Part shown: positions 1-64,000 of the stretch, piece by piece
Position numbering within the stretch: the first letter of the stretch is position 1
Layout of the letters: every line of letters begins with the position of its first letter
NCBI RefSeq assembly: GCF_003946915.1
Contig: NZ_RPOC01000008.1
Span: forward strand, 1 to 64,000
DNA: 64,000 nt
Source: Flavobacterium ustbae
GTDB lineage: Bacteria; Bacteroidota; Bacteroidia; Flavobacteriales; Flavobacteriaceae
Reading direction: 5' to 3'
Program-made: the position numbers and the translations under genes
Notes under the pieces: model-generated
Told to the model about the DNA's origin: nothing
The model's database searches: none
Seen by the model: only the letters and a program-made list of their open reading frames with translations

Positions 1-68
1 TGCTTCTTTAAAACCAATTCTACGCATTCTAACTTAAATGCATAGTCATACTTTACTTTTCTTTCCAT
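1..68 (-). CDS. IS3-family transposase OrfA, N-terminus (cut by window edge)
   Basis: The minus strand from the ATG at 66-68 reads MERKVKYDYAFKLECVELVL and runs off the window. This resembles the start of the helix-turn-helix OrfA protein of IS3-family elements in flavobacteria. The stretch just upstream (69-110) looks like an IS end, which supports the call. Only 22 codons are visible, so whether the element is intact cannot be judged. Confidence 0.6.
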   Translation of the reverse strand, partial: MERKVKYDYAFKLECVELVLKK

Positions 69-110
69 AAAAATGCCCCAAATAGTGTCTAACTTTTTGG
101 GGCATGTTCA
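69..110 (-). mobile_element. Terminal inverted repeat region of an IS3-family (IS150-like) element
   Basis: Read on the minus strand from 110, the sequence begins TGAACATGCCCCAAAAAGTT followed by AGACAC. This is the TG-starting, CCCCAAAAAGT-containing type of end seen in IS150-group elements. The block also folds on itself (GCCCC and GGGGC). The outer boundary is inferred as 110. The other end and any target duplication lie outside the window. Confidence 0.55.
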
Positions 111-130
111 TTTAGAGGCTTTTTTTTGTT
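111..130 (+). terminator. Right half of a terminator hairpin split by the IS
   Basis: TTTAGAGGCTTTTTTTT directly abuts the IS end. It matches the 3' arm and T-run of the complete terminator at 2819-2854, but no GCCTCTAAA arm precedes it here. The IS therefore probably landed in the loop of an older terminator. Confidence 0.4.
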
Positions 131-189
131 AAAATTTTATTTAACAAAAAGACAGTTTTAATTATATATTAGCAGTATAAATTTAACCT

Positions 190-2808
190 ATGAGAAAACT
201 CTACATTTTTTTATTTTTATTAGCTCCATTTTTTATTCAGGCACAAATTGTAAACATACCTGATCCTGTCTTTAAGAGAATTATTTTATATTTTTCTTCA
301 CCAAAAGACTTAGCCGGAAATTCAATTCGAACAATTGATATCAATAACGACGGAGAAATTCAAGAAAGTGAAGCTTTGCAAATTAGTTCTTTAACACTAA
401 ATAAGGTTAACGGTGAATCTCCTATCTCATCATTAGAAGGGATTTCAAAGTTTCCGAATTTAAAATTTTTAGAATGTAGAAGTAATAATATTACTTCTCT
501 CGATCTAACCAATTCACCTTATCTGGAAGAGCTGGATTGTTCTAGTAATGCATTAACGTCTTTGAAAATTGAAAACTTGATTAATTTAAAAATATTAAAA
601 TGTCATTATAATCAAATTACGTTATTGAATATAAGTAAATTAAGTAGTCTGAAGAATTTATTTTGCTATGGAAATCTGATTGAAAATTTAGATTTTTCTT
701 CTGCGAAAGACCTTGAATTTTTAGACTGTGGAAGTAACAAATTGACATTTTTAAACGTAAGTAATCTTAAGGAATTAACTACTTTAAGAGCTTATTGGTG
801 TGGAAATTTGACTTCCGTAAATTTATTAGGATCAACCAATTTAACAGAAATTGATTTTAAAGAAAGTGCTTTAGAATCTTTAAATTTATCAGGTTTAACA
901 AAACTGGTCAATTTAAATTGTAGATATAATAAACTAACTTCATTGGATGTTACAGGTTTGGATAGTCTCTTATCATTAGATTGTGCATACAATAAGCTAT
1001 CTTCTCTGAACGTAAAAAACATGGCTAATTTAGGAGGTTTGGATTGTAGCTGGAATAAGTTGCCTTCATTAGATTTAACAGGACTGGTTAATCTTGGAAG
1101 CTTAGACTGTAGAGGGAATTTGATTGCAAATTTAGATGTGAAAAAGTGCAAAAATATTTCGGTTTTAGCTTGTGGTGGCAATAAGATGACAATATTGGAT
1201 GTTTCAGGAATGAACAAACTAACTAATTTGTCTTGCGGAGGGAATAAAGAACTTATATGGTTAATTATGAAAAGTGGTTCTACGCTCTCTACAAAAGGGG
1301 ATTATACGTACGATTTTTTTGAATTCGGCTCGAATCCTAAATTGAGATATATTTGCGCAGATGAAGGACAAATATATCAGACCAAACGTCATATGGCAAC
1401 TTATGGCTACACAAATTGTGAGATAAATTCGTATTGTAGTTTTACACCGGGAGGCGACTTTAACTCAGTAACTGGAAAAGTAACATTTGATGAAAATTCT
1501 AATGGTTGTGATAACGCAGATAGAGTTGTTCCTAATTTAAAGTTATCAATTGATGAAACTTATGGATATAATTATAACTCTATTTCTGATGCATCTGGAA
1601 ACTATTTTCTTCCAATTTTAAATGGAACTTATAAAATTACTCCTGTAGTTGAAAATCCAAATTATTTTACAGTTTCGCCACCATCGTTTGATGTTAATTT
1701 TCAGGCATTAACAGGTTCAATTAGTCAGCATTTTTGTATTACGCCCAATAATACACATACAGATTTAGAAATTGTTCTATTGCCTCTTGAAGCAGCTAGA
1801 CCTGGTTTTGATGTTAAGTACAAACTCGTAATTAAGAACAAGGGAAATACTACAGAATCTGGAACATTAAAACTTAATTTTAATGATGCAGTTTTAGATT
1901 TTCTAAGTTCTAATTCAAATTTTTCGAATAAAACCGAAAACAATATTTTTTGGAATTTCAGTGGTTTAAAACCCTTAGAAAAAAGAGAAATTATAGTTGT
2001 ATTTAATGTAAATGCACCAACAGAAATACCTGCGGTAAATTCTGGCGATATTTTGAAGTTTGTTGCAACAGTAAATTCACAAAGAACAGATGAGTATAAC
2101 TTAGATAATATTTTTCAATTCAATCACACAGTCGTAGGATCTTTTGATCCAAATGATAAAACTTGTTTGGAAGGCACTGTTGTTAACCCCTCTCTTATTG
2201 GTCAATATTTGCATTATATGATTCGTTTTGAAAATACAGGCAATTATATGGCACAAAACATTGTAGTAAAAGACATTATTGATTCTGCTAAATTTGATAT
2301 TTCAACCTTAACTCCAACAAGCTCAAGTCATTCTTATGTAACCAAAATTTCTGGAAACATAGTAGAGTTTGTTTTTGAGGACATTCAACTTCCTTTTGAC
2401 GATGCAAATAATGATGGATACATTGCATTCAAAATCAAAACAAAACCAGCACTTGCGATTGGAAGTTCTATAGCAAATGAAGCTAATATTTATTTTGATT
2501 ATAATTTTCCAATACTAACAAACAAAGCTATTTCTACTTTTAAAACACTTGGCACTGAAGATTTTATTTTTTCAGATTATTTTACGGTTTATCCAAACCC
2601 GGCAAATTCCTTTTTAAATATAAATTCAACTCAAAATATAGAAATATACTCAAGTAGTGTTTACGATATTTTAGGGAGAATACATTTAGCAATTTCTAAT
2701 CAAAAATCAGGAGCTAAAATTGATATTTCAAGTCTTAAAGCAGGACAATATATCCTTAAAATAAATTCAGATAAAGGAACTTCAAGTGTTAAGTTTATCA
2801 AGAGTTAA
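190..2808 (+). CDS. Secreted leucine-rich-repeat protein with type IX secretion C-terminal tail
   Basis: The 872-residue protein starts with a signal peptide (MRKLYIFLFLLAPFFIQAQ). Residues about 80-355 form a run of roughly 21-residue leucine-rich repeats of the pattern LxxLDCSxNxLTSLDVSGL, with a conserved Cys in most repeats. A Carboxypeptidase-regulatory-like segment (about 425-510) and DUF11-like beta-sandwich segments follow (about 515-785, with the FDPNDK motif common in this family). The end carries YPNPANSFLNI and a beta-rich tail typical of type A T9SS sorting domains. It is probably exported across the outer membrane and surface-attached or released. The ligand is unknown. A strong terminator follows, so it appears monocistronic. 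Confidence 0.85.
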   Translation: MRKLYIFLFLLAPFFIQAQIVNIPDPVFKRIILYFSSPKDLAGNSIRTIDINNDGEIQESEALQISSLTLNKVNGESPISSLEGISKFPNLKFLECRSNNITSLDLTNSPYLEELDCSSNALTSLKIENLINLKILKCHYNQITLLNISKLSSLKNLFCYGNLIENLDFSSAKDLEFLDCGSNKLTFLNVSNLKELTTLRAYWCGNLTSVNLLGSTNLTEIDFKESALESLNLSGLTKLVNLNCRYNKLTSLDVTGLDSLLSLDCAYNKLSSLNVKNMANLGGLDCSWNKLPSLDLTGLVNLGSLDCRGNLIANLDVKKCKNISVLACGGNKMTILDVSGMNKLTNLSCGGNKELIWLIMKSGSTLSTKGDYTYDFFEFGSNPKLRYICADEGQIYQTKRHMATYGYTNCEINSYCSFTPGGDFNSVTGKVTFDENSNGCDNADRVVPNLKLSIDETYGYNYNSISDASGNYFLPILNGTYKITPVVENPNYFTVSPPSFDVNFQALTGSISQHFCITPNNTHTDLEIVLLPLEAARPGFDVKYKLVIKNKGNTTESGTLKLNFNDAVLDFLSSNSNFSNKTENNIFWNFSGLKPLEKREIIVVFNVNAPTEIPAVNSGDILKFVATVNSQRTDEYNLDNIFQFNHTVVGSFDPNDKTCLEGTVVNPSLIGQYLHYMIRFENTGNYMAQNIVVKDIIDSAKFDISTLTPTSSSHSYVTKISGNIVEFVFEDIQLPFDDANNDGYIAFKIKTKPALAIGSSIANEANIYFDYNFPILTNKAISTFKTLGTEDFIFSDYFTVYPNPANSFLNINSTQNIEIYSSSVYDILGRIHLAISNQKSGAKIDISSLKAGQYILKINSDKGTSSVKFIKS

Positions 2809-2818
2809 AACTAAAATA

Positions 2819-2854
2819 AAAAAAGCCTCTAAAAATTTTTTTTAGAGGCTTTTA
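2819..2854 (+). terminator. Bidirectional intrinsic terminator between LRR gene and kinase gene
   Basis: Stem AAAAGCCTCTAAAAA / TTTTTTAGAGGCTTTT with T-runs in both directions. It sits between the convergent LRR gene and deoxynucleoside kinase gene. Confidence 0.85.
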
Positions 2855-2883
2855 TATTTGTGTAAATCTGTGTAATTCGTGTT

Positions 2884-3498
2884 CTAAAACAACCCGTTTA
2901 ATTCAGCATCAATTCTATTAATGATATCTCCTAAATCTTCTGGATTATCAACAAAATTGATGTTATCTACATCAATAATCAATAATTTTCCTTTTGAGTA
3001 AGTCTGAATCCAAGCTTCGTATCTTTCGTTCAAACGGCTTAGATAGTCAATAGAAATTGAGTTTTCGTATTCGCGTCCGCGTTTATGGATTTGACCAACC
3101 AAATTCGGAATGGAGCTTCTTAAATAAATCAATAAATCTGGAGCTTTAACCAAAGATTCCATTAATTCAAATAAAGAAGTATAATTTTCAAAATCACGAC
3201 TTGTCATTAATCCCATTGCATAAAGATTGGGAGCAAAAATATGCGCATCTTCGTAAATCGTTCTGTCCTGAATGATTTTTTTTCCGCTTTCGCGAATTTG
3301 CTGCACCTGGCGAAAACGACTGTTCAGGAAATAGATCTGAAGATTAAACGACCAGCGCTCCATTTGATGGTAAAAATCATCCAGATATGGATTATCAACT
3401 ACATCTTCATAATGGGGTTCCCATTTAAAATGTTTGGCTAATAATTTGGTCAGAGTGGTTTTTCCTGCGCCTATATTTCCTGCTATTGCTATGTGCAT
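2884..3498 (-). CDS. Deoxynucleoside kinase (deoxyadenosine/deoxyguanosine kinase family)
   Basis: This 204-residue kinase phosphorylates deoxynucleosides for the salvage pathway. The P-loop GNIGAGKTT lies at residues 8-16. The family's ERW (48-50) and the DRTIYED stretch (78-84, the DRS-type motif) follow, and an arginine-rich lid-like segment (KRGREYE) lies near 140. Its length matches bacterial dNKs. Its start overlaps the stop of the upstream gene by one base (TAATG), so the two are probably translationally coupled. Which deoxynucleoside is preferred cannot be read from the sequence. Confidence 0.88.
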   Translation of the reverse strand: MHIAIAGNIGAGKTTLTKLLAKHFKWEPHYEDVVDNPYLDDFYHQMERWSFNLQIYFLNSRFRQVQQIRESGKKIIQDRTIYEDAHIFAPNLYAMGLMTSRDFENYTSLFELMESLVKAPDLLIYLRSSIPNLVGQIHKRGREYENSISIDYLSRLNERYEAWIQTYSKGKLLIIDVDNINFVDNPEDLGDIINRIDAELNGLF

Positions 3499-4313
3499 TA
3501 CGGTGTTACGATTTTATAATTTGAAATATCTGTAGCTGTAAAAATAGATAAAATTTGGTCTTTGTAATAAAAATTGTCAAAGGTTTTTTCTAAAACTTTA
3601 ATTTCAGAAATGTTCTCACCGCCTGTTTTATTAATCTCTTTCAGAAACAATAGATTAGCCTTGCTGAAAATATATTTTGAATTAGTGATGATTTCCATTT
3701 TATCAAAATCGCCAACGTTGCCCAGCGAAGTTATTTTTCCGAAAATATCGCAGGAATACCAATTGTTTTTTTTGTCAATCCAATAAAACGTATTAAAATC
3801 GGTTTGATAATATTTAATCGGTTCTGTCAAGGGGATTGAAACTGTTTTGTATTCATTTTTTAAATAATCAAACAACCCTATTTGTTGGTTGAGAGTGTTA
3901 TAAATCCACAATTGATTTTGAGTTGACATTCCGATTGCGCTTACAACAATTGGAGTTGGATTTTGAGAAAAATTAATTTCGGTCATTTTATTGAGTTGGT
4001 TATCCAGTAAAATAACGCTATTGAAATCTTCATAAAACAAAACCATTTTTAATGGATTCTGAAGATCGACTTTTGTGATTTTTCCCAACGAAATATTTTT
4101 GTATTCAAAGATTTCTTTTCCTTTTATTTTACTAAAAATATTGTTTGTTATTTGATAGGAATATCCAAAAGCGTCATATCCTAAAAATGTATCGGAAGTA
4201 TTTTTGTATTGCGAAATTAAAGTCGGATTTACATCCAAATCCTGAGCAGAAAGTGCATGAAAAGAGCAGAAAAGAAATAGGAAGTATAAAATTTTTTGCA
4301 CAGTTTCAAGCAT
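3498..4313 (-). CDS. Exported hypothetical protein, possible beta-propeller-like fold
   Basis: The 271-residue protein has a signal peptide (residues 1-23, ending SFHALSAQ). The rest is beta-rich with recurring hydrophobic and aromatic strands separated by NN and KN turns, suggesting a WD/NHL-like propeller. I see no catalytic motif. It is the first gene of a two-gene unit with the deoxynucleoside kinase, whose start overlaps its stop. It resembles conserved flavobacterial proteins of unknown role seen next to this kinase. The link to nucleotide salvage is only positional. Confidence 0.6.
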   Translation of the reverse strand: MLETVQKILYFLFLFCSFHALSAQDLDVNPTLISQYKNTSDTFLGYDAFGYSYQITNNIFSKIKGKEIFEYKNISLGKITKVDLQNPLKMVLFYEDFNSVILLDNQLNKMTEINFSQNPTPIVVSAIGMSTQNQLWIYNTLNQQIGLFDYLKNEYKTVSIPLTEPIKYYQTDFNTFYWIDKKNNWYSCDIFGKITSLGNVGDFDKMEIITNSKYIFSKANLLFLKEINKTGGENISEIKVLEKTFDNFYYKDQILSIFTATDISNYKIVTP

Positions 4314-4476
4314 TAAAAATTGATTTACAAGAGTACCAAATTACAAAAAACTCTCCTTAAAATTTCAAATTTAAGACTTAAACCTTTTTTAATTCTAATA
4401 GTCTAAAAAATAGCTGATTCTATCTATGTCTTAGTGCAGTTAATAGATTTAGTTTTTAGGAGTTTAAAATAAATAA

Positions 4477-4484
4477 TACATTTG
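4477..4484 (+). promoter_or_regulatory. -7 promoter element for GLPGLI/TonB pair
   Basis: TACATTTG matches the Bacteroidetes -7 consensus TAnnTTTG and lies 44 bases before the ATG at 4528. The -33 element is only a weak TTTAG at 4455-4459. Confidence 0.5.
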
Positions 4485-4527
4485 AATGTAAGTTTTCTCG
4501 GATTTACTCACTTTTAAAGAAAATGAA

Positions 4528-5415
4528 ATGAAAAAAATAATTTTTTATATGGCATTGATGCTTGTTTCTACGCAAATTCAAGCGCAAAAAGACTTTCAGG
4601 GAATGGCTGTTTACGAGTCTAAAACACAAGCTCCCAAGTTTGAAGGAATGCGCGGTAATAGAGACATTACGCCAGAAATGCAGAAAAATATGGAAGAGCG
4701 AATGAAAAAATTGCTCGAAAAAACATTTATTTTAAATTTTGACAAATCGGCATCTATCTATAAAGAAGAAGAAAAATTAGAAGCTCCAGGCCAACAACAG
4801 GGCGGTTTTCGAGTTATGTTTGGTTCGCTAACAGGCGGTGGCGGAACTTTTTATAAAGATGTAAAAGCAAAATCGTATACGGTAGATAAGGAATTTATGG
4901 GTAAAGAATTTCTTGTGGTGGATTCTCTGCCAAAATTAAACTGGAAATTGGAACAGGAAACCAAACAAATTGGTGGTTATAACTGTTTTAAAGCTACAGC
5001 GGTAAAACAAGCAAGCAAAACCGATTTTAGAAATTTCAGACCTAAAAAGGAAGACGATAAGAAAGACGAAGCCAAAAAAACTTCTGGAGATACCAAAACA
5101 AATTTTGTAGATAACTTCGAAATACCAAAAGAAATAGTGGTAACGGCTTGGTACACACCAGAAATTCCTGTAAATCAAGGGCCGGAGAATTATTGGGGAC
5201 TTCCTGGTTTAATTCTAGAGATCAACGACGGAACTACGACTATTTTGTGTTCTAAAATTGTTTTGAATGCCAAAGATAAAGTAGAAATAAAACCATCTAA
5301 AAAAGGAAAAGTAGTTTCGCAGAAAGAATATGACGAAACGGTAATTAAAAAAATGGAAGAATTTAGAGAAATGAACCGTAATAGACAAGGCGGACCACCA
5401 CAGATGGGAAGATAA
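4528..5415 (+). CDS. GLPGLI family secreted protein
   Basis: The 295-residue protein has a signal peptide (MKKIIFYMALMLVSTQIQAQ) and the family-defining NYWGLPGLIL motif near residue 230. It has a Lys/Asp-rich charged insert (about 170-195) and a Gly/Pro-rich end. GLPGLI proteins are Bacteroidetes-specific periplasmic or outer-membrane-associated proteins of unknown activity, usually encoded beside a TonB-type outer-membrane protein, as here (57-base gap). A functional pair is inferred, perhaps peptide or metal handling. Confidence 0.85.
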   Translation: MKKIIFYMALMLVSTQIQAQKDFQGMAVYESKTQAPKFEGMRGNRDITPEMQKNMEERMKKLLEKTFILNFDKSASIYKEEEKLEAPGQQQGGFRVMFGSLTGGGGTFYKDVKAKSYTVDKEFMGKEFLVVDSLPKLNWKLEQETKQIGGYNCFKATAVKQASKTDFRNFRPKKEDDKKDEAKKTSGDTKTNFVDNFEIPKEIVVTAWYTPEIPVNQGPENYWGLPGLILEINDGTTTILCSKIVLNAKDKVEIKPSKKGKVVSQKEYDETVIKKMEEFREMNRNRQGGPPQMGR

Positions 5416-5472
5416 ATTTTATCAAATTCCAAATTTTAAATTTCCAAATTCCAAAAATCCAAGTTTCTCATA

Positions 5473-8166
5473 ATGAATAAAATACTTTTCATTTTTATTT
5501 TGCTTTTTACTTCTATCGGTTTTTCTCAAAGTGTTCGTTTTGATGGTTTAATTCAGGATGAACAGAAAAATCCGTTGGAAATGGCCAACATTATGGCTAT
5601 AAATAATGGAACGAAAGCCATGGATTCATACGGAATTACGAATGATAAAGGTAAATTCCAGCTTACGTTAAAACCAAATACTGCTTATACTATAAAAGTA
5701 AGTTATTTGGGAATGAAATCGAAGGAAATCACGGTTTCTACCAAAGCCGAAAATATGACGCAAAACATCGTTCTGGATGGAGCGGGAATTGAATTGGAAG
5801 GCGTTGAAATTGTACGTGAAATGCCTGTTTCTATAAAAGGAGATACCATTGTGTATAATGCAGATTCTTTTAAAACCGGAACCGAAAGAAAGTTGGAAGA
5901 CGTACTGAAAAAACTTCCTGGTGTTGAGGTAAATGCCGACGGAGAAATTGAAGTGGAAGGAAAAAAAGTCAGCAAATTAATGGTCGAAGGAAAAGATTTT
6001 TTTGACGGAGATACTAAATTGGGCGTTAAAAATATTCCGGCAGACGCAATTGATAAAGTTCAGGTTTTAAGAAATTACAATGAAATAAGTCAGTTGAAAG
6101 GCCTTGAAAACGATCAGGATAATCTGGCGATGAATATCAAACTGAAAGAAGGAAAAAAGAACTTTTGGTTTGGAGATGTGACCGCAGGAATTGGAGTTGC
6201 AGAATTGGACAGTCGGTATATTATAAATCCGAAATTATTCTATTACAGCCCAAAATACAGTATCAATTTAATTACCAATTTTAATAATATTGGCGAATTA
6301 CCGCTCACGGCGCAAGATTATTTCAAATTTACGGGCGGATTTAAAAATATGATGAAAAAGGGCGGAAGCAGTTTTAATGTTTCTTCCAATGATTTGGGAA
6401 TTTCATTGCTAAGAAATAATCGTGCTAAAGAAATTGAAACCAAATTTGGCGCAACCAACTTTGCTTATTCTGTTAATAAAGCTTGGAATTTAAGTGGTTT
6501 TGGAATTCTTTCTACTTCAAAAACTCAATTAGAAACCAAATCTCAAACTACGATTTTAGATTCTGGAGATCAGCAGAAAAGAGATGAAAATACAAGTCAG
6601 AAAAATAATCTTGGACTTTTTAAACTGAGTTCGACTTATAAACCAAGCGATAAATTTCAGTTCGATTATGATATTCTAACCAAACTGACCAAACAAGAAG
6701 AATATTCAGATTTATTTCGAGAACAGATTGTACAAAATATCGCTGATTCGGAAACTATTTTTACCACAAAAAAGCAAGATCCAACTTCCATTAATCAGAA
6801 TTTGAATTTGTACTACACACAGAGTGCCAAGAATATATTTGCTTTTGAAATGCAACACTTGTACCAAGATGAAAATCCTTTTTATAATGCTAATTTGCAA
6901 ACACTTCCGTTTGCGCTGTTGGGGTATATTACAGATCCGGCGCAAGCCCGAAATGATTATAATCAGGATCGTTTTGTAAAAACTAATAAACTGGATGCAA
7001 AACTGGATTATTATTATATGGTAACGCCAAAAAGCAACATCAATATTACTTTAGGAAATACGTATTCGTATCAAAACTTTAATTCTCATATTTTCCAAAT
7101 GTTGGATAATGGAGATCGAAATGATTTGAATGATTCTGAGAATAATAATGATGTCGATTACCGTTTTAATGATGCTTTTTTAGGTTTACATTATAAAATT
7201 CTAACGGGGAAATTTACTTTAACACCTGGTGTGAGTGTGCATACTTATCAAATGACAAACGGACAATTGGGAAACGATTATTCTCAAAATTTTGTAAAAG
7301 TGCTTCCAGATTTCTTTGCTTTATATCAAATCAAAAAATCAGAAACTTTGACGTATAATTTTTCTTTAACGAATGATTTTACCGATATCAATCAGTTGGC
7401 GGCGGGATATGTTTTGTCAGATTACAGCAGTTTATTCCGCGGAAATCGTTTCTTAGAAAATGCAACTTCTCAAGTACATACACTTCGTTATTTTAAATAC
7501 AATATGTTCAATTTCGAGAATATTTTTGCCAATGCCACTTATACGAGAAAAGTAGATGCCATTAAAACACAGGCTAATTTCGACGGAATTAATCAGTCTT
7601 CTGTTCCTTATAATTCGAATTTAGCCGACGAAACTTTGTCTGGAATGGGAGCTTACGGACGTTCTTTTTTAAAAAACTATAAAGCCTCGGTTAATGCAAG
7701 TTTGAATTGGTCCAAATTCAACAACATTCAAAACAACGATTTGAGAACTACTGAAAGTTTTGTACAGAGTTATACCGTAAGAGCTTCTACAAATTATAAA
7801 AATTTACCTAACATTGAATTTGGATATAATCTTTTGGTTAATAAATACAGTGGTTCTACATTTTATACCGACAAACCTTTCGCAAAATTAGATTACTATT
7901 TCTTAGACAGTTTTTCTTTTGTTTCAGAATATGAGTTTTACCATTATTATAACGGAGATAAATCGGTCGATAACGAATATGATTTCCTGAGTGCCAGTTT
8001 AATCTACCAGAAAAAGAATAGCAAATGGGAATATAAAGTTTCTGCAACCAATCTTCTGAATACAACTTATCTTAATGATGACAGTTTTTCGCAGTTTTCA
8101 ACCCGTGTTTCTCAATATACGGTGCAACCTAGATATATCATTTTTTCTATAAAATACAATTTGTAG
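5473..8166 (+). CDS. TonB-dependent-receptor-like outer-membrane beta-barrel protein
   Basis: The 897-residue protein starts with a signal peptide ending GFSQ. A Carboxypeptidase-regulatory-like domain spans about 20-105, followed by a plug-like region (about 115-225, with LEDVLKKLPGVEVNADGEI) and a long beta-barrel with many aromatic-ended strands to the C-terminus (IIFSIKYNL). This is the OMP_b-brl family architecture common in flavobacteria. It probably imports or exports a substrate together with the preceding GLPGLI protein. The substrate cannot be inferred. The two genes are likely co-transcribed. Confidence 0.82.
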   Translation: MNKILFIFILLFTSIGFSQSVRFDGLIQDEQKNPLEMANIMAINNGTKAMDSYGITNDKGKFQLTLKPNTAYTIKVSYLGMKSKEITVSTKAENMTQNIVLDGAGIELEGVEIVREMPVSIKGDTIVYNADSFKTGTERKLEDVLKKLPGVEVNADGEIEVEGKKVSKLMVEGKDFFDGDTKLGVKNIPADAIDKVQVLRNYNEISQLKGLENDQDNLAMNIKLKEGKKNFWFGDVTAGIGVAELDSRYIINPKLFYYSPKYSINLITNFNNIGELPLTAQDYFKFTGGFKNMMKKGGSSFNVSSNDLGISLLRNNRAKEIETKFGATNFAYSVNKAWNLSGFGILSTSKTQLETKSQTTILDSGDQQKRDENTSQKNNLGLFKLSSTYKPSDKFQFDYDILTKLTKQEEYSDLFREQIVQNIADSETIFTTKKQDPTSINQNLNLYYTQSAKNIFAFEMQHLYQDENPFYNANLQTLPFALLGYITDPAQARNDYNQDRFVKTNKLDAKLDYYYMVTPKSNINITLGNTYSYQNFNSHIFQMLDNGDRNDLNDSENNNDVDYRFNDAFLGLHYKILTGKFTLTPGVSVHTYQMTNGQLGNDYSQNFVKVLPDFFALYQIKKSETLTYNFSLTNDFTDINQLAAGYVLSDYSSLFRGNRFLENATSQVHTLRYFKYNMFNFENIFANATYTRKVDAIKTQANFDGINQSSVPYNSNLADETLSGMGAYGRSFLKNYKASVNASLNWSKFNNIQNNDLRTTESFVQSYTVRASTNYKNLPNIEFGYNLLVNKYSGSTFYTDKPFAKLDYYFLDSFSFVSEYEFYHYYNGDKSVDNEYDFLSASLIYQKKNSKWEYKVSATNLLNTTYLNDDSFSQFSTRVSQYTVQPRYIIFSIKYNL

Positions 8167-8260
8167 TATTTTTGGTGCCAATATTGCGTGTTTTTGTGAT
8201 TTGTTTAATGAAGAATCAAATATCTTTGTGATTCTATTATTAACCACCAAAATTTAAATT

Positions 8261-10510
8261 ATGCGCAATTTTATTTGGAGTGTTTCAGTATTTCTTTGTG
8301 GAATAGTTTTGTCTTTTTCTCAAACAAAAAATATTGAAAAAGGAACCTATTTGTCAACTAGCAAAGGCCAGAAAATCAAATTAAACTTATTAGACAATAA
8401 TCAATACGAATTGGTTTTTTATTCTGGCGGTTACAAGATAAAAGGAGATTCTTTAATATTTGCTAAAAATCCATCAGCACAAACTAATTTCGATCTTTCT
8501 TTCAAAGCCGATAAAAAAGCAAAAAACATAAAAGTGCTATTTAAAGATCCGGCTTATTATTCTTTCTATATCGGAACTCAAAAAGGAAAAGAAGAAGTTA
8601 AATACCAAAGAATTACTGATATTAAAGCTAAAGTTGACCCAGAATGGACCAAAACCGATGCGGAGTTTGAAATTGAAAAAGCAGACTTTATTTATTTAGT
8701 TTATGAAGAGTATGGAGGGAAAACTAGTGTCAATAAATATGCTTTACCAAAAGACGTTTCAGAAATAACAATCAATTACGAATTAGCTGTTTTGGGCGAT
8801 TTACAAATTGCTGGATATTTTGACAAACAAACTAATGAACTGAGAATTTCTGAGAAATCAGGATTAAATCCGTTGGTATTTATAAATGAAAAAGATCCAC
8901 AGCCAGTTACGAAAACGCCAAAAGTTGCTCCGCTTGAAAGTGAAGTTGTTTCCAATTGGACATATCCAGGAAAAGATAATACATTACTAAATGATGATTT
9001 TGGTTCTGCAGTTGCAGTAGATACTGCCGCTGCAATTATTGATGCAACTATTTCTCCGCCAGCTTATACTAAATATGATTTTAAATTAAAAATAGAAGAC
9101 AATCTTAAAAAAGCCATAGAGTCTACAAAATCAGCCAGCAATAAATTTTTGGTTGTGGTGGTAGATAGCAAAAATAAATCGGCAAAAGAGAGCTTTGACA
9201 ATTTTGTAAAAGAACAGGAAACGCAGACCGGATATAATATGTACGATTCGTATAATGCGCTTTATGATATTTACAATTATTATTTGGCTGGAGCCGATGA
9301 TAAAAAATGGCTTAAAAACAATAAAATTACCAGCGATCCAAGTATTATTATTTTAAACGGAGAAGGAAATCAGCTGGCTATTGCAAAATCAGATTTGGCA
9401 ACACAGCAATATCAGTTTAGCTATTATGGCGATTTCTACAGAAGATTGCAGAGAGCAAATGCTTTTCTTTCTATAAATACTATTTTAAAGAATAAAAAAG
9501 CTTCAGATGCCGATTTAATAAATGCTTTTAACAAAGCCGCTTTACTGGAATCATCTTATGATTATGAGAAAGAATATACGCTAAGTGATCCAAATTCGAC
9601 TGAATTTGTAATTACAAAAACAGCTTTAGATCAGAAAGAAGTGGCGCAATCTTGGAAAAAACTGATTGAAGCGCATCAAAAAGATAAAGCTGTAAACATG
9701 TATTTGGTAGAAACGATTTTGAAAGAAATTAAAAACCAGGGATTTACAAAACAGCTTTTTAGTACAGATAGAATTTTGAATGATACCGATTTCTTAGCGA
9801 TCGATTATGTATTAAAACATTCAGATGAAATTGAAAGTATTCGTTCTGGTTTTAATACTAAAAAAGGAGAGATTCATAGTGTAGGAAATCCAATTACTGA
9901 GATTTCAGATGCTCTGCAGCAAAATCTTTACATTTCTCAAGATGGAGTTTCTGGCGAAATAAACCGAGAAAAGGTAAATGCGCTTTATAAAAGAATCATT
10001 GCTTCTGGAAAAGGAAATTTTGATGCTTACCGAAACTACTTCTATTATTTAAGCCAGACAGCAGACAAAGACGGTTCTAGCACAACGTATTTAAAAGAGT
10101 ATAATACTTATTTTGATTCCACTTTAGCAGGAACAAGTCCGATTGAGAAATTAGACACTATTTTTTCAACCTTAGATTCAAGTTCAAGTTATTCTTATGA
10201 TGGATGGAATATGTTTAAAGAATATCATTCGAGTACGGCAAATACAGCCGCTTGGGCAGTTGTAACAAATCCGCTGAATGCTAACTTTTTAAAAGATGCT
10301 ATTAAATGGTCAGAATATAGTTTGGTGATAACAAAAAATAGTCCGTATTATTTAGATACTTTGGCTCAGTTATATTATAAAGACGGACAGAAACAAAAAG
10401 CAATTGAAACGCAGACTTTAGCAGTAAAGTATTTAAACGATGGTGTTGACGGAGAAAGTGCAAACGAAATGAAAGAAGTGCTGTCTAAAATGCAGAATGG
10501 AACATATTAA
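8261..10510 (+). CDS. Large exported protein with thioredoxin-like middle and TPR-like C-terminus
   Basis: The 749-residue protein has a signal peptide (MRNFIWSVSVFLCGIVLSFS). An N-terminal beta-rich region spans about 20-215. A middle segment near 295-395 (KFLVVVVDSKNKSAKE, then DPSIIILNGEG) resembles a thioredoxin-like fold but lacks a CxxC redox pair. The C-terminal helices end in a TPR-like repeat (YLDTLAQLYYKDGQKQKAIE near residues 705-724). It probably sits in the periplasm or cell envelope. A redox function is unlikely without the cysteines, and a scaffold or chaperone role is only a guess. It lies 94 bases after the TonB-type gene. Confidence 0.6.
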   Translation: MRNFIWSVSVFLCGIVLSFSQTKNIEKGTYLSTSKGQKIKLNLLDNNQYELVFYSGGYKIKGDSLIFAKNPSAQTNFDLSFKADKKAKNIKVLFKDPAYYSFYIGTQKGKEEVKYQRITDIKAKVDPEWTKTDAEFEIEKADFIYLVYEEYGGKTSVNKYALPKDVSEITINYELAVLGDLQIAGYFDKQTNELRISEKSGLNPLVFINEKDPQPVTKTPKVAPLESEVVSNWTYPGKDNTLLNDDFGSAVAVDTAAAIIDATISPPAYTKYDFKLKIEDNLKKAIESTKSASNKFLVVVVDSKNKSAKESFDNFVKEQETQTGYNMYDSYNALYDIYNYYLAGADDKKWLKNNKITSDPSIIILNGEGNQLAIAKSDLATQQYQFSYYGDFYRRLQRANAFLSINTILKNKKASDADLINAFNKAALLESSYDYEKEYTLSDPNSTEFVITKTALDQKEVAQSWKKLIEAHQKDKAVNMYLVETILKEIKNQGFTKQLFSTDRILNDTDFLAIDYVLKHSDEIESIRSGFNTKKGEIHSVGNPITEISDALQQNLYISQDGVSGEINREKVNALYKRIIASGKGNFDAYRNYFYYLSQTADKDGSSTTYLKEYNTYFDSTLAGTSPIEKLDTIFSTLDSSSSYSYDGWNMFKEYHSSTANTAAWAVVTNPLNANFLKDAIKWSEYSLVITKNSPYYLDTLAQLYYKDGQKQKAIETQTLAVKYLNDGVDGESANEMKEVLSKMQNGTY

Positions 10511-10605
10511 GATAAAGTGATAAAAATACCGACAGATCTTTAAGGTCTGTTAGGTTTAGATAAGAAGATAAGCCTCAGAGGGGTGTGCTGTTTATAGAAA
10601 AAATT

Positions 10606-10680
10606 AATCACAAGTAATAAACCCCATTGGGGTGACCTGTTTATCTGCATAAAAGTACAGATCGCTCCGATGGAGCTTTT
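10606..10680. repeat. REP-like palindromic intergenic repeat
   Basis: The 294-base gap between the TPR protein and metK holds two short palindromes, ACCCCATTGGGGT and GCTCCGATGGAGC. They are of the same style as the palindrome at 34563-34755 (CTCCAACGGAG, GCTCCGC). Apart from the metK terminator, nothing else is visible in the gap. Confidence 0.55.
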
Positions 10681-10748
10681 GTAACAATGAAAAATCAACT
10701 GATATTTAAAATCTTTCAGATTTATTTTTAAAAGAAATAATAACCAAG

Positions 10749-10783
10749 AAAGGCTGTCTAAAAATCTTTAGACAGCCTTTTTA
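10749..10783 (-). terminator. Bidirectional terminator at 3' end of metK
   Basis: Stem AAGGCTGTCTAAA / TTTAGACAGCCTT with T-runs on both strands, between the convergent genes at 8261 and metK. Confidence 0.85.
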
Positions 10784-10804
10784 ATATGTAAGATTCAGAT
10801 TAAA

Positions 10805-12055
10805 TTATAATCCAAATGCAGCTTTTACTTGGTCAACAAAATCAAGTTTTTCCCATGTAAACAATTCTACAGTAACTGTTTTTTCGTTTCCGCCTGGAGC
10901 AGAGAAAGTTTTAGTTACAGTTTCTGGTTTACGTCCCATGTGTCCGTAAGCAGCAGTTTCGCTATACATTGGGTTTCTTAATTTTAAACGTTGCTCGATA
11001 AAGTAAGGACGCATATCAAAGATAGCTTCTACTTTTTTAGCGATTTCACCGTTAGTTAAGTTTACTTTAGAAGTTCCGTAAGTTTCAATGAAAATTCCCA
11101 TTGGCTCAGCAACTCCAATTGCGTAAGAAACCTGAACTAAGATTTCGTCGGCAACACCAGCAGCAACTAAGTTTTTAGCAATATGACGTGTAGCATAAGC
11201 AGCACTTCTATCTACTTTACTTGGATCTTTTCCAGAGAATGCACCACCACCGTGAGCACCTTTTCCGCCGTAAGTATCTACGATAATTTTTCTTCCTGTT
11301 AAACCAGTATCTCCGTGAGGTCCTCCAATAACGAATTTTCCTGTTGGGTTAATATGGTAGTTGATTTTATCGTTGAATAAATGAGCGTGTTCTGGGTTTT
11401 TAGCGATAATTCTTGGAATCAAGATTTCGATAATATCTTTTTTGATTTTAGAAAGCATTGCAGCTTCTTCGTCAAAATCATCATGTTGAGTTGAAATTAC
11501 GATCGCATCAATACGAGTTGGTTTGTTATCATCGCTATATTCTAAAGTTACTTGAGATTTAGCATCTGGACGTAAATAAGTAATTTCCTTGTTTTCACGT
11601 CTTAAAATAGCTAACTCTTGTAATAATTTATGAGATAAATCTAATGCCAATGGCATGTAGTTTTCAGTTTCGTTTGTAGCGTAACCAAACATCATTCCTT
11701 GGTCACCAGCACCTTGTTCTTCTGGCTTAGCTCTGTCAACACCTTGGTTAATGTCTGCAGACTGCTCGTGAATTGCAGAAAGAATTCCGCAAGAGTTTGC
11801 TTCAAACATATATTCACTTTTAGTATATCCAATTTTACGGATTACCTCACGTGCAATATTTTGTACATCAAGATATGTATTCGATTTTACTTCACCTGCT
11901 AAAATAACCTGACCAGTTGTAACTAACGTTTCGCAAGCTACTTTAGAGTCAGCGTCAAATGCCAAAAAGTTGTCAATTAATGCATCCGAAATTTGATCTG
12001 CAACTTTGTCTGGATGTCCTTCACTAACAGATTCTGACGTAAATAAATAAGCCAT
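10805..12055 (-). CDS. metK: S-adenosylmethionine synthetase
   Basis: The 416-residue enzyme makes SAM from methionine and ATP. Family signatures are visible: [16 protein letters not shown] near the N-terminus, [13 protein letters not shown] near residue 115-130, and the glycine-rich [20 protein letters not shown] loop near 265. It is full length (slightly longer than the E. coli enzyme, as usual in Bacteroidetes). A long structured leader with SAM-II hallmarks lies upstream, so its own product probably regulates it. It is divergent from the metY attenuator region. Confidence 0.97.
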
Positions 12056-12108
12056 AATAATGTATTAAATTTGTATAATTAAAATTTAGCGAGGAAAAAA
12101 TAATTGCT

Positions 12109-12140
12109 AAAAAGGGCTAAAGAAGAGTTTCTGCTTTAGC
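12109..12140 (-). terminator. Terminator-like hairpin in the metK leader, overlapping the riboswitch GCTAAA segment
   Basis: On the minus strand GCTAAAG (12140-12134) pairs perfectly with CTTTAGC (12122-12116). Across a mismatch there are three more pairs (AGA/TCT) and a triloop. CC and five T follow. The 5' arm is the same GCTAAA stretch expected to form the SAM-II pseudoknot, so the two structures are mutually exclusive. Confidence 0.5.
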
Positions 12141-12231
12141 ATTTTTTAATGCCGAAATTTATTTTCCGGCAATCATAATGAACCATTTCATTATGAAGAG
12201 GTTGCAATCAGTTCAAATTTTTCCTCTGTAT
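12130..12231 (-). ncRNA. SAM-II riboswitch with a two-hairpin insertion (metK leader)
   Basis: The minus-strand leader has the SAM-II hallmarks. P1 is AGAGG/CCTCT (12227-12223 with 12201-12197), the loop carries ATTTGAACTGATTGCAA, and a downstream GCTAAA lies at 12140-12135. Known SAM-II RNAs are compact. Here about 56 bases lie between P1 and GCTAAA, holding a perfect 10-bp hairpin (12173-12196) and a second hairpin (about 12149-12171). SAM-II is known from Bacteroidetes and alphaproteobacteria. Class assignment is from recalled consensus and has not been folded computationally. Confidence 0.72.
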
Positions 12232-12238
12232 TCGCGTG

Positions 12239-12267
12239 CAAAGGTATAAAACCATTTTGATTTGCAA
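12239..12267 (-). promoter_or_regulatory. metK promoter
   Basis: On the minus strand, TTG (12267-12265) and TACCTTTG (12246-12239) are 18 bases apart, an excellent match to the Bacteroidetes consensus. Transcription would start near 12232, exactly where the riboswitch begins. Confidence 0.75.
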
Positions 12268-12328
12268 ATTAAAGTTCAACTTTTTTTATTTTATTCAATA
12301 GAAATTTAACACAAGTATAGTAGTTTGA

Positions 12329-12339
12329 TAGGGTAATAG
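12329..12339 (+). promoter_or_regulatory. Shared motif TAGGGTAATAG upstream of metY leader promoter
   Basis: The 11-mer TAGGGTAATAG, preceded by GTTTGA, lies 16 bases before the -33 element. The same 11-mer preceded by GTTTG lies at 24600-24610 before the sulfate assimilation promoter, with a one-base variant at 24688-24698. Candidate activator site. The regulator is unknown. Confidence 0.5.
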
Positions 12340-12355
12340 AAAATAATTCACTTTT

Positions 12356-12389
12356 TGTTTGGCTGTTTGAAAAAAAGTTCTCAACTTTG
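12356..12389 (+). promoter_or_regulatory. Promoter of the metY attenuator region
   Basis: TTG (12356-12358) and CAACTTTG (12382-12389, one mismatch to TAnnTTTG) are 23 bases apart. The start site would be near 12396, about 14 bases before the first leader ATG. Confidence 0.5.
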
Positions 12390-12409
12390 CCAAACAAAAC
12401 AAGAAAGAA

Positions 12410-12478
12410 ATGAATTTAGGTATTAAAAATATGTGCTGTATGATGTCGGAATTATCCGCAGAGCGTGCTATTGTTTAG
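12410..12478 (+). CDS. Met/Cys leader peptide 1 (22 aa) of metY attenuator
   Basis: This short ORF starts ATG at 12410 and stops at TAG 12476. It begins MNLGIKNMCCMM, so codons 8-12 are Met-Cys-Cys-Met-Met. A strong terminator follows 25 bases after the stop. The segment GCAGAG (12458-12463) near its end is identical to the terminator's 3' arm and can pair with the 5' arm CTCTGC (12507-12512). A ribosome stalled at the Met/Cys codons leaves that segment free, allowing an antiterminator. A ribosome at the stop would cover it. The role as an attenuator leader is inferred from this layout. Its N-terminus resembles leader 3 (MNL...M.C..S). Confidence 0.7.
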   Translation: MNLGIKNMCCMMSELSAERAIV

Positions 12479-12503
12479 TATTTAAATCTATAAATAACAA
12501 TGA

Positions 12504-12532
12504 AACCTCTGCCCACCAGCAGAGGTTTTTTT
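12504..12532 (+). terminator. Attenuator terminator 1
   Basis: A 9-bp stem AACCTCTGC (12504-12512) / GCAGAGGTT (12519-12527) with a 6-base loop is followed by a T-run. It lies between the leader 1 stop and leader 2, so it acts before metY. Confidence 0.88.
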
Positions 12533-12545
12533 ATGAAAAAAAATT

Positions 12546-12626
12546 AAACCATATAAGTCATATAAGTTTTAATTAATCAGGCGCAAGCAAAAAAAAACTT
12601 AATTTCCTTATATAACTTATATGGTG
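12546..12626. repeat. MITE-like inverted-repeat element, copy A (81 bp)
   Basis: It starts AACCATATAAGTCATATAAG and ends with the inverse, TATATAACTTATATGGT. Terminal arms of about 25 bases enclose a short AT-rich core. Copies B (14453-14618) and C (23526-23628) share the arms but have different cores. No coding capacity. It sits between the two tandem attenuators. Confidence 0.7.
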
Positions 12627-12641
12627 AAACAAAAAAGCAAT

Positions 12642-12722
12642 ATGAAAAATTCAGCAGCAAATAAAATGAAGATGTGTTGTAAGATGCCAATGTGTATCCC
12701 GCCTTGCTGTTGCCGAAAGTGA
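12642..12722 (+). CDS. Met/Cys-rich leader peptide 2 (26 aa) of metY attenuator
   Basis: ATG at 12642 to TGA at 12720-12722. The peptide has 6 Cys and 4 internal Met in 26 residues, including NKMKMCCKMPMC and a CCC near the end. The last codons contain CCGAAAG (12713-12719), identical to the 3' arm of the next terminator (12774-12780). It can pair with CTTTTGG (12759-12765) of the 5' arm. A ribosome at the stop covers this segment, and one stalled on the upstream Met/Cys codons (12666-12695) does not. I infer a leader peptide for attenuation. A free metal-binding peptide is a less likely alternative. Confidence 0.78.
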   Translation: MKNSAANKMKMCCKMPMCIPPCCCRK

Positions 12723-12753
12723 AAGATCGAATCTTTGTTATAGTTTCAACTAT

Positions 12754-12790
12754 AAGCCCTTTTGGTAAGCCATCCGAAAGGGCTTTTTTT
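12754..12790 (+). terminator. Attenuator terminator 2
   Basis: Stem AAGCCCTTTTGG (12754-12765) / CCGAAAGGGCTT (12774-12785), with one G-T wobble, is followed by T7. It lies 26 bases before the small ORF at 12817. Confidence 0.88.
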
Positions 12791-12816
12791 ATTCCAATAT
12801 TTAAAAATTAAAAATC

Positions 12817-13014
12817 ATGAAAACACTAGATATCAATACAATCGCATACGAATACTTATTAAGAACAAATTCTGAGGAACAGAATAATTTTTTAGAAGAT
12901 CAGACAATAGAATTTAATCAGGATCAATATTTAGAAAGTCAGAATTCTTTACTCCTTCAATTATACAATCTTGAAGAAGAAGATTTATATGTTCAGGCGC
13001 AATTCAACAATTAA
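12817..13014 (+). CDS. Small acidic protein of unknown function upstream of metY (65 aa)
   Basis: The 65-residue protein has no recognised domain. It is strongly acidic and rich in Asn, Gln, Glu and Leu, probably helical (LLLQLYNLEEEDLYVQAQ). Its only Met is the initiator and it has no Cys. It lies between the second attenuator and metY (47-base gap), so it would be made when Met/Cys are short. The low sulfur content fits that. Whether it is a regulator, a metY partner or a third leader-type reading frame cannot be told from one sequence. Confidence 0.65.
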   Translation: MKTLDINTIAYEYLLRTNSEEQNNFLEDQTIEFNQDQYLESQNSLLLQLYNLEEEDLYVQAQFNN

Positions 13015-13061
13015 TAACAATATATAATAGTATTAACAATACCTAAAAAAACTAAGAAATC

Positions 13062-14366
13062 ATGAGCACACAAAAATTTGCAACAAACGCACTTCACTCA
13101 GGACACGATGTTACTAAAAATGCAGGAACAAGAGCAGTGCCTATTTATCAAACATCATCTTATGTATTTAATAATGCCGATCATGCGGCCAATTTATTTG
13201 GTCTTGCCGAAGCCGGATTTATTTATACACGTTTAAATAACCCAACAAACGATATTTTAGAACAAAGGCTGGCAGCGCTTGAAGGCGGAATCGGGGCAGT
13301 AGTTACCGCTTCGGGAGCATCGGCAATTTCGACTACATTATTAACGCTACTAAAAGCGGGAGATCATATTGTAGCATCAAACAGTTTGTATGGCGGTACT
13401 TATAATCTATTAAAGGTTACTTTGCCAAGATTAGGAATTACAACAACATTTGTAGATCCTTCAAAACCAGAAAATTTTAGCAAAGCAGCAAAAGAAAATA
13501 CTAGAGCATTCTTTGTAGAATCTCTAGGCAATCCAAAATTAGACGTATTAGATTTAAAGGCAATTTCGGCAGAAGCCAAAGCATTTAAAGTGCCATTTAT
13601 AGTAGACAATACAGTTGCGACACCTTATTTATTAAATCCAATTCCATACGGTGCCGATATTGTAATTCATTCCTTAACTAAATATATTGCCGGAAACGGA
13701 ACTTCATTAGGAGGTGTTATCATTGATGCTGGAAACTTTGACTGGTCTAATGGAAAATTCCCAGAATTTACCGAACCATCTGCAGGATACCACGGCTTAG
13801 TATATCACGAAGCTTTAGGAAATGCGGCTTTTATTGCAAAAGCCCGAATTGAAGGTCTGCGTGATTTTGGTTCTGCTTTAAGTCCGTTTAATGCTTTCCA
13901 GATTATTCAGGGATTAGAAACGCTTCCAATTCGAATTAAGAAACACAGCGAAAATGCTTTGGCTCTGGCTGAATGGCTAGAAAAACAAGATGAGGTGGTT
14001 TGGGTAAATTATCCAGGACTGAAATCAAGTAAATATCACGATTTAGCAAATCAATATCTTCCAGAAGGACAAAGCGGCATTATTACTTTCGGTTTAAAAG
14101 GAGGTTTTGACGCTGCTAAAAAAGTAGTAGACGAAACAAAATTATTTTCTCTTTTAGCTAATATCGGAGATACAAAATCACTGATTATTCACCCAGCGAG
14201 TACAACGCATCAGCAATTGACAGAGGCGGAGCAAATTGAAACAGGAGTTTCTAAAGATTTGATTCGACTTTCTGTTGGAATTGAAGATATAGAAGATTTA
14301 ATTGCAGATCTGCAAGCTGTTTTTGAAAGTGTTAAGCTTTCTCAATACAGCATCAATAAAAATTAG
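13062..14366 (+). CDS. metY: O-acetylhomoserine sulfhydrylase (aminocarboxypropyltransferase)
   Basis: The 434-residue PLP enzyme of the Cys/Met metabolism family joins O-acetylhomoserine and sulfide to give homocysteine. The PLP lysine lies in HSLTKYIAGNGTSLGG near residue 205-220. The GNGTS form and the length above 420 favour MetY over MetB or MetZ. The YxR phosphate-binding motif (FIYTRLNNPTND) is near 55-65. It sits behind two attenuators and a small ORF, and its terminator is at 14391. The acetyl donor would come from MetX encoded at 16935. Confidence 0.93.
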   Translation: MSTQKFATNALHSGHDVTKNAGTRAVPIYQTSSYVFNNADHAANLFGLAEAGFIYTRLNNPTNDILEQRLAALEGGIGAVVTASGASAISTTLLTLLKAGDHIVASNSLYGGTYNLLKVTLPRLGITTTFVDPSKPENFSKAAKENTRAFFVESLGNPKLDVLDLKAISAEAKAFKVPFIVDNTVATPYLLNPIPYGADIVIHSLTKYIAGNGTSLGGVIIDAGNFDWSNGKFPEFTEPSAGYHGLVYHEALGNAAFIAKARIEGLRDFGSALSPFNAFQIIQGLETLPIRIKKHSENALALAEWLEKQDEVVWVNYPGLKSSKYHDLANQYLPEGQSGIITFGLKGGFDAAKKVVDETKLFSLLANIGDTKSLIIHPASTTHQQLTEAEQIETGVSKDLIRLSVGIEDIEDLIADLQAVFESVKLSQYSINKN

Positions 14367-14390
14367 GTTTTTTTGTTTTTTGTTTGAAAG

Positions 14391-14429
14391 ATTGCCTTTA
14401 GCGAGTGGTTTTGCTAAAGGTAATTTTTT
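14391..14429 (+). terminator. Terminator of metY
   Basis: Stem ATTGCCTTTAGC / GCTAAAGGTAAT (one mismatch) followed by T6, 24 bases after the metY stop. Confidence 0.85.
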
Positions 14430-14452
14430 ATGAAAAACATCATTATAAAATT

Positions 14453-14618
14453 AAACCCTATAAGTCATATAAGTTCATTTTAGTAGAGACGGATAGTTTT
14501 AATTGTAAAATAAATAATCCATTTTTATCCGCGTCAAAATATTGAGCTTTTAAATTGCATTCAAAGGATTACAAATGCAATTTAGATGCTAAAATGAACT
14601 TATATCACTTATATGGTT
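14453..14618. repeat. MITE-like inverted-repeat element, copy B (166 bp)
   Basis: Arms AAACCCTATAAGTCATATAA...TTCATTTTAG and its inverse CTAAAATGAACTTATATCAC...TATATGGTT, about 30 bases each. The core contains GTAGAGACG as in copy C, plus unrelated AT-rich sequence. It fills most of the gap between the metY terminator and the homoserine dehydrogenase paralogue, ending 19 bases before that start codon. Confidence 0.75.
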
Positions 14619-14636
14619 AAAAAAAAATAAAAAATC

Positions 14637-15725
14637 ATGTCAAAGCTTAAAATAAACATTGTCCTTTTTGGAATTGGTAATATAGGAAGCACTTTGATTA
14701 ATCAGATTATCGAAAGTCAGGAGTTTTTTCTTGAAAGCAAAAATGTCGATTTTCATTTTCCAATTATAACCAATTCTACGGTCGCTTTCTTTGAAAAAGA
14801 AGGTGTTGGTTATTCTTGGGAAACCAATTTCAGACAATTGGCAGTTCCTTTTAAAGTAGAAGATATTGTCGAATTTGCACAGGAAAATGAATTCGAAAAC
14901 TTAATTGCTGTAGATGCGACAGCGAGCGACGAATTGGTAAAGCACTACAATACGCTAATCAAAAACGGATTTAATATTGTAGCGGTAAATAAAAAAGCCA
15001 ATACGCTTCCTTTAGATCTTTATAAAGAACTGCGATCCAATCTTAAAAAATACGACAAAGAGTTTTTGTATGAAACATCGGTTGAAAGTGGAATTCCAGT
15101 TTTGCAGACTTTAAGAGATTTGTATTATTCTGGAGAAAAAATTACGAAGATTCGAGGTGTTTTTTCAGATAATCTGAGCTATGTTTTCAATCGATTTTCA
15201 TCTGAAAAAGTTTCGTTTTCTTCGATTTTAAAAGATGCAAGTCTCTTAGGTTTAATGAAATCAAATTTCAAAGAAGATTTATCTGGAAATGATACAGCAA
15301 GAAAGCTTTTGATATTGGCTAGAGAAATAGGAAAAGATTTTGAGCTTTCGGATATTAAAATCAAACCGTTTATAACCGAGGAGCATTTGGAGAAAAATGG
15401 AGTGCTCAATAAAGATGCGGTCGATAAGTCTTTTAAAATTGCCAAAATTACTCAAGCAGAAAATCATGTGCTTCGATATGTGGGTGAGTTTGAGTTGGAA
15501 AAAGGCACTTTAGAAACCAAATTGATTTCGGAACCCATAAATTCACCAATTGGACAATTGAAAGGCTCTGACACGATTTTTGAAATCTATACTAAATCGT
15601 ATGCCGAAAATCCAATTGTAATTCAGAGTGCACCACCATGCAAACAAGCAATTTCAAGAGGAATTATAACTGATATTCTAAAAATTGCAGAACGAATTAG
15701 GAGTAAAGAAACCGTTTGGCATTAA
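14637..15725 (+). CDS. Homoserine dehydrogenase paralogue with altered active site
   Basis: The 362-residue protein is clearly a paralogue of the C-terminal homoserine dehydrogenase half of ThrA at 17926. Both share the NAD(P)-binding start (INIVLFGIGNIGSTLINQI) and FENLIAVDATAS. Several catalytic loops differ. YTEPDPREDL of ThrA is LMKSNFKEDL here, so the substrate-binding Glu (E208 in the yeast enzyme) is Lys. GVFSGTLSY became GVFSDNLSY, and the C-terminal GAGAGSAVT became SAPPCKQAI. The Asp and Lys of NDTARK are kept. It may be inactive, regulatory, or use another substrate. It lies between two attenuator regions. Confidence 0.8.
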   Translation: MSKLKINIVLFGIGNIGSTLINQIIESQEFFLESKNVDFHFPIITNSTVAFFEKEGVGYSWETNFRQLAVPFKVEDIVEFAQENEFENLIAVDATASDELVKHYNTLIKNGFNIVAVNKKANTLPLDLYKELRSNLKKYDKEFLYETSVESGIPVLQTLRDLYYSGEKITKIRGVFSDNLSYVFNRFSSEKVSFSSILKDASLLGLMKSNFKEDLSGNDTARKLLILAREIGKDFELSDIKIKPFITEEHLEKNGVLNKDAVDKSFKIAKITQAENHVLRYVGEFELEKGTLETKLISEPINSPIGQLKGSDTIFEIYTKSYAENPIVIQSAPPCKQAISRGIITDILKIAERIRSKETVWH

Positions 15726-15856
15726 AATTTTAATAAAAAAAAGAAAAAGGTTCTTTGATAAACTGATTTGTTAATTGGGATCATGAAGAAAAAAGAGTTT
15801 GTTTTGTAGGTTTTTTACCTTTGTTATTTCGTTTTCGTTTTTGTAAGATGTTTTTC

Positions 15857-15886
15857 ATCGTTAAAAAACTGATTTTTAACGATTTT
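15857..15886 (+). terminator. Terminator after the homoserine dehydrogenase paralogue
   Basis: Stem ATCGTTAAAAA(C) / ATTTTTAACGAT followed by TTTT, about 130 bases after the stop. No gene was seen between 15726 and 15968 apart from this and the promoter at 15911. Confidence 0.65.
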
Positions 15887-15910
15887 TGTAATTAAATTCT
15901 TGAATTTAAT

Positions 15911-15941
15911 TTGTGTAATAAAAAAAATAATTGCATATTTG
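15911..15941 (+). promoter_or_regulatory. Promoter of the metX attenuator region
   Basis: TTG (15911-15913) and CATATTTG (15934-15941, one mismatch to TAnnTTTG) are 20 bases apart. The start would be near 15947, about 22 bases before leader 3. Confidence 0.5.
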
Positions 15942-15968
15942 TTATACCCAAAAACTACTAGAAATCAA

Positions 15969-16049
15969 ATGAACTTAAAAGTCAACAAAATGTTTTGTGC
16001 CATTTCGGTTAAGACCGAGGCTAGGGTGTCTATTGCTAAAAAATTGTAA
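15969..16049 (+). CDS. Leader peptide 3 (26 aa) of metX-region attenuator
   Basis: ATG 15969 to TAA 16047-16049. It begins MNLKVNKMFCAIS, with Met and Cys codons at positions 8 and 10. MNL, M-x-C-x-x-S and a later R and I align with leader 1, suggesting common ancestry. GAGGCT (16017-16022) inside the ORF matches the 3' arm of terminator 3 and can pair with AGCCTC (16073-16078). A small hairpin TCGGT/ACCGA (16005-16018) could hold that segment unless a stalled ribosome opens it. Fit to the attenuation model is weaker than for leaders 1 and 2, because a ribosome at the stop would not cover GAGGCT. Confidence 0.58.
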   Translation: MNLKVNKMFCAISVKTEARVSIAKKL

Positions 16050-16072
16050 GAATACAATACTAATATAGTAAG

Positions 16073-16104
16073 AGCCTCCTAAGAAATATTTAGGAGGCTT
16101 TTTA
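16073..16104 (+). terminator. Attenuator terminator 3
   Basis: Stem AGCCTCCTAA / TTTAGGAGGCT with a short loop and T5, 24 bases after the leader 3 stop. Confidence 0.85.
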
Positions 16105-16148
16105 ATTTAACAGAAATGCAAAAATTTAAATTACAATATAAATCACAG

Positions 16149-16214
16149 ATGAATAAATCCTTACAGATAAACAAGATGTTTACTGTCGCGCTTATTTGCG
16201 CATACGTCTGTTGA
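16149..16214 (+). CDS. Leader peptide 4 (21 aa) of metX-region attenuator
   Basis: ATG 16149 to TGA 16212-16214. It contains NKMFTVALIC and ends in Cys, so it has one internal Met and two Cys. The NKM motif is shared with leaders 2 and 3. CTAAAAG (16217-16223), just past the stop, can pair (one G-U) with CTTTTGG (16250-16256) of the next terminator's 5' arm. A ribosome at the stop would cover it. The start is uncertain: an in-frame ATG at 16176 would give 12 residues. Confidence 0.5.
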   Translation: MNKSLQINKMFTVALICAYVC

Positions 16215-16244
16215 TACTAAAAGTATACGTGAGTGTAAAAACTT

Positions 16245-16283
16245 AAACCCTTTTGGTATCTAAAAATCCAAAAGGGTTTTTTT
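16245..16283 (+). terminator. Attenuator terminator 4
   Basis: A perfect 12-bp stem AAACCCTTTTGG / CCAAAAGGGTTT is followed by T7. It lies upstream of the small ORF at 16361 and the SAM-I riboswitch. Confidence 0.88.
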
Positions 16284-16360
16284 ATTCCAAAAAGCGATTT
16301 AACAGAAACATAAAAGAGAAATAAAGATTATAAAACACAACTGAACTAAAACTTAATATC

Positions 16361-16564
16361 ATGAGCACATTGAACTACTTAGCAGAAAAAATTTCTAATT
16401 TGAAAAACAGAAGAACAAAAAGAAACAATCCGCCACCGCCAACAAACGAATTGGCTCACCCAAGATTCGGAATAACAGAGGAAGATAAAAGTGCAAAGAA
16501 AAAAGCACCAAACTCTTTATTGTTTTTGATGTATTCAACAGAAAATGAAACGCTTTTTATCTAA
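16361..16564 (+). CDS. Small basic protein of unknown function (67 aa)
   Basis: The 67-residue protein has a basic N-terminal half (KNRRTKRNN), a PPPP stretch, and a short hydrophobic segment near the end (SLLFLMYS). No known domain, no Cys and only one internal Met. It occupies the same place after tandem attenuators as the 65-residue ORF at 12817, but the two proteins are not similar. It could be a small regulator or simply the ORF served by the upstream attenuators. No terminator lies between it and the SAM-I riboswitch. Confidence 0.55.
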   Translation: MSTLNYLAEKISNLKNRRTKRNNPPPPTNELAHPRFGITEEDKSAKKKAPNSLLFLMYSTENETLFI

Positions 16565-16695
16565 ACGGAAAAGTATCATAAAATAGGTTAAAACCTGCTT
16601 AATTTTACTGAGCATTTTTGTTCGGTAAATTTTTGCGTATAATAGTTTTTGCTCAAGTAAATCTCAGAAATTTAACAAACACTTATAGATAAAAT

Positions 16696-16726
16696 TTGTT
16701 TGTTAGAGAAATTAGTAGTTAATTTG
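16696..16726 (+). promoter_or_regulatory. Promoter of metX-thrA operon
   Basis: TTG (16696-16698 or 16700-16702) and TTAATTTG (16719-16726, one mismatch to TAnnTTTG), spacing 20 or 16. The start would be near 16733, shortly before the riboswitch. Confidence 0.45.
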
Positions 16727-16755
16727 CACTCGTTAAGTTCAAACAAATATTGAAA

Positions 16756-16861
16756 TGTTATAAAGAAAGGACGAGGGATTAGACCCGATGAAGCCTTAGC
16801 AACCCTTCGGTAAAACGAAGAAGGTGCTACATTCTACCACGCCAAACGTGGACAGATAACA
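16756..16861 (+). ncRNA. SAM-I (S-box) riboswitch upstream of metX
   Basis: Core S-box sequences are present in order: GAGGGATTAGACCCGATGAA, then CCTTAGCAACCCTTCGG, AAGGTGCTACATTCTACC, and a closing P1 TGTTAT (16756-16761) / ATAACA (16856-16861). P3 is CTTCGG...CGAAG and P4 is CCACG...CGTGG. It lies 73 bases before the metX start and should lower metX-thrA expression when SAM is abundant. Confidence 0.93.
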
Positions 16862-16873
16862 ACAAGATTTTTT

Positions 16874-16893
16874 CTAGTTTAAACTAGTTTTTT
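16874..16893 (+). terminator. Possible expression-platform terminator of the metX SAM-I riboswitch
   Basis: CTAGT-TTAA-ACTAG followed by T6, 12 bases after the aptamer P1. The stem is only 5 bp and AT-rich, so this is a weak candidate. Confidence 0.35.
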
Positions 16894-16934
16894 CTTTCTA
16901 ATATTTCCATATACAAATCAATAATACAAAAGAT

Positions 16935-17924
16935 TTGAAATTGGAAAATAGACCAAATCCCATTATAATTCAAGATTTCATCACAGAAAGTGGTGCAAAT
17001 TATCATTCTATACCGTTAAGTTTTACGATTGCAGGGCAACCACTGCACAGTGCGCCTATTGTTTTGGTTAATCATGCCTTGACAGGAAACGCACAAGTAA
17101 CTGGCGAAAATGGATGGTGGAATGATTTAATAGGCGAAGGAAAAACTATCGATACTGCCGTTTATACCATTCTAGCCTTTGATATTCCGGGAAACGGAAC
17201 CAATTCTTTCTTAATTGAAAATTATCTTGATTTTACTGCCAGAGATATTGCAAGAATTTTTATTGAAGGTGTAAAAACCTTAAATATCGAAAAGCTTTTT
17301 GCTGTTATCGGTGGTTCTGTTGGTGGCGGAATTGCTTGGGAAATCTTAGCTCTTGCGCCAAATATTACAGAAAATCTTATTCCGATTGCGAGCGACTGGA
17401 AATCGACAGACTGGCTTATTGCCAATTGTTTTCTTCAGGAACAGATTCTGAATAATTCTTCAAAACCAATCGAAGATGCCAGAATTCATGCCATGCTTTG
17501 TTACCGTTCGCCAGAATCATTTAAAGAAAAATTTCAGAGAACTGTCAATCAGGATCTTTTGATATTTAATATCGAAAGCTGGTTGGCGCACCACGGAAAA
17601 AAATTGCAGAAAAGATTTCAGCTTTCTTCTTATAAATTAATGAATCAGTTGCTTAAAACAATTGATATCACCAGAAATAGTCAAAGTTTTGAAAACTTAT
17701 TGTCTAAAACAACCGCTTCAATTCATATTGTCGGAATTAATTCTGATTTGTTTTTTACAGCAAAAGAAAACGTGGAAACTTACGAGGAATTGAAAAAGTT
17801 TAAAGACAATGTTTTTTATAGCGAAATTGATTCGGTTCACGGACATGACGCTTTTTTAATCGAGTACAAACAATTAGATCATTTACTTGCCGACATTTTT
17901 AAGGCAGAAACAATAAAGAAATAA
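16935..17924 (+). CDS. metX: Homoserine O-acetyltransferase family alpha/beta hydrolase
   Basis: The 329-residue enzyme activates homoserine as O-acetylhomoserine. The catalytic triad is visible: Ser in GGSVGGG (near residue 122), Asp in NSDLFF (near 276) and His in VHGHDAF (near 305). It is shorter than many MetX proteins (about 350-380). The start is TTG at 16935, because no in-frame ATG lies between it and the riboswitch. Its stop is one base from the thrA start, so the two are coupled. The upstream SAM-I riboswitch supports a methionine role. Confidence 0.87.
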   Translation: MKLENRPNPIIIQDFITESGANYHSIPLSFTIAGQPLHSAPIVLVNHALTGNAQVTGENGWWNDLIGEGKTIDTAVYTILAFDIPGNGTNSFLIENYLDFTARDIARIFIEGVKTLNIEKLFAVIGGSVGGGIAWEILALAPNITENLIPIASDWKSTDWLIANCFLQEQILNNSSKPIEDARIHAMLCYRSPESFKEKFQRTVNQDLLIFNIESWLAHHGKKLQKRFQLSSYKLMNQLLKTIDITRNSQSFENLLSKTTASIHIVGINSDLFFTAKENVETYEELKKFKDNVFYSEIDSVHGHDAFLIEYKQLDHLLADIFKAETIKK

Positions 17925-17925
17925 A

Positions 17926-20340
17926 ATGAAAGTATTAAAATTTGGAGGTAAATCATTAGCGAACGGAGAAGGACTTAATAAAGTTGTTTCCATCATTTCT
18001 GATAAAGTAAATCAAGGTGAAAAAATTACCGTTGTAGTTTCTGCACGTGGAAATGCGACAGACGAACTGGAATTTATCTTAAGCATTGCTGCTAAAAACG
18101 GCAGTTATAAAGAATTATTAGAAAATTTTAAAAAATATCAAATATCAGATTACCCGCAGGTTGATTTATCTGAAGAATTTAATGTTTTAGACAAGCTTTT
18201 TGAGGGCGTAAGTCTGATTGGTGATTACAGCAAAAAAATCAAAGATCAGATTTTGTCTAAAGGCGAATTGCTTTCGGCTAAATTATTGACGGCAATTTTG
18301 AAGGAAAAAGGAATTCCTGCCAATTTTGTAGACACAAGAGAATTGCTAAAAACCGATTCTAAATTTGGTGACGCGCAGCCTTTAGAACAGCTTTCAAAGA
18401 AAAACGTGGTCAATTATTTTAAAACACATAATGGCGAAACGGTTAATATAGTTACAGGCTTCATTGGTTCCAACAACAACAACGACACAACTACTTTAGG
18501 TAGAAATGGCAGTAACTATACCGCTTCGTTAATCGCAAATTATTTAAATGCCGAAGAATTACAAAACTTTACGCATGTAGACGGAATTTATACGGCAAAT
18601 CCTGATTTGGTTGCCGATGCTAAAAAAATTGAATATTTATCGTTTAATGAAGCAAACGAGCTGGCAAATTTTGGAGCTACAATTCTGCACGCCAAAACTA
18701 TTATTCCTTTGTTAGAAAAAAATATTCCGTTACGAATTTTAAATACGTTCAATCACGAAAACCGCGGAACATTAATTACTTCAGATTCTTCTAAAGAAGG
18801 AATTAAAACGCTTTCTGTTTTAGAAAATGTGTCTCTTGTAAATCTTGAAGGACGCGGATTACTTGGAAAAGCCGGAGTTGATGCTCGTATTTTTAAAGTA
18901 ATGGGAGATCACAATATCAGCGTAAGTATCATTTCGCAAGGTTCTTCAGAAAGAGGAATCGGATTGGTGGTTGCGACTGATAAAGCCACAACTGCGGTTG
19001 TGGAATTAGAAAAAGAATTTGAAAATGACTTTTATTCTAAAGACGTAAATCAGATTACGGTTACAGACAATGTATCGGTAATTTCGATTATTGGTCAGGA
19101 TTTGAGCACTTTCCACAAACCTTATACAGCTTTAATCAAAAATAAAATTGTTCCGATTTTGTTCAACAACACAGTTACGGGTAAAAACGTGAGTTTGGTT
19201 GTCAAAAAAGAAGAATTAAACAAAGCCTTAAACGTAATTCACGGAGAGATTTTTGGAGTTTCGAAAAAGATCAATATTGCAATTTTCGGTCACGGATTAG
19301 TTGGAGGAACTTTAATCAACCAAATTTTAGAATCGGCTTCAGCTATTGAAAAACGTAAAGGAATTAAACTGAATGTTTTTGCAATTGCGAATTCTAAAAA
19401 ACTTCTTTTAAATAAATATGGCGTTACTTCCGATTGGAAAAACGAAATCGCAACTAAAGGAGAAGCTTACACCATTAATGATATTATCGCTTATGCGAAT
19501 GAGCACCATTTAGAAAACTTGATCGCAATTGATAATACGGCAAGTGCAGCATTTGTGGAAAATTATATTTCTTTAATCGAAAGCAGTTTCGACTTAATTT
19601 CTTCGAATAAGGTAGCGAATACTTTAAGTTATGGTTTTTATAAAGAAATCAGAAAAGCTTTAGAAGAAAACCAAAAGAATTATTTGTATGAAACCAATGT
19701 TGGTGCAGGGTTGCCATTAATTGATACTATAAAATTATTACATCTTTCTGGTGAAAACATCACAAAAATTAAAGGAGTTTTCTCAGGAACATTAAGTTAT
19801 TTATTTAATAATTTTTCTGCGAAAGATGTGCCTTTTAGCGAAATCTTACAAGAAGCAATTGACAACGGATATACAGAACCAGATCCGCGTGAGGATTTAT
19901 GCGGGAATGATGTTGGAAGAAAATTATTAATTTTAGCTAGAGAATTAGACTTACAAAATGAGTTTGAAGAAATCTCAATTCAAAATCTAATTCCAGAACA
20001 TTTACGTGAAGGAAACGCAGCCGATTTCTTGACTAAATTGAAAGAATTTGATCCGATTTATGCTAAAATAAAAGCAGAACAGCAACCAAATCATGTTTTA
20101 AGATATATTGGTGAATTGTCTGGTGATTTGCAGAACGACAAAGGAAATCTGGAAGTAAAATTAGTTTCTGTTCCGTCAGACACAGCGCTAGGCGGATTAA
20201 AAGGTTCTGATTCTTTCTTCGAAATTTATACAGAATCTTACGGAGATCGTCCGATTGTTATTCAGGGAGCCGGTGCGGGTTCTGCGGTAACGGCAAGAGG
20301 AGTTTTTGGAGATATTTTAAGATTGTCGGATAAAGGGTAG
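17926..20340 (+). CDS. thrA: Bifunctional aspartokinase / homoserine dehydrogenase
   Basis: The 804-residue fusion catalyses the first and third steps from aspartate to homoserine. The kinase domain is N-terminal (KFGGKSLA at 5-12, where Lys replaces the common Thr/Ser; GRNGSNYTAS near 190). ACT regulatory domains lie around 300-445. The dehydrogenase domain starts near 448 (INIAIFGHGLVGGTL) with the intact motif YTEPDPREDLCGNDVGRK. It is in the metX operon under SAM-I control, so homoserine supply is tied to methionine need. Threonine feedback through the ACT domains is family knowledge. Confidence 0.95.
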   Translation: MKVLKFGGKSLANGEGLNKVVSIISDKVNQGEKITVVVSARGNATDELEFILSIAAKNGSYKELLENFKKYQISDYPQVDLSEEFNVLDKLFEGVSLIGDYSKKIKDQILSKGELLSAKLLTAILKEKGIPANFVDTRELLKTDSKFGDAQPLEQLSKKNVVNYFKTHNGETVNIVTGFIGSNNNNDTTTLGRNGSNYTASLIANYLNAEELQNFTHVDGIYTANPDLVADAKKIEYLSFNEANELANFGATILHAKTIIPLLEKNIPLRILNTFNHENRGTLITSDSSKEGIKTLSVLENVSLVNLEGRGLLGKAGVDARIFKVMGDHNISVSIISQGSSERGIGLVVATDKATTAVVELEKEFENDFYSKDVNQITVTDNVSVISIIGQDLSTFHKPYTALIKNKIVPILFNNTVTGKNVSLVVKKEELNKALNVIHGEIFGVSKKINIAIFGHGLVGGTLINQILESASAIEKRKGIKLNVFAIANSKKLLLNKYGVTSDWKNEIATKGEAYTINDIIAYANEHHLENLIAIDNTASAAFVENYISLIESSFDLISSNKVANTLSYGFYKEIRKALEENQKNYLYETNVGAGLPLIDTIKLLHLSGENITKIKGVFSGTLSYLFNNFSAKDVPFSEILQEAIDNGYTEPDPREDLCGNDVGRKLLILARELDLQNEFEEISIQNLIPEHLREGNAADFLTKLKEFDPIYAKIKAEQQPNHVLRYIGELSGDLQNDKGNLEVKLVSVPSDTALGGLKGSDSFFEIYTESYGDRPIVIQGAGAGSAVTARGVFGDILRLSDKG

Positions 20341-20400
20341 ATTTATTTTAGATTTCAGAGTTTAGATTTTAGATTAAAAAAACAAAAAAATAACAACACA

Positions 20401-20826
20401 ATGAAAGTAACCTTAAACAGAGTAAACGACGCTTTTCATTTTAAAGTAAAAAATGAGCGCGGACATATAGTTGACGTTGACAGCAGAGCCGAATTTGGCG
20501 GAAGCGATCTAGGTGCAAGTCCGATGGAATTGGTATTAATGGGAGTTGCAGGATGCAGCGCTATCGATATGATTTCTATTTTAAAGAAACAGCGTCAGGA
20601 AATCACTTCTTTTAACGCTGAGGTTGAAGGAACGCGCGTTCAGATCGAAGAAGCAAAACCTTTCAAAGAAATCGATGTGGTTTTTTATTTAGAAGGAGAA
20701 ATCAATCCCGAAAAAGCAAAAAAAGCGGCACAACTTTCTTTTGAAAAATACTGCTCAGTTGCAAAAACGGTTGAGCCAACAGCAACAATAAAATACAAAG
20801 TTGTCCTGAATAACGAGGCTTTGTAA
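20401..20826 (+). CDS. OsmC/Ohr-family protein
   Basis: The 141-residue protein has the OsmC fold with two conserved Cys, one in VAGCSAIDM near residue 52 and one in FEKYCSVAKTV near 120. This is the redox pair typical of thiol peroxidases that act on organic hydroperoxides. It lies 60 bases after thrA and 173 bases before metZ, in the same direction, so it is probably in the methionine operon. The substrate is unknown. A role in handling thiols or persulfides during sulfur assimilation is only a guess. Confidence 0.85.
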   Translation: MKVTLNRVNDAFHFKVKNERGHIVDVDSRAEFGGSDLGASPMELVLMGVAGCSAIDMISILKKQRQEITSFNAEVEGTRVQIEEAKPFKEIDVVFYLEGEINPEKAKKAAQLSFEKYCSVAKTVEPTATIKYKVVLNNEAL

Positions 20827-20999
20827 AATTAGATAATTAGTCAATTTGATAATTAGATAATTCTTTCAGGACTTATTAAAAATTCACATTTAGCCTTTGT
20901 GAACCTTCGTGTTTCGCTTTGTGAATCTTTGTGAAATTTACAAGAAAGCGAATTCGTGCTAATCAGTGGAATTCGTGTTAAAAATAAAATAGCAACACA

Positions 21000-22172
21000 A
21001 TGAATATAGAAGATTTGGGTTTTGAAACACAAGCCATCAGAACACATTTAGAAAAAACACAATTTCAGGAACATTCAAGTCCTTTGTACTTATCATCAAG
21101 TTTTATATTTGAAGATGCAGAGGATATGAGAGCTTCTTTTACAGAAGAAAAAGTTCGTAATATTTACTCTCGTTTCAGTAATCCTAATACAACAGAATTT
21201 GTTGACAAAGTTTGTGCAATGGAAGGTGCAGAAGCAGGTTATGCTTTTGCAACCGGAATGGCTGCGATCTATTCGACTTTTGCCGCTTTATTAGAATCTG
21301 GAGATCATATTGTTTCTGCAGGAAGTGTTTTTGGTTCGACTCACGCTTTGTTTATGACCTATTTTCCAAAATGGAAAATTGAAACTTCGTATTTTGACAT
21401 CAATAAACCAGAAACAATTGAGAGTTTTATTAAACCAAATACTAAAATTTTATACGCTGAAACACCGACCAATCCAGGTGTAGATGTAATTGATTTAGAA
21501 TTTTTAGGGCAAATTGCAAAAAAACACAATTTGATTTTAATCATCGACAACTGTTTTGCTACGCCATACATTCAGCAACCAATTAAATATGGGGCTCATA
21601 TCGTAGTACATTCAGCAACAAAATTAATGGACGGTCAAGGCCGTGTTTTAGGAGGAGTTGCAGTTGGAGATGCAGAGTTAATTCGCCAAATCTATTTGTT
21701 TTCAAGAAATACGGGACCGGCAATGTCGCCATTTAATGCATGGGTTTTATCTAAAAGTTTAGAGACTTTGGCTGTTCGTGTAGACAGACATTGCGAAAAT
21801 GCTTTAAAAGTAGCGGAGTTTTTAGAAAGCCATCCGAATGTAAACAGTGTAAAATATCCATTCTTGAAATCGCATCCAAAATATGAGATTGCTAAAAAAC
21901 AAATGCGTTCAGGCGGGAACATTATTGCGATTGAAATTAAAGGCGGACTGGAAGCAGGAAGAAAATTCCTGAACAAGATTAAATTATGTTCGCTTTCTGC
22001 AAATATAGGCGATGTAAAAACGATTGTAACGCATCCGGCATCAACAACGCACAGCAAATTATCTGAAGAAGATCAATTGGCAGTTGGAATCACGCAAGGT
22101 TTAGTTCGTGTTTCTGTTGGTTTAGAAACTGTTGAAGATGTAATTGCAGATTTGAAGCAGGCGCTTGAATAA
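21000..22172 (+). CDS. metZ: Trans-sulfuration PLP enzyme, O-succinyl/O-acetylhomoserine sulfhydrylase type
   Basis: The 390-residue Cys/Met metabolism PLP enzyme has its PLP lysine in HSATKLMDGQGRVLGG near residues 202-217. The DGQGR sequence is characteristic of MetZ (O-succinylhomoserine sulfhydrylase). The acyl-homoserine here is presumably O-acetylhomoserine from MetX. It is therefore a second possible sulfhydrylase besides MetY. A gamma-lyase or cystathionine synthase role cannot be excluded. It is the last gene of the metX-thrA-osmC-metZ run, followed by a terminator. Confidence 0.85.
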   Translation: MNIEDLGFETQAIRTHLEKTQFQEHSSPLYLSSSFIFEDAEDMRASFTEEKVRNIYSRFSNPNTTEFVDKVCAMEGAEAGYAFATGMAAIYSTFAALLESGDHIVSAGSVFGSTHALFMTYFPKWKIETSYFDINKPETIESFIKPNTKILYAETPTNPGVDVIDLEFLGQIAKKHNLILIIDNCFATPYIQQPIKYGAHIVVHSATKLMDGQGRVLGGVAVGDAELIRQIYLFSRNTGPAMSPFNAWVLSKSLETLAVRVDRHCENALKVAEFLESHPNVNSVKYPFLKSHPKYEIAKKQMRSGGNIIAIEIKGGLEAGRKFLNKIKLCSLSANIGDVKTIVTHPASTTHSKLSEEDQLAVGITQGLVRVSVGLETVEDVIADLKQALE

Positions 22173-22196
22173 TTTTATATTTTTTAATTTATAAAT

Positions 22197-22247
22197 AACG
22201 ATTTTTAACTGTAAATTTATTACTGTTAAAAATCGTTAATTTTTTTA
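22197..22247 (+). terminator. Terminator at end of the metX-thrA-metZ operon
   Basis: Stem AACGATTTTTAAC / GTTAAAAATCGTT, then AATTTTTTT. It starts 25 bases after the metZ stop. Confidence 0.82.
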
Positions 22248-22328
22248 GAGTAGTTTGAGTAAAAAAGTATATTTTTGTTTAAACCGAAATAAAAATATAA
22301 ATTAATTAAAAAAAATAACCCAAAAACT

Positions 22329-22832
22329 ATGAGCAATTCTACCTATGTTTTAGATGATACATTATTAGTCTCTGCGGGAGCCCGTTTTGTACATTATATT
22401 GTTGATGTAATTATTTTCTTCATTATCATGGTCGTTTTAGGAACTATTATTGGAATAATGTCCGCGCTATTCGGCACGAATTCATTTGCAAACTCCGCTG
22501 ATAGTTCGAATGAATTAGTATTAAATATCATTTCAATTATTATTTTAATCATTTACTATACAGTAATGGAAGGGCTATTTGGAAGATCAGTTGGTAAATT
22601 CTTGACAGGAAGTGTGGTTGTAGACGAAAATGGGGAAAAACCTGATTTTGGAACCATTCTTAAAAGAAGTTTATGTCGTTTAATTCCGTTTGATGCCTTT
22701 ACCTTTTTAGGAGGCTCAAGAGGGTGGCATGATTCAATTTCTAATACTTATGTTGTAGATAAAAAAGGTTTAGATGAAAGTAAAAAGATCTTTCATGATT
22801 TTAAATTAATTGGAGTTCAGGAATTAGAATAA
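22329..22832 (+). CDS. RDD family membrane protein
   Basis: The 167-residue protein has hydrophobic segments at about 23-48 and 63-83 and a weaker one near 120. The family residues are present: Arg in AGARFVHYIVD, GRSVGKFLTG, and the RGWHDSISNTYVV end. RDD proteins are small inner-membrane proteins of mostly unknown function, some linked to sodium/proton transport. It is alone between two terminators. Confidence 0.85.
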   Translation: MSNSTYVLDDTLLVSAGARFVHYIVDVIIFFIIMVVLGTIIGIMSALFGTNSFANSADSSNELVLNIISIIILIIYYTVMEGLFGRSVGKFLTGSVVVDENGEKPDFGTILKRSLCRLIPFDAFTFLGGSRGWHDSISNTYVVDKKGLDESKKIFHDFKLIGVQELE

Positions 22833-22903
22833 CATATTTAAGCGATAAATTGGTAGGGATAGAATATTATACTTGCTAATTTTAGATTTAAAATTAATAC
22901 AAC

Positions 22904-22950
22904 AAACGATTTTTGATAGTAGATTTGTTTACTATTGAAAATCGTTTTTT
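22904..22950 (+). terminator. Terminator of the RDD gene
   Basis: Stem AAACGATTTTTGATAGTA / TACTATTGAAAATCGTTT followed by T-run. Confidence 0.8.
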
Positions 22951-23107
22951 CATTTCGAACTAACTCGTTTTTTAAATAAGATAGATTAAGTAGAGTATAA
23001 GTCATTTAAAAATCATATTTTTGTTTTCTAATAAAATTTAGATTGTTGAGAAGTAAAATCTATCCCGAGGCTTCGGGACAACAATCTAAAATCTAAAATT
23101 ATAATTA

Positions 23108-23518
23108 GTGCTTTCAAAGAAAACAAAATACGGAATTAAAGCTTTGACTTATTTAGCAAGACGCGAAAATAACGAACCAGTTCAAATTGCCGAAATTGCT
23201 AAAAGTGAACATATTTCGATTAAATTTTTAGAAAGTATTTTACTCCTTCTAAGAAATTCTGGATTTCTTGGAGCCAAAAAAGGAAAAGGCGGCGGTTATT
23301 ACTTAATAAAAGATCCAAAAGACATTAGCATGGCAAAAGTCTACCGTATTTTGGAAGGTCCAATTGCATTACTTCCTTGCGCCAGCCATAATTTCTACGA
23401 AAGATGTGATGATTGTGATGACGAAACTACCTGCGCAGCAAGACGTTTAATGACAGAAGTGCGCGACAATACGCTTAAAATATTAGAAAGCAATTCTCTG
23501 GCAGATATCGCTTTTTAA
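23108..23518 (+). CDS. Rrf2-family transcriptional regulator
   Basis: The 136-residue regulator has an N-terminal winged helix (LSKKTKYGIKALTYLARR, then IAEIAKSEHISIKFLESILL). A C-terminal cysteine cluster is C-x8-C-x2-C-x5-C at about residues 90-110. The start is GTG at 23108. Rrf2 relatives include IscR and NsrR (iron-sulfur cluster sensors) and CymR (cysteine regulator). Its position before the sulfate assimilation genes suggests it controls them, perhaps through the palindrome at 24641. Cluster binding is plausible but unproven, because the spacing matches neither IscR nor NsrR exactly. Confidence 0.85.
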   Translation: MLSKKTKYGIKALTYLARRENNEPVQIAEIAKSEHISIKFLESILLLLRNSGFLGAKKGKGGGYYLIKDPKDISMAKVYRILEGPIALLPCASHNFYERCDDCDDETTCAARRLMTEVRDNTLKILESNSLADIAF

Positions 23519-23525
23519 TTTTTTT

Positions 23526-23628
23526 AAACCATATAAGTTATATAAGTTTATTTTGTAGAGACGCTCAGCAGTGCGTCTAATTATATACGGAATGTATATA
23601 AAATGAACTTATATGACTTATATGGTTT
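23526..23628. repeat. MITE-like inverted-repeat element, copy C (103 bp)
   Basis: It starts AAACCATATAAGTTATATAA and ends ATATGACTTATATGGTTT. The core holds a nested palindrome GTAGAGACGC...GTGCGTCTA. It lies between the convergent rrf2-type gene and the tauE-type gene, 7 bases from each stop codon, and may also serve as a bidirectional terminator. Confidence 0.78.
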
Positions 23629-23635
23629 ATTTTTT

Positions 23636-24418
23636 TTAGAATATCAATTTATATCCTGCAAGGAAAAGCATTACGGCAATAGCATTTCTAAGAAACTGAT
23701 CTGGAACTTTTCCGCTTAGCATACTTCCCATATAGATTCCTGGAAGAGATCCCATTAGTAATTGCCCCAATAATCCTAGATCAAGATTTCCCATAGAAGC
23801 GTGTCCAATTCCGGCAACGAGAGTTAACGGAACTGCGTGTGCGATTTCTGTTCCCACCAATTTTGGAGTTGGTAATAAAGGATAAAGGAAAAATAAAGTT
23901 ACCGTTCCTAAAGCTCCAGCTCCAATAGAAGTTAAAGTTACCGTTGCGCCAAGCAAGATTCCGATTCCTATAGTCAGCATATTTTGAGTGGTACTTTCGC
24001 TATGAAATTTATCTCCGGCGTGCTTCTGCGAAAACTTCATTAATTTTTGTTTGAATATAATCGCAACAGAAGTAAAAAGCAATGCCCAGCCTAAACTTTG
24101 TTTGATAACACGATTTATAGTTTCAATATCTGTTTTAATGCTGTGCAATATCCATAAAGTTAGTAAAGCAGCGGGAACGCTTCCTAAAGTAAGCCAGCCA
24201 GTAATTTTCCAGTTGATATTGCCTTTTTTATTGTGAACAAAAATTCCTCCAGCTTTAGTAAAAGCAGCGTAAAGTAAATCGGTTCCTACTGCTGTTGTGG
24301 GAGGTATATTAAAGTATAATAAAATGGGAGTCATTAAAGAACCACCTCCAACACCTGTTAACCCCACAATAAAACCAACCACTAAACCTGCAATGACAAG
24401 ACCAATCTGAAAATCCAT
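23636..24418 (-). CDS. TauE/SafE-family permease (sulfite exporter-like)
   Basis: The 260-residue protein has about 8 hydrophobic segments and the family glycine motifs GLTGVGGGSLMTPIL (near 20-35) and a related second-half repeat (TSIGAGALGTVTLFF). TauE/SafE proteins move sulfur oxyanions or sulfonates. It is divergent from a second, different TauE-like gene at 24729 that heads the assimilation operon. Direction of transport and substrate are unknown. Sulfite or sulfate is inferred from context. Confidence 0.82.
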   Translation of the reverse strand: MDFQIGLVIAGLVVGFIVGLTGVGGGSLMTPILLYFNIPPTTAVGTDLLYAAFTKAGGIFVHNKKGNINWKITGWLTLGSVPAALLTLWILHSIKTDIETINRVIKQSLGWALLFTSVAIIFKQKLMKFSQKHAGDKFHSESTTQNMLTIGIGILLGATVTLTSIGAGALGTVTLFFLYPLLPTPKLVGTEIAHAVPLTLVAGIGHASMGNLDLGLLGQLLMGSLPGIYMGSMLSGKVPDQFLRNAIAVMLFLAGYKLIF

Positions 24419-24599
24419 GAAAAAATATTTGCCGCTAAAATAATAACATTTTTATAATTATCCTATAGATTTGGTAGAGATTAAATATGTATTTTTGTAA
24501 ATCACAAAATTAGGATGTGCTGTTACAATATGATAAAGCAGTACATAATTTGTTAAATTAATTATTAATTCCTTTTTAAACGTCTGTTATCTTGGTTTG

Positions 24600-24610
24600 T
24601 AGGGTAATAG
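24600..24610 (+). promoter_or_regulatory. Shared motif TAGGGTAATAG upstream of cys promoter
   Basis: Identical 11-mer to 12329-12339, again preceded by GTTTG. It lies 27 bases before the -33 element at 24638. Confidence 0.5.
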
Positions 24611-24637
24611 CTTCTGCAAAAAAGTAAATATATTATT

Positions 24638-24666
24638 TTGATATTTCGAAATATGTAGTACATTTG
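24638..24666 (+). promoter_or_regulatory. Promoter of the sulfate assimilation operon with internal palindrome
   Basis: TTG (24638-24640) and TACATTTG (24659-24666, perfect TAnnTTTG) are 18 bases apart. The spacer contains the perfect 14-bp palindrome ATATTTCGAAATAT (24641-24654), ideally placed for a repressor. The 310-base gap from 24419 holds no gene. It contains this promoter and the two TAGGGTAAT motifs. Confidence 0.75.
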
Positions 24667-24687
24667 CAAAGTAATCTACTAAGCCGA

Positions 24688-24698
24688 TAGGGTAATGG
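24688..24698 (+). promoter_or_regulatory. Variant motif TAGGGTAATGG in cys leader
   Basis: One base differs from the TAGGGTAATAG motif. It lies downstream of the predicted start (near 24673), so it would be in the 5' untranslated RNA. It could act as DNA or RNA element. Confidence 0.4.
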
Positions 24699-24728
24699 AT
24701 TTTTAAGAACAAAACAAATTCTTAAAAT

Positions 24729-25631
24729 ATGGAAAATGAGCTTAAGTTAAACAACACTGCAATAAAGTCTGATGCTTTATTAAAAGAAAGATTATGGATT
24801 ATTATACCTGTTGTTTTGTTGTTAGGTTTGGTAACTACATTAATTTATAACCATCATGCTGAATTTTCGTGGGATGGTTTTGTTCAGGGATTTGATGAAA
24901 ATCTTTTAGCGTTCTTTTTAATTGGTGTTTTTGCGCAATTGGTAGACGGCGCTTTAGGAATGGGTTATGGCGCAACATCAACTTCATTTTTATTGGCTTA
25001 TGGGGTTCCGCCCGTAGTAAGTAGCACGGCAGTTCACGTTTCAGAAATGTTTACCACTGGAGCATCGGCACTTTCGCATCATCGTTTTGGAAACATCAAT
25101 AAAAAATTGGTAAAACATTTGTTGATTCCAGGAGTTTTAGGTTCAATTACAGGCGCTTATTTATTATCTGATGTGATTGACGGCGATATTATCAAGCCTT
25201 TTATTGCAATCTATATGATTGTTTTAGCTGCAATAATTATCAAAAAAGCGTTGAAGAAAAATGTTGAGAAAAAGAAAACCAAAAAACTAGGCGTTTTAGC
25301 TGTTTTTGGAGGTTTTATGGATTCGGTTGGTGGCGGAGGCTGGGGCCCAATTGTAACTTCAACATTACTAGGAAGAGGAAGAAATCCGAAATATACAATT
25401 GGTTCTGTTAATGCTGCTGAGTTTGCGATTTCATTTGCAAGTGGAATTACATTCATGCTTTTTGGCGGAATTCACGGCTGGCAGGTAATCATCGGACTGA
25501 TTTTAGGAGGCGTGATTGCAGCGCCGATTGCGGCATTTTTAGTAAATAGAATTAAAAGAAAACCAATGATGGTTGCGGTTGGGGTTCTAATTATATTATT
25601 GAGTTTAAAAACATTATCTAAATTATTGTAA
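24729..25631 (+). CDS. TauE/SafE-family permease, first gene of sulfate assimilation operon
   Basis: The 300-residue protein has an N-terminal extension and a first membrane segment (25-43). About 8 more hydrophobic segments and the family motifs LVDGALGMGYGATSTSFLLA (near 72-91) and GGFMDSVGGGGWGPIVTSTL follow. It is the head gene of an operon that reduces sulfate, and no CysPTWA or SulP transporter is seen in the window. It is therefore a candidate sulfate importer, though the family is usually described as exporters. cysH follows after 25 bases. Confidence 0.82.
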   Translation: MENELKLNNTAIKSDALLKERLWIIIPVVLLLGLVTTLIYNHHAEFSWDGFVQGFDENLLAFFLIGVFAQLVDGALGMGYGATSTSFLLAYGVPPVVSSTAVHVSEMFTTGASALSHHRFGNINKKLVKHLLIPGVLGSITGAYLLSDVIDGDIIKPFIAIYMIVLAAIIIKKALKKNVEKKKTKKLGVLAVFGGFMDSVGGGGWGPIVTSTLLGRGRNPKYTIGSVNAAEFAISFASGITFMLFGGIHGWQVIIGLILGGVIAAPIAAFLVNRIKRKPMMVAVGVLIILLSLKTLSKLL

Positions 25632-25656
25632 AAGATAATTTTAGAAAGGAGAGATT

Positions 25657-26367
25657 ATGAGTGCGAGTATTGTACAAGAATTATTAGAAAAAACTGCAGC
25701 TCTTTCGCTTGACGAAACCTTAGTTTTTTTAGCAAATGAATTTCCGGGAAAAGTAATTTTTTCGACTTCTTTTGGTCAAGAAGATCAGGTAATTACAGAT
25801 TTCATTGCAAAGAGTAACACAGATATTACAGTGTTTACTTTAGACACTGGAAGATTATTTCAGGAAACTTACGATGTTTTTCATAAAACATTAAAAAAAT
25901 ACAAAAGACCAATCGAAGTCTTTTTCCCAGAAGCGGCTTCAGTAGAAAATCTGCTTCAGACAAAAGGACCGAACAGTTTTTATGATTCGGTTGAAAATAG
26001 AAAAGAATGCTGTTTTATTAGAAAAGTAGTTCCGTTGAGAAAAGCTTTGGCAGGAAATTCAGTTTGGATTACAGGTTTAAGAGCCGAACAGTCAGAAAAC
26101 AGAAGTGATTTAAATCTATTTGAATACGACGGAGGTTTCGAAATCATCAAATTCAATCCGTTATTAAAATGGACTTTAGAAGAAGTTGAAGCCTATCTTT
26201 CAGAAAATAATGTTCCGCAAAATGCTTTGCACAAACAAGGTTTCATAAGTATCGGATGCGCGCCTTGTACGAGAGCAATTTTTCCAGGAGAAGATATCAG
26301 AGCCGGAAGATGGTGGTGGGAATCAAGCCACAAAGAATGCGGTTTGCATGGTGCGAAGAAAGGGTAA
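25657..26367 (+). CDS. cysH: Assimilatory adenylyl-sulfate (APS) reductase
   Basis: The 236-residue enzyme reduces activated sulfate to sulfite. It has the PP-loop-like STSFGQEDQVITD near residues 37-49, the catalytic Cys in ECGLHG near the C-terminus, and two cysteine pairs, CC at about 116-117 and CAPC at about 201-204. This CC...CxxC pattern binds a [4Fe-4S] cluster and marks APS reductases rather than PAPS reductases. No APS kinase is present nearby, in agreement. Electrons come from thioredoxin (family knowledge). Confidence 0.93.
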   Translation: MSASIVQELLEKTAALSLDETLVFLANEFPGKVIFSTSFGQEDQVITDFIAKSNTDITVFTLDTGRLFQETYDVFHKTLKKYKRPIEVFFPEAASVENLLQTKGPNSFYDSVENRKECCFIRKVVPLRKALAGNSVWITGLRAEQSENRSDLNLFEYDGGFEIIKFNPLLKWTLEEVEAYLSENNVPQNALHKQGFISIGCAPCTRAIFPGEDIRAGRWWWESSHKECGLHGAKKG

Positions 26368-26427
26368 ACTGGCATTAGTTTAAAAGTACTTAGTCCAGAG
26401 TCCTTAGTGCTATACAATAGATTTTGA

Positions 26428-26520
26428 GTTCCGTAGGAACGATTTATGTTGTAGCCACGGATTTTAATCCGTGGGAGAGATATAAAAGAAATCGGAGAAA
26501 CGGATTTTAATCCGTGGGAT
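26428..26520. repeat. REP-like palindromes between cysH and cysD
   Basis: AGTTCCGTAGGAAC, CCACGGATTTTAATCCGTGG and a second CGGATTTTAATCCG: two palindrome types in tandem, also found at 31828, 32550 and 37248. They lie inside the operon, where they could affect mRNA stability. Confidence 0.7.
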
Positions 26521-26602
26521 AATGAAAAAGAATAGAATAACAAAAGTTTCAGATTTCAATAACATGAAACCTTAAACTTGAAACAAAAAAATAACAACAA
26601 TA

Positions 26603-27502
26603 ATGAGTTCAGTATTAAAAACAAACGCTTTAGAGAGTGAAGCGATATACATTTTCAGAGAAGTAATTTCACAGTTTGACAAACCGGTTTTACTTTTCTC
26701 AGGAGGAAAAGATTCTATTACATTGGTGCGTTTGGCGCAAAAAGCATTTTTCCCTGCTAAGATTCCGTTTCCTCTATTACACGTTGATACGGGACATAAT
26801 TTTCCTGAAACAATCGCTTTCAGAGATAAATTGGTAAAAGAATTAGGTTTAGAGTTGATCGTTCGTAGTGTTCAGGATGCAATTGATGAAGGAAAAGTAG
26901 TGGAAGAAACTGGAAAATATTCTAGTAGAAACAGTTTACAAACGACTACACTTTTAGATGCAATTGAAGAATTTAAGTTTGATGCTTGTATTGGTGGAGC
27001 GCGTCGTGATGAAGAAAAAGCAAGAGCAAAAGAACGTATTTTCTCTGTTCGTGATGATTTCGGACAATGGGACGAAAAAAATCAAAGACCTGAGTTGTTT
27101 GATATTTTGAATGGAAAAATCGAAAACGGACAAAACGTTCGTGTTTTCCCAATTTCAAACTGGACAGAATTAGATGTTTGGAGTTATATTGAAAAAGAAA
27201 AAATCGAGATTCCATCAATCTATTTTTCACATAAAAGAAAAGTTTTTTTGAGAGACGGTTTAATCTGGTCACATTCTCCTTTTGTGTACCAAGAAGAAGA
27301 CGAACAAATCGAAGAAAGAATTGTTCGCTTCAGAACCGTTGGAGATATGAGTTGTACTGCGGCTGTTGAATCTTATGCAGCAACAATTGAAGAAGTAGTG
27401 GGCGAAATCAGATCATCAACCATTTCTGAAAGAGGAGCCAGAATCGATGACAAACGTTCTGAAGCTGCAATGGAGAAAAGAAAACAACAAGGATACTTTT
27501 AA
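26603..27502 (+). CDS. cysD: Sulfate adenylyltransferase subunit 2
   Basis: The 299-residue catalytic subunit of ATP sulfurylase makes APS from sulfate and ATP. It has the PP-loop FSGGKDSITLVRLA near residue 33 and HVDTGHNFPETIAFRD near 60, plus GGARRDEEKARAKERIFSVR near 130. It is full length compared with E. coli CysD. It pairs with the GTPase subunit CysN encoded 118 bases downstream. Confidence 0.95.
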   Translation: MSSVLKTNALESEAIYIFREVISQFDKPVLLFSGGKDSITLVRLAQKAFFPAKIPFPLLHVDTGHNFPETIAFRDKLVKELGLELIVRSVQDAIDEGKVVEETGKYSSRNSLQTTTLLDAIEEFKFDACIGGARRDEEKARAKERIFSVRDDFGQWDEKNQRPELFDILNGKIENGQNVRVFPISNWTELDVWSYIEKEKIEIPSIYFSHKRKVFLRDGLIWSHSPFVYQEEDEQIEERIVRFRTVGDMSCTAAVESYAATIEEVVGEIRSSTISERGARIDDKRSEAAMEKRKQQGYF

Positions 27503-27620
27503 TTTTTGGTAAGAAGTTAAAAATTAGAAGTAAGAAGAATCAAGAAAACAAAAACATACAGATTTATAAGTTTCGAGAGAACATGAAACATGAAACTTTA
27601 AACCTGAAACAATATATAAA

Positions 27621-28865
27621 ATGGACGTTTTAAAAATAGCAACAGCAGGAAGTGTAGATGACGGAAAAAGTACTTTGATTGGAAGATTATTGTACGATAC
27701 AAAATCATTGACAACAGATAAAATTGAAGCAATCGAGAAAAGCAGTAAACAAAAAGGATACGATTATCTTGACTTTTCGCTTGCAACAGACGGATTGGTG
27801 GCAGAAAGAGAGCAAGGAATCACGATTGACGTTGCACACATTTATTTTTCTACAGCAAAGAAAAGTTACATTATTGCCGATACTCCAGGTCACGTAGAAT
27901 ATACTAGAAACATGGTTACAGGAGCTTCAACTTCTCAGGTTTCTATCATTTTGATCGATGCCAGAAAAGGAGTTATTGAGCAAACATACCGTCACTTTTT
28001 TATCAATAATTTATTGAGAGTAAAAGAAGTAATCGTTGCCATAAACAAAATGGACTTAGTAGATTATTCAGAAGAAGTTTTCAATAAAATCAAAGCCGAT
28101 TTCGAAGCATTAAACGCAAAAAGTACTTATAAAGAACAAAACGTAAGTTACATTCCGTTAAGTGCAATCAATGGCGGAAACGTTGTGGACAAATCAGAAA
28201 ACATGCCTTGGTATGACGGGCAAACTGTTTTAGAACATTTAGAAGGATTACATTCTCATGATGTTTACGAAGCTGGAAAAGCACGTTTTCCTGTTCAGAC
28301 TGTTATTCGTCCAAAAACAGAAGAATACCACGACTTTAGAGGTTACGCAGGAAAATTATACGGAAACTCGATTAAAGTTGGAGATGCGGTAACGGTTCTT
28401 CCTTCTTTAACAGAATCAAAAGTTTCTAAAATTCACTTTTTCGATAAATCATTTGACGAAGCTACGGCTGGATCTTCAGTTACAATCGAATTAGAAAATG
28501 ATATCAATGTTACGAGAGGCGATATGATTGTAAAATCAGCTGAACTTCCAAAAATTGAAAAAGACATTACGACAACTATTTGCTGGATGGACAGCAAAAA
28601 GCTGGTTGCAGGGACAAAATATTTAGTTCAGCACAACACCAACAGAGTTTTAGCTAAAGTAGAAAGCATTAAAAATACAATTGCAACTGATTATTCAGGA
28701 ACAACAGAAGCTTCTCAATTAGCGATAAACGAAATCGGAGAAGTAACAATCAAATTAAGCAAACCATTGTATTTTGATTCTTATAACGAAAATAAATCAA
28801 ACGGCGCTTTTATCTTAATTGATACCGCTACCAATACCACAGCAGGAGTTGGATTTATTAAATAG
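27621..28865 (+). CDS. cysN: Sulfate adenylyltransferase subunit 1 (GTPase)
   Basis: The 414-residue translation-factor-type GTPase drives ATP sulfurylase. G motifs are visible: GSVDDGKSTL (G1, residues 10-19), DTPGHVEYT (G3, near 87-95) and NKMD (G4, near 143). EF-Tu-like beta-barrel domains follow. It is shorter than E. coli CysN (475) and has no CysC-type APS kinase fused, as is usual in Bacteroidetes. The short form plus an APS reductase means PAPS is not needed in this route. Confidence 0.95.
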   Translation: MDVLKIATAGSVDDGKSTLIGRLLYDTKSLTTDKIEAIEKSSKQKGYDYLDFSLATDGLVAEREQGITIDVAHIYFSTAKKSYIIADTPGHVEYTRNMVTGASTSQVSIILIDARKGVIEQTYRHFFINNLLRVKEVIVAINKMDLVDYSEEVFNKIKADFEALNAKSTYKEQNVSYIPLSAINGGNVVDKSENMPWYDGQTVLEHLEGLHSHDVYEAGKARFPVQTVIRPKTEEYHDFRGYAGKLYGNSIKVGDAVTVLPSLTESKVSKIHFFDKSFDEATAGSSVTIELENDINVTRGDMIVKSAELPKIEKDITTTICWMDSKKLVAGTKYLVQHNTNRVLAKVESIKNTIATDYSGTTEASQLAINEIGEVTIKLSKPLYFDSYNENKSNGAFILIDTATNTTAGVGFIK

Positions 28866-28932
28866 TTGATGGTTTATGGTTTTTTAGAAACCAACAATAA
28901 ACGACCAACAATAAACCAAAAACAAGAAAGAA

Positions 28933-31023
28933 ATGGAAAGTTTTAGAACAGAAATAGAAAATCCGGTAGTTCAGAAGGAGATTATCGAATTAGAAAAAAA
29001 GATTCACTTATTCCGCGGAGGAAAAATTGATGATGAGCGTTTTCGTAGTCTTCGTTTAGCGCGTGGTATTTACGGTCAGCGTCAAGAAGGCGTTCAGATG
29101 ATTCGTATCAAATTGCCTTACGGTAAAGTTACCAGCGAGCAGTTGAGAAGAATTACCGAAGTATCAGATAAATATTCTACAGGACGTTTACATATTACTA
29201 CACGTCAGGATATTCAGATTCACTATGTGAGTTTGGACAGAACGCCTGAACTTTGGTCAGAGTTAGCAAAAGACGATATTACTTTGCGTGAAGCTTGTGG
29301 AAACACGGTTAGAAATATTACAGGAAGCGAATTAGCTGGTGTAGACGTAAACGAACCATTTGATGTTTCGCCTTATGCACACGGACTTTTTCAATATTTG
29401 TTAAGAAACCCAATCTGTCAGGAAATGGGACGTAAATTCAAAATTTCGTTCTCTTCTTCAGACGAAGATACAGCGTTGAGTTATTTACACGATTTAGGAT
29501 TTATTCCAAAAATCAAAGATGGACAAAAAGGATTTAAAATCATGTTTGGTGGAGGTTTAGGATCTCAACCAGCACATGCAGAATTACTTTCTGAGTTTGT
29601 TCCAGTAAACGAAATCATCCCGACAGCAGAAGGAATCATCCGTATTTTTGACAGATACGGTGAGCGTGCCAAAAGAATGAAAGCGCGTATGAAATTCTTA
29701 ATCAAAGAAATGGGTAAAGACGCGTTCCTTGATTTAGTTGAAAAAGAGAAAAAAGCAATCGCTTTTGAAACATACGAAATTGATACAACTGCTTTTGACG
29801 GACCTATTCCAGAACCCGTTTTAGAAGTGCCACAAGTTAAAGTTGAGGATGTTGAAGCTTTTGAAAAATGGAAAGCATCAAATGTAATTGCGCAAAAACA
29901 AGCAGGATATTATGCAATTGGAATCAAAGTTTTATTAGGAGATTTTTATACAGATAAAGCCAGATTATTAGCCGATTTAATTAAAAATTACGCAGCAAAT
30001 GAGTTACGTTTTTCATTGCGTCAAAATATTGTAATACGCCACGTAAAAGAGGAAAATCTTCCATTCTTTTATCAAGAATTGGCCAAATTGGACTTTGTTC
30101 ATTTAGGTTATAATTCGGTTGGAGATATTACGGCATGTCCTGGTACAGACACTTGCAACTTGGGGATTGCGAGCAGTACAGGTATTGCCGAAGAATTAGA
30201 AAGAGTGATCAACACAGAATACCCACAATACAAAAACAACCGCGAAATTGAGATTAAAATTTCAGGTTGTATGAATGCCTGCGGACAACATAATATGTCG
30301 GCAATTGGTTTTCAGGGAATGTCTATCAACTCAGGAAAATTGGTAGCTCCGGCATTACAGGTTTTATTAGGAGGAGGAAGATTAGGAAACGGAGAAGGAC
30401 GTTTTGCTGATAAAGTAATCAAAATTCCAAGCCGTAGAGGGCCAGATGCTTTGCGTACCATTTTAAATGATTTTGATGCGAATGCAAACGGAGAAAAATT
30501 CCTGAATTATTACGATGCAAAAGGAGAAAAATACTTCTACGAAATCTTAAAACCATTGTCTGATGTAACCAATTTAACAGAAGCCGATTTTATCGATTGG
30601 GGAAATGCAGACAACTACGTAAAAGCAGTTGGAGTTGGAGAATGCGCCGGAGTTGTAATTGATTTGGTTGCTACTTTATTATTAGAGGCAAAAGAAAAAA
30701 TTAGTTTCGCTCAAGAAGCATTCGACGAAGGAAAATGGGCAGACGCCATTTACCATGCTTACGCAGGATTTGTAAACGGCGCAAAAGCATTATTACTTTC
30801 AGAAAACCAAAAAACAAATCACCACGCCGGAATCGTAGATTTGTTTGACACTGTTTTCATTGATACTAATAAAATAGAGTTGAATTCAACTTTTAAAGAT
30901 TTGGTTTACCAAATCAATAAAAACGAACCATCAGAAGCTTTCGCTAAAGATTACATTGCTCAGGCAGTAGTTTTCTTTGATAAAATCGAAACTTTCAGAG
31001 CACAAGAACTAGCAAATGCATAA
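28933..31023 (+). CDS. Ferredoxin-type sulfite reductase with C-terminal HEPN-like extension
   Basis: The 696-residue nitrite/sulfite reductase family enzyme makes sulfide from sulfite. Two ferredoxin-like/siroheme halves span residues 1-555. The [4Fe-4S]-siroheme cysteines are in TACPGTDTCNLG (near 400-411) and SGCMNACGQHN (near 443-453). The last 140 residues are an extra helical domain, resembling HEPN-like domains, that classic CysI lacks. Sulfite over nitrite specificity is inferred from the operon. The stop overlaps the start of the siroheme methyltransferase gene by 8 bases. An FNR gene downstream suggests ferredoxin electrons. Confidence 0.9.
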   Translation: MESFRTEIENPVVQKEIIELEKKIHLFRGGKIDDERFRSLRLARGIYGQRQEGVQMIRIKLPYGKVTSEQLRRITEVSDKYSTGRLHITTRQDIQIHYVSLDRTPELWSELAKDDITLREACGNTVRNITGSELAGVDVNEPFDVSPYAHGLFQYLLRNPICQEMGRKFKISFSSSDEDTALSYLHDLGFIPKIKDGQKGFKIMFGGGLGSQPAHAELLSEFVPVNEIIPTAEGIIRIFDRYGERAKRMKARMKFLIKEMGKDAFLDLVEKEKKAIAFETYEIDTTAFDGPIPEPVLEVPQVKVEDVEAFEKWKASNVIAQKQAGYYAIGIKVLLGDFYTDKARLLADLIKNYAANELRFSLRQNIVIRHVKEENLPFFYQELAKLDFVHLGYNSVGDITACPGTDTCNLGIASSTGIAEELERVINTEYPQYKNNREIEIKISGCMNACGQHNMSAIGFQGMSINSGKLVAPALQVLLGGGRLGNGEGRFADKVIKIPSRRGPDALRTILNDFDANANGEKFLNYYDAKGEKYFYEILKPLSDVTNLTEADFIDWGNADNYVKAVGVGECAGVVIDLVATLLLEAKEKISFAQEAFDEGKWADAIYHAYAGFVNGAKALLLSENQKTNHHAGIVDLFDTVFIDTNKIELNSTFKDLVYQINKNEPSEAFAKDYIAQAVVFFDKIETFRAQELANA

Positions 31024-31825
31024 TATAAAACCAAAAATAACTTTAGTCGGCGCAGGTCCTGGTGATCCGGAATTGCTTACGCTCAAAGCTGTAAAAGCGC
31101 TGGCTGAAGCCAATGTGGTTTTATACGACGCCTTAGCCAACGAAGAAATTCTGGATTACGCGCCTAAAAATGCCATCAGAATTTTTGTTGGAAAAAGAAT
31201 CGGAAATCATGCTTACACGCAAGATCAAATCAATCAATTGATTGTAGATAATGCGCTGACGTATGGAAATGTAGTTCGTTTAAAAGGCGGAGATCCTTTT
31301 ATTTTTGGAAGAGGAAGCGAAGAAGTAGAATTTGCAGAAAGTTTCGGAATTGAAACGATTGTTGTTCCAGGAATTTCATCAGTAATTGCAGTTCCTGCAA
31401 GTCAGGGAATTTCAATTACAAAAAGAGGAATTTCAGAAAGCTTTTGGGCGATTACAGGAACAACATCAGATAGAAAATTATCTTCAGATGTAGCTTTGGC
31501 AGCGCAATCTTCCGCAACCGTTGTAATCCTGATGGGAATGCATAAACTGTCTCAGATTGTTGATTTGTTTCAAAAAGAAAACAAAGGAAATCTGCCAGTT
31601 GCCATTATCCAAAACGGAACAACAGCAGAAGAAAAAGTTGGAGTTGGAACGGTAGATTCGATTATTGAAGTCGTAAGACAACAAAAATTGAGTTCGCCAG
31701 CGGTTATTGTTTTAGGTGAAGTTGTCCGCGAAAGCTATAAATTAAAAGGGTTTTACGAAGAATTTTGTCAAAAAAAAGAGTTGGATAAAATGTTCCGTCA
31801 GAATCAATTCGTTGGTAAAAAATGA
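31016..31825 (+). CDS. cobA: Uroporphyrinogen-III C-methyltransferase
   Basis: The 269-residue SAM-dependent enzyme makes precorrin-2 for siroheme. Its N-terminal SAM-binding VGAGPGDPELLTLKAVKAL and VVRLKGGDPFIFGRG are typical of this family. It overlaps the sulfite reductase gene by 8 bases and so is translationally coupled to the enzyme that needs siroheme. Together with the protein encoded at 31963 it replaces the trifunctional CysG of enterobacteria. Confidence 0.95.
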   Translation: MHNIKPKITLVGAGPGDPELLTLKAVKALAEANVVLYDALANEEILDYAPKNAIRIFVGKRIGNHAYTQDQINQLIVDNALTYGNVVRLKGGDPFIFGRGSEEVEFAESFGIETIVVPGISSVIAVPASQGISITKRGISESFWAITGTTSDRKLSSDVALAAQSSATVVILMGMHKLSQIVDLFQKENKGNLPVAIIQNGTTAEEKVGVGTVDSIIEVVRQQKLSSPAVIVLGEVVRESYKLKGFYEEFCQKKELDKMFRQNQFVGKK

Positions 31826-31827
31826 TG

Positions 31828-31922
31828 TTCCGTTAGTAACGAACAATATTGTAGTTCTGGATTTTAATCTAGGGAAATAAAACGACAGATTGAAAACATA
31901 GCCCACGGTTTCAACCGTGGGA
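31828..31922. repeat. REP-like palindromes between cobA and siroheme synthase gene
   Basis: GTTCCGTTAGTAACGAAC-type palindrome, a degenerate CTGGATTTTAATCTAG, and CCCACGGTTTCAACCGTGGG. Same families as at 26428 and 41405. Confidence 0.65.
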
Positions 31923-31962
31923 AAGTCAGATTTTCGTAATTTCGACGAAACAAAAAATTAAA

Positions 31963-32544
31963 ATGGAACAAAACGAATTATATCCAATATTTCTAAAGCT
32001 TCACAATTTAAATGTATTAATTGTAGGCGGAGGAAATGTAGGTCTGGAAAAGCTTTCTTTCTTGCTGAAGTCAAGTCCGAATGCCAATGTTGAGGTAGTA
32101 GCAAAAGAATTTCATTTAGAAATAAAAATTCTGGCAGAACAGCATCCTTCGATAAAATTGACAAAATCGAAGTTTAAAAAGAAGATGCTCAAAAAGCGTC
32201 ATATGGTAATTGCCTGTACAGATAATCTTGAAGTCAATAAAAGAGTGTACGACTTAGCTAGAAAACGCTATTTGATATGCAATATTGCCGACACACCAGA
32301 TTTATGCGATTATTATTTGGGCGGAATCGTAACAAAAGGAAATGTAAAAATTGCCATTTCGACCAACGGAAAATCGCCAACAACGGCAAAAAGGCTTCGG
32401 GAATTTTTCGAAGAAGTAATTCCAGAAGATATCAATCAAATGGTTGAGAATCTAAATGAATACCGAAAAACGCTAAAAGGCAATTTTGAAGAAAAGGTAA
32501 AAAGAATGAATGAGATCACCTCGTCATTAAAAAATAAAGAATAA
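31963..32544 (+). CDS. Precorrin-2 dehydrogenase / sirohydrochlorin ferrochelatase
   Basis: The 193-residue protein is like yeast Met8p or the N-terminal part of CysG. It has the NAD-binding GGGNVGLEKLSFLL near residues 22-35, NIADTPDLCDYYLGG near 106-120, and ISTNGKSPTTAKRLREF near 131-147. It converts precorrin-2 to sirohydrochlorin and then inserts iron to make siroheme. It belongs to the assimilation operon. Confidence 0.9.
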   Translation: MEQNELYPIFLKLHNLNVLIVGGGNVGLEKLSFLLKSSPNANVEVVAKEFHLEIKILAEQHPSIKLTKSKFKKKMLKKRHMVIACTDNLEVNKRVYDLARKRYLICNIADTPDLCDYYLGGIVTKGNVKIAISTNGKSPTTAKRLREFFEEVIPEDINQMVENLNEYRKTLKGNFEEKVKRMNEITSSLKNKE

Positions 32545-32549
32545 AAAGT

Positions 32550-32641
32550 TCCGGAGGAACGATCAATATTGTAGCCTCGGGTTTTAACCCGAGGATGCGA
32601 AGAAACGTCCGACATTGTAGCCTCGGGTTTTAACCCGATGA
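32550..32641. repeat. REP-like palindromes between siroheme gene and FNR gene
   Basis: GTTCCGGAGGAAC, then two copies of a GTAGCCTCGGGTTTTAACCC unit about 40 bases apart. Both palindromes are intact or nearly so. Confidence 0.7.
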
Positions 32642-32767
32642 ACGATGAGATTAAAAAATAAAGGAGTAAAAAAGTTTCGTAAAAGAAATAAATGATAAAA
32701 ATCATTGACAGTACAAGGATTTATTCGTTTCTTTGCGTTATTAAGAATGATTATAAACAACACCATA

Positions 32768-33820
32768 ATGATTAAAACAGATATACTTATAATTGGAGCA
32801 GGACCAACAGGTTTATTTGCCGTGTTCGAGGCAGGATTGTTAAAATTAAAATGCCACATTTTAGATGCACTTCCACAAGCAGGAGGGCAGCTATCAGAGT
32901 TATATCCAAAGAAGCCAATTTATGATATTCCGGGATTTCCAGAAGTTTTAGCTGGTGACCTAATCGACGGACTAATGGAGCAGATTAAACAATTTGAGCC
33001 AGGTTTTACTTTAGGAGAGCGTGCAGAAACAATCGACAAGCAAGAAGACGGAACTTTCATAGTAACATCTAATAAAGGAACTAAATTCCACGCGCCAGTT
33101 ATCGCTATCGCAGGAGGTTTAGGAAGTTTTGAGCCTCGTAAACCACTTATCGAAGATATCGAGTTTTATGAAGATAAAGGAGTAAAATACTTCATCAAAA
33201 ATCCTGAGAAATTCAGAGATAAAAGAGTTGTTATTGCAGGAGGAGGAGATTCAGCATTAGACTGGTCAATTTTCTTAGCAAACGTAGCTTCAGAAGTAAC
33301 TTTGATTCACAGAAGAAACGAATTTAGAGGAGCTTTAGATTCTGTAGAAAAAGTACAAGAATTAAAATCAGCTGGAAAAATTAAACTAATCACTCCGGCA
33401 GAAGTAATCGGAATCAACGGAGCTGAGCACGTAGAATCTCTAGATATTGAAGAAAATGGTGCGCACCGTAAAATCGACTGTGATTATTTTATTCCGCTCT
33501 TTGGATTAACACCAAAATTAGGACCAATTGGAGACTGGGGATTAGAAATCGAGAAAAACGCAATCAAAGTAAACAACGCTCTAGATTACCAGACTAATAT
33601 TCCGGGAATCTTCGCTATTGGAGATATCAACACATACCCAGGAAAATTAAAATTAATCCTTTGCGGATTCCACGAAGCGACATTAATGTGTCAAGCAGCA
33701 TACGGAATCATCAATCCAGGTAAAAAATATGTATTGAAATATACAACAGTTTCTGGAGTAGATGGTTTCGACGGAACACGTAAAGAAGCTCCAAAAGCGG
33801 TTGTGAAAGCAATCGTATAA
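32768..33820 (+). CDS. Ferredoxin-NADP reductase, thioredoxin-reductase-like type
   Basis: The protein is 350 residues from the ATG at 32768. An upstream in-frame ATG at 32705 would add 21 residues that lack family similarity, and the FAD motif IIGAGPTGLFAVFEAG sits right after MIKTD at the chosen start. A second dinucleotide motif (GGGDSALDWS) binds NADPH, and no CxxC is seen, so this is the YumC-type FNR and not thioredoxin reductase. It probably supplies reduced ferredoxin to the sulfite reductase in this operon. A strong terminator follows. Confidence 0.9.
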   Translation: MIKTDILIIGAGPTGLFAVFEAGLLKLKCHILDALPQAGGQLSELYPKKPIYDIPGFPEVLAGDLIDGLMEQIKQFEPGFTLGERAETIDKQEDGTFIVTSNKGTKFHAPVIAIAGGLGSFEPRKPLIEDIEFYEDKGVKYFIKNPEKFRDKRVVIAGGGDSALDWSIFLANVASEVTLIHRRNEFRGALDSVEKVQELKSAGKIKLITPAEVIGINGAEHVESLDIEENGAHRKIDCDYFIPLFGLTPKLGPIGDWGLEIEKNAIKVNNALDYQTNIPGIFAIGDINTYPGKLKLILCGFHEATLMCQAAYGIINPGKKYVLKYTTVSGVDGFDGTRKEAPKAVVKAIV

Positions 33821-33824
33821 GCTT

Positions 33825-33856
33825 CTAAGGTGCTGAGATACTAAGCTACTAAGGTT
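33825..33856. repeat. Octamer array CTAAGnnn x4
   Basis: CTAAGGTG CTGAGATA CTAAGCTA CTAAGGTT: four units in exact 8-base register. The array at 33917 is its approximate inverse, so the two flank the terminator between them. Confidence 0.7.
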
Positions 33857-33866
33857 TTTATATAGC

Positions 33867-33900
33867 AAGCCCAAACTTTTTAAAGTTTGGGCTTTTTTTA
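33867..33900 (+). terminator. Terminator of the sulfate assimilation operon
   Basis: Stem AAGCCCAAACTTT / AAAGTTTGGGCTT followed by T7, about 47 bases after the FNR stop. Confidence 0.9.
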
Positions 33901-33916
33901 TTAAACGAAATTTTAA

Positions 33917-33956
33917 CTCAGGAGCTTAGCAACTTAGAACCTTAGTAGCTTAAAAA
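33917..33956. repeat. Octamer array CTTAGnnn x5
   Basis: CTCAGGAG CTTAGCAA CTTAGAAC CTTAGTAG CTTAAAAA in exact 8-base register, just before the toxin-antitoxin promoter. Confidence 0.7.
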
Positions 33957-33960
33957 AACT

Positions 33961-33968
33961 TATCTTTG
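33961..33968 (+). promoter_or_regulatory. -7 promoter element of toxin-antitoxin pair
   Basis: TATCTTTG is a perfect TAnnTTTG, 24 bases before the ATG at 33992. No clear TTG at -33. Confidence 0.55.
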
Positions 33969-33991
33969 TGTTTATATAAATTTTGATTATC

Positions 33992-34219
33992 ATGAATTTA
34001 GAAGCTAGAAAGTATCAATTTATCCAAGAGTTGGTTAAGGTAGAAGATGAAAGTGTATTGGAAAAACTAGAATTGGTATTGAAGGCAAATCAAAACGATT
34101 GGTTTGACGATTTATCCAAATCAGAACAAGACGAAATCCAATTAGGAATTCAACAAGCTGATAAAGGAGAGTTAACTAGCCACGAAGACTTGATGAAAAG
34201 ATTCTCAAAATGGCATTAA
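33992..34219 (+). CDS. Probable type II antitoxin
   Basis: The 75-residue acidic protein starts at the ATG at 33992 (an upstream TTG at 33983 adds only three residues). Its N-terminal part is helical (MNLEARKYQFIQELVKVEDE) and a C-terminal stretch (DWFDDLSKSEQDEIQLGIQQ) is followed by ADKGELTSHEDLMKR. This is the layout of small antitoxins paired with RelE/ParE toxins in Bacteroidetes. Its 3' end overlaps the toxin start by 10 bases. Confidence 0.8.
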   Translation: MNLEARKYQFIQELVKVEDESVLEKLELVLKANQNDWFDDLSKSEQDEIQLGIQQADKGELTSHEDLMKRFSKWH

Positions 34220-34503
34220 AAATTTTATGGACAACTCAAGCTATAAAAGGTTTTGATAAAGTTGTTGATTACTTAGAAGCAAAATGGACTGCTAGAGAAA
34301 TTTTAAATCTTGAAAACAATATCCAGCAAGTTATTAATCAAATCAAAATTAATCCCGAACAATTTCCAAAATCTCTCAAGAAAAAAACATTACACAAAGC
34401 AATTATAGATAAAAATAATTATTTGGTTTATAGAGTGATTCACGAAAGTGAAACGGTTGAGATTATTAATTTTAGAGGAACAAAGCAGAAACCTAAACAT
34501 TAA
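34210..34503 (+). CDS. RelE/ParE-family toxin
   Basis: The 97-residue basic protein has the compact RelE/ParE layout: an N-terminal strand (LKILWTTQAIKGFDKVVDYL), central helices, then FPKSLKKKTLHKAII and the C-terminal strands YLVYRVIHESETVEIINF. Family toxins are mRNA endonucleases or gyrase inhibitors, and which applies here is not clear. It overlaps the antitoxin gene. A terminator follows. Confidence 0.82.
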   Translation: MALKILWTTQAIKGFDKVVDYLEAKWTAREILNLENNIQQVINQIKINPEQFPKSLKKKTLHKAIIDKNNYLVYRVIHESETVEIINFRGTKQKPKH

Positions 34504-34525
34504 ATTTAGAAGTAAGAAAATATTC

Positions 34526-34556
34526 AAAGCCCAAACTTTAAAAGTTTGGGCTTTTA
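34526..34556 (+). terminator. Terminator of toxin-antitoxin operon
   Basis: Stem AAAGCCCAAACTTT / AAAGTTTGGGCTTT, nearly identical to the stem at 33867-33900, so the TA module is bracketed by two similar hairpins. Confidence 0.85.
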
Positions 34557-34562
34557 TTTTAA

Positions 34563-34755
34563 AATCCCAGCGGGATGACATATTTATGGAATAGAAATGA
34601 ATATCCCCATAGTAAAGCTCCAACGGAGCGACATAACTGTGAGATGTCGCTCCGCTGAAGCATATTAAACAATCAAATTCAAACATAGCCCACGATTTCA
34701 ACCGTGGGTACGCAATATAAATCACGTTTCCCACGATTGAAATCGTGGACTATGT
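34563..34755. repeat. Composite REP-like palindrome cluster
   Basis: It contains CCCAGCGGGATGACATATTT, a CTCCAACGGAG / CGCTCCGCTG block, and two copies of CCCACGATTT..AATCGTGG/CCACGGTT-type palindromes. It occupies the first part of the 487-base gap after the toxin gene. The rest (34756-34990) holds an octamer array and a CCCGAAGCTTCGGG hairpin only. Confidence 0.65.
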
Positions 34756-34806
34756 TCTTCAATTTTGTGTTAAAAAAAATAATAAATCAAAATATAGATT
34801 TTTCAG

Positions 34807-34857
34807 CTTAGTCCCTTAGTCCCGAAGCTTCGGGATAGCGCCTCAGAAGCTTAAAAA
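34807..34857. repeat. Octamer array interrupted by CCCGAAGCTTCGGG palindrome
   Basis: CTTAGTCC CTTAGTCC, then a perfect palindrome, then CTCAGAAG CTTAAAAA. Confidence 0.55.
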
Positions 34858-34990
34858 AACATCACATTAACTTAATCTTATTTTCTTTGCCCCAAAATAC
34901 GGAGAGATTAGCTTTGCATTGTAAAATAATATTTTGAAGAATCAGGGAAAAATGCTAACTTTAAGAAAGTATTAAAATAAATTATCTATT

Positions 34991-35125
34991 ATGAGCAAAT
35001 GGGATGAAGAAACACTACTCGAAGAAAAGTCAAAAAATGACAATGAAATGAAAATGACAGATAATGAATTTACAGATCATCAAGAAGTCATGGACACTTT
35101 TCTAAATTGGGACAGAAGTTTTTAA
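34991..35125 (+). CDS. Small acidic hypothetical protein (44 aa)
   Basis: ATG 34991 to TAA 35123-35125, starting MSKWDEETLLEEKSKNDNEM and ending NWDRSF. Strongly acidic and hydrophilic, with no known domain. It has its own terminator at 35190, which supports it being a real transcription unit. It could be an antitoxin-like or stress-related small protein. There is no evidence for either. Confidence 0.45.
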   Translation: MSKWDEETLLEEKSKNDNEMKMTDNEFTDHQEVMDTFLNWDRSF

Positions 35126-35189
35126 AAAACTTTCTGATAAGAGAACAACACGCTCAAGTTTATTGAGTCGACAACAAAAAAAATAGACT

Positions 35190-35226
35190 AAAGCTCAAAC
35201 TTGTAAAAAAGTTTTGAGCTTTTAGT
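35190..35226 (+). terminator. Terminator after the 44-residue ORF
   Basis: Stem AAGCTCAAACTT / AAGTTTTGAGCTT (one bulge) followed by a short T-run. Confidence 0.65.
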
Positions 35227-35233
35227 TTTTAAA

Positions 35234-35273
35234 CTCAGAACCTTTGTTGCTTAGAACCTTAGTGCCTTCAAAA
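35234..35273. repeat. Octamer array CTTAGnnn x5
   Basis: CTCAGAAC CTTTGTTG CTTAGAAC CTTAGTGC CTTCAAAA in exact 8-base register. Confidence 0.7.
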
Positions 35274-35298
35274 AGAACTTAGAAACTTTAAAAAACAC

Positions 35299-35329
35299 TT
35301 GCAATTACCGCCTTTATGTCGTTACTTTG
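35299..35329 (+). promoter_or_regulatory. Promoter of metH riboswitch leader
   Basis: TTG (35299-35301) and TTACTTTG (35322-35329, one mismatch) are 20 bases apart. The start would be near 35336, just before the SAM-I aptamer. Confidence 0.5.
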
Positions 35330-35352
35330 CAGCGTTCATAATTTTATTGAAA

Positions 35353-35464
35353 GTTATCACGAAAGGCGGAGGGATAGACCCAATGAAACCTTAGCAACCC
35401 TTTACCATAAAGAAGGTGCTAAATTCTACTTTACACTGTAAACACAGTATTTAAGATAGATAAC
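35353..35464 (+). ncRNA. SAM-I (S-box) riboswitch upstream of metH
   Basis: P1 GTTATC (35353-35358) / GATAAC (35459-35464). Core GGAGGGATAGACCCAATGAA, then CCTTAGCAACCC, GAAGGTGCTAAATTCTAC, and a P4 hairpin ACACTGT..ACAGT. It lies about 305 bases before metH part 1. No clear terminator was seen just after the aptamer, so the expression platform is unresolved. Confidence 0.93.
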
Positions 35465-35540
35465 ACAAATACAATCAGTATTTCTCAAAACTTTTCCTGA
35501 CAACATTACAACAAAATTTCACCGAATAATATTTAGTGAA

Positions 35541-35642
35541 AGGAGCGAATCATTGGCGCATTTTTGCCGTCATGGATTCCCGCTTTCGCCTATATCTCTC
35601 CACTCCGTTGCGAGGATACCGGCTCAATCGGGGCTAAAAAGC
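35541..35642 (-). repeat. GC-rich structured intergenic element (minus orientation)
   Basis: On the minus strand it reads AGCCCCGATTGAGCCGGTAT, then CC...GATATAGGCGAAAGCGGGAA. The AGCCCCGAT...GCGG..ATCC...GATATAG.GGAAAGCGGG pattern is one I recall as frequent between flavobacterial genes. GC content is far above its surroundings. It sits between the SAM-I aptamer and metH. It is a repeat or RNA of unknown role. Confidence 0.5.
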
Positions 35643-35729
35643 CATCAATTGTGAACTTTTAGAAACATATTAAAAACAAATCAGTCGAGTTCAAAACTAA
35701 AAGGTTTATCTCGGAAAATTATAAATAAG

Positions 35730-35753
35730 CTTAGTGTCTTAGCGTCTTCGTGG
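35730..35753. repeat. Octamer array before metH part 1
   Basis: CTTAGTGT CTTAGCGT CTTCGTGG in exact 8-base register, ending 16 bases before the start codon. Confidence 0.6.
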
Positions 35754-35769
35754 CAAAAGGCAAAACAAT

Positions 35770-36768
35770 ATGTCTATACAACAAGCAATAAAAGAAAGAA
35801 TCCTAATCCTCGATGGAGCAATGGGAACCATGTTACAACGCTACAACTTCTCCGAAGAAGATTTCCGTGGCGAGCGTTTCAAAGATTTCCCGCATCCGCT
35901 AAAAGGAAACAACGATTTATTATCACTTACACAGCCGCACGCCATTCGCGCTGTACACGCTGCGTATTACGAAGCTGGAGCAGATATCGTAGAAACCAAC
36001 ACTTTCTCTGGAACTACAATCGGTATGGCCGATTATTTCATGGAAGATTTGGTTTACGAATTAAACTACGAATCAGCAAAAATTGCGCGTGAAGTAGCCG
36101 ACGAATTCACAGCAAAAAATCCGGCAAAACCACGTTTCGTAGCCGGTTCTATCGGACCGACAAACCGTACGGCAAGTATGTCACCAGACGTAAACGATCC
36201 GGGTTACAGAGCTGTAACGTTTGACGATTTAAGAATCGCCTACAAACAACAAGTAGAAGCATTGTTAGACGGAGGCTGCGATTTACTTTTAGTAGAAACG
36301 ATTTTCGATACATTAAATGCAAAAGCAGCACTTTTCGCGATTGAAGAAGTAAAAGACGAACGTAATATCGATGTGCCAATTATGGTTTCTGGAACAATTA
36401 CCGATGCTTCAGGAAGAACACTTTCAGGTCAGACTGTAGAAGCGTTTTTGATTTCAGTATCGCATATTCCGTTGCTGAGTGTTGGTTTCAATTGCGCTTT
36501 AGGAGCCGATTTACTGAAACCGTATTTAAAAACATTAGCACAGCATACACAGTTCAACGTTTCGGCGCATCCAAATGCGGGATTGCCAAACGCGTTCGGA
36601 CAATACGATGAAACACCAGAACAAACTCAGGCTTTCATCAAAGAATATTTAGATGATAATTTAATCAATATCATCGGAGGTTGTTGCGGCACAACGCCAG
36701 ATCATATCCGATTAATGGCTGAAGTTGCGAAGGATTATAAGCCTAGAGTGGCGCCGGTTTTTGAATAA
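35770..36768 (+). CDS. metH: Methionine synthase, homocysteine-binding part (split MetH)
   Basis: The 332-residue protein is equivalent to the first domain of cobalamin-dependent MetH. It has DGAMGTMLQ near residue 15, GFNCALG (first zinc Cys, near 240) and [11 protein letters not shown] (zinc Cys pair, near 302-312). The rest of the enzyme is encoded at 37590. Such a split is usual in Bacteroidetes, so it is not a broken gene. It is under the SAM-I riboswitch at 35353. Confidence 0.95.
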
Positions 36769-36815
36769 AGGAATTCATTTTTTTTATAAAGTAAAAATGA
36801 TAAAAGAACCTAAAG

Positions 36816-37247
36816 TTGAGAAATAAAACGAATCAGTGGCAAACGATTTTGTTTTTTGTGATAGTTGCTATTATAATCTATCAAATATATTATAGTAATA
36901 AACAGAGTAATTATCGGGATTCTTTTAAAGGTGAAACAATTGCGTTAGTTACCATAAATGAAGGTCCGGAAAGGCACAAAGTTGTAAGATATTATTTTTA
37001 CGCTGGTAGAAAGATTTTAGGAAAGATTGGGAATAGATCTCGTAATAGTAATTTATATTATGAGATAAATAAGTTCTATAAAGTAAAATATGATTTGAAT
37101 AAACCTGAAGAAAATGAGATTTTTTTAGAAGAAGAGTTGACCCCTGATTCTATAGCATTGGTTGAAGCGGGTTTTATAAAAACAAAATATTATTTCTATG
37201 ATGCTGGTGTGACCAACCAATACATAGAGAAATGGAAATGGAAGTAA
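36816..37247 (+). CDS. Membrane-anchored hypothetical protein between the metH parts
   Basis: The 143-residue protein has one N-terminal membrane segment (WQTILFFVIVAIIIYQIYY) and a hydrophilic remainder rich in Tyr, Lys and Glu. It resembles small flavobacterial proteins of unknown function. The start is TTG at 36816 because no in-frame ATG precedes the membrane segment. It lies in the metH operon by position, but it also borders REP elements and may be a later insertion with no link to methionine. Confidence 0.55.
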   Translation: MRNKTNQWQTILFFVIVAIIIYQIYYSNKQSNYRDSFKGETIALVTINEGPERHKVVRYYFYAGRKILGKIGNRSRNSNLYYEINKFYKVKYDLNKPEENEIFLEEELTPDSIALVEAGFIKTKYYFYDAGVTNQYIEKWKWK

Positions 37248-37340
37248 AGTTCCGGAGGAACGATCCATTTTGTAGCAACGGAATTTATTCCGTTGAATGA
37301 AAAAATCATTCAAGAAATAAAGTTCCGTAGGAACGACACA
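37248..37340. repeat. REP-like palindromes after the hypothetical gene
   Basis: AGTTCCGGAGGAAC, GTAGCAACGGAATTTATTCC and AGTTCCGTAGGAAC, as in the cys operon. Confidence 0.65.
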
Positions 37341-37408
37341 TATAAATATTGAGAATTCATTTCAATTGGAATTCAGAAAAATACAAAACGTGTTATGAAA
37401 CCAATTCT

Positions 37409-37494
37409 GCGTGAGGGATAGAAGTGGAAAGCCCGCAGCCTGACGAAGGAAGAGCGAGGACTTGCAACGGATAGCCCGACCGGAGGGCACGCCC
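37409..37494 (+). ncRNA. GC-rich structured element, candidate small RNA or repeat
   Basis: The sequence GCGTGAGGGATAGAAGTGGA through CGGATAGCCCGACCGGAGGG to CACGCC is about 60% GC in an AT-rich region. GCGTG (37409-37413) pairs with CACGC (37489-37493), and GCCC/GGGC forms an inner stem. I recall close copies in many Flavobacterium genomes. It could correspond to a described class such as the Flavo-1 RNA motif, which I cannot check here. With the octamer array at 37547 it fills the 342-base gap before metH part 2. Confidence 0.55.
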
Positions 37495-37546
37495 AAAATA
37501 AAAAAAGATTAGAGGTTTAAGAACCTAAAAAAATATAGAATAAAAA

Positions 37547-37586
37547 CTTAGAACCTAAGCCTCTCAGAAGCTTAGCAACTTTAAAA
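37547..37586. repeat. Octamer array before metH part 2
   Basis: CTTAGAAC CTAAGCCT CTCAGAAG CTTAGCAA CTTTAAAA in exact 8-base register, ending 3 bases before the ATG at 37590. Confidence 0.7.
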
Positions 37587-37589
37587 GAA

Positions 37590-40265
37590 ATGACTGAAAA
37601 AAGAAGAGACCTTGTATTATCAGGATTAGAACCGTTGATTATTACACCCGAAAGTGTTTTTGTAAACGTTGGGGAGCGTACAAACGTAACGGGTTCGCGA
37701 AAATTCCTTCGATTAATCAAGGAAGAGAAGTATGATGAGGCACTTGATATCGCAAGACAGCAGGTAGAAGGAGGAGCGCAGATTATCGATATCAACATGG
37801 ACGAAGGAATGTTGGATGGTGTAACAGCTATGACCAAATTCCTAAACTTAATTGCAGCAGAACCGGATATTTCGAGAGTGCCGATTATGATCGACAGTTC
37901 GAAATGGGAAATTATCGAGGCTGGATTAAAAGTAGTACAAGGAAAAAGTGTTGTCAACTCAATTTCGTTAAAAGAAGGAGAAGAAGCTTTTATTCATCAC
38001 GCCAAATTAATCAAACGTTACGGTGCGGCAGCGATTGTGATGGCTTTTGACGAAGTTGGTCAGGCCGATAATTACGATCGAAGAGTCGAAATCTGTCAGC
38101 GGTCGTATGATATTTTGGTAAACAAAGTAAATTTTCCGCCTCAGGATATCATCTTCGATTTGAATATTTTTCCAGTAGCGACAGGAATGGAAGAACATCG
38201 TTTAAATGCTTTGGACTTTTTCAGAGGTACAAAATGGGTTCGTGAGAATTTGCCACACGCGCATATCAGTGGTGGTGTGAGTAACGTTTCGTTTTCGTTT
38301 AGAGGAAATGATGTCGTTCGTGAAGCGATGCACTCGGTTTTCTTATACCACGCGATCAAAAACGGAATGACAATGGGAATCGTTAACCCAGAAATGTTGA
38401 CGATTTACGATGATATTCCGAAAGATTTATTAGAACACGTTGAAGACGTAATTTTAGATAGACGTGACGATGCAACCGAAAGACTTTTAGACTTTGCAGA
38501 AAACGTAAAAGGAGAAGTAAAAAGCGACGAAAAAGCCGTTCAGGAATGGCGTTTAGGATCGGTTCAGGATCGTATTACGCATTCGTTGGTAAAAGGAATC
38601 GATGCTTTTATTGAAGAAGATGTAGAAGAGGCACGTTTGGCAGCTACAAAACCGATCGAAGTTATCGAAATCAATTTGATGGCTGGAATGAATGTGGTTG
38701 GAGATTTGTTCGGAAGCGGAAAAATGTTCTTGCCACAGGTTGTAAAATCGGCTCGTGTAATGAAAAAAGCGGTTGCTTATTTATTGCCTTTCATTGAGGA
38801 AAGCAAACAAGCCGGAGACAAACAAGGAAACGGAAAAATCCTGATGGCGACTGTAAAAGGTGACGTTCACGATATTGGAAAAAACATCGTTTCAGTAGTT
38901 TTGGCTTGTAATAATTACGAGATTGTTGACTTAGGTGTAATGGTTCCTCCGGAGAAAATCATTGCGGCTGCAATCGAACATGAAGTGGATATCATCGGAT
39001 TAAGCGGATTGATCACGCCTTCGCTTGACGAAATGGTTTATTTGGCTAAAGAATTAGACAAACAAGGAATTAAAATCCCGATTATGATTGGCGGGGCAAC
39101 AACTTCGCGCGCACATACAGCCGTGAAAATCGCGCCTCAATACAGAGAAACCGTAATTCACGTAAACGATGCTTCGAGAGCCGTTACGGTTGCCGGAAAT
39201 CTGTTAGATCATAACCGAAAAATATACGCTGCAGATATTCGCGCAGAATATGACAATTTTAGAGAAACATTCTTAAATCGTTCAAGAGATAAAAACTTCT
39301 TAACGATTGAAGATGCGCGTAAAAATAAATTGCAATTAGACTGGAGCGAATATACTCCGACAAAACCAAAGAAAATTGGGGCGCAAGTTATTGAAGTTGA
39401 ACTAGATGTTTTGGTTCCGTATATCGACTGGACACCATTTTTCCAGACTTGGGAATTGTACGGAAAATATCCAGCGATTTTAACCGATGAGGTTGTAGGT
39501 GAACAAGCCACTTCTGTTTTCAATGACGCTCAGGCAATGCTGAAAGTAATTTTGGAAGAGAAAAAACTGAAAGCAAAAGGTATTTACGGAATTTTCCCTT
39601 GTAATCAGGTAAACGATGATGATATCGAATTACGTGATGAAAACGGAAAAGTATTAGAAAAGTTCTTGACTTTAAGAGTTCAGTCTCAAAAAACAAAAGG
39701 TGCTCCAAATCCAGCTTTAGCCGATTTTATTCTGCCAAAAGAAAGTGGTATCGATGATTATATGGGTGCTTTTTGCGTAACAACTGGTTTTGGCGTTGAC
39801 GAATGGGCTGCAGAATACGAGAAAAATCTAGACGATTATAATTCGATTATGGTAAAAGCTCTTGCCGATCGTTTTGCTGAGGCTTTCGCCGAATATCTTC
39901 ACGAGAGAGTGCGTAAAGATTTCTGGGGTTACGATTCAGAAGAATCTTTAACCAACGAAGAATTAATTAAAGAATCTTATAAAGGAATCCGTCCTGCGCC
40001 AGGTTATCCAGCTTGTCCAGATCACTTGGAGAAACCAACGATTTGGAAGCTTTTGGATGTTGAAAAACAAACGGGAGTGAAGTTGACAGAAAGTATGGCG
40101 ATGTGGCCAGCCTCTTCGGTTTCGGGTTATTATTTCGGAAATCCAAAAAGTCGATATTTCGGTCTCGGAAAAATAAAAGAAGATCAGGTTACAGATTATG
40201 CCAAACGCCGAAATGTACCGCTGGATTACGCAATGAAATGGTTAAACCCTAATATAGCAGATTAA
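37590..40265 (+). CDS. metH: Methionine synthase, folate-, cobalamin- and activation-domain part (split MetH)
   Basis: The 891-residue protein carries the pterin-binding domain ([14 protein letters not shown] near residue 26), the cap and B12-binding domain with the lower-ligand motif [10 protein letters not shown] (near residue 430), and the SAM-dependent reactivation domain ([12 protein letters not shown] near 810). It transfers the methyl group of methyl-folate to homocysteine bound by the partner protein at 35770. It needs vitamin B12. MetF follows. Confidence 0.96.
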
Positions 40266-40279
40266 CGAAAAAGTTTCTT

Positions 40280-40347
40280 TTGTTTCAAGTTTCAGGTCTC
40301 AAGTTCTCTACAGCAACTTGAAACTTTAAACCTGAAACTTGAAACAA
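40280..40347. repeat. Imperfect inverted repeat before metF
   Basis: GTTTCAAGTTTCAGGT is followed about 30 bases later by ACCTGAAACTTGAAAC. Related single arms occur before cysD (26566-26586) and cysN (27579-27612). Confidence 0.6.
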
Positions 40348-40431
40348 CAACTATTTGATTTAAGTTTTTTGATTTTAGATTTTTTACACAACAGACTCAA
40401 AACTCTTAACTCATAACTCATAACTTTAAGA

Positions 40432-41388
40432 ATGAAAGTAACAGAACATATAGAAAACGCCAAAGGAAAAACATTATTCTCATTTGAAATTATTCCGCCT
40501 CAAAAGGGGAAAAGTATTCAGGAATTATACGATAATATCGATCCGTTAATGGAGTTCAATCCGCCGTTTATTGATGTAACGACTTCACGCGAAGAATATA
40601 TTTACATCGACCGCGGTAATGGACTTTTGGATAAAAAACTGACTCGTATGCGTCCAGGAACGCTTGGAATTTGCGCTTCTATAAAACACAAATACAATGT
40701 TGACACGGTTCCGCATTTGCTTTGTGGCGGTTTTACCAAAGAAGAAACCGAATATATGCTGGTGGACTGTCATTATTTAGGAATTAATAACGTAATGGCG
40801 CTTCGAGGCGATGCTATGAAGGACGAACAGTCTTTTACGCCAAAAGCGGGTGGAAATCATTATGCGATTGATTTGGTAAAACAAATTAAAGATTTAAACT
40901 GTGGTCAATATCTGCACGAAGTAATAGATGCTGATAACAAAGCCGATTTCTGTATTGGAGTTGCAGGTTATCCGGAGAAACATTTAGAATCTCCGTCTTT
41001 GCAATCAGATTTAAAAAGATTAAAAGAAAAAGTGGATGCCGGAGCGGATTACGTAGTAACGCAAATGTTTTTTGACAATGCTAAATATTTTGTTTTCGTA
41101 GAAAAAGCAAGAGAAATGGGAATCACAATTCCGATCATTCCTGGAATTAAGCCAATTGCCGTTCAAAGACATTTACAAGTTTTACCGCAAATCTTCAGAA
41201 TTGATTTACCCGAAGATCTAATCGATGCAGTAGATAAATGTAAAAACAACGCTGAAATCAAACAAGTCGGAATCGAATGGGCAATTCAGCAGTCATTAGA
41301 ATTAAAAGCTGCCGGAGTTCCGTTTTTGCATTATTATTCAATGGGTAAATCGGAGAATATTCGTCAGATTGCGAGTCAGGTATTTTAG
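40432..41388 (+). CDS. metF: Methylenetetrahydrofolate reductase
   Basis: The 318-residue flavoenzyme makes 5-methyltetrahydrofolate for MetH and MetE. Family features are FSFEIIPPQKGKS near residue 16-28, DVTTSRE near 48, LRGD near 123 and the barrel strand QMFFDNAKYFVFVEKA near 210. It is full length and last in the metH run, 166 bases after metH part 2, with the inverted repeat at 40280 in the gap. Confidence 0.95.
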   Translation: MKVTEHIENAKGKTLFSFEIIPPQKGKSIQELYDNIDPLMEFNPPFIDVTTSREEYIYIDRGNGLLDKKLTRMRPGTLGICASIKHKYNVDTVPHLLCGGFTKEETEYMLVDCHYLGINNVMALRGDAMKDEQSFTPKAGGNHYAIDLVKQIKDLNCGQYLHEVIDADNKADFCIGVAGYPEKHLESPSLQSDLKRLKEKVDAGADYVVTQMFFDNAKYFVFVEKAREMGITIPIIPGIKPIAVQRHLQVLPQIFRIDLPEDLIDAVDKCKNNAEIKQVGIEWAIQQSLELKAAGVPFLHYYSMGKSENIRQIASQVF

Positions 41389-41404
41389 ATTCTTAAATAA
41401 AAAC

Positions 41405-41500
41405 GTTTCCCACGGTTGAAACCGTGGGCTATGTTGAAATGCGGAAAATAAGAATGTAAAAACATAGCTCAAGGTTTCAACCTTGGGTACACAATCCAAA
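41405..41500. repeat. REP-like palindromes after metF
   Basis: CCCACGGTTGAAACCGTGGG (perfect) and a variant CTCAAGGTTTCAACCTTGGG about 50 bases on. Confidence 0.7.
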
Positions 41501-41606
41501 TCCGAAAGAGTCTGTCATTCGTGATTATTAATTGGAATTTGGATTTTTTTATTTGGAATTTCGTTCAAAGATTTTGTTTAATTTAGATGTTTAAAATTTT
41601 CATATC

Positions 41607-42275
41607 ATGGAAAAAGAAGAATTACAAGCCATAGCCTCTCAATTAAAACATCCTTCTGGCGAAAAAGGAATTGAAATGGGAAATATGATGAACGAAACGA
41701 ACATCAATATGACCAAACATTCTATTCAAAATCTAAATATTTCTGCAGCAAATAAAATTCTCGAACTAGGCCACGGAAACGCGGGACACGTTGAATTTTT
41801 ATTTGAACAAGCCAAAGACTTAAAATATTACGGACTTGAAATGTCGGACTTGATGTTTCAGGAAGCGCGCAAAATTAACCGAAATTTTGTTTCTCAAAAA
41901 CAAGCTTTCTTTTCGCTTTATGACGGTAATAAAATTCCGTTTGAAGATGAATCTTTTGAAAAAGTATTCACTGTAAATACCATTTATTTTTGGCAGCATC
42001 CAAAAGAATTGCTTTCAGAAATTTATAGGGTTTTAAAACCAAATGGTAATTTCTGTCTGACTTTTGCTGAAGAAGATTTCATGAAAAAACTGCCGTTTAC
42101 GCAATTTGAGTTTGAACTTTACAGCACTAAAAAAGCGCAAGATTTAATTGGAAAATCTGATTTTAAAATTGTTTACACCGAAATGCAAACAGAAAAGGTA
42201 AAAAGCAAAACTGGCGAATTGGTCGATAGAGCTTTTACAACTATTGTCTTAGAAAAGTCTTTTAAATCATTTTAA
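41607..42275 (+). CDS. Class I SAM-dependent methyltransferase
   Basis: The 222-residue protein has a Rossmann methyltransferase core: motif I ILELGHGNAGHVEF near residues 50-63, YYGLEMSDLM near 75-85 and KVFTVNTIYFWQHPKELL near 115-135. It resembles the UbiE/Methyltransf_11 group. The substrate is unknown. It stands alone, separated by REP elements from metF. Being near SAM synthesis genes is not evidence for a methionine role. Confidence 0.85.
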   Translation: MEKEELQAIASQLKHPSGEKGIEMGNMMNETNINMTKHSIQNLNISAANKILELGHGNAGHVEFLFEQAKDLKYYGLEMSDLMFQEARKINRNFVSQKQAFFSLYDGNKIPFEDESFEKVFTVNTIYFWQHPKELLSEIYRVLKPNGNFCLTFAEEDFMKKLPFTQFEFELYSTKKAQDLIGKSDFKIVYTEMQTEKVKSKTGELVDRAFTTIVLEKSFKSF

Positions 42276-42352
42276 TCTGCTTGTTAATTTTGTAAGATAA
42301 ATTTTATTTTAATTGTTTATTTTTGTTTTCGGAATTGTAATATTTTAAAATT

Positions 42353-43576
42353 ATGGAAGTAAAAAAAATCAATTTTTTACAAAGTTACAGCAGTATTTTA
42401 TGGCTTATCGGTGGCATTATAGCCGGTAGTATTCTTGGTTTAGTGTTTGGAGAAAAAGTGTTGGTAATAAAGCCAATTGGCGATATATTTCTGAACTTGC
42501 TTTTTACAGCGATTATTCCTTTGATTTTTTTCACGATCGGTTCATCGATTGCAAATTTGGAACAGAAAGAGAAACTCGGAAAATTATTTTTAATAATGAT
42601 TTCGGTTTTCCTTTCGACGCTTTTGATTTCGGCAATCGTAATGATTTTTGCAGTCTATATTTTTCCAATTCATCAGGATATAGTTATTACTAAAGTTCCG
42701 TTTGAAAATATTCAATCAGGTTCTGTAGGCGAGCAGATTGCAAAGTTGGTTACAACAAACGATTTCTTCGAATTGTTGTCCAGAAAAAGCATGCTGGCGC
42801 TCATTATATTTTCATTCTTAATTGGATTTGCTACTTTGCAAGCTGGAGAAAAAGGGAATGCCTTCAAAAGCTTTTTGGATTCAGGAAACGAGGTGATGAA
42901 ACAATTGCTGAATGTCATCATGAAACTTGCTCCAGTTGGTTTGGGAGCTTATTTTGCGTATCAGGTTGGTATTTTTGGGCCACAATTATTTGGCGTTTAT
43001 GCCAAACCTATGGCAGTTTATTATGCAGCTTGTGTTTTCTATTTCTTTGTGTTTTTTAGTTTATATGCGATAATTGCTGGTGGAAAAAAAGCTTTCAAGG
43101 TTTTTTGGAATAATAATATTACGCCATCATTAACCGCTATTGGAACTTGCAGCAGTATTGCAACTATTCCGGCGAATCTGGACGCGGCAGAAAAAATGGG
43201 AATTCCGGCGCAGGTTCGAAATTTGGTAATTCCACTTGGCGCACCTTTGCATAAAGATGGTTCTAGTATGTCATCGATCTTAAAAATCACATTCTTGTTT
43301 GCCATGTTTGGAAAAGATTTTACAGAACCTTCAACAATTCTTTTGGCTTTAGGAATAACAGTTATAGTTTCTGTAGTCGAAGGAGGAATTCCGAATGGTG
43401 GTTACATAGGAGAAGTTTTGGCCATTACGGTCTATGGTTTTCCGATGGAACAAGCGCTTCCAGTTGCCATGATTTTAGGAACTTTGGTTGATCCGATTGC
43501 AACGCTGTTAAATGCAAACGGAGATGTAATTTCTTCGATGTTGGTGTCAAGATTCTCAGAAAAGACAAAGTGGTAG
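42353..43576 (+). CDS. Dicarboxylate/amino acid:cation symporter (DAACS family)
   Basis: The 407-residue protein of the GltP/DctA family has about 8 membrane segments. It has the serine-rich re-entrant loop HKDGSSMSSILK near residue 302 and a GTLVDPIATLLNANGDV helix near residue 382. The usual MNMDGTA-type stretch is replaced by LHKDGSS, seen in other flavobacterial members. Likely substrates are glutamate, aspartate or C4-dicarboxylates driven by sodium or protons. The next gene encodes a decarboxylase, so a glutamate or aromatic amino acid link is possible. Confidence 0.88.
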   Translation: MEVKKINFLQSYSSILWLIGGIIAGSILGLVFGEKVLVIKPIGDIFLNLLFTAIIPLIFFTIGSSIANLEQKEKLGKLFLIMISVFLSTLLISAIVMIFAVYIFPIHQDIVITKVPFENIQSGSVGEQIAKLVTTNDFFELLSRKSMLALIIFSFLIGFATLQAGEKGNAFKSFLDSGNEVMKQLLNVIMKLAPVGLGAYFAYQVGIFGPQLFGVYAKPMAVYYAACVFYFFVFFSLYAIIAGGKKAFKVFWNNNITPSLTAIGTCSSIATIPANLDAAEKMGIPAQVRNLVIPLGAPLHKDGSSMSSILKITFLFAMFGKDFTEPSTILLALGITVIVSVVEGGIPNGGYIGEVLAITVYGFPMEQALPVAMILGTLVDPIATLLNANGDVISSMLVSRFSEKTKW

Positions 43577-43679
43577 CCTCACTTTAAAAACACCTGAAAC
43601 AATTAATTTAAATATATTTTCCTCTTATGTTAGGCTTCGACTTCGTTCAGTCAGACAAAGAGATCTAATATTATATAAT

Positions 43680-45080
43680 ATGAATTTAATACTACAGCAA
43701 GATCTCAATGATTTTGATATTATTTTAGAAAAAACAAAACAGCAGGGAATTGATTTTCTAAATGCTATCGAAAATATTCCCACTTCTAATACGTATACAT
43801 TTGACACAAAAAGTGTTTTAAACGAATTAGGATTAGGTTCGATTGAAGCTTTAAAAGAGTTTAATGAAAGATTAGCGCCTTTGATGGTTTCTTCTTCAGG
43901 ACCAAGATATTGGGGATTTGTTACGGGTGGTTCTACACCAGCTTCTATCGTTGGAGATTGGCTGACAGCTATTTATGATCAGAATACTCAGGCTGTAAAA
44001 GCGCAGGGCGGAGCATCGGCATTGGTAGAATTTGAAACCATCCATTTATTATTGCAGTTATTAGAACTTCCAGATGCATTTTTAGGCGGATTTGTTACAG
44101 GCGCTACAATGTCAAACTTTACTGCTCTTGGCGTTGCTAGACAATGGTATGGAGCGCAATTTGGAAAAGATTTTGCTAAAAATGGAATTTCAGAAACCAT
44201 TAATATTCTAACAGCAACACCACATTCTTCTTCTATAAAATGTCTGTCGCTTTTAGGAATCGGAAGTCAGAATTACATCACTGTAAAAACCATGGAAGGC
44301 AATCGTGAAGCTCTGGATATGACAGATTTGGAAGAAAATATCAAGAAATTAAACGGAAAACCTTTTATCCTTATTTCAAGCGCAGGAACTGTAAATACTG
44401 CCGATTTTGATGATTTTGAAGCGATTGCAAGTTTGAGAGAAAAATATAATTTTTGGTGGCATATTGACGGAGCTTTCGGCGGATTTGCGGCCGTTTCTAA
44501 CAAATACAAACATCTGGTAAAAGGGTGGGATGGAGCAGACAGTATTACGATTGACTGTCATAAATGGCTAAATGTGCCTTATGAAAGCGCTTTCTTTTTA
44601 ATTAAAAAAGAACATATAAATCTACAGATAGAAACGTTTCAGAATTCGAACGCGCCCTATTTGGGAAATCCTTTGGAGAATTTTAATTATTTAAATGTGC
44701 TTCCGGAAAATTCTCGCCGTCTTCGAGCGCTGCCAGCATGGTTTTCGCTTAAAGCGTACGGAAAAGAAGGTTTTAGAGATATAATGGAGAATAGTACGGC
44801 ATTGGCTTTACATTTTGGAAATGCTTTAATAGAAAATGATTTTGAGCTTTTAGCACCAATTCGTTTAAATAATGTTTGCTTTACGCTGAAAGGTGAACAC
44901 AATCAGGAAAAAGTTGCTCCATTTTTATCTGCCTTGAATGATACTGGAAAAGTATTTATGACTCCAACCGTTTACCAAAATAAGAAAGGAATTAGAGCTT
45001 CTTTTGTAAATTGGCGTACAACTGAAAATGATGTGAAACTTGTAATTCAGGAAATGCGAGAAGTGCTTTCAAAAATATAA
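43680..45080 (+). CDS. PLP-dependent group II decarboxylase
   Basis: The 466-residue enzyme of the glutamate/aromatic amino acid decarboxylase family. PLP-binding elements are TPHSSSIKCLSLLGIG near residue 180, WHIDGAFGG near 260 and the lysine in IDCHKWLNVPYE near 288. Its closest type among glutamate, diaminobutyrate or aromatic decarboxylases cannot be settled by eye. A GGSTPASIVGDWL segment near 80 is typical of the aromatic-type subgroup. It lies 103 bases after the DAACS transporter gene in the same direction. Confidence 0.82.
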   Translation: MNLILQQDLNDFDIILEKTKQQGIDFLNAIENIPTSNTYTFDTKSVLNELGLGSIEALKEFNERLAPLMVSSSGPRYWGFVTGGSTPASIVGDWLTAIYDQNTQAVKAQGGASALVEFETIHLLLQLLELPDAFLGGFVTGATMSNFTALGVARQWYGAQFGKDFAKNGISETINILTATPHSSSIKCLSLLGIGSQNYITVKTMEGNREALDMTDLEENIKKLNGKPFILISSAGTVNTADFDDFEAIASLREKYNFWWHIDGAFGGFAAVSNKYKHLVKGWDGADSITIDCHKWLNVPYESAFFLIKKEHINLQIETFQNSNAPYLGNPLENFNYLNVLPENSRRLRALPAWFSLKAYGKEGFRDIMENSTALALHFGNALIENDFELLAPIRLNNVCFTLKGEHNQEKVAPFLSALNDTGKVFMTPTVYQNKKGIRASFVNWRTTENDVKLVIQEMREVLSKI

Positions 45081-45095
45081 ACTCTATAAATGTAG

Positions 45096-45123
45096 AAGAG
45101 CCTGTTTGAAGGAACAGGCTCTT
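45096..45123. other. Hairpin between convergent genes
   Basis: AAGAGCCTGTT / AACAGGCTCTT, a perfect 11-bp stem, but without a T-run on either strand. Possibly a weak terminator or mRNA end protector. Confidence 0.45.
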
Positions 45124-45172
45124 GACTAACACAAAAAAAAAACAAAAAACAAGGTATTTAAAGAACGAAACT

Positions 45173-47290
45173 TTATATGCGGTATGTAAATGCAATCGTC
45201 GCAATGCGATTGTCTAGATCGTATTTTTTATCAATAGCCGTTTGCGCAACTACAGATTTGATGTAGAAATTATTGGTATTGAAAACATCGGTAAAATTGA
45301 GTTTAATGCTTCCTTTTTTAGCTAAAACCTGTTTTGAAACTCCGATGCTAAAATCAAAGAAACCATCTCTTTGGTAAATACCAAGATTAGATTTGGACTG
45401 GTATTGTGCATTTCCTTCAGCTTTCAAGGTTTCTGTAATGGTAAAAGAATTTTGAACGCTTACATTAAGGGTCATTATAGGATCAATTGTATTGCTGTTT
45501 AAAATGTCTGCCATAAATTTATTCTCAAAAACATTGAATAAAGTGTTTACAGACCACCATTTGTTTAATTCAGCGGTGTTGGTGATATTAATTCCGTAAT
45601 TGTACGATTTGTCAACATTTATTTGAGTTGTAACGGTCGTATTGGTGTTTGGATTATAGTTATACACTTCCGTAAAAACATCTTTGGTGCTATTAAAATA
45701 AACAGAAGCCATAAAATTGCTTTTCCAAGCATAACCAATTTCCATTGCGTGCGTAATCTCAGGAATCAAATTTGGATTTCCCTGCGAATAATTGAATGAG
45801 TCATCGTAAAAACGAAACGGATTCAAATCAAATTGACTTGGTCTGTTGATTCTTTTACTGTAAGAAGCATGTGCAGCATGATTGCTGGTAAATTCATATT
45901 TTAAAGAAAGACTCGGAAACCATTTTAGATAATCATCTTTATGTTCTTCGTTTAGCGTTTTCTGGTCAATGTTGATTGCAGTATACTCACTTCTTAAACC
46001 AACCTGAATATTCAGTTTTTCTAGCTGATATTTATAATTCGCATAAGCGGCATAAATCTGTTCATTATATTCAAAATGATTGGTCGAATTAGGGTCGATT
46101 TGCCATTGATTATTTTCATAATACTCATAAACAGAAGGATTGTCATTATTCTTGAGACTTCCTTTAAAACCCCATTCAATAGATTGTTTTTCCTTAAACG
46201 GATTTATAAAGTCTACTTTTCCTGTAAAGACTTTCAATTGCGACGGAATAAACCCTCTGCGGTCATTTACAATAGTAGAATTTGCAGTATTATTGGCACT
46301 TTGAAATTGATTAGATTTAAACTTAGACGTTTCATATTCAAAATCAAAATTCATATTTTTCCCTTCCTCATTAAATTTATGCGTACCAGAAAAAGCATAT
46401 GTATAATCATTCCATTTTTCTTTGCTGTCGTTATACGTCAAAGCATCAAAAATAGGCTGATTTGTTGTGTTAAAAACCGTATTGGTTCCGTTGGCCATGT
46501 TTTCATAGCGTCCGATTTTAGCATCGACATAAAACTCCAAATTAGTTTTAGGAGAAACTTCATATTGAGTTCCAATTTTGAAGTTATTAGAAGTCAGAGG
46601 TTCATCTGTAATTGAGGTCTGATGATTTTTGCTCTCAATTTCCTGACGTGTTAAATTGGTATATTGCGTTTGGTTGAACTCTTTATGCTCTTCTTCGCCA
46701 CGGAAAGTATAACTATAATTTCCGAAAACGCCCCATTTATCTTTATTATAATTTAAATTAAAACCAGAATTGGTTCTGTTTTTTCGGCCTCTTCCGTAAC
46801 TCGCAAATGCAGTGCCTTTTAGACCAGAAGAGTTTGGTTTTTTTAGAATAATATTAATGATACCCGCTTTTCCTGCGGCATCATATTTAGAAGAAGGATT
46901 GGTAATCACTTCAATTTGTTTAATATTTGATGAGGTTGTAGCTTTTAGATAATTAGCCAATTCTTTTTGAGAAAGCTGTGTCAATTTACCATTTATCATT
47001 ACGGCAACTCCTTGCTGTCCGCGAATAGATAAATCGCCATCTTGAGATACTACAACGCCAGGCGCACGCGATAAAACATCAAGAGCTGTTCCGCCTTCAG
47101 AAACGATGCTGTTTTCTACATTAAAAACAAGACGATCTGATTTTTGTGTGTAAAGTACTTTCTTTTTACTAATCACAATTTCATCTAAAGCATTTATAGT
47201 TGTTTCAACAATACTGTCGGTTTCTTTTTCTGTTTGAGAATATCCATATACCGAAAAAGCAAGCATTATGGAGGTTATAATATTTTTCAT
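45173..47290 (-). CDS. TonB-dependent outer-membrane receptor
   Basis: The 705-residue protein has a signal peptide (MKNIITSIMLAFSVYGYSQ) and a plug domain (about 35-155: ALDVLSRAPGVVVSQDGDLS and IKQIEVITNPSSKYDAAGKA). A beta-barrel follows to the C-terminal IATIAFTYRI. It lacks the carboxypeptidase-like N-terminal domain that many flavobacterial receptors have. The layout is like ferrienterochelin-type receptors, but the ligand is unknown. It has its own 5' region of about 380 bases without another supported gene. Confidence 0.85.
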   Translation of the reverse strand: MKNIITSIMLAFSVYGYSQTEKETDSIVETTINALDEIVISKKKVLYTQKSDRLVFNVENSIVSEGGTALDVLSRAPGVVVSQDGDLSIRGQQGVAVMINGKLTQLSQKELANYLKATTSSNIKQIEVITNPSSKYDAAGKAGIINIILKKPNSSGLKGTAFASYGRGRKNRTNSGFNLNYNKDKWGVFGNYSYTFRGEEEHKEFNQTQYTNLTRQEIESKNHQTSITDEPLTSNNFKIGTQYEVSPKTNLEFYVDAKIGRYENMANGTNTVFNTTNQPIFDALTYNDSKEKWNDYTYAFSGTHKFNEEGKNMNFDFEYETSKFKSNQFQSANNTANSTIVNDRRGFIPSQLKVFTGKVDFINPFKEKQSIEWGFKGSLKNNDNPSVYEYYENNQWQIDPNSTNHFEYNEQIYAAYANYKYQLEKLNIQVGLRSEYTAINIDQKTLNEEHKDDYLKWFPSLSLKYEFTSNHAAHASYSKRINRPSQFDLNPFRFYDDSFNYSQGNPNLIPEITHAMEIGYAWKSNFMASVYFNSTKDVFTEVYNYNPNTNTTVTTQINVDKSYNYGINITNTAELNKWWSVNTLFNVFENKFMADILNSNTIDPIMTLNVSVQNSFTITETLKAEGNAQYQSKSNLGIYQRDGFFDFSIGVSKQVLAKKGSIKLNFTDVFNTNNFYIKSVVAQTAIDKKYDLDNRIATIAFTYRI

Positions 47291-47596
47291 GCTATTTTAA
47301 ATTTGGCGATTCTAACCGAGGCTAGAATATAATCTTGTAATTTTTAAATCAGAATTTATTGCAGTACAATTTGTTCTAATTTGTCTGAAAACCTTTTTTG
47401 AAGATTTATCGCTTGATTTGAAACAGCTGAAATAAGTTTTTTTAGAATAAGGAGTGTACGTAACATACCGTGGCATTTAAATTTGATTTGCCAAATATAA
47501 TATTATTTATAACAAGTCTAAATAAAAATAATGAATATTTTTTGAAAAAAAGATAATTGACTGATTTATAAGGAAAAGAATGAAAAGAAAAATTAA

Positions 47597-47636
47597 AAAG
47601 CGGTTTGTTTTGAGCGCAAAACAAACCGCTTTTTAA
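47597..47636. terminator. Bidirectional terminator-like hairpin between gldA and receptor gene
   Basis: Stem AAAAAGCGGTTTGTTTTG / CAAAACAAACCGCTTTTT, 18 bp, with A/T-rich flanks on both sides. It lies 40 bases beyond the gldA stop and most likely terminates gldA on the minus strand. The rest of 47291-47676 shows no supported gene. Confidence 0.8.
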
Positions 47637-47659
47637 TAAAAGACTTAAAATCTAAAAAG

Positions 47660-47683
47660 CTTAGTAACTTAGAACCTTACTTT
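47660..47683. repeat. Octamer array at gldA 3' end
   Basis: CTTAGTAA CTTAGAAC CTTACTTT, three units in 8-base register, overlapping the last codons of gldA. Confidence 0.5.
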
Positions 47684-48573
47684 GTAATTTCTCTAAACAC
47701 TGCTTCTAGATTTTTATTTTTCTGATTCAATTGTAGTGTTTTTAATCCATTCTCGTTGGCAAAATCAAAAATAGCTGGTCGCATATCTTTTTCGGTAATA
47801 AAAGTCAGCTCCCATGTCATGTCATGAGTATTTACGTACGAAGAAATATTTTCGAGTTTTGCCAAAAGCTGTTCTTCAACCTTGTAATCGAACTCAACTT
47901 CAATAACTTGCTCTTTATTGGCAGTAACCAAATGGTCTAATTTATTGTCAGCAACAATTTGTCCTTTGTCTATAATTATGACACGATCACAAATTGCTTC
48001 TACTTCCTGCATGATGTGTGTAGATAAAAATACTGTTTTATTTTTTCCAGCATTTTTAATCACATTACGAATTTCCATTAACTGATTAGGATCCAGTCCG
48101 GTAGTTGGTTCGTCCAAAATTAAAACTTCTGGATCGTGAAGCAAAGCATTTGCCAATCCAACGCGTTGGCGATATCCTTTAGAGAGCTGTCCAATTTTTT
48201 TATGGCTTTCTGGTGTCAGTCCTGTCAGTTGAATTACCTCTTCAATTCTAGATTTTGGCACGTTATAAACATCGGCATTAAATGCCAAATACTCACGAAC
48301 ATACAAATCCAAATACAACGGATTATGTTCTGGCAAATACCCAATCGAACGCTGAACTTCCTTTTGATTCGTCATGACATCGTGACTGTTTACAAGGGCC
48401 GAACCTTCATCTGCCAATAAATAAGTAGTCAAAATTTTCATTAAAGTAGATTTTCCTGCTCCGTTTGGACCTAAAAATCCAACAATTTCTCCTTTCTTAA
48501 TAGAAAATGAAATTGAGTTTAATGCTTTTTGTGTTCCGTAACTTTTTGATATGTTGTTTACTTCTATCGACAT
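47677..48573 (-). CDS. gldA: Gliding motility ABC transporter ATP-binding protein GldA
   Basis: The 298-residue ATPase has Walker A GPNGAGKST (near residue 36), Q-loop LPEHNPLYLDLYVREYLAF, signature LSKGYRQRVGLA (near 134) and Walker B VLILDEPTTGLDP (near 155). The full-length match to GldA of Flavobacterium, including the LYVREYLAFNADVY stretch, supports the name. GldA works with GldF and GldG, which are not in the window. A -7 box TACTTTTG (minus, 48598-48591) lies before the start. Confidence 0.85.
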   Translation of the reverse strand: MSIEVNNISKSYGTQKALNSISFSIKKGEIVGFLGPNGAGKSTLMKILTTYLLADEGSALVNSHDVMTNQKEVQRSIGYLPEHNPLYLDLYVREYLAFNADVYNVPKSRIEEVIQLTGLTPESHKKIGQLSKGYRQRVGLANALLHDPEVLILDEPTTGLDPNQLMEIRNVIKNAGKNKTVFLSTHIMQEVEAICDRVIIIDKGQIVADNKLDHLVTANKEQVIEVEFDYKVEEQLLAKLENISSYVNTHDMTWELTFITEKDMRPAIFDFANENGLKTLQLNQKNKNLEAVFREITK

Positions 48574-48723
48574 GGACTTTTTATTTGCTACAAAAGTAAT
48601 TAGAAATCCTTTCGATTGCTAAATTTTGGCTTTTAAAGTATTTCTTAAAAAAAAACACAAAATCCCCAATTCACGGCATTGTTGTTGTTAAAGGAAACAT
48701 AAATTTTAAATAAAACCCCAAAA

Positions 48724-49305
48724 ATGAAAAAAATCTTAGTGATGGCTGCTTTAGCTATCTGCAGTTTTGCAAACGCACAAAAAGGTACAGTTTTAGTAGG
48801 TGGAAACATCGGATACACTTCTGAAAAATCAGAATTCAGATTTAGTGAAGCTAAAGCAAGTACATTTACTTTTTCTCCTAAAGTAGGTTACCAATTTCAC
48901 GAAAACTGGACTGTTGGAGGTGAACTTTCTCTTAGCTCATCTGATGTTGATAATGCAGATGTAAAACGTAAAGACAACAAATTTAGAACAGGAGGTTTTG
49001 TACGTTATACAAAAGGAATAAGCCAGACTTTTTCTGTTTTTGCAGATATGGGAGTTGGTTTCCAAACTGAAAAAAACAAAATTTATACTAACGGAAACAG
49101 TTATGTAAGATATAAAGGAAATGGTGCGTACGTAGATGTAACTCCAGCACTTTTTATTAACATGAAAAAAGGTTTTGGTCTTAACTTCAGTATTGGTGGT
49201 TTAGGATACGAAACATTAAGCTTTGATGATAATGGAGAAGATTATAGTAATTTCTACTTTAATTTCGGTAAAACAGTAAATATCGGAATCTCTAAAAACT
49301 TTTAA
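48724..49305 (+). CDS. Small outer-membrane beta-barrel protein
   Basis: The 193-residue protein has a signal peptide (MKKILVMAALAICSFANAQ) and an 8-stranded-barrel-type sequence with alternating aromatic strands (GTVLVGGNIGYTSEK, KVGYQFHENWTVGGELSLSS). It ends in a terminal Phe (VNIGISKNF), as outer-membrane porin-like proteins do. OmpW/OmpX-like size. No specific function can be assigned. Divergent from gldA. Confidence 0.82.
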   Translation: MKKILVMAALAICSFANAQKGTVLVGGNIGYTSEKSEFRFSEAKASTFTFSPKVGYQFHENWTVGGELSLSSSDVDNADVKRKDNKFRTGGFVRYTKGISQTFSVFADMGVGFQTEKNKIYTNGNSYVRYKGNGAYVDVTPALFINMKKGFGLNFSIGGLGYETLSFDDNGEDYSNFYFNFGKTVNIGISKNF

Positions 49306-49331
49306 TCTTTAGGTTATTATATTCAATTTCA

Positions 49332-49360
49332 GAAAGCACTCCACCTGGAGTGCTTTTTTT
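49332..49360 (+). terminator. Terminator of small beta-barrel gene
   Basis: Stem AAAGCACTCC / GGAGTGCTTT with a short loop and T7. Confidence 0.88.
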
Positions 49361-49566
49361 ATGCATAATATTATATTAGACGGTAGCTTTTTAAAATCAA
49401 AAAATTTATAATCGGTTTGTTTTCATGTGTAGGAGTATTTTATATTTTTTAAGAAAAAATTTACAAGAAAATTAATCTTATTGAGATACTTTAAAACTTT
49501 TTGGAGCCTATTTTGTCTTTTTGTAAGCACTATTTTTACGCATCAAAATTATTAAATCAAATAGCC

Positions 49567-49677
49567 ATGAGAATTAGAAATGTTGAAAAAGAAGAAATAA
49601 GTAGAGAGAGTTTGATTACCAAAGTGATATGGTTTGTTTTAGGATTTATAGTTTCCTTTATTCTTTGTAAACTTTAA
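49567..49677 (+). CDS. Small single-pass membrane protein (36 aa)
   Basis: ATG 49567 to TAA 49675-49677. A charged N-terminus (RIRNVEKEEISRES) is followed by one hydrophobic helix (VIWFVLGFIVSFILCKL). Start and stop are clean, and the region is otherwise gene-free, but with one sequence the coding status is uncertain. No known family recognised. Confidence 0.4.
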   Translation: MRIRNVEKEEISRESLITKVIWFVLGFIVSFILCKL

Positions 49678-49681
49678 AAAT

Positions 49682-49742
49682 AATGCCAACAGAAGTGAAA
49701 CCGAAACAAATCATAACTAAATTCGGCCTCACTTGTTGGCAT
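49682..49742 (-). terminator. Long hairpin at 3' end of metE
   Basis: TTATGCCAAC...GTTGGCATAA with inner pairs AGTG/CACT and CCGAA/TTCGG, a long interrupted stem 25 bases beyond the metE stop. T-rich tails are short. Confidence 0.6.
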
Positions 49743-49766
49743 AAAAATAATATAAAGATATAATGT

Positions 49767-52073
49767 TTAAATAGCTTCTCTCATTTTCTGAGCTGCAGCT
49801 ACCATTTCAATTAATGCTTTTTTGGTTTCGTCCCAATGGCGGGTTTTTAAACCGCAATCTGGATTTACCCATAATTGATCTACAGGAATTACGTCTGACG
49901 CTTTTTCTAATAAACGAACCATTTCGGCACTAGAAGGAACTCGTGGAGAGTGAATATCATAAACTCCAGGACCAATTTCGTTTGGATATTTAAAGTTGGC
50001 AAAAGCATCTAGAAGTTCCATTTGCGAGCGCGAACATTCAATCGTGATAACATCGGCATCCATGTCGGCAATATTCTGAATGATATCGTTGAATTCGCTG
50101 TAACACATATGCGTATGAATTTGCGTTTCATCGTTTACACCGCTGGCAGAAATTCGGAAAGCTCGAACGGCCCAATCCAGATATTTGGCCCATTCTTCTT
50201 TTCTCAATGGCAGACCTTCACGAATAGCCGGCTCATCAATCTGAATGATTTTAATTCCTGCTTTTTCCAGATCAACAACTTCATCACGAATCGCCAAAGC
50301 AATCTGCGTACAAGTCTCAGAACGAGGCTGATCGTTACGAACAAATGACCATTGCAAGATTGTTACAGGGCCTGTCAGCATTCCTTTTACCCATTTTTGA
50401 GTCAACGATTGTGCGTATTTCGACCATTTTACCGTCATCGGATTTGGTCTTGAAACATCTCCATAAATAACAGGAGGCTTTACACAACGGCTTCCGTAGC
50501 TCTGAACCCAGCCATTTTTGGTAAAAGTAAATCCGTCCAGTTGTTCGCCAAAATATTCCACCATGTCGTTGCGTTCAAACTCGCCATGAACCAAAACATC
50601 GATTCCAGTTTCTTCCTGAAAACGAATCGTAGCTTCGGTTTCTTTTTCGATTAAATCATTGTATTCTTTGCGTGTTAATTCGCCTTTTTTAAATTTAGCT
50701 CTCCAGCTTCTCACTTCAGCCGTTTGAGGAAAAGATCCAATTGTTGTAGTGGGAAACAAAGGCAATTTTAATGCTTCAACCTGGCTTTTTCTTCTTGTAG
50801 CAAAAATACTTTTACGTTTATCATCAGAAGCTTTGATTCCTGCAACACGAGCTTTAACTTCATTATTATGAATTAATTTTGAGGTTTTACGATTTTCATT
50901 TGCAATTACATTTCGTTCGTAATCAACAGAATTTTTAATGTCAATTTCGTTTGATGCGAATTGTTTTAAAAGTACAATTTCGTTGATCTTTTGTTTAGCA
51001 AATGCCAACCATTGTTTGATTTCAGGAGTTAATGTCTCATCATTTGTTTCCAGATCCAAATCACACGGACTGTGAATTAAAGAACATGAAGGCGCAATCA
51101 AAATTTGGCTTTCGCCTAAAGCATCAGTCGCTTTTTTGATTAATTCTAACGATTTTTTGAAATCATTTTTCCAAATATTTCTTCCGTCAACCACTCCAAG
51201 AGATAAATTTACGTTTTCGGCCAGTTTTCCTGACTCTAAAATATCATCTAACTGAAGCGGACAACGAACTAAATCTAAATGAAAAGTATTAACCGGTAAA
51301 GCCAAAGCGGTTTCCAGATTTTCTCCAAAACAATCAAAATAATTGGCTAATATAATTTTAAGTTTCGGGAAACGTTTATTGATTTCATTGTACACTTTCG
51401 TGAAAGCGCCTCTTTCTGAATCAGTCAAATTTAATGCTAAAAACGGTTCGTCAAACTGAATATATTCAGCATTTTCGGTTTGTAATTTTTCTAAAATCTC
51501 AAAATAAACAGGAAGTAAATTATCAAGAAGATCAATTCGGTGAAAACCTTCTTCTTTTTCTTTACCTAATAATAAATAGGAAACAGGACCAATTAAAACC
51601 GGTTTAGTCTTAATTCCTAACTCGTTAGCTTCTTTAAATTCGGTAATTATTTTTTCAGAAAACAATTCAAACTTTTGGTTCTTTGTAAATTCAGGAACAA
51701 TATAATGGTAATTGGTGTCAAACCATTTAGTCATTTCCATTGCCACAACATCCTGACCTTCTTTTTGAGAGCCTCTTGCCATAGCAAAATACAAATCTAG
51801 TGGCGAATTATTTTTTGCTAATTCCTGATAACGTGCAGGAATTGCTCCGAGGGCTAGAGTTAAATCTAAAACTTGATCGTAAAAAGAAAAATCATTAGAA
51901 GGAATTAAGTCAACTCCTGTTTCAGATTGTAATTTCCAGTTTTTAAGACGAATCTCTTTTCCGGTTTCTAAAAGTTCCTCTGCCGAAATTTTTCCAGCCC
52001 AATACAATTCAGATGCTTTTTTAAGTTCTCTGTTGCTTCCAATTCTTGGGTAACCTAAATTGTTTGTTTTCAT
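49767..52073 (-). CDS. metE: Cobalamin-independent methionine synthase
   Basis: The 768-residue enzyme methylates homocysteine with methyl-folate without B12. It has the N-terminal repeat (MKTNNLGYPRIGSNRELKKA) and the zinc-site motifs HTHMCYSEFND (near residue 650) and NPDCGLKTRHW (near 740). It is full length. The genome therefore encodes both MetE and MetH. No cobalamin riboswitch is seen in the 157-base gap upstream. Instead an inverted repeat overlaps the predicted start site, divergent to an Lrp-type regulator gene. Confidence 0.97.
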   Translation of the reverse strand: MKTNNLGYPRIGSNRELKKASELYWAGKISAEELLETGKEIRLKNWKLQSETGVDLIPSNDFSFYDQVLDLTLALGAIPARYQELAKNNSPLDLYFAMARGSQKEGQDVVAMEMTKWFDTNYHYIVPEFTKNQKFELFSEKIITEFKEANELGIKTKPVLIGPVSYLLLGKEKEEGFHRIDLLDNLLPVYFEILEKLQTENAEYIQFDEPFLALNLTDSERGAFTKVYNEINKRFPKLKIILANYFDCFGENLETALALPVNTFHLDLVRCPLQLDDILESGKLAENVNLSLGVVDGRNIWKNDFKKSLELIKKATDALGESQILIAPSCSLIHSPCDLDLETNDETLTPEIKQWLAFAKQKINEIVLLKQFASNEIDIKNSVDYERNVIANENRKTSKLIHNNEVKARVAGIKASDDKRKSIFATRRKSQVEALKLPLFPTTTIGSFPQTAEVRSWRAKFKKGELTRKEYNDLIEKETEATIRFQEETGIDVLVHGEFERNDMVEYFGEQLDGFTFTKNGWVQSYGSRCVKPPVIYGDVSRPNPMTVKWSKYAQSLTQKWVKGMLTGPVTILQWSFVRNDQPRSETCTQIALAIRDEVVDLEKAGIKIIQIDEPAIREGLPLRKEEWAKYLDWAVRAFRISASGVNDETQIHTHMCYSEFNDIIQNIADMDADVITIECSRSQMELLDAFANFKYPNEIGPGVYDIHSPRVPSSAEMVRLLEKASDVIPVDQLWVNPDCGLKTRHWDETKKALIEMVAAAQKMREAI

Positions 52074-52079
52074 TTTTGA

Positions 52080-52106
52080 TTCAGTATTTTTTACTGAACA
52101 AATTTA
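52080..52106 (-). promoter_or_regulatory. metE promoter -7 element with overlapping operator palindrome
   Basis: Minus-strand TAAATTTG (52106-52099) is a perfect -7 box. Immediately beyond it, at the expected start, lies TTCAGTATTTTTTACTGAA (52080-52098), with 7-base arms. A third half-site TTCAGTA lies at 52143-52149. Lrp/AsnC proteins bind such A/T-centred repeats. The site would block metE transcription. No clear TTG at -33. Confidence 0.6.
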
Positions 52107-52126
52107 CGTTCTTGGTTTTTATAACT

Positions 52127-52149
52127 TATATTTGATCTTTATTTCAGTA
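52127..52149 (+). promoter_or_regulatory. Promoter and half-site of the Lrp-type regulator gene
   Basis: TATATTTG (52127-52134) is a perfect -7 box. TTCAGTA (52143-52149) overlaps the predicted start, 63 bases (about six helical turns) from the palindrome at the metE start. This suggests autoregulation with looping or side-by-side binding. Confidence 0.5.
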
Positions 52150-52230
52150 AAATATATTTTTAAAATTGCTTTTTAAAGATTTAATTACTTTTAAAAAATT
52201 AAAAACGAACTTTTAGCCGTAAAAAAAACT

Positions 52231-52692
52231 ATGGAAAATCTAGATAAAACCGATTTATTGATCTTAAAACACCTTCAAGAAAACTCCAATATTAATACAA
52301 AAGATCTGGCAAGTAAATTATTTCTAACGGTAACTCCGGTTTATGAAAGAATAAAACGATTGGAAAGAGACGGATACATTACTAAATATGTGGCGCTTTT
52401 GGATAAGAAAAAAATGAACCGCGGCATGACCGTTTTTTGTAATGTCCGATTAAAAGAACACGCTAAAAATGTGGGGAGCAATTTTGTAAAAGACATTGTG
52501 GCGCTTCCAGAAATTATAGAATGTTACAATATAGCGGGCGATTACGATTTTATGCTAAAGATTTTGGTTCAAGATATGGAGCGTTATCAGGATTTTGTAA
52601 TGAACAAATTATCTACAATCGAAAACATCGGAAACACCAACAGTATTTTTGTAATGGGAGAAATAAAACACAGCACAGCCTTAGAGTTTTAG
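52231..52692 (+). CDS. Lrp/AsnC-family transcriptional regulator
   Basis: The 153-residue protein has an N-terminal winged helix (LDKTDLLILKHLQENSNINT, then ERIKRLERDGYI) and the C-terminal RAM/AsnC ligand domain (VALPEIIECYNIAGDYDFML near 90-110). It is divergent from metE with repeats shared between the two starts, so metE and itself are likely targets, with methionine or another amino acid as the ligand. Unlike E. coli MetR (LysR type), this would be a different control of metE. The ligand is an inference. Confidence 0.9.
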   Translation: MENLDKTDLLILKHLQENSNINTKDLASKLFLTVTPVYERIKRLERDGYITKYVALLDKKKMNRGMTVFCNVRLKEHAKNVGSNFVKDIVALPEIIECYNIAGDYDFMLKILVQDMERYQDFVMNKLSTIENIGNTNSIFVMGEIKHSTALEF

Positions 52693-52782
52693 CCTTTTAT
52701 TTGATGTAAATCGATTTCGTAAGTTTTTTAATTTTTATCTGAAAACAAGATAAAAATCACATTTTTTATAAATCGCCACTTA

Positions 52783-52790
52783 TACATTTG
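52783..52790 (+). promoter_or_regulatory. -7 element of OFA transporter gene
   Basis: TACATTTG, a perfect TAnnTTTG, 16 bases before the ATG at 52807. If used, the transcript leader would be about 10 bases. Confidence 0.45.
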
Positions 52791-52806
52791 TTAGCACCAC
52801 AAATAA

Positions 52807-53997
52807 ATGTATGATTTTATGAAAACAAAAAATAAATGGATAGTGGCGCTGGCCGGAATGTTTTTGCAATTATCCATAGGTTCTATCTACGCTTATAGCG
52901 TTTGGATAAATCCTATTTCTACCTTAAATGGCTGGAACAGCAGCCAGCTTAAACTTTCGTTTAGTTTAGCAATTTGTTTTTTAGGACTTACGGCTGCTTT
53001 TATGCAAAAGTTTGTTCAGAAAATTGGACCTAAAAAAGCCGGTTTACTTGCTGCTCTTTTTTTTGGCATTGGACTACTAGGAAGCGGATTTGCCATCTCT
53101 GCCCAATCACTATTTCTATTTTATCTTTTTTATGGCGTAATAAGCGGTATAGGTTTGGGATTTGGATATATAACACCGGTTTCGATTGTAGTAAAATGGT
53201 TTCCAGAAAAACCCGGATTTGCCAGCGGATTAGTAATCATGTCCTTTGCTATTGGATCAATAATTGCGTCGAGGCTTATTTTGCCTTTGGTTGCATCGTT
53301 TGGAGTTTCAGGAACCTTTTATGTTTTAGGAACTGCTTATTTTCTGATTATGATTTTGGCTTCGCTTTTCCTTTCTTTACCCGTTTCTAATGCTGAAATA
53401 GAAAATTTATCGGTAAAAAAATCTTCTATCCCTTTAAAAGAACTATTGTCAGATGTTCGCTTTTACAGTCTTTGGTTATTTTTATTTCTAAATACAACCT
53501 GCGGAATCGCTTTAATATCAATAGCTGCACCGATGGCAAAAGATATTATTCATATTAATGATAGTCAGGCAATAAATTTTGTTGGCTTTATTGGTTTTTT
53601 TAACGGATTCGGGCGTTTGTTCTGGTCAAGTATTTCAGATAAAATTGGTAGATGGTCTACCTTCTTTTTATTCTTTGTTATAGGAATATGCTGTTTTCTG
53701 ATTCTTAGCCAGACACAAAATTCATTTTTATTTCAGGCATTAGTTTTTATAATTATAAGTTGTTACGGCGGAGCATTTGCTACAATGCCAGCTTTTGTAA
53801 AAGATGTTTACGGGGCAGATAAAATGAGCGCACCTTTTGGTATTATTCTAATAGCTTGGTCCGTTGCAGCATTTGCGGGGCCTGGCATAATTTCGCTAAC
53901 TACAGATTATAGTCTTATTTTTTATTTGTTTGCGGCTTTATTAGGTTTTGCGGGAATGTTTTGCTTATTCATAAAAACAAAAGTAATTTACCGATAA
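52807..53997 (+). CDS. MFS transporter, oxalate/formate antiporter (OFA) family
   Basis: The 396-residue protein has 12 hydrophobic segments and the OFA signature start (WIVALAGMFLQLSIGSIYAYSVW). The cytoplasmic loop FVQKIGPKKAG and the segment GFGYITPVSIVVKWFPEKPG are also present. A second in-frame ATG (MKTKNK, 52819) is an equally good start. It lies directly before pyruvate formate-lyase and its activase, so export of formate or a related monocarboxylate is a reasonable inference. OFA members also carry oxalate or lactate. Confidence 0.85.
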   Translation: MYDFMKTKNKWIVALAGMFLQLSIGSIYAYSVWINPISTLNGWNSSQLKLSFSLAICFLGLTAAFMQKFVQKIGPKKAGLLAALFFGIGLLGSGFAISAQSLFLFYLFYGVISGIGLGFGYITPVSIVVKWFPEKPGFASGLVIMSFAIGSIIASRLILPLVASFGVSGTFYVLGTAYFLIMILASLFLSLPVSNAEIENLSVKKSSIPLKELLSDVRFYSLWLFLFLNTTCGIALISIAAPMAKDIIHINDSQAINFVGFIGFFNGFGRLFWSSISDKIGRWSTFFLFFVIGICCFLILSQTQNSFLFQALVFIIISCYGGAFATMPAFVKDVYGADKMSAPFGIILIAWSVAAFAGPGIISLTTDYSLIFYLFAALLGFAGMFCLFIKTKVIYR

Positions 53998-54108
53998 CGA
54001 TTGCGTTTTTTGTAAAAAATATACGCGTTTTCTGACTATTATCATGTTTTTTTGTAATTGTTATATCGAAATTTGATTACAAATAAATCTATTAAACCCA
54101 ATTGTGTT

Positions 54109-56343
54109 ATGAAAGCAAGTGTTGAAAAAATGGAATTTGCACCCGGCAAATGGCAAACATCGGTAAATGTTCAGGATTTTGTAATAAAAAATATTACGCC
54201 TTATAATGGAGACGCATCTTTTTTATCAGGACCATCAGCAAAAACTACCAACTTGTGGAATATCTGTAAAGAATCTCTCTTAAAAGAAAGAGCCAACAAC
54301 GGATGTTTAGCAATAGATGTAGAAACAATCTCAAGTATAAACGCATTCAAACCAGGCTATATTAATAAAGAAGATGAAGTTATTGTAGGTCTGCAAACCG
54401 ATCAGTTGCTAAAAAGAGCGATGAAACCTTTTGGCGGAATCAAACTGGTAGAATCTGCCGTAAAAGAAAGAGGATTACAAGTTTCTGATCGTGTATTGGA
54501 TATTTTTAATTATGCTAAAAACCATAACGAAAAAGTCTTTGACGCTTATGATAAAGAAATCAGAGATTATCGTTCTAAACATATCCTGACAGGTTTGCCA
54601 GATAATTATGCGCGTGGCCGTATTATTGGAGATTTCCGTCGCGTGGCTTTATATGGAATTGATCAGTTAATCAAATTTAAGAGAGAAGATCACGTTAAAG
54701 TTGACGGAGAAATGAACGAGCATAAAGTTCGTTTGCGGGAAGAAATTTCGGCTCAAATTAGTGCTTTGCAGGATATGCTTATCATGGCAGAAGATTATGG
54801 TTTTGATATTTCTCAACCGGCTCAAAATGCAAAAGAAGCTGTTCAATGGGTTTATTTTGCTTATCTAGCTGCTGTAAAAGAACAAGATGGAGCGGCAATG
54901 TCATTGGGTAATGTTTCTTCTTTCCTAGATATTTATATTGATAGAGATCTTAAAGAAGGATTAATTACAGAAGATGAAGCGCAGGAACTGGTAGATCAGT
55001 TTGTAATGAAGCTAAGAATGGTTCGCCATTTAAGACCAGGCGCTTATGATGAAATATTTGGAGGAGATCCAACTTGGGTAACAGAGTGTATAGGAGGAAT
55101 GTTTAATGATGGCAGAACAAAAGTGACTAAAACGTCATTTAGATTCCTTCAAACTTTATATAATCTTGGAGCATCGCCAGAACCAAATTTAACGGTTCTG
55201 TGGTCTGGTGATCTTCCAGATGGTTTCAAAAGTTTTTGTGCAAAGGTTTCTATTGATACTTCTTCTATCCAATATGAAAATGATGATTTAATGAGAACCA
55301 ATAGAGGTTCAGATGATTACGGAATTGCATGTTGTGTGTCTCATCAGGAAATTGGTAAATCTATTCAACATTTTGGAGCACGTGCTAATTTGCCAAAAGC
55401 ATTGTTAATTGCTTTGAATGGAGGTAGAGAAGAACGTGGAGGAGCATTAATTATGAAAGATATTCCGTTTATAAATGATGAAATATTAGATTATGATGTG
55501 GTAATCAATGCTTTCAAGACTTCTATGAAAGAAGTAGCAAGAGTTTATGCTAAATCGATGTACATTATTCATTATATGCACGATAAGTATTATTATGAAA
55601 GAGCTCAAATGGCATTGATCGATTCTGATCCGCATATTGATATTGCTTATGGAGCAGCAGGGATTTCGATTATTGCCGATTCATTATCAGCAATAAAATA
55701 TGCTAAAGTAAAACCGATTAGAGACGAAAATGGACTAACAGTTGACTTTAATATTGAAGGCGATTATCCTAAATTTGGAAACGATGATGATAGAGTAGAT
55801 TCTATTGCTCAGGAAATTACATCTTTCTTTATAAATGAATTGCGAAAACACCAAGCTTACAAAAATGCAACGCCAACGCTTTCATTATTAACGATTACTT
55901 CAAATGTAATGTACGGAACAAATACCGGCGCAACCCCAGACGGGCGTAAAGAAGGAGAATCGTTTGCTCCGGGTGCCAACCCAATGCATGGTCGTGATTC
56001 TAGTGGAGCTATTGCGTCATTAAATTCTGTTGCAAAACTAAGTTATAACGATGCTCAGGATGGTATTTCGAATACTTTTTCTATGATTCCGAAATCATTG
56101 GGAGATACCAGAGAAGAGCAGGTAACCAATTTAGTAAATGTATTAAGCGGTTATTTTAAGCAAATGGCACATCATTTAAATGTAAACGTTTTAAATCGCG
56201 AAACGCTTCAAGATGCTTATAACCACCCTGAAAATCATCCTCAACTAACGATAAGAGTTTCAGGTTATGCAGTTAATTTTGTTAGGTTATCGAGAGCGCA
56301 TCAGCTTGAAGTTATTGCACGTACTTTTCATGAAGCAATGTAA
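54109..56343 (+). CDS. pflB: Pyruvate formate-lyase
   Basis: The enzyme is 744 residues from the ATG at 54109, which matches the family start ([16 protein letters not shown]). An earlier in-frame start would add 17 unlike residues. It cleaves pyruvate with CoA to acetyl-CoA and formate in anaerobic metabolism. The catalytic Cys pair is in [12 protein letters not shown] (near residue 405) and the glycyl radical site in RVSGYAVNF (Gly near residue 719). The activase gene follows after a hairpin. This implies at least micro-aerobic or anaerobic capacity in this strain. Confidence 0.96.
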
Positions 56344-56369
56344 AAAAGGCCAATTGTAACATGAAGACG

Positions 56370-56398
56370 AGGCTGGCTAATAAAAGCCAGCCTTTTTT
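56370..56398 (+). terminator. Hairpin terminator between pflB and pflA
   Basis: Stem GAGGCTGGCT / AGCCAGCCTT with T7. It would limit read-through into pflA, giving less activase than PflB. Confidence 0.85.
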
Positions 56399-56418
56399 TA
56401 ATTTTTATTCAACACAAA

Positions 56419-57201
56419 ATGTATTTTCCATTACAAGATATTGAAGCTGTTAAATTAAACATTGACGATCCGGATCATTTAAGAATCCATTCGCTCGAAA
56501 CCTTTGGTACTCATGACGGACCCGGAATAAGAATGGTTGTATTTGTACAGGGATGTCAGTTTAGATGTTTATATTGCCAAAACCCAGACACTTTAGATGT
56601 TAAAGGAGGGTCTTTGGTCGAAATAGAAGAATTGGTGCAAAGAGCAATCCGTCAGAAAAATTATTTTGGAACAACGGGTGGTGTAACCGTTTCAGGAGGC
56701 GAACCTTTGCTTCAGAGAAATAAATTAATTCATTTTTTTAAACGTTTACACGAAGAAGGAATAAATACTTGCCTCGATACCAATGGAAGGCTTAATAATC
56801 ATCAGGCACAAGAGCTTTTTGATAATACAGATATTTTATTATTAGATGTAAAACATATCAACGACGAGATCCATCATAAATTAACAGGACTAACCAATAA
56901 AAATACGTTAGAAGTTGCAGCGTATAGAGAATCTACCGGAAAACCCATGTGGTTACGATATGTTTTAGTTCCAGGCTGGACAGATCAACCCGAATATCTG
57001 GAAGAATGGGGACAATATTTCAGCAATTATAAAACTGTCGAACGTGTAGAAATTATTCCGTTTCATCAGCTTGGTTCTCAAAAATGGGAACTGTTGAAAA
57101 TGCCATATTCATTAAAAGATACTTCTGCCCCAACTACAGAAAGTAAAGAAAAAGCTTTGCAGATTTTCAATAAATACTTCAAAAATGTAATCTTGAAGTA
57201 G
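56419..57201 (+). CDS. pflA: Pyruvate formate-lyase activating enzyme (radical SAM)
   Basis: The 260-residue radical SAM enzyme installs the glycyl radical on PflB. It has the CxxxCxxC cluster motif in GCQFRCLYCQNPDTL near residues 49-63, the THDGPGIRMVVFVQG stretch before it, and GGVTVSGGEPLLQ near 94-106. Full length. It is 75 bases after pflB with a terminator between. Confidence 0.96.
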   Translation: MYFPLQDIEAVKLNIDDPDHLRIHSLETFGTHDGPGIRMVVFVQGCQFRCLYCQNPDTLDVKGGSLVEIEELVQRAIRQKNYFGTTGGVTVSGGEPLLQRNKLIHFFKRLHEEGINTCLDTNGRLNNHQAQELFDNTDILLLDVKHINDEIHHKLTGLTNKNTLEVAAYRESTGKPMWLRYVLVPGWTDQPEYLEEWGQYFSNYKTVERVEIIPFHQLGSQKWELLKMPYSLKDTSAPTTESKEKALQIFNKYFKNVILK

Positions 57202-57256
57202 AGAACTGAGTTTAATTTTACTGCACAACTGTTTATCTTTAAATAGTATATTTTGT

Positions 57257-57288
57257 TTGAAAGGAATCCCAAATAAAACGTATTTTTG
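57257..57288 (+). promoter_or_regulatory. Promoter of dgt
   Basis: TTG (57257-57259) and TATTTTTG (57281-57288, perfect) are 21 bases apart. An ATCTAAAATCTAA-type direct repeat follows in the leader. Confidence 0.6.
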
Positions 57289-57339
57289 ATGTTTAGATTA
57301 GTAATCTAAAATCTAATATCAGAAATCTAAAATATAAAA

Positions 57340-58686
57340 ATGAACTGGGAACAACTTTTATCTTTAAAACGTCAGGGCGATACAAGCAAAAGATTACGTG
57401 TAGAACAAGACGACACACGTTTAGGATTTGAAGTCGATTATGACCGAATTATATTCTCTGCCGCTTTTAGAAGTTTACAAGATAAAACACAAGTTATTCC
57501 GCTTTCTAAAACAGACTTCGTACATACGCGTTTAACGCATAGTTTGGAAGTTTCAGTTGTCGGACGTTCGCTTGGGCGTTTGGTTGGGAAAAAGATTATC
57601 GAGAAATATCCTTACCTGAAAGAAGTTCACGGATATCACATGAATGATTTTGGAGCGATTGTCGCAGCAGCTTCATTGGCACACGACATCGGAAACCCGC
57701 CTTTTGGGCATTCTGGTGAAAAAGCAATTGGAGAATATTTTTCTATCGGAAATGGTCAAAAATATAAAAATCAGCTGACAGATAAACAATGGCAGGATTT
57801 AATTGATTTTGAAGGAAATGCAAACGGTTTTTCGGTATTAACAGCAAGTCGTCCCGGAATTGAAGGCGGACTTCGTATTTCGTATGCAACTTTGGGCGCT
57901 TTTATGAAATATCCGAAAGAAAGTCTTCCGAAAAAACCAACCCATAATATTGCCGATAAGAAATATGGTTTCTTTCAAACCGATAAATTATTCTTTGAAG
58001 AAGTAGCCAAAGATATGGGGATGATTGCCAATAAATCTGGAGATGATATTGGTTTTGAAAGACATCCTTTAGCCTATTTGGTAGAAGCCGCAGATGATAT
58101 TTGCTACACTATAATTGATTTTGAAGACGGAATCAATCTAGGTTTGGTTTCTGAAGATTTTGCTTTAGAATATTTGATTAATCTCGTAAAGGACAATATC
58201 GGAGTTTCAAAATATAAATCATTAACCACAAAAGAAGATCGAATCTCTTATTTAAGAGCTTTAGCAATTGGAACTTTAATTAATGATGCGGTAAATGTTT
58301 TTGTTGAAAATGAAGAAGCGATTCTTGCCGGAAACTTTCCGCATGCTTTAACAGATAAAAGCAAATACAAAGCGCAGATGAATGATATTATCAAACTTAG
58401 TGTTGAAAAAATATATCAAAGCCGAGAAGTGATCGAAAAAGAAATTGTAGGTTACCAGATTATTCAAACACTGCTGGATAAATTCATAACAGCATACAAC
58501 AATAAATATGAAGGAACGGCCTCAAACTACGATAAATTGATTTTGAAAATGCTGCCAGAAAAACATCATTTAGACAAAACCAATCTGTACGAGCGTTTAT
58601 TGCATATCTGTCATTATGTTTCACTTTTAACAGACGGAAATGCGCTTGAGTTGTATGAAATGATTCAGGGACAAAAAAAGCGTTAA
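57340..58686 (+). CDS. dgt: Deoxyguanosinetriphosphate triphosphohydrolase (HD domain)
   Basis: The 448-residue dNTPase has HD-domain metal ligands in VHTRLTHSLEVSVVGR near residue 65-80 and AHDIGNPPFGHSGE near 107-120, plus YLVEAADDICYTIIDFED near 247-264. It removes triphosphate from dGTP and other dNTPs. Type 1 dGTPase length. Some relatives protect against phage by depleting dNTPs, but nothing here suggests a defence locus. Confidence 0.92.
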   Translation: MNWEQLLSLKRQGDTSKRLRVEQDDTRLGFEVDYDRIIFSAAFRSLQDKTQVIPLSKTDFVHTRLTHSLEVSVVGRSLGRLVGKKIIEKYPYLKEVHGYHMNDFGAIVAAASLAHDIGNPPFGHSGEKAIGEYFSIGNGQKYKNQLTDKQWQDLIDFEGNANGFSVLTASRPGIEGGLRISYATLGAFMKYPKESLPKKPTHNIADKKYGFFQTDKLFFEEVAKDMGMIANKSGDDIGFERHPLAYLVEAADDICYTIIDFEDGINLGLVSEDFALEYLINLVKDNIGVSKYKSLTTKEDRISYLRALAIGTLINDAVNVFVENEEAILAGNFPHALTDKSKYKAQMNDIIKLSVEKIYQSREVIEKEIVGYQIIQTLLDKFITAYNNKYEGTASNYDKLILKMLPEKHHLDKTNLYERLLHICHYVSLLTDGNALELYEMIQGQKKR

Positions 58687-58692
58687 AAAGAA

Positions 58693-58732
58693 AAAGCTTC
58701 TTTCAGAAATATTCTAAAAGAAGCTTTTTTTA
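58693..58732. terminator. Terminator between convergent dgt and DUF3078 genes
   Basis: AAAAGCTTCTTTCAGAA / TTCTAAAAGAAGCTTTT with T-run on the plus strand and A-run before it, so it may work both ways. Confidence 0.82.
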
Positions 58733-58749
58733 TAGCGGTATTTTATCTT

Positions 58750-59751
58750 TTATTTAAAAGCATAAACCAGACCAACACCAAGAACTTGTCTTAATTGCAT
58801 TTTTGGTCCTTCGGTAACCTGGCTTTTTGCGCCAGTTGTTGGATCAATTACCTCCTTTTTGTTTTTAATATCGTCATCATAAATTAAGTGAACTCCAATA
58901 TTTGCTTTAACATAGGCATTTACAACCAAGTCCAATCGGGTGTCGTAATCAATATCTACATTTCCGAATCGGTTTAAATAGTCTGTGTATAAGGTAAGTC
59001 TGTTTTCATAAAAAACGTTTTTATAGATTTCATTTTTCATGTAAGCAGTTAAAAGTATACCAAATTCGGCTTTTACTTTTTGACCTTCTTCAATTAAAAT
59101 TTGCTGTGTTGGGTCTAAAGGATCGGCTATATAAACGGCTTTTTTAACACCAAAAGAACCTTGATTCGCCAAATTTTGATCTAATACTAAAGTAGTTTTT
59201 AATGTAATTGGAGAGAAATAAAAGGTTCTATTTTTCTCTTTATTCGAATTCTCAGCTCCAGCTCCTAAAAAGACATACGCTGGCGCAAAAGGTCTAGAGA
59301 TTGGAGTATCACGGTTTGGATAATTATAACCGTTTGTAAATTGTGTGTTGAAATTAAACTTTGCCGAATAATACCAGTTTGAAGCGGTATCTTTTCTAAA
59401 ACCATAAGTTGAGTTGAATTGAATCGCATCGTCAGTTTTTCTCGTTTCAATATCCTCCTGCTTGTTTAGACCATACTTCATAATAAGTTCGTTAAACCAT
59501 TTATGATTTCCTTTTAAATATGTTCTAGAAAATTCACCTTTAAATAAACCTGAAATAGAGCTTGTTCCCCCTGCACTCCAGTTAACAAAAGCAATTTGTG
59601 AAAGGTCAAAGCCAAGCTGGTTTTTAGCTGACCAATTAGAAGGCGGTTTGGGTGCTTGATTTGGGCTTAAAGTGGTTTGTATAATCTGGGCAAAGTTATT
59701 AGAAGTACACAAAAGCAATAACAGCAAAAGGGTAGAACGCAATAAATTCAT
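58750..59751 (-). CDS. DUF3078 family outer-membrane-associated protein
   Basis: The protein is 333 residues from the ATG at 59751, which begins a clear signal peptide (MNLLRSTLLLLLLLCTSNNF). An upstream in-frame ATG adds nine basic residues. The FDLSQIAFVNWSAGGTSSIS segment near residue 45 is typical of DUF3078 proteins of Bacteroidetes. The rest is beta-strand rich and the end VLGVGLVYAFK has the terminal aromatic-x pattern of a barrel. Function unknown. It lies just downstream of dxs on the same strand. Confidence 0.85.
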   Translation of the reverse strand: MNLLRSTLLLLLLLCTSNNFAQIIQTTLSPNQAPKPPSNWSAKNQLGFDLSQIAFVNWSAGGTSSISGLFKGEFSRTYLKGNHKWFNELIMKYGLNKQEDIETRKTDDAIQFNSTYGFRKDTASNWYYSAKFNFNTQFTNGYNYPNRDTPISRPFAPAYVFLGAGAENSNKEKNRTFYFSPITLKTTLVLDQNLANQGSFGVKKAVYIADPLDPTQQILIEEGQKVKAEFGILLTAYMKNEIYKNVFYENRLTLYTDYLNRFGNVDIDYDTRLDLVVNAYVKANIGVHLIYDDDIKNKKEVIDPTTGAKSQVTEGPKMQLRQVLGVGLVYAFK

Positions 59752-59783
59752 TTTGGTAATTTTTTTTTGGTGTCGCAAAATAA

Positions 59784-61571
59784 TTATTTTGAACCGTTAG
59801 AAAAAAGATTTATTAAACTTTTAACGTCAATTTTACACAATTGTTGCAGTTGATTTACTGTTCCGTGTTCTATAAACTCGTCTGGAACACCCAAAATTTC
59901 AATAGAATTTTTAAAATTATTTGATGCTGCAAACTCTAAAATAGCACTTCCAAAACCACCATTTTTAACCCCGTCTTCGATTGTAATTATGTTTTGGAAA
60001 GTCTTAAATATGGTGTTTAATGTGCTGATGTCTAATGGTTTAATGAAGCTGAAGTTATAGTGCGCAATCTCATCAGAATTGGTTGATTCTTTTAAGGCTT
60101 CTATAACATTATTTCCAATTGTTCCGGTCGACAGTACAGCAACTTTCGTACCATCTTTTAGGCATTTTGCGAGGCCTAAATTTATTTTTTCGTAATGTCC
60201 GAAATTTTCTACTTCCCAATTTGGTATAACTCCGCGGCCTCTTGGATATCGAATTGCAATAGGATGATCTATTCCTAATTGAACGGTATACAAAATGTTT
60301 TGCAATTCAATTTCGTTTAACGGAGCATAGATAATCATATTCGGAATCGAGCGCAGATAAGCGATATCAAAAACACCATGATGCGTTGCGCCGTCTTCGC
60401 CGACCAAACCCGCGCGGTCAAGGCAAAAAATGACAGGTAGATTTTGTAAAGCGACGTCATGAATAACTTGATCGTAGGCACGCTGTAAAAATGTCGAATA
60501 AATATTGCAATAGACAATCATTCCCTGAGTGGCCATTCCTGCAGCCAAAGTCACGGCATGCTGTTCGGCAATTCCCACATCAAAAGCGCGATCTGGCAAT
60601 TCGTCCATCATAAATTTTAAAGAACTTCCAGATGGCATTGCCGGAGTGATTCCGATTATTTTTTCATTCTTTTTGGCTAAATCCAAAATGGTCAAGCCAA
60701 AAACATCCTGATATTTTGGAGGAAGATTTTCTTCCGATTTTAAGAGAATTTCTCCAGTCGAAGCATCAAATTTTCCTGGAGCATGATATTTTACCTGATT
60801 TTCTTCGGCCTGTTGCAATCCTTTACCTTTTGTAGTTACAATATGAAGGAATTTCGGACCTTTTATTTTTTTTAGACGATTTAATTCTTTGATTAATTTT
60901 GGAAGATCATGACCGTCAATTGGACCTGAATAATCAAAATTTAAAGATTTAATCATATTATTTTGCCTCGGATTCTTTCCACTTTTAACCGCTGTTAGAT
61001 ATTGTTTCAAAGCTCCAACACTCGGATCAATTCCGATTGCATTATCATTTAAAATAACTAAAATATTGGCATCGGTAACTCCAGCGTGGTTCAAGCCTTC
61101 AAAAGCCATTCCGCTTGCAATCGAAGCGTCGCCAATAATTGCGATATGTTCTTTCTCAAAATCGCCTTTTAATTTAGAAGCAATTGCCATTCCCAATGTT
61201 GCAGAAATTGAAGTAGAAGAGTGCCCAACGCCAAAAGTATCATAAACACTTTCGCCTCTCTTCGGGAAACCAGATACTCCACCAATCTGTCTGTTAGTAT
61301 GGAAAATTTCTTTTCTTTCTGTCAGGATTTTGTGTCCATAAGCCTGATGTCCAACATCCCAAACCAATAAATCATTTGGAGTATTAAAAACATAATGCAA
61401 AGCAATCGTAAGCTCTACAACGCCTAAACTAGCTCCTAAATGACCTTCTTTTACAGAAACCACATCAATAATAAACTGACGCAATTCGTGAGCAACCTGA
61501 ATAAGCTGTTCTTCTTTTAAAAGACGTAAATCAGCAGGATTATATATATTGGAAAGTAGATCGCTTTTCAT
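59784..61571 (-). CDS. dxs: 1-deoxy-D-xylulose-5-phosphate synthase
   Basis: The enzyme is 595 residues from the ATG at 61571 (MKSDLLSNIYNPADLR). A start six codons earlier is possible. This thiamine diphosphate enzyme is the first step of the MEP isoprenoid pathway. Visible are the N-terminal HLGASLGVVELTIALHYVF, the ThDP motif GDASIASGMAFEGLN (near 145-160) with a following NDN, and the catalytic Glu region DVGIAEQHAVTLAAGMA (near 335-350). Slightly shorter than E. coli Dxs (620), as usual in the group. Confidence 0.95.
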   Translation of the reverse strand: MKSDLLSNIYNPADLRLLKEEQLIQVAHELRQFIIDVVSVKEGHLGASLGVVELTIALHYVFNTPNDLLVWDVGHQAYGHKILTERKEIFHTNRQIGGVSGFPKRGESVYDTFGVGHSSTSISATLGMAIASKLKGDFEKEHIAIIGDASIASGMAFEGLNHAGVTDANILVILNDNAIGIDPSVGALKQYLTAVKSGKNPRQNNMIKSLNFDYSGPIDGHDLPKLIKELNRLKKIKGPKFLHIVTTKGKGLQQAEENQVKYHAPGKFDASTGEILLKSEENLPPKYQDVFGLTILDLAKKNEKIIGITPAMPSGSSLKFMMDELPDRAFDVGIAEQHAVTLAAGMATQGMIVYCNIYSTFLQRAYDQVIHDVALQNLPVIFCLDRAGLVGEDGATHHGVFDIAYLRSIPNMIIYAPLNEIELQNILYTVQLGIDHPIAIRYPRGRGVIPNWEVENFGHYEKINLGLAKCLKDGTKVAVLSTGTIGNNVIEALKESTNSDEIAHYNFSFIKPLDISTLNTIFKTFQNIITIEDGVKNGGFGSAILEFAASNNFKNSIEILGVPDEFIEHGTVNQLQQLCKIDVKSLINLFSNGSK

Positions 61572-61623
61572 TGTAAAGGTAAAAAGCAAATTTACGGTTT
61601 TAAATTTAATTTCTTGTTCCGTC

Positions 61624-62268
61624 TTATTTCAATAAAATAGGCACAGAATATTGCATCCTAGTTTTTTTGCCGTTCGATTCGCCGGGTTGCCATTTAGGAC
61701 ACAAACTTAAAACCCTGATAATTTCTTTTTCCAAAGGCTCTTCAACCGCTGGAGAACATTCAAGAAAGGAAACAGAACCATTTTTTTCTACCGCAAAGGC
61801 TAGAGTGAAATTGAGTTTCCAATAACTTACGCCTTCTGGTTTTTTGTATTCTTTCATAAAAAAAGTATGAAACTGGTCAATGCCTCCAGGAAATTCTGCA
61901 TTGGTATTAGAAAGAGGTTTTATAGTTGGTGAAGAATCTTCTTTTTTTGGTTTCTCAGATTTTGAAATTTTGTTTGCATCAATTTCTTTAGATGCGATTG
62001 GCGTTGTTTGTTTTAATTCAATTTGCACCGCTTTTGGTAAATCTCTCTGAGTTTGCTCTAATTTTTTCTTGCTTATTGTAATTGTATCTTTAGCAGCTGA
62101 TTTTGTTGTTGATGAATCAAATTCTTTTACAATTTCGATATCTTCTTTTCTGTCATCCTTTTTGTTGCAGCCAGATAAAATTAATCCTATCAAGAATGCT
62201 GTAAAAAACATTTTGATACAGTTTTCAAGGCAAGTTTTTTGCATGGTTATTTTGCCTCGTTCTTTCAT
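61624..62268 (-). CDS. Lipoprotein-like protein with TonB C-terminal-type domain
   Basis: The 214-residue protein has an N-terminal membrane or lipoprotein signal (FFTAFLIGLILSGCNKKDD), a Lys/Ser/Thr-rich linker, and a C-terminal domain of about 90 residues. That domain (NAEFPGGIDQFHTFFMKEYK and EIIRVLSLCPKWQPG) resembles TonB-C energy transducers. The start may be the in-frame ATG at 62244 (MQKTC). Its C-terminal domain is clearly paralogous to that of the gene upstream, whose stop overlaps its start by four bases. No ExbB/ExbD genes are near. Confidence 0.75.
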   Translation of the reverse strand: MKERGKITMQKTCLENCIKMFFTAFLIGLILSGCNKKDDRKEDIEIVKEFDSSTTKSAAKDTITISKKKLEQTQRDLPKAVQIELKQTTPIASKEIDANKISKSEKPKKEDSSPTIKPLSNTNAEFPGGIDQFHTFFMKEYKKPEGVSYWKLNFTLAFAVEKNGSVSFLECSPAVEEPLEKEIIRVLSLCPKWQPGESNGKKTRMQYSVPILLK

Positions 62269-63131
62269 GATTCAATTGCTATTGGCAAGCTATATTTGGT
62301 TCTTGTTTTTTTTCCATTTTGTTCACCAGGTATCCATTTAGGAGATAGGTTTAAAACGCGTATTATTTCTGCTTTAATCTTGGAATCAACTTCTCTTGGA
62401 AATTGAAATGAAGACAGCGATCCATCCCTTTCTATGACAAAACTTACTACAATCCTGCTTTGTGGATTTTCTGCATCTTCAGGAAATTGAAATTCAGTAA
62501 TGAAGAATTGATAAAAATTATTAATTCCACCTTCAAAATAAGGACTTGTTTCAATTGATTCTCCTGAATAATAGACGGTATGTTCTTCAAAAACAGAATC
62601 TTTTTCAATTTCTTTCTGATTTTCGTCATAAGTGATTTCCGAGCAATGTGTTGGGACTGGTTTTACAAATTTTACACGATTAACTTTTGAAGTTTTAGTC
62701 CGAATAGAATCATCTAAATTGCTTGATACTTTAGAATTGAAAGATTTTGTTGTTGTCGCAGTGTCTTTTATAATTTCAACCTTATCTATTTTTCTCTTAC
62801 TACCGTCTTTATCTGCACAACTAAATAAAGTAGTTCCCATTGTAATAAATAGAGCAAGTAAAAATATTTTGTGATAATTGGTTTGAGAGTATAAAATACG
62901 ATTCGGAACTCGAATAGTAAGAATATCTATTTGAGATTCTTTAAATCGTCCGCAAATCTTCTCATTTCTATGCTGATCAAAATAATGTTTAATTTCTTCT
63001 GGAAGCATAGAACTAAAATCAACAACCGTTTTGGAACAGCTCAAACAAAAACGGCCATTTTCGTTTGGCGTCATTTTATCCCAGTCCTCATTGCAAGGTT
63101 TTGGTATTATTATTTTAGGTTTTGTTTCCAT
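62265..63131 (-). CDS. Zinc-ribbon-like and TonB-C-type domain membrane protein
   Basis: The 288-residue protein has an N-terminal Cys motif module (IPKPCNEDWDKMTPNENGRF then CLSCSKTVVDF, near residues 9-40) common in Bacteroidetes. One membrane segment follows (about 86-105, ending LFSCADK) and a C-terminal TonB-like domain (FEGGINNFYQFFITEFQFPE, then EIIRVLNLSPKWIPGEQNGK). Such proteins are annotated as energy transducers, though the partner receptor is unknown. It is the first gene of a tandem duplicate pair (4-base overlap). Confidence 0.75.
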   Translation of the reverse strand: METKPKIIIPKPCNEDWDKMTPNENGRFCLSCSKTVVDFSSMLPEEIKHYFDQHRNEKICGRFKESQIDILTIRVPNRILYSQTNYHKIFLLALFITMGTTLFSCADKDGSKRKIDKVEIIKDTATTTKSFNSKVSSNLDDSIRTKTSKVNRVKFVKPVPTHCSEITYDENQKEIEKDSVFEEHTVYYSGESIETSPYFEGGINNFYQFFITEFQFPEDAENPQSRIVVSFVIERDGSLSSFQFPREVDSKIKAEIIRVLNLSPKWIPGEQNGKKTRTKYSLPIAIES

Positions 63132-63192
63132 ACTCGAATTTCAAAGTTTAAATGTAATAAAAATTAAAGTGTAAAGTTTTACTTTTGCAACT

Positions 63193-63636
63193 ATGGAAAA
63201 TCCTTTTACAGACGAATATTTTATGAAGAAAGCTTTGCAGGAAGCCGAAGAAGCCTACTTAAAAGGCGAAATTCCTGTAGGAGCCGTTATTGTTGTGGCC
63301 GATAAAGTCATTGCAAGAAGCCATAATTTGACTGAATTGTTAAATGATGTTACCGCTCACGCTGAAATGCAGTCTATTACGGCAGCGGCCAATTTTCTAG
63401 GCGGAAAATATTTAAAAGATTGTACGCTTTATGTTACTTTAGAACCTTGCCAAATGTGTGCAGGTGCTTTGTATTGGAGTCAGATCTCCAAAATTGTTTT
63501 TGGTGCCCGCGACGAACAGCGCGGATTTCTGAATATGGGAACAAAACTGCACCCTAAAACCACAGTAGTTTCTGGTGTTATGGCAAACGAAGCGGCCGAT
63601 TTAATGAAACGTTTTTTTCTGGAAAGACGTAAATAA
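63193..63636 (+). CDS. tadA: tRNA-specific adenosine deaminase
   Basis: The 147-residue cytidine-deaminase-fold enzyme converts A34 to inosine in tRNA-Arg(ACG). It has the zinc motif HAEMQSI (near residue 57) and PCQMCAGAL (near 87-95), plus the N-terminal FMKKALQEAEEAYLKGEIPV typical of TadA. Full length. Divergent from the TonB-C pair. Confidence 0.94.
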   Translation: MENPFTDEYFMKKALQEAEEAYLKGEIPVGAVIVVADKVIARSHNLTELLNDVTAHAEMQSITAAANFLGGKYLKDCTLYVTLEPCQMCAGALYWSQISKIVFGARDEQRGFLNMGTKLHPKTTVVSGVMANEAADLMKRFFLERRK

Positions 63637-63796
63637 ATTTCAATAAACACCTTTCTATTGCACTATAATGAATTTTAAGTATTTGAGAAACTTCAACAAA
63701 AGTTAAATAATCATTATTAGAGAATTTTCTTCTTAAAGAACTCAAAAAAAACTTTACTTTTATCGTAATTTATTAACCGATTAACTGTAGATAAAA

Positions 63797-64000
63797 GTGA
63801 AAGTAAAAGGACTATCTCTCGTATTTTTTGTGTTTTTTATTTTTCAATCCTGTGGGCGTAAATCAGCTGCAGATTTCAATTCCGATTTTTCATTATTTAA
63901 AGATTACATTACCAGTTTTACAGGCGGTATCGTTTCGGCAGATTCTGATATACGCGTGGTTTTGGCATTCGATAAAAATGATTGGAAACCTAATCAGGAA
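63797..64000 (+). CDS. Start of a large lipoprotein, probably alpha-2-macroglobulin family (cut by window end)
   Basis: GTG at 63797 starts a lipoprotein signal (LVFFVFFIFQSCG, with Cys near residue 19). It continues with FKDYITSFTGGIVSADSDIR and an Asp/Trp-rich beta-type segment to the window end. This resembles the start of bacterial alpha-2-macroglobulin-like lipoproteins of flavobacteria, but only 68 codons are visible and the assignment is from memory of similar starts. Confidence 0.5.
   Translation, partial: MKVKGLSLVFFVFFIFQSCGRKSAADFNSDFSLFKDYITSFTGGIVSADSDIRVVLAFDKNDWKPNQE

Follow-up and report, generated by a model that had tools for sequence, protein, structure and literature searches.

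Attenuators of the trp, his and ilv type, such as that of mycobacterial ilvB1 (PMC13236596), carry codons for the end product of the pathway in a short leader ORF. The leaders described here are alike in this respect, and their sequences also predict an antiterminator and an intrinsic terminator that exclude each other, as well as a ribosome that would mask the antiterminator strand at the stop codon. In contrast to those systems, the flavobacterial units use Met and Cys codons, appear to consist of three segments and a mini-hairpin (P0), are arranged as two serial units and belong to a Bacteroidota host. The four-segment trp attenuator has a protector segment that pairs with the antiterminator strand (pairings 1:2, 2:3 and 3:4). 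P0 here touches the mimic, a copy of the terminator 3' arm. Leader ORFs with Cys codons have also been reported. uORFC-8-2 upstream of cysS in Rhodobacterales combines two tandem Cys codons with an intrinsic terminator, but as described in PMC8632094 it is a single unit in another phylum, codes for Cys only and targets a cysteinyl-tRNA synthetase. The Cys-run leaders upstream of cys operons in Actinobacteria, termed translation attenuation in PMC13236596, likewise have Cys codons in a leader ORF, but according to PMC1262725 they contain Cys runs only and no conserved terminator hairpin, whereas the terminators here covary. In other Flavobacteriaceae, the same spot upstream of metY is taken by the SAM-I riboswitch (RF00162), which senses S-adenosylmethionine directly. 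A 2010 survey states that leader-peptide control was known only in Proteobacteria and Actinobacteria until the survey itself added Firmicutes (PMC2965389), and short ORFs resembling leader peptides are noted in a 2020 map of Bacteroides (PMC7366714). Among the matches listed in our search of the open-access literature there was no Met-coded attenuator, none in flavobacteria and no Met/Cys attenuator in Bacteroidota, in line with the first-pass annotation of this DNA, which had known of none in Bacteroidetes. The new aspects are thus the Met coding, the tandem order and the host group, and the mechanism class itself is known.

The window, i.e. the whole stretch of 64,000 nt analysed, contains two such units between metK and metY (Table 1). 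Based on the letters alone, the first-pass annotation had proposed two tandem short ORFs rich in Met and Cys codons, each followed within about 35 bases by a strong terminator and each ending in a copy of the terminator 3' arm. All these parts were located where it had placed them, the second copy (CCGAAAG, 12713-12719) being part of a longer mimic: TTGCCGAAAG can form 10 pairs, G-U counted, with CTTTTGGTAA (12759-12768), which comprises the end of the T2 5' arm and the loop. Its comparison with trp/his-type attenuation holds for the features of a leader-peptide attenuator seen in the sequence but appears not to extend to the four-segment trp scheme, as three segments are seen (mimic, 5' arm and 3' arm). 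ORF2 has an alternative in-frame ATG at 12621, from which a 33-aa peptide would be read. Both units fold more stably than expected, with a z-score of -4.18 for ORF1-T1 (0/200 shuffles equally stable) and of -2.84 for ORF2-T2 (1/200). We scanned both strands of the whole window for ORFs that span 15-40 codons, contain 4 or more internal Met/Cys codons and have a terminator 5-60 nt past the stop; such ORFs end at three places only, namely ORF1, ORF2 and 16214, where the second ORF of another tandem pair ends. No ORF of this type was present in six 64-kb windows generated with a first-order Markov model.

Table 1 Features of the metK–metY interval and of related elements in the window
Feature	Position	Strand	Remarks
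metK–metY interval			Contains ORF1, T1, ORF2, T2, then a 65-codon gene; metK on minus strand
SAM-II riboswitch	12232-12126	minus	Before metK
Candidate -7 promoter element, CAACTTTG	12382..12389	+	One mismatch to TAnnTTTG; ORF1 ATG 20 nt on
Leader ORF1, 22 codons, MNLGIKNMCCMMSELSAERAIV	12410..12478	+	Met-Cys-Cys-Met-Met at codons 8-12
Mini-hairpin P0, CGGA/TCCG	12447..12458	+	Between Met/Cys codons and mimic
Mimic GCAGAG of T1 3' arm (outer antiterminator strand)	12458..12463	+	Pairs with T1 5' arm, from covariation and permutation
Inner antiterminator strand	12469..12475	+	Partner 12496-12502; part of predicted nascent fold of -15.8 kcal/mol
Terminator T1	12503..12528	+	24 nt from ORF1 stop codon to 5' arm
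Leader ORF2, 26 codons, MKNSAANKMKMCCKMPMCIPPCCCRK	12642..12722	+	6 Cys and 4 internal Met; ATG at 12642
Mimic of ORF2, TTGCCGAAAG	12710..12719	+	Includes CCGAAAG; partner 12759-12768
Terminator T2	12754..12785	+	31 nt from ORF2 stop codon to 5' arm
Small 65-aa gene	12817..13014	+	In the T2–metY gap; read as ORF
metY, O-acetylhomoserine aminocarboxypropyltransferase	13062..14366	+	Presumed regulated gene; PF01053; TIGR01326 above cut-off
Leader ORF1', MNLKVNKMFCAISVKTEARVSIAKKL	15969..16049	+	Model match 15957-16106, E 1.5e-4 in whole genome
Terminator T1'	16071..16101	+	Second pair
Leader ORF2', MNKSLQINKMFTVALICAYVC	16149..16214	+	In-frame ATG at 16116 would make a longer form
Terminator T2'	16245..16279	+	Second pair
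SAM-I riboswitches	16755-16862; 35351-35466		Rfam

With regard to expression signals, the motif TAnnTTTG lies within 60 nt 5' of the leader ATG in 39/110 units, compared with 12/110 reversed stretches and 3.9% of random 60-mers, most frequently at a distance of 19-20 nt; most units have no match and the window has the one-off form only. An A at position -3 of the leader start is found in 77/110 units. In PMC6847099, this A is a positive initiation determinant in F. johnsoniae, and Bacteroidota mRNAs are described as lacking Shine-Dalgarno sequences. The leader peptides ORF1 and ORF2 have no match in Pfam. The stretch between T1 and ORF2 (12548-12625) is the palindrome (ACCATATAAGTCATATAAG ... 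CTTATATAACTTATATGGT) of a repeat, copies of which also lie at window positions 14457-14475, 14597-14615 and 23530-23624; its arm has 120 matches in the genome (2 mismatches, both strands) and the reversed control 1, and the repeat resembles a small mobile element or one of the REP type.

Taken together, the sequence comparisons below make it very probable that metY is controlled by two serial ribosome-mediated transcription attenuators that sense the charging of Met- and Cys-tRNA. We infer that RNA polymerase would transcribe the leader while a ribosome translates the short ORF. When Met-tRNA (and Cys-tRNA) is ample, the ribosome would reach the stop codon and cover the mimic, which would allow the terminator to fold and to halt transcription. 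At low charging, the ribosome would stall on the Met/Cys codons, leaving free the mimic just past its leading edge, which would pair with the terminator 5' arm before the 3' arm exists; no terminator would then form and transcription would continue. The second unit, richer in Cys codons, may repeat the test, and metY is therefore proposed to be expressed only after both gates have been passed. For the window, the predicted energies of the nascent antiterminator and of the terminator with the mimic covered are -15.8 and -16.3 kcal/mol, respectively. The features by which leader-peptide attenuators are recognized in sequence are present, including a conserved ORF with end-product codons, a predicted intrinsic terminator, a covarying antiterminator and a fitting geometry.

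A comparison of the region upstream of metY in other flavobacteria had been suggested by the first-pass annotation as a check on the ORFs, their Met/Cys codons, the mimic and the terminator, and the proposal withstands it. The result named there as refuting, namely terminators retained in relatives whose ORFs or Met/Cys codons are not conserved, was not obtained. Among 80 named relatives fetched with metY as query, ORF1-T1 adjoins metY in 40 and lies about 3.5 kb upstream in 23 more, where it precedes a gene for a TonB-dependent receptor situated between unit 1 and unit 2 (L033 1528-4374 and 22 others; identified by PF00593 and PF07715 in L033 and by similarity to L033 in the other loci). We guess that the substrate of this receptor may be a sulfur source or cobalamin. 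A loss of ORF1 at loci with ORF2 only was considered and rejected, as a longer upstream stretch revealed ORF1-T1 in these 23. ORF2 alone is seen in 3/80 (L073, L087 and L091), each with less than 1 kb of upstream sequence, and ORF2-T2 is present in 55/80. The leader is absent from 13/80, and L110, a locus without a riboswitch scan, has no leader either. Across 41 aligned units the start codon of ORF1 is invariant, and the leader is 22 codons long in 75/110 units. Decay also occurs: the L062 unit has lost its stop and retains one internal Met, the L076 group has lost T2, and L068/L074 have lost ORF2.

A model of unit 1 (R1), built from alignment A1, recovered the metY unit in its own genome with an E-value of 6.9e-19, followed by the second pair (Table 1); five weaker matches (L114-L118) were discarded because they have no Met/Cys leader. 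Within the genus, 230/299 Flavobacterium genomes match at E<=1e-4. In the 150 genomes scored for a metY orthologue (E below 1e-200), all of them among the 299 judging by their handles, R1 matches 78/84 genomes with the orthologue versus 29/66 without it. The remaining 6/84 include two (L249 and L250, in G058 and G076) with a single Met-rich leader of 8 internal Met and no Cys upstream of metY, which together with a terminator of unrelated sequence occupies the place of the usual pair; three (L251-L253) with no such leader upstream of metY; and one (G144) with metY at a contig edge, left unread. In the family, 149/397 genomes match at E<=0.01, many of the weak matches possibly being due to chance. 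All 29 places in other genera with E<1e-6 were read, and the next recognized gene is metY in 25, metX-like in 2, metB/Z-like in 1 and none in 1 (L140). At the level of the order, 28/246 genomes match at E<=1e-4, 4 of them from other families, and three of these four have Met/Cys leaders: L237 before a metX-like gene, L239 before a metY-like gene, and L238, where tandem leaders MIQIQKNMCCMCMC... and ...TCCCTMTMCCCNCCC... precede cysH (NCBIfam) and a CysD-like gene (the metX-, metY- and CysD-like names were assigned by eye). The fourth (L240) proved to be a false positive of R1, as did L198. In the class, 10/247 genomes match, five of them outside the order (L244-L248). In four of these five (L244-L246 and L248) no Met/Cys leader is convincing, and an R1 E-value close to 1e-5 is therefore no proof of a unit. 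In the fifth, L247, two leaders containing CCCC precede a gene that is best matched by nitrite/sulfite reductase models, at scores under the cut-offs of these models; this gene is present in 3/9 genomes of the order of L247, and tandem Cys-run leaders precede it in 3/3.

We further examined whether mimic and terminator change together, using 166 units thinned to 112 with a similarity limit of 0.93, of which 110 entered the geometry, P0 and duplex tests. In the alignment of 41 units, 97.2% of the antiterminator cells are paired and 3/6 pairs have changed on both sides. With 111 units, 93.1% of cells are paired, with both-side changes in 5/6 pairs and 31 cells; none of 500 shuffles attains this cell count, score or percentage, and 8/500 attain the number of doubly changed pairs, relatedness being ignored. 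When the partners were slid by +2 columns as a control, 28 cells were changed on both sides, yet only 46% pair. Terminator T1 in the same units has 99.0% of cells paired and 8/9 pairs with both-side changes. Mimics pair better with their own terminator arm than with permuted ones, at -13.08 versus -10.5 kcal/mol for ORF1 (0/20,000 in 110 units) and -13.95 versus -12.41 for ORF2 (0/20,000 in 77 distinct units, L056 and L062 left out), relatedness again being ignored in both tests. In two smaller ORF2 sets, 1/20,000 permutations reached the own pairing energy; one of these two sets was without L056, L062 and L067. Among units with a non-consensus T1 arm, 10/47 pair no better with their own arm. 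The window mimic itself also does no better with its own T1 arm (-11.4) than with others (-11.6), because most units share the consensus arm. Individual cases are T1 CCGCTGC with mimic GCAGCG in Christiangramia and Salegentibacter, CCCTTGC with GCAAGGG in L138 and L143, and CCTCCCA with TTGGG in units of the second-pair type. The ORF2 mimic pairs with the T2 5' arm and loop, and in distant genera the register is shifted while the letters track, as in CGGTATTGCC/GGCAATACCG (L081), AGATATTGCC/GGTAATATCT (L072) and GCTATTGCCAA/TTGGTAATAGC (L098). The partner of the inner antiterminator strand co-varies in relatives as well, e.g. ATGG/CCAT in L063, as judged by eye.

The spacing of the parts is also constrained. 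Counted from the first base of the final Met/Cys codon, the mimic starts 14-15 nt on in 82/110 units, and in 94/110 it ends 9-12 nt short of the stop codon. The footprint of a ribosome is about 28-30 nt, and this spacing thus fits a ribosome that would leave the mimic exposed during a stall and cover it at the stop codon. Of the 88 units with the mimic core GCAG, 67 have it in frame 0, 19 in frame 2 and 2 in frame 1. The core thus occurs in two main frames, whereas the length of the leader and its Met/Cys codons are largely retained, so selection acts on nucleotides at the mimic and on codons before it. A P0 stem of at least 4 pairs ending at the mimic is found in 99/110 units, compared with a mean of 22 and a maximum of 34 in 300 shufflings, and its letters co-change (CGGAA/TTCCG, CGGTT/AACCG and GTAAA/TTTAC); P0 was counted on unaligned units since MAFFT and the model put it in two registers. 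Our guess is that P0 is a polymerase pause hairpin.

In 99 of the 166 units, metY is the next gene recognized; in the others it is the TonB receptor gene (24), a small gene before a metX-like gene (19), a metX-like gene (6), cysH-cysD (4), osmC-hom (4), osmC (2) or a metC-like gene (3, one of them judged from a partial gene), with single cases of cysE-cysK, hom, metB/Z-like, nothing recognized and a false positive. With NCBIfam, cysK, cysH and cysD score above cut-offs, cysE above that of one serine acetyltransferase model but below that of TIGR01172, and metX and metC below the cut-offs of their best models. The codons follow the target. The 11 leaders that precede cysE-cysK or cysH-cysD have Cys/(Met+Cys) shares of 0.43-0.80, compared with an average of 0.30 for the 77 non-redundant met-gene leaders (p 4.8e-6 by Mann-Whitney test, relatedness ignored); the first five cys-gene leaders alone had 0.50-0.80 (p 2.4e-4). 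A Cys majority is restricted to some cys-gene leaders, and in three of the tandem cysH loci the first leader is mixed rather than Cys-led. Met is the commoner signal in met-gene leaders, 14/77 of which lack Cys, and the idea that Cys is obligatory in ORF1 was accordingly rejected; the three units before metC-like genes contain five internal Met and zero Cys. These codon shares and the mimic/terminator covariation argue for the reading of the leaders as Met/Cys attenuators that the first-pass annotation had offered. From 30 fetched cysH loci, all scanned with R1 and 13 also for ORFs, the 8 closest include 7 with Met/Cys leaders (L203 has none), 5 of them tandem with two terminators. R1 detected no unit in the other 22 fetched loci or before the cysH of the own genome (C57:25705), and leader control of cysH is therefore far from universal. 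The leaders before an osmC-like gene and hom in L188, L189, L192 and L193 have few Met/Cys codons and some Thr/Tyr/Phe codons. Homoserine is also a precursor of threonine, so these leaders may sense beyond sulfur amino acids. In a broader reading that we favour somewhat, a sulfur regulon (metY, metX-, metC- and metB/Z-like genes, hom, cysE-cysK, cysH-cysD, the sulfite-reductase-like gene and the TonB receptor) would be under leader attenuators retuned between Met and Cys to suit each target in flavobacteria and at least one further Bacteroidia order, the tandem acting as a multiplicative or two-signal gate and, at metY, standing in place of the SAM-I of relatives.

Several other explanations of the same parts were weighed. 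Cys/Met-rich peptides can bind metals, and the leader peptides might themselves act, by metal binding or in trans, the terminators merely ending small transcripts. A trans-acting leader peptide, peTrpL, is described in Sinorhizobium (PMC7298713). In the flavobacterial units, however, the residues at the mimic vary with the frame (SAE or PQR) while the nucleotides stay constant, Cys is missing from 14/77 met-gene leaders, and the mimic changes along with the terminator, a link that a peptide function would not require, making this explanation extremely unlikely. Gating of the terminators by another signal, such as a metabolite or protein bound to the leader RNA, with the ORFs incidental or a translation-coupling device, would accord with the covarying P0 and with SAM-I standing at the same place in relatives, where ligand-sensing RNA is thus usual. 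Against such a ligand, no Rfam family reaches the gathering score on the leader strand of the window, P0, antiterminator and terminator are the only conserved helices seen in the alignment, and the start codon, the length of the leader and its Met/Cys codons are conserved, with a codon choice that matches the pathway of the target; we regard it as very unlikely. T-box elements are absent from the whole window (Rfam).

Slow initiation could also serve as the sensor: since AUG is the start codon, a lack of Met would reduce initiation, and the mimic would stay free with no stall at internal codons. The three-segment design, with no conserved protector segment found besides P0, would suit this. 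The internal Met/Cys codons at their usual distance from the mimic would be useless to it, though, Cys-richer leaders are located at cys genes, and the predicted fold of the untranslated window leader buries the mimic in a long hairpin (4/6 bases paired) with T1 formed. We consequently give this explanation hardly any weight and retain stalling at internal Met/Cys codons as the probable signal. If so, the leaders would represent a conserved attenuator class sensing methionyl-tRNA, in a phylum where leader-peptide control has hardly been described, and one RNA chassis would offer a natural series of Met-only, mixed and Cys-leaning sensors, single and tandem.

The sensor upstream of metY appears to have been exchanged among relatives. 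In an Rfam scan of 27/80 named loci, SAM-I was found upstream of metY in 13/13 leaderless relatives (Aquimarina, Flagellimonas, Muricauda, Dokdonia, Psychroserpens, Ulvibacter and others), ending 112-173 nt before the gene, and in 0/14 leader-bearing loci; the metK–metY interval of the window has none. With a midpoint root, a metY tree of 54 of 81 proteins requires one change between the leader and SAM-I states. At the scanned loci, metY thus carries either a leader or a SAM-I riboswitch, and the benefit of sensing tRNA charging over sensing a metabolite, and of two serial gates, would be testable in a tractable genus. One and the same genome contains a SAM-II before metK, two SAM-I and Met/Cys leaders, which suggests that SAM sensors and presumed tRNA-charging sensors operate side by side.

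The second tandem pair in the window is followed 3' of T2' by a small gene (16361-16564), a SAM-I riboswitch and then a metX-like gene (16935). ORF1' has few Met/Cys codons, and the mimic of ORF2', GATACTAAAAG (16213-16223), can pair with 16250-16260, as judged by eye. Neither this small gene (67 aa) nor the 65-aa gene at 12817-13014 has a match in Pfam or NCBIfam. Each of the two stands directly after a tandem leader pair, and they have in common a C-terminal motif like NSLLFLMYSxENExLFI; a relative (4698-4889) stands before metY in L061.
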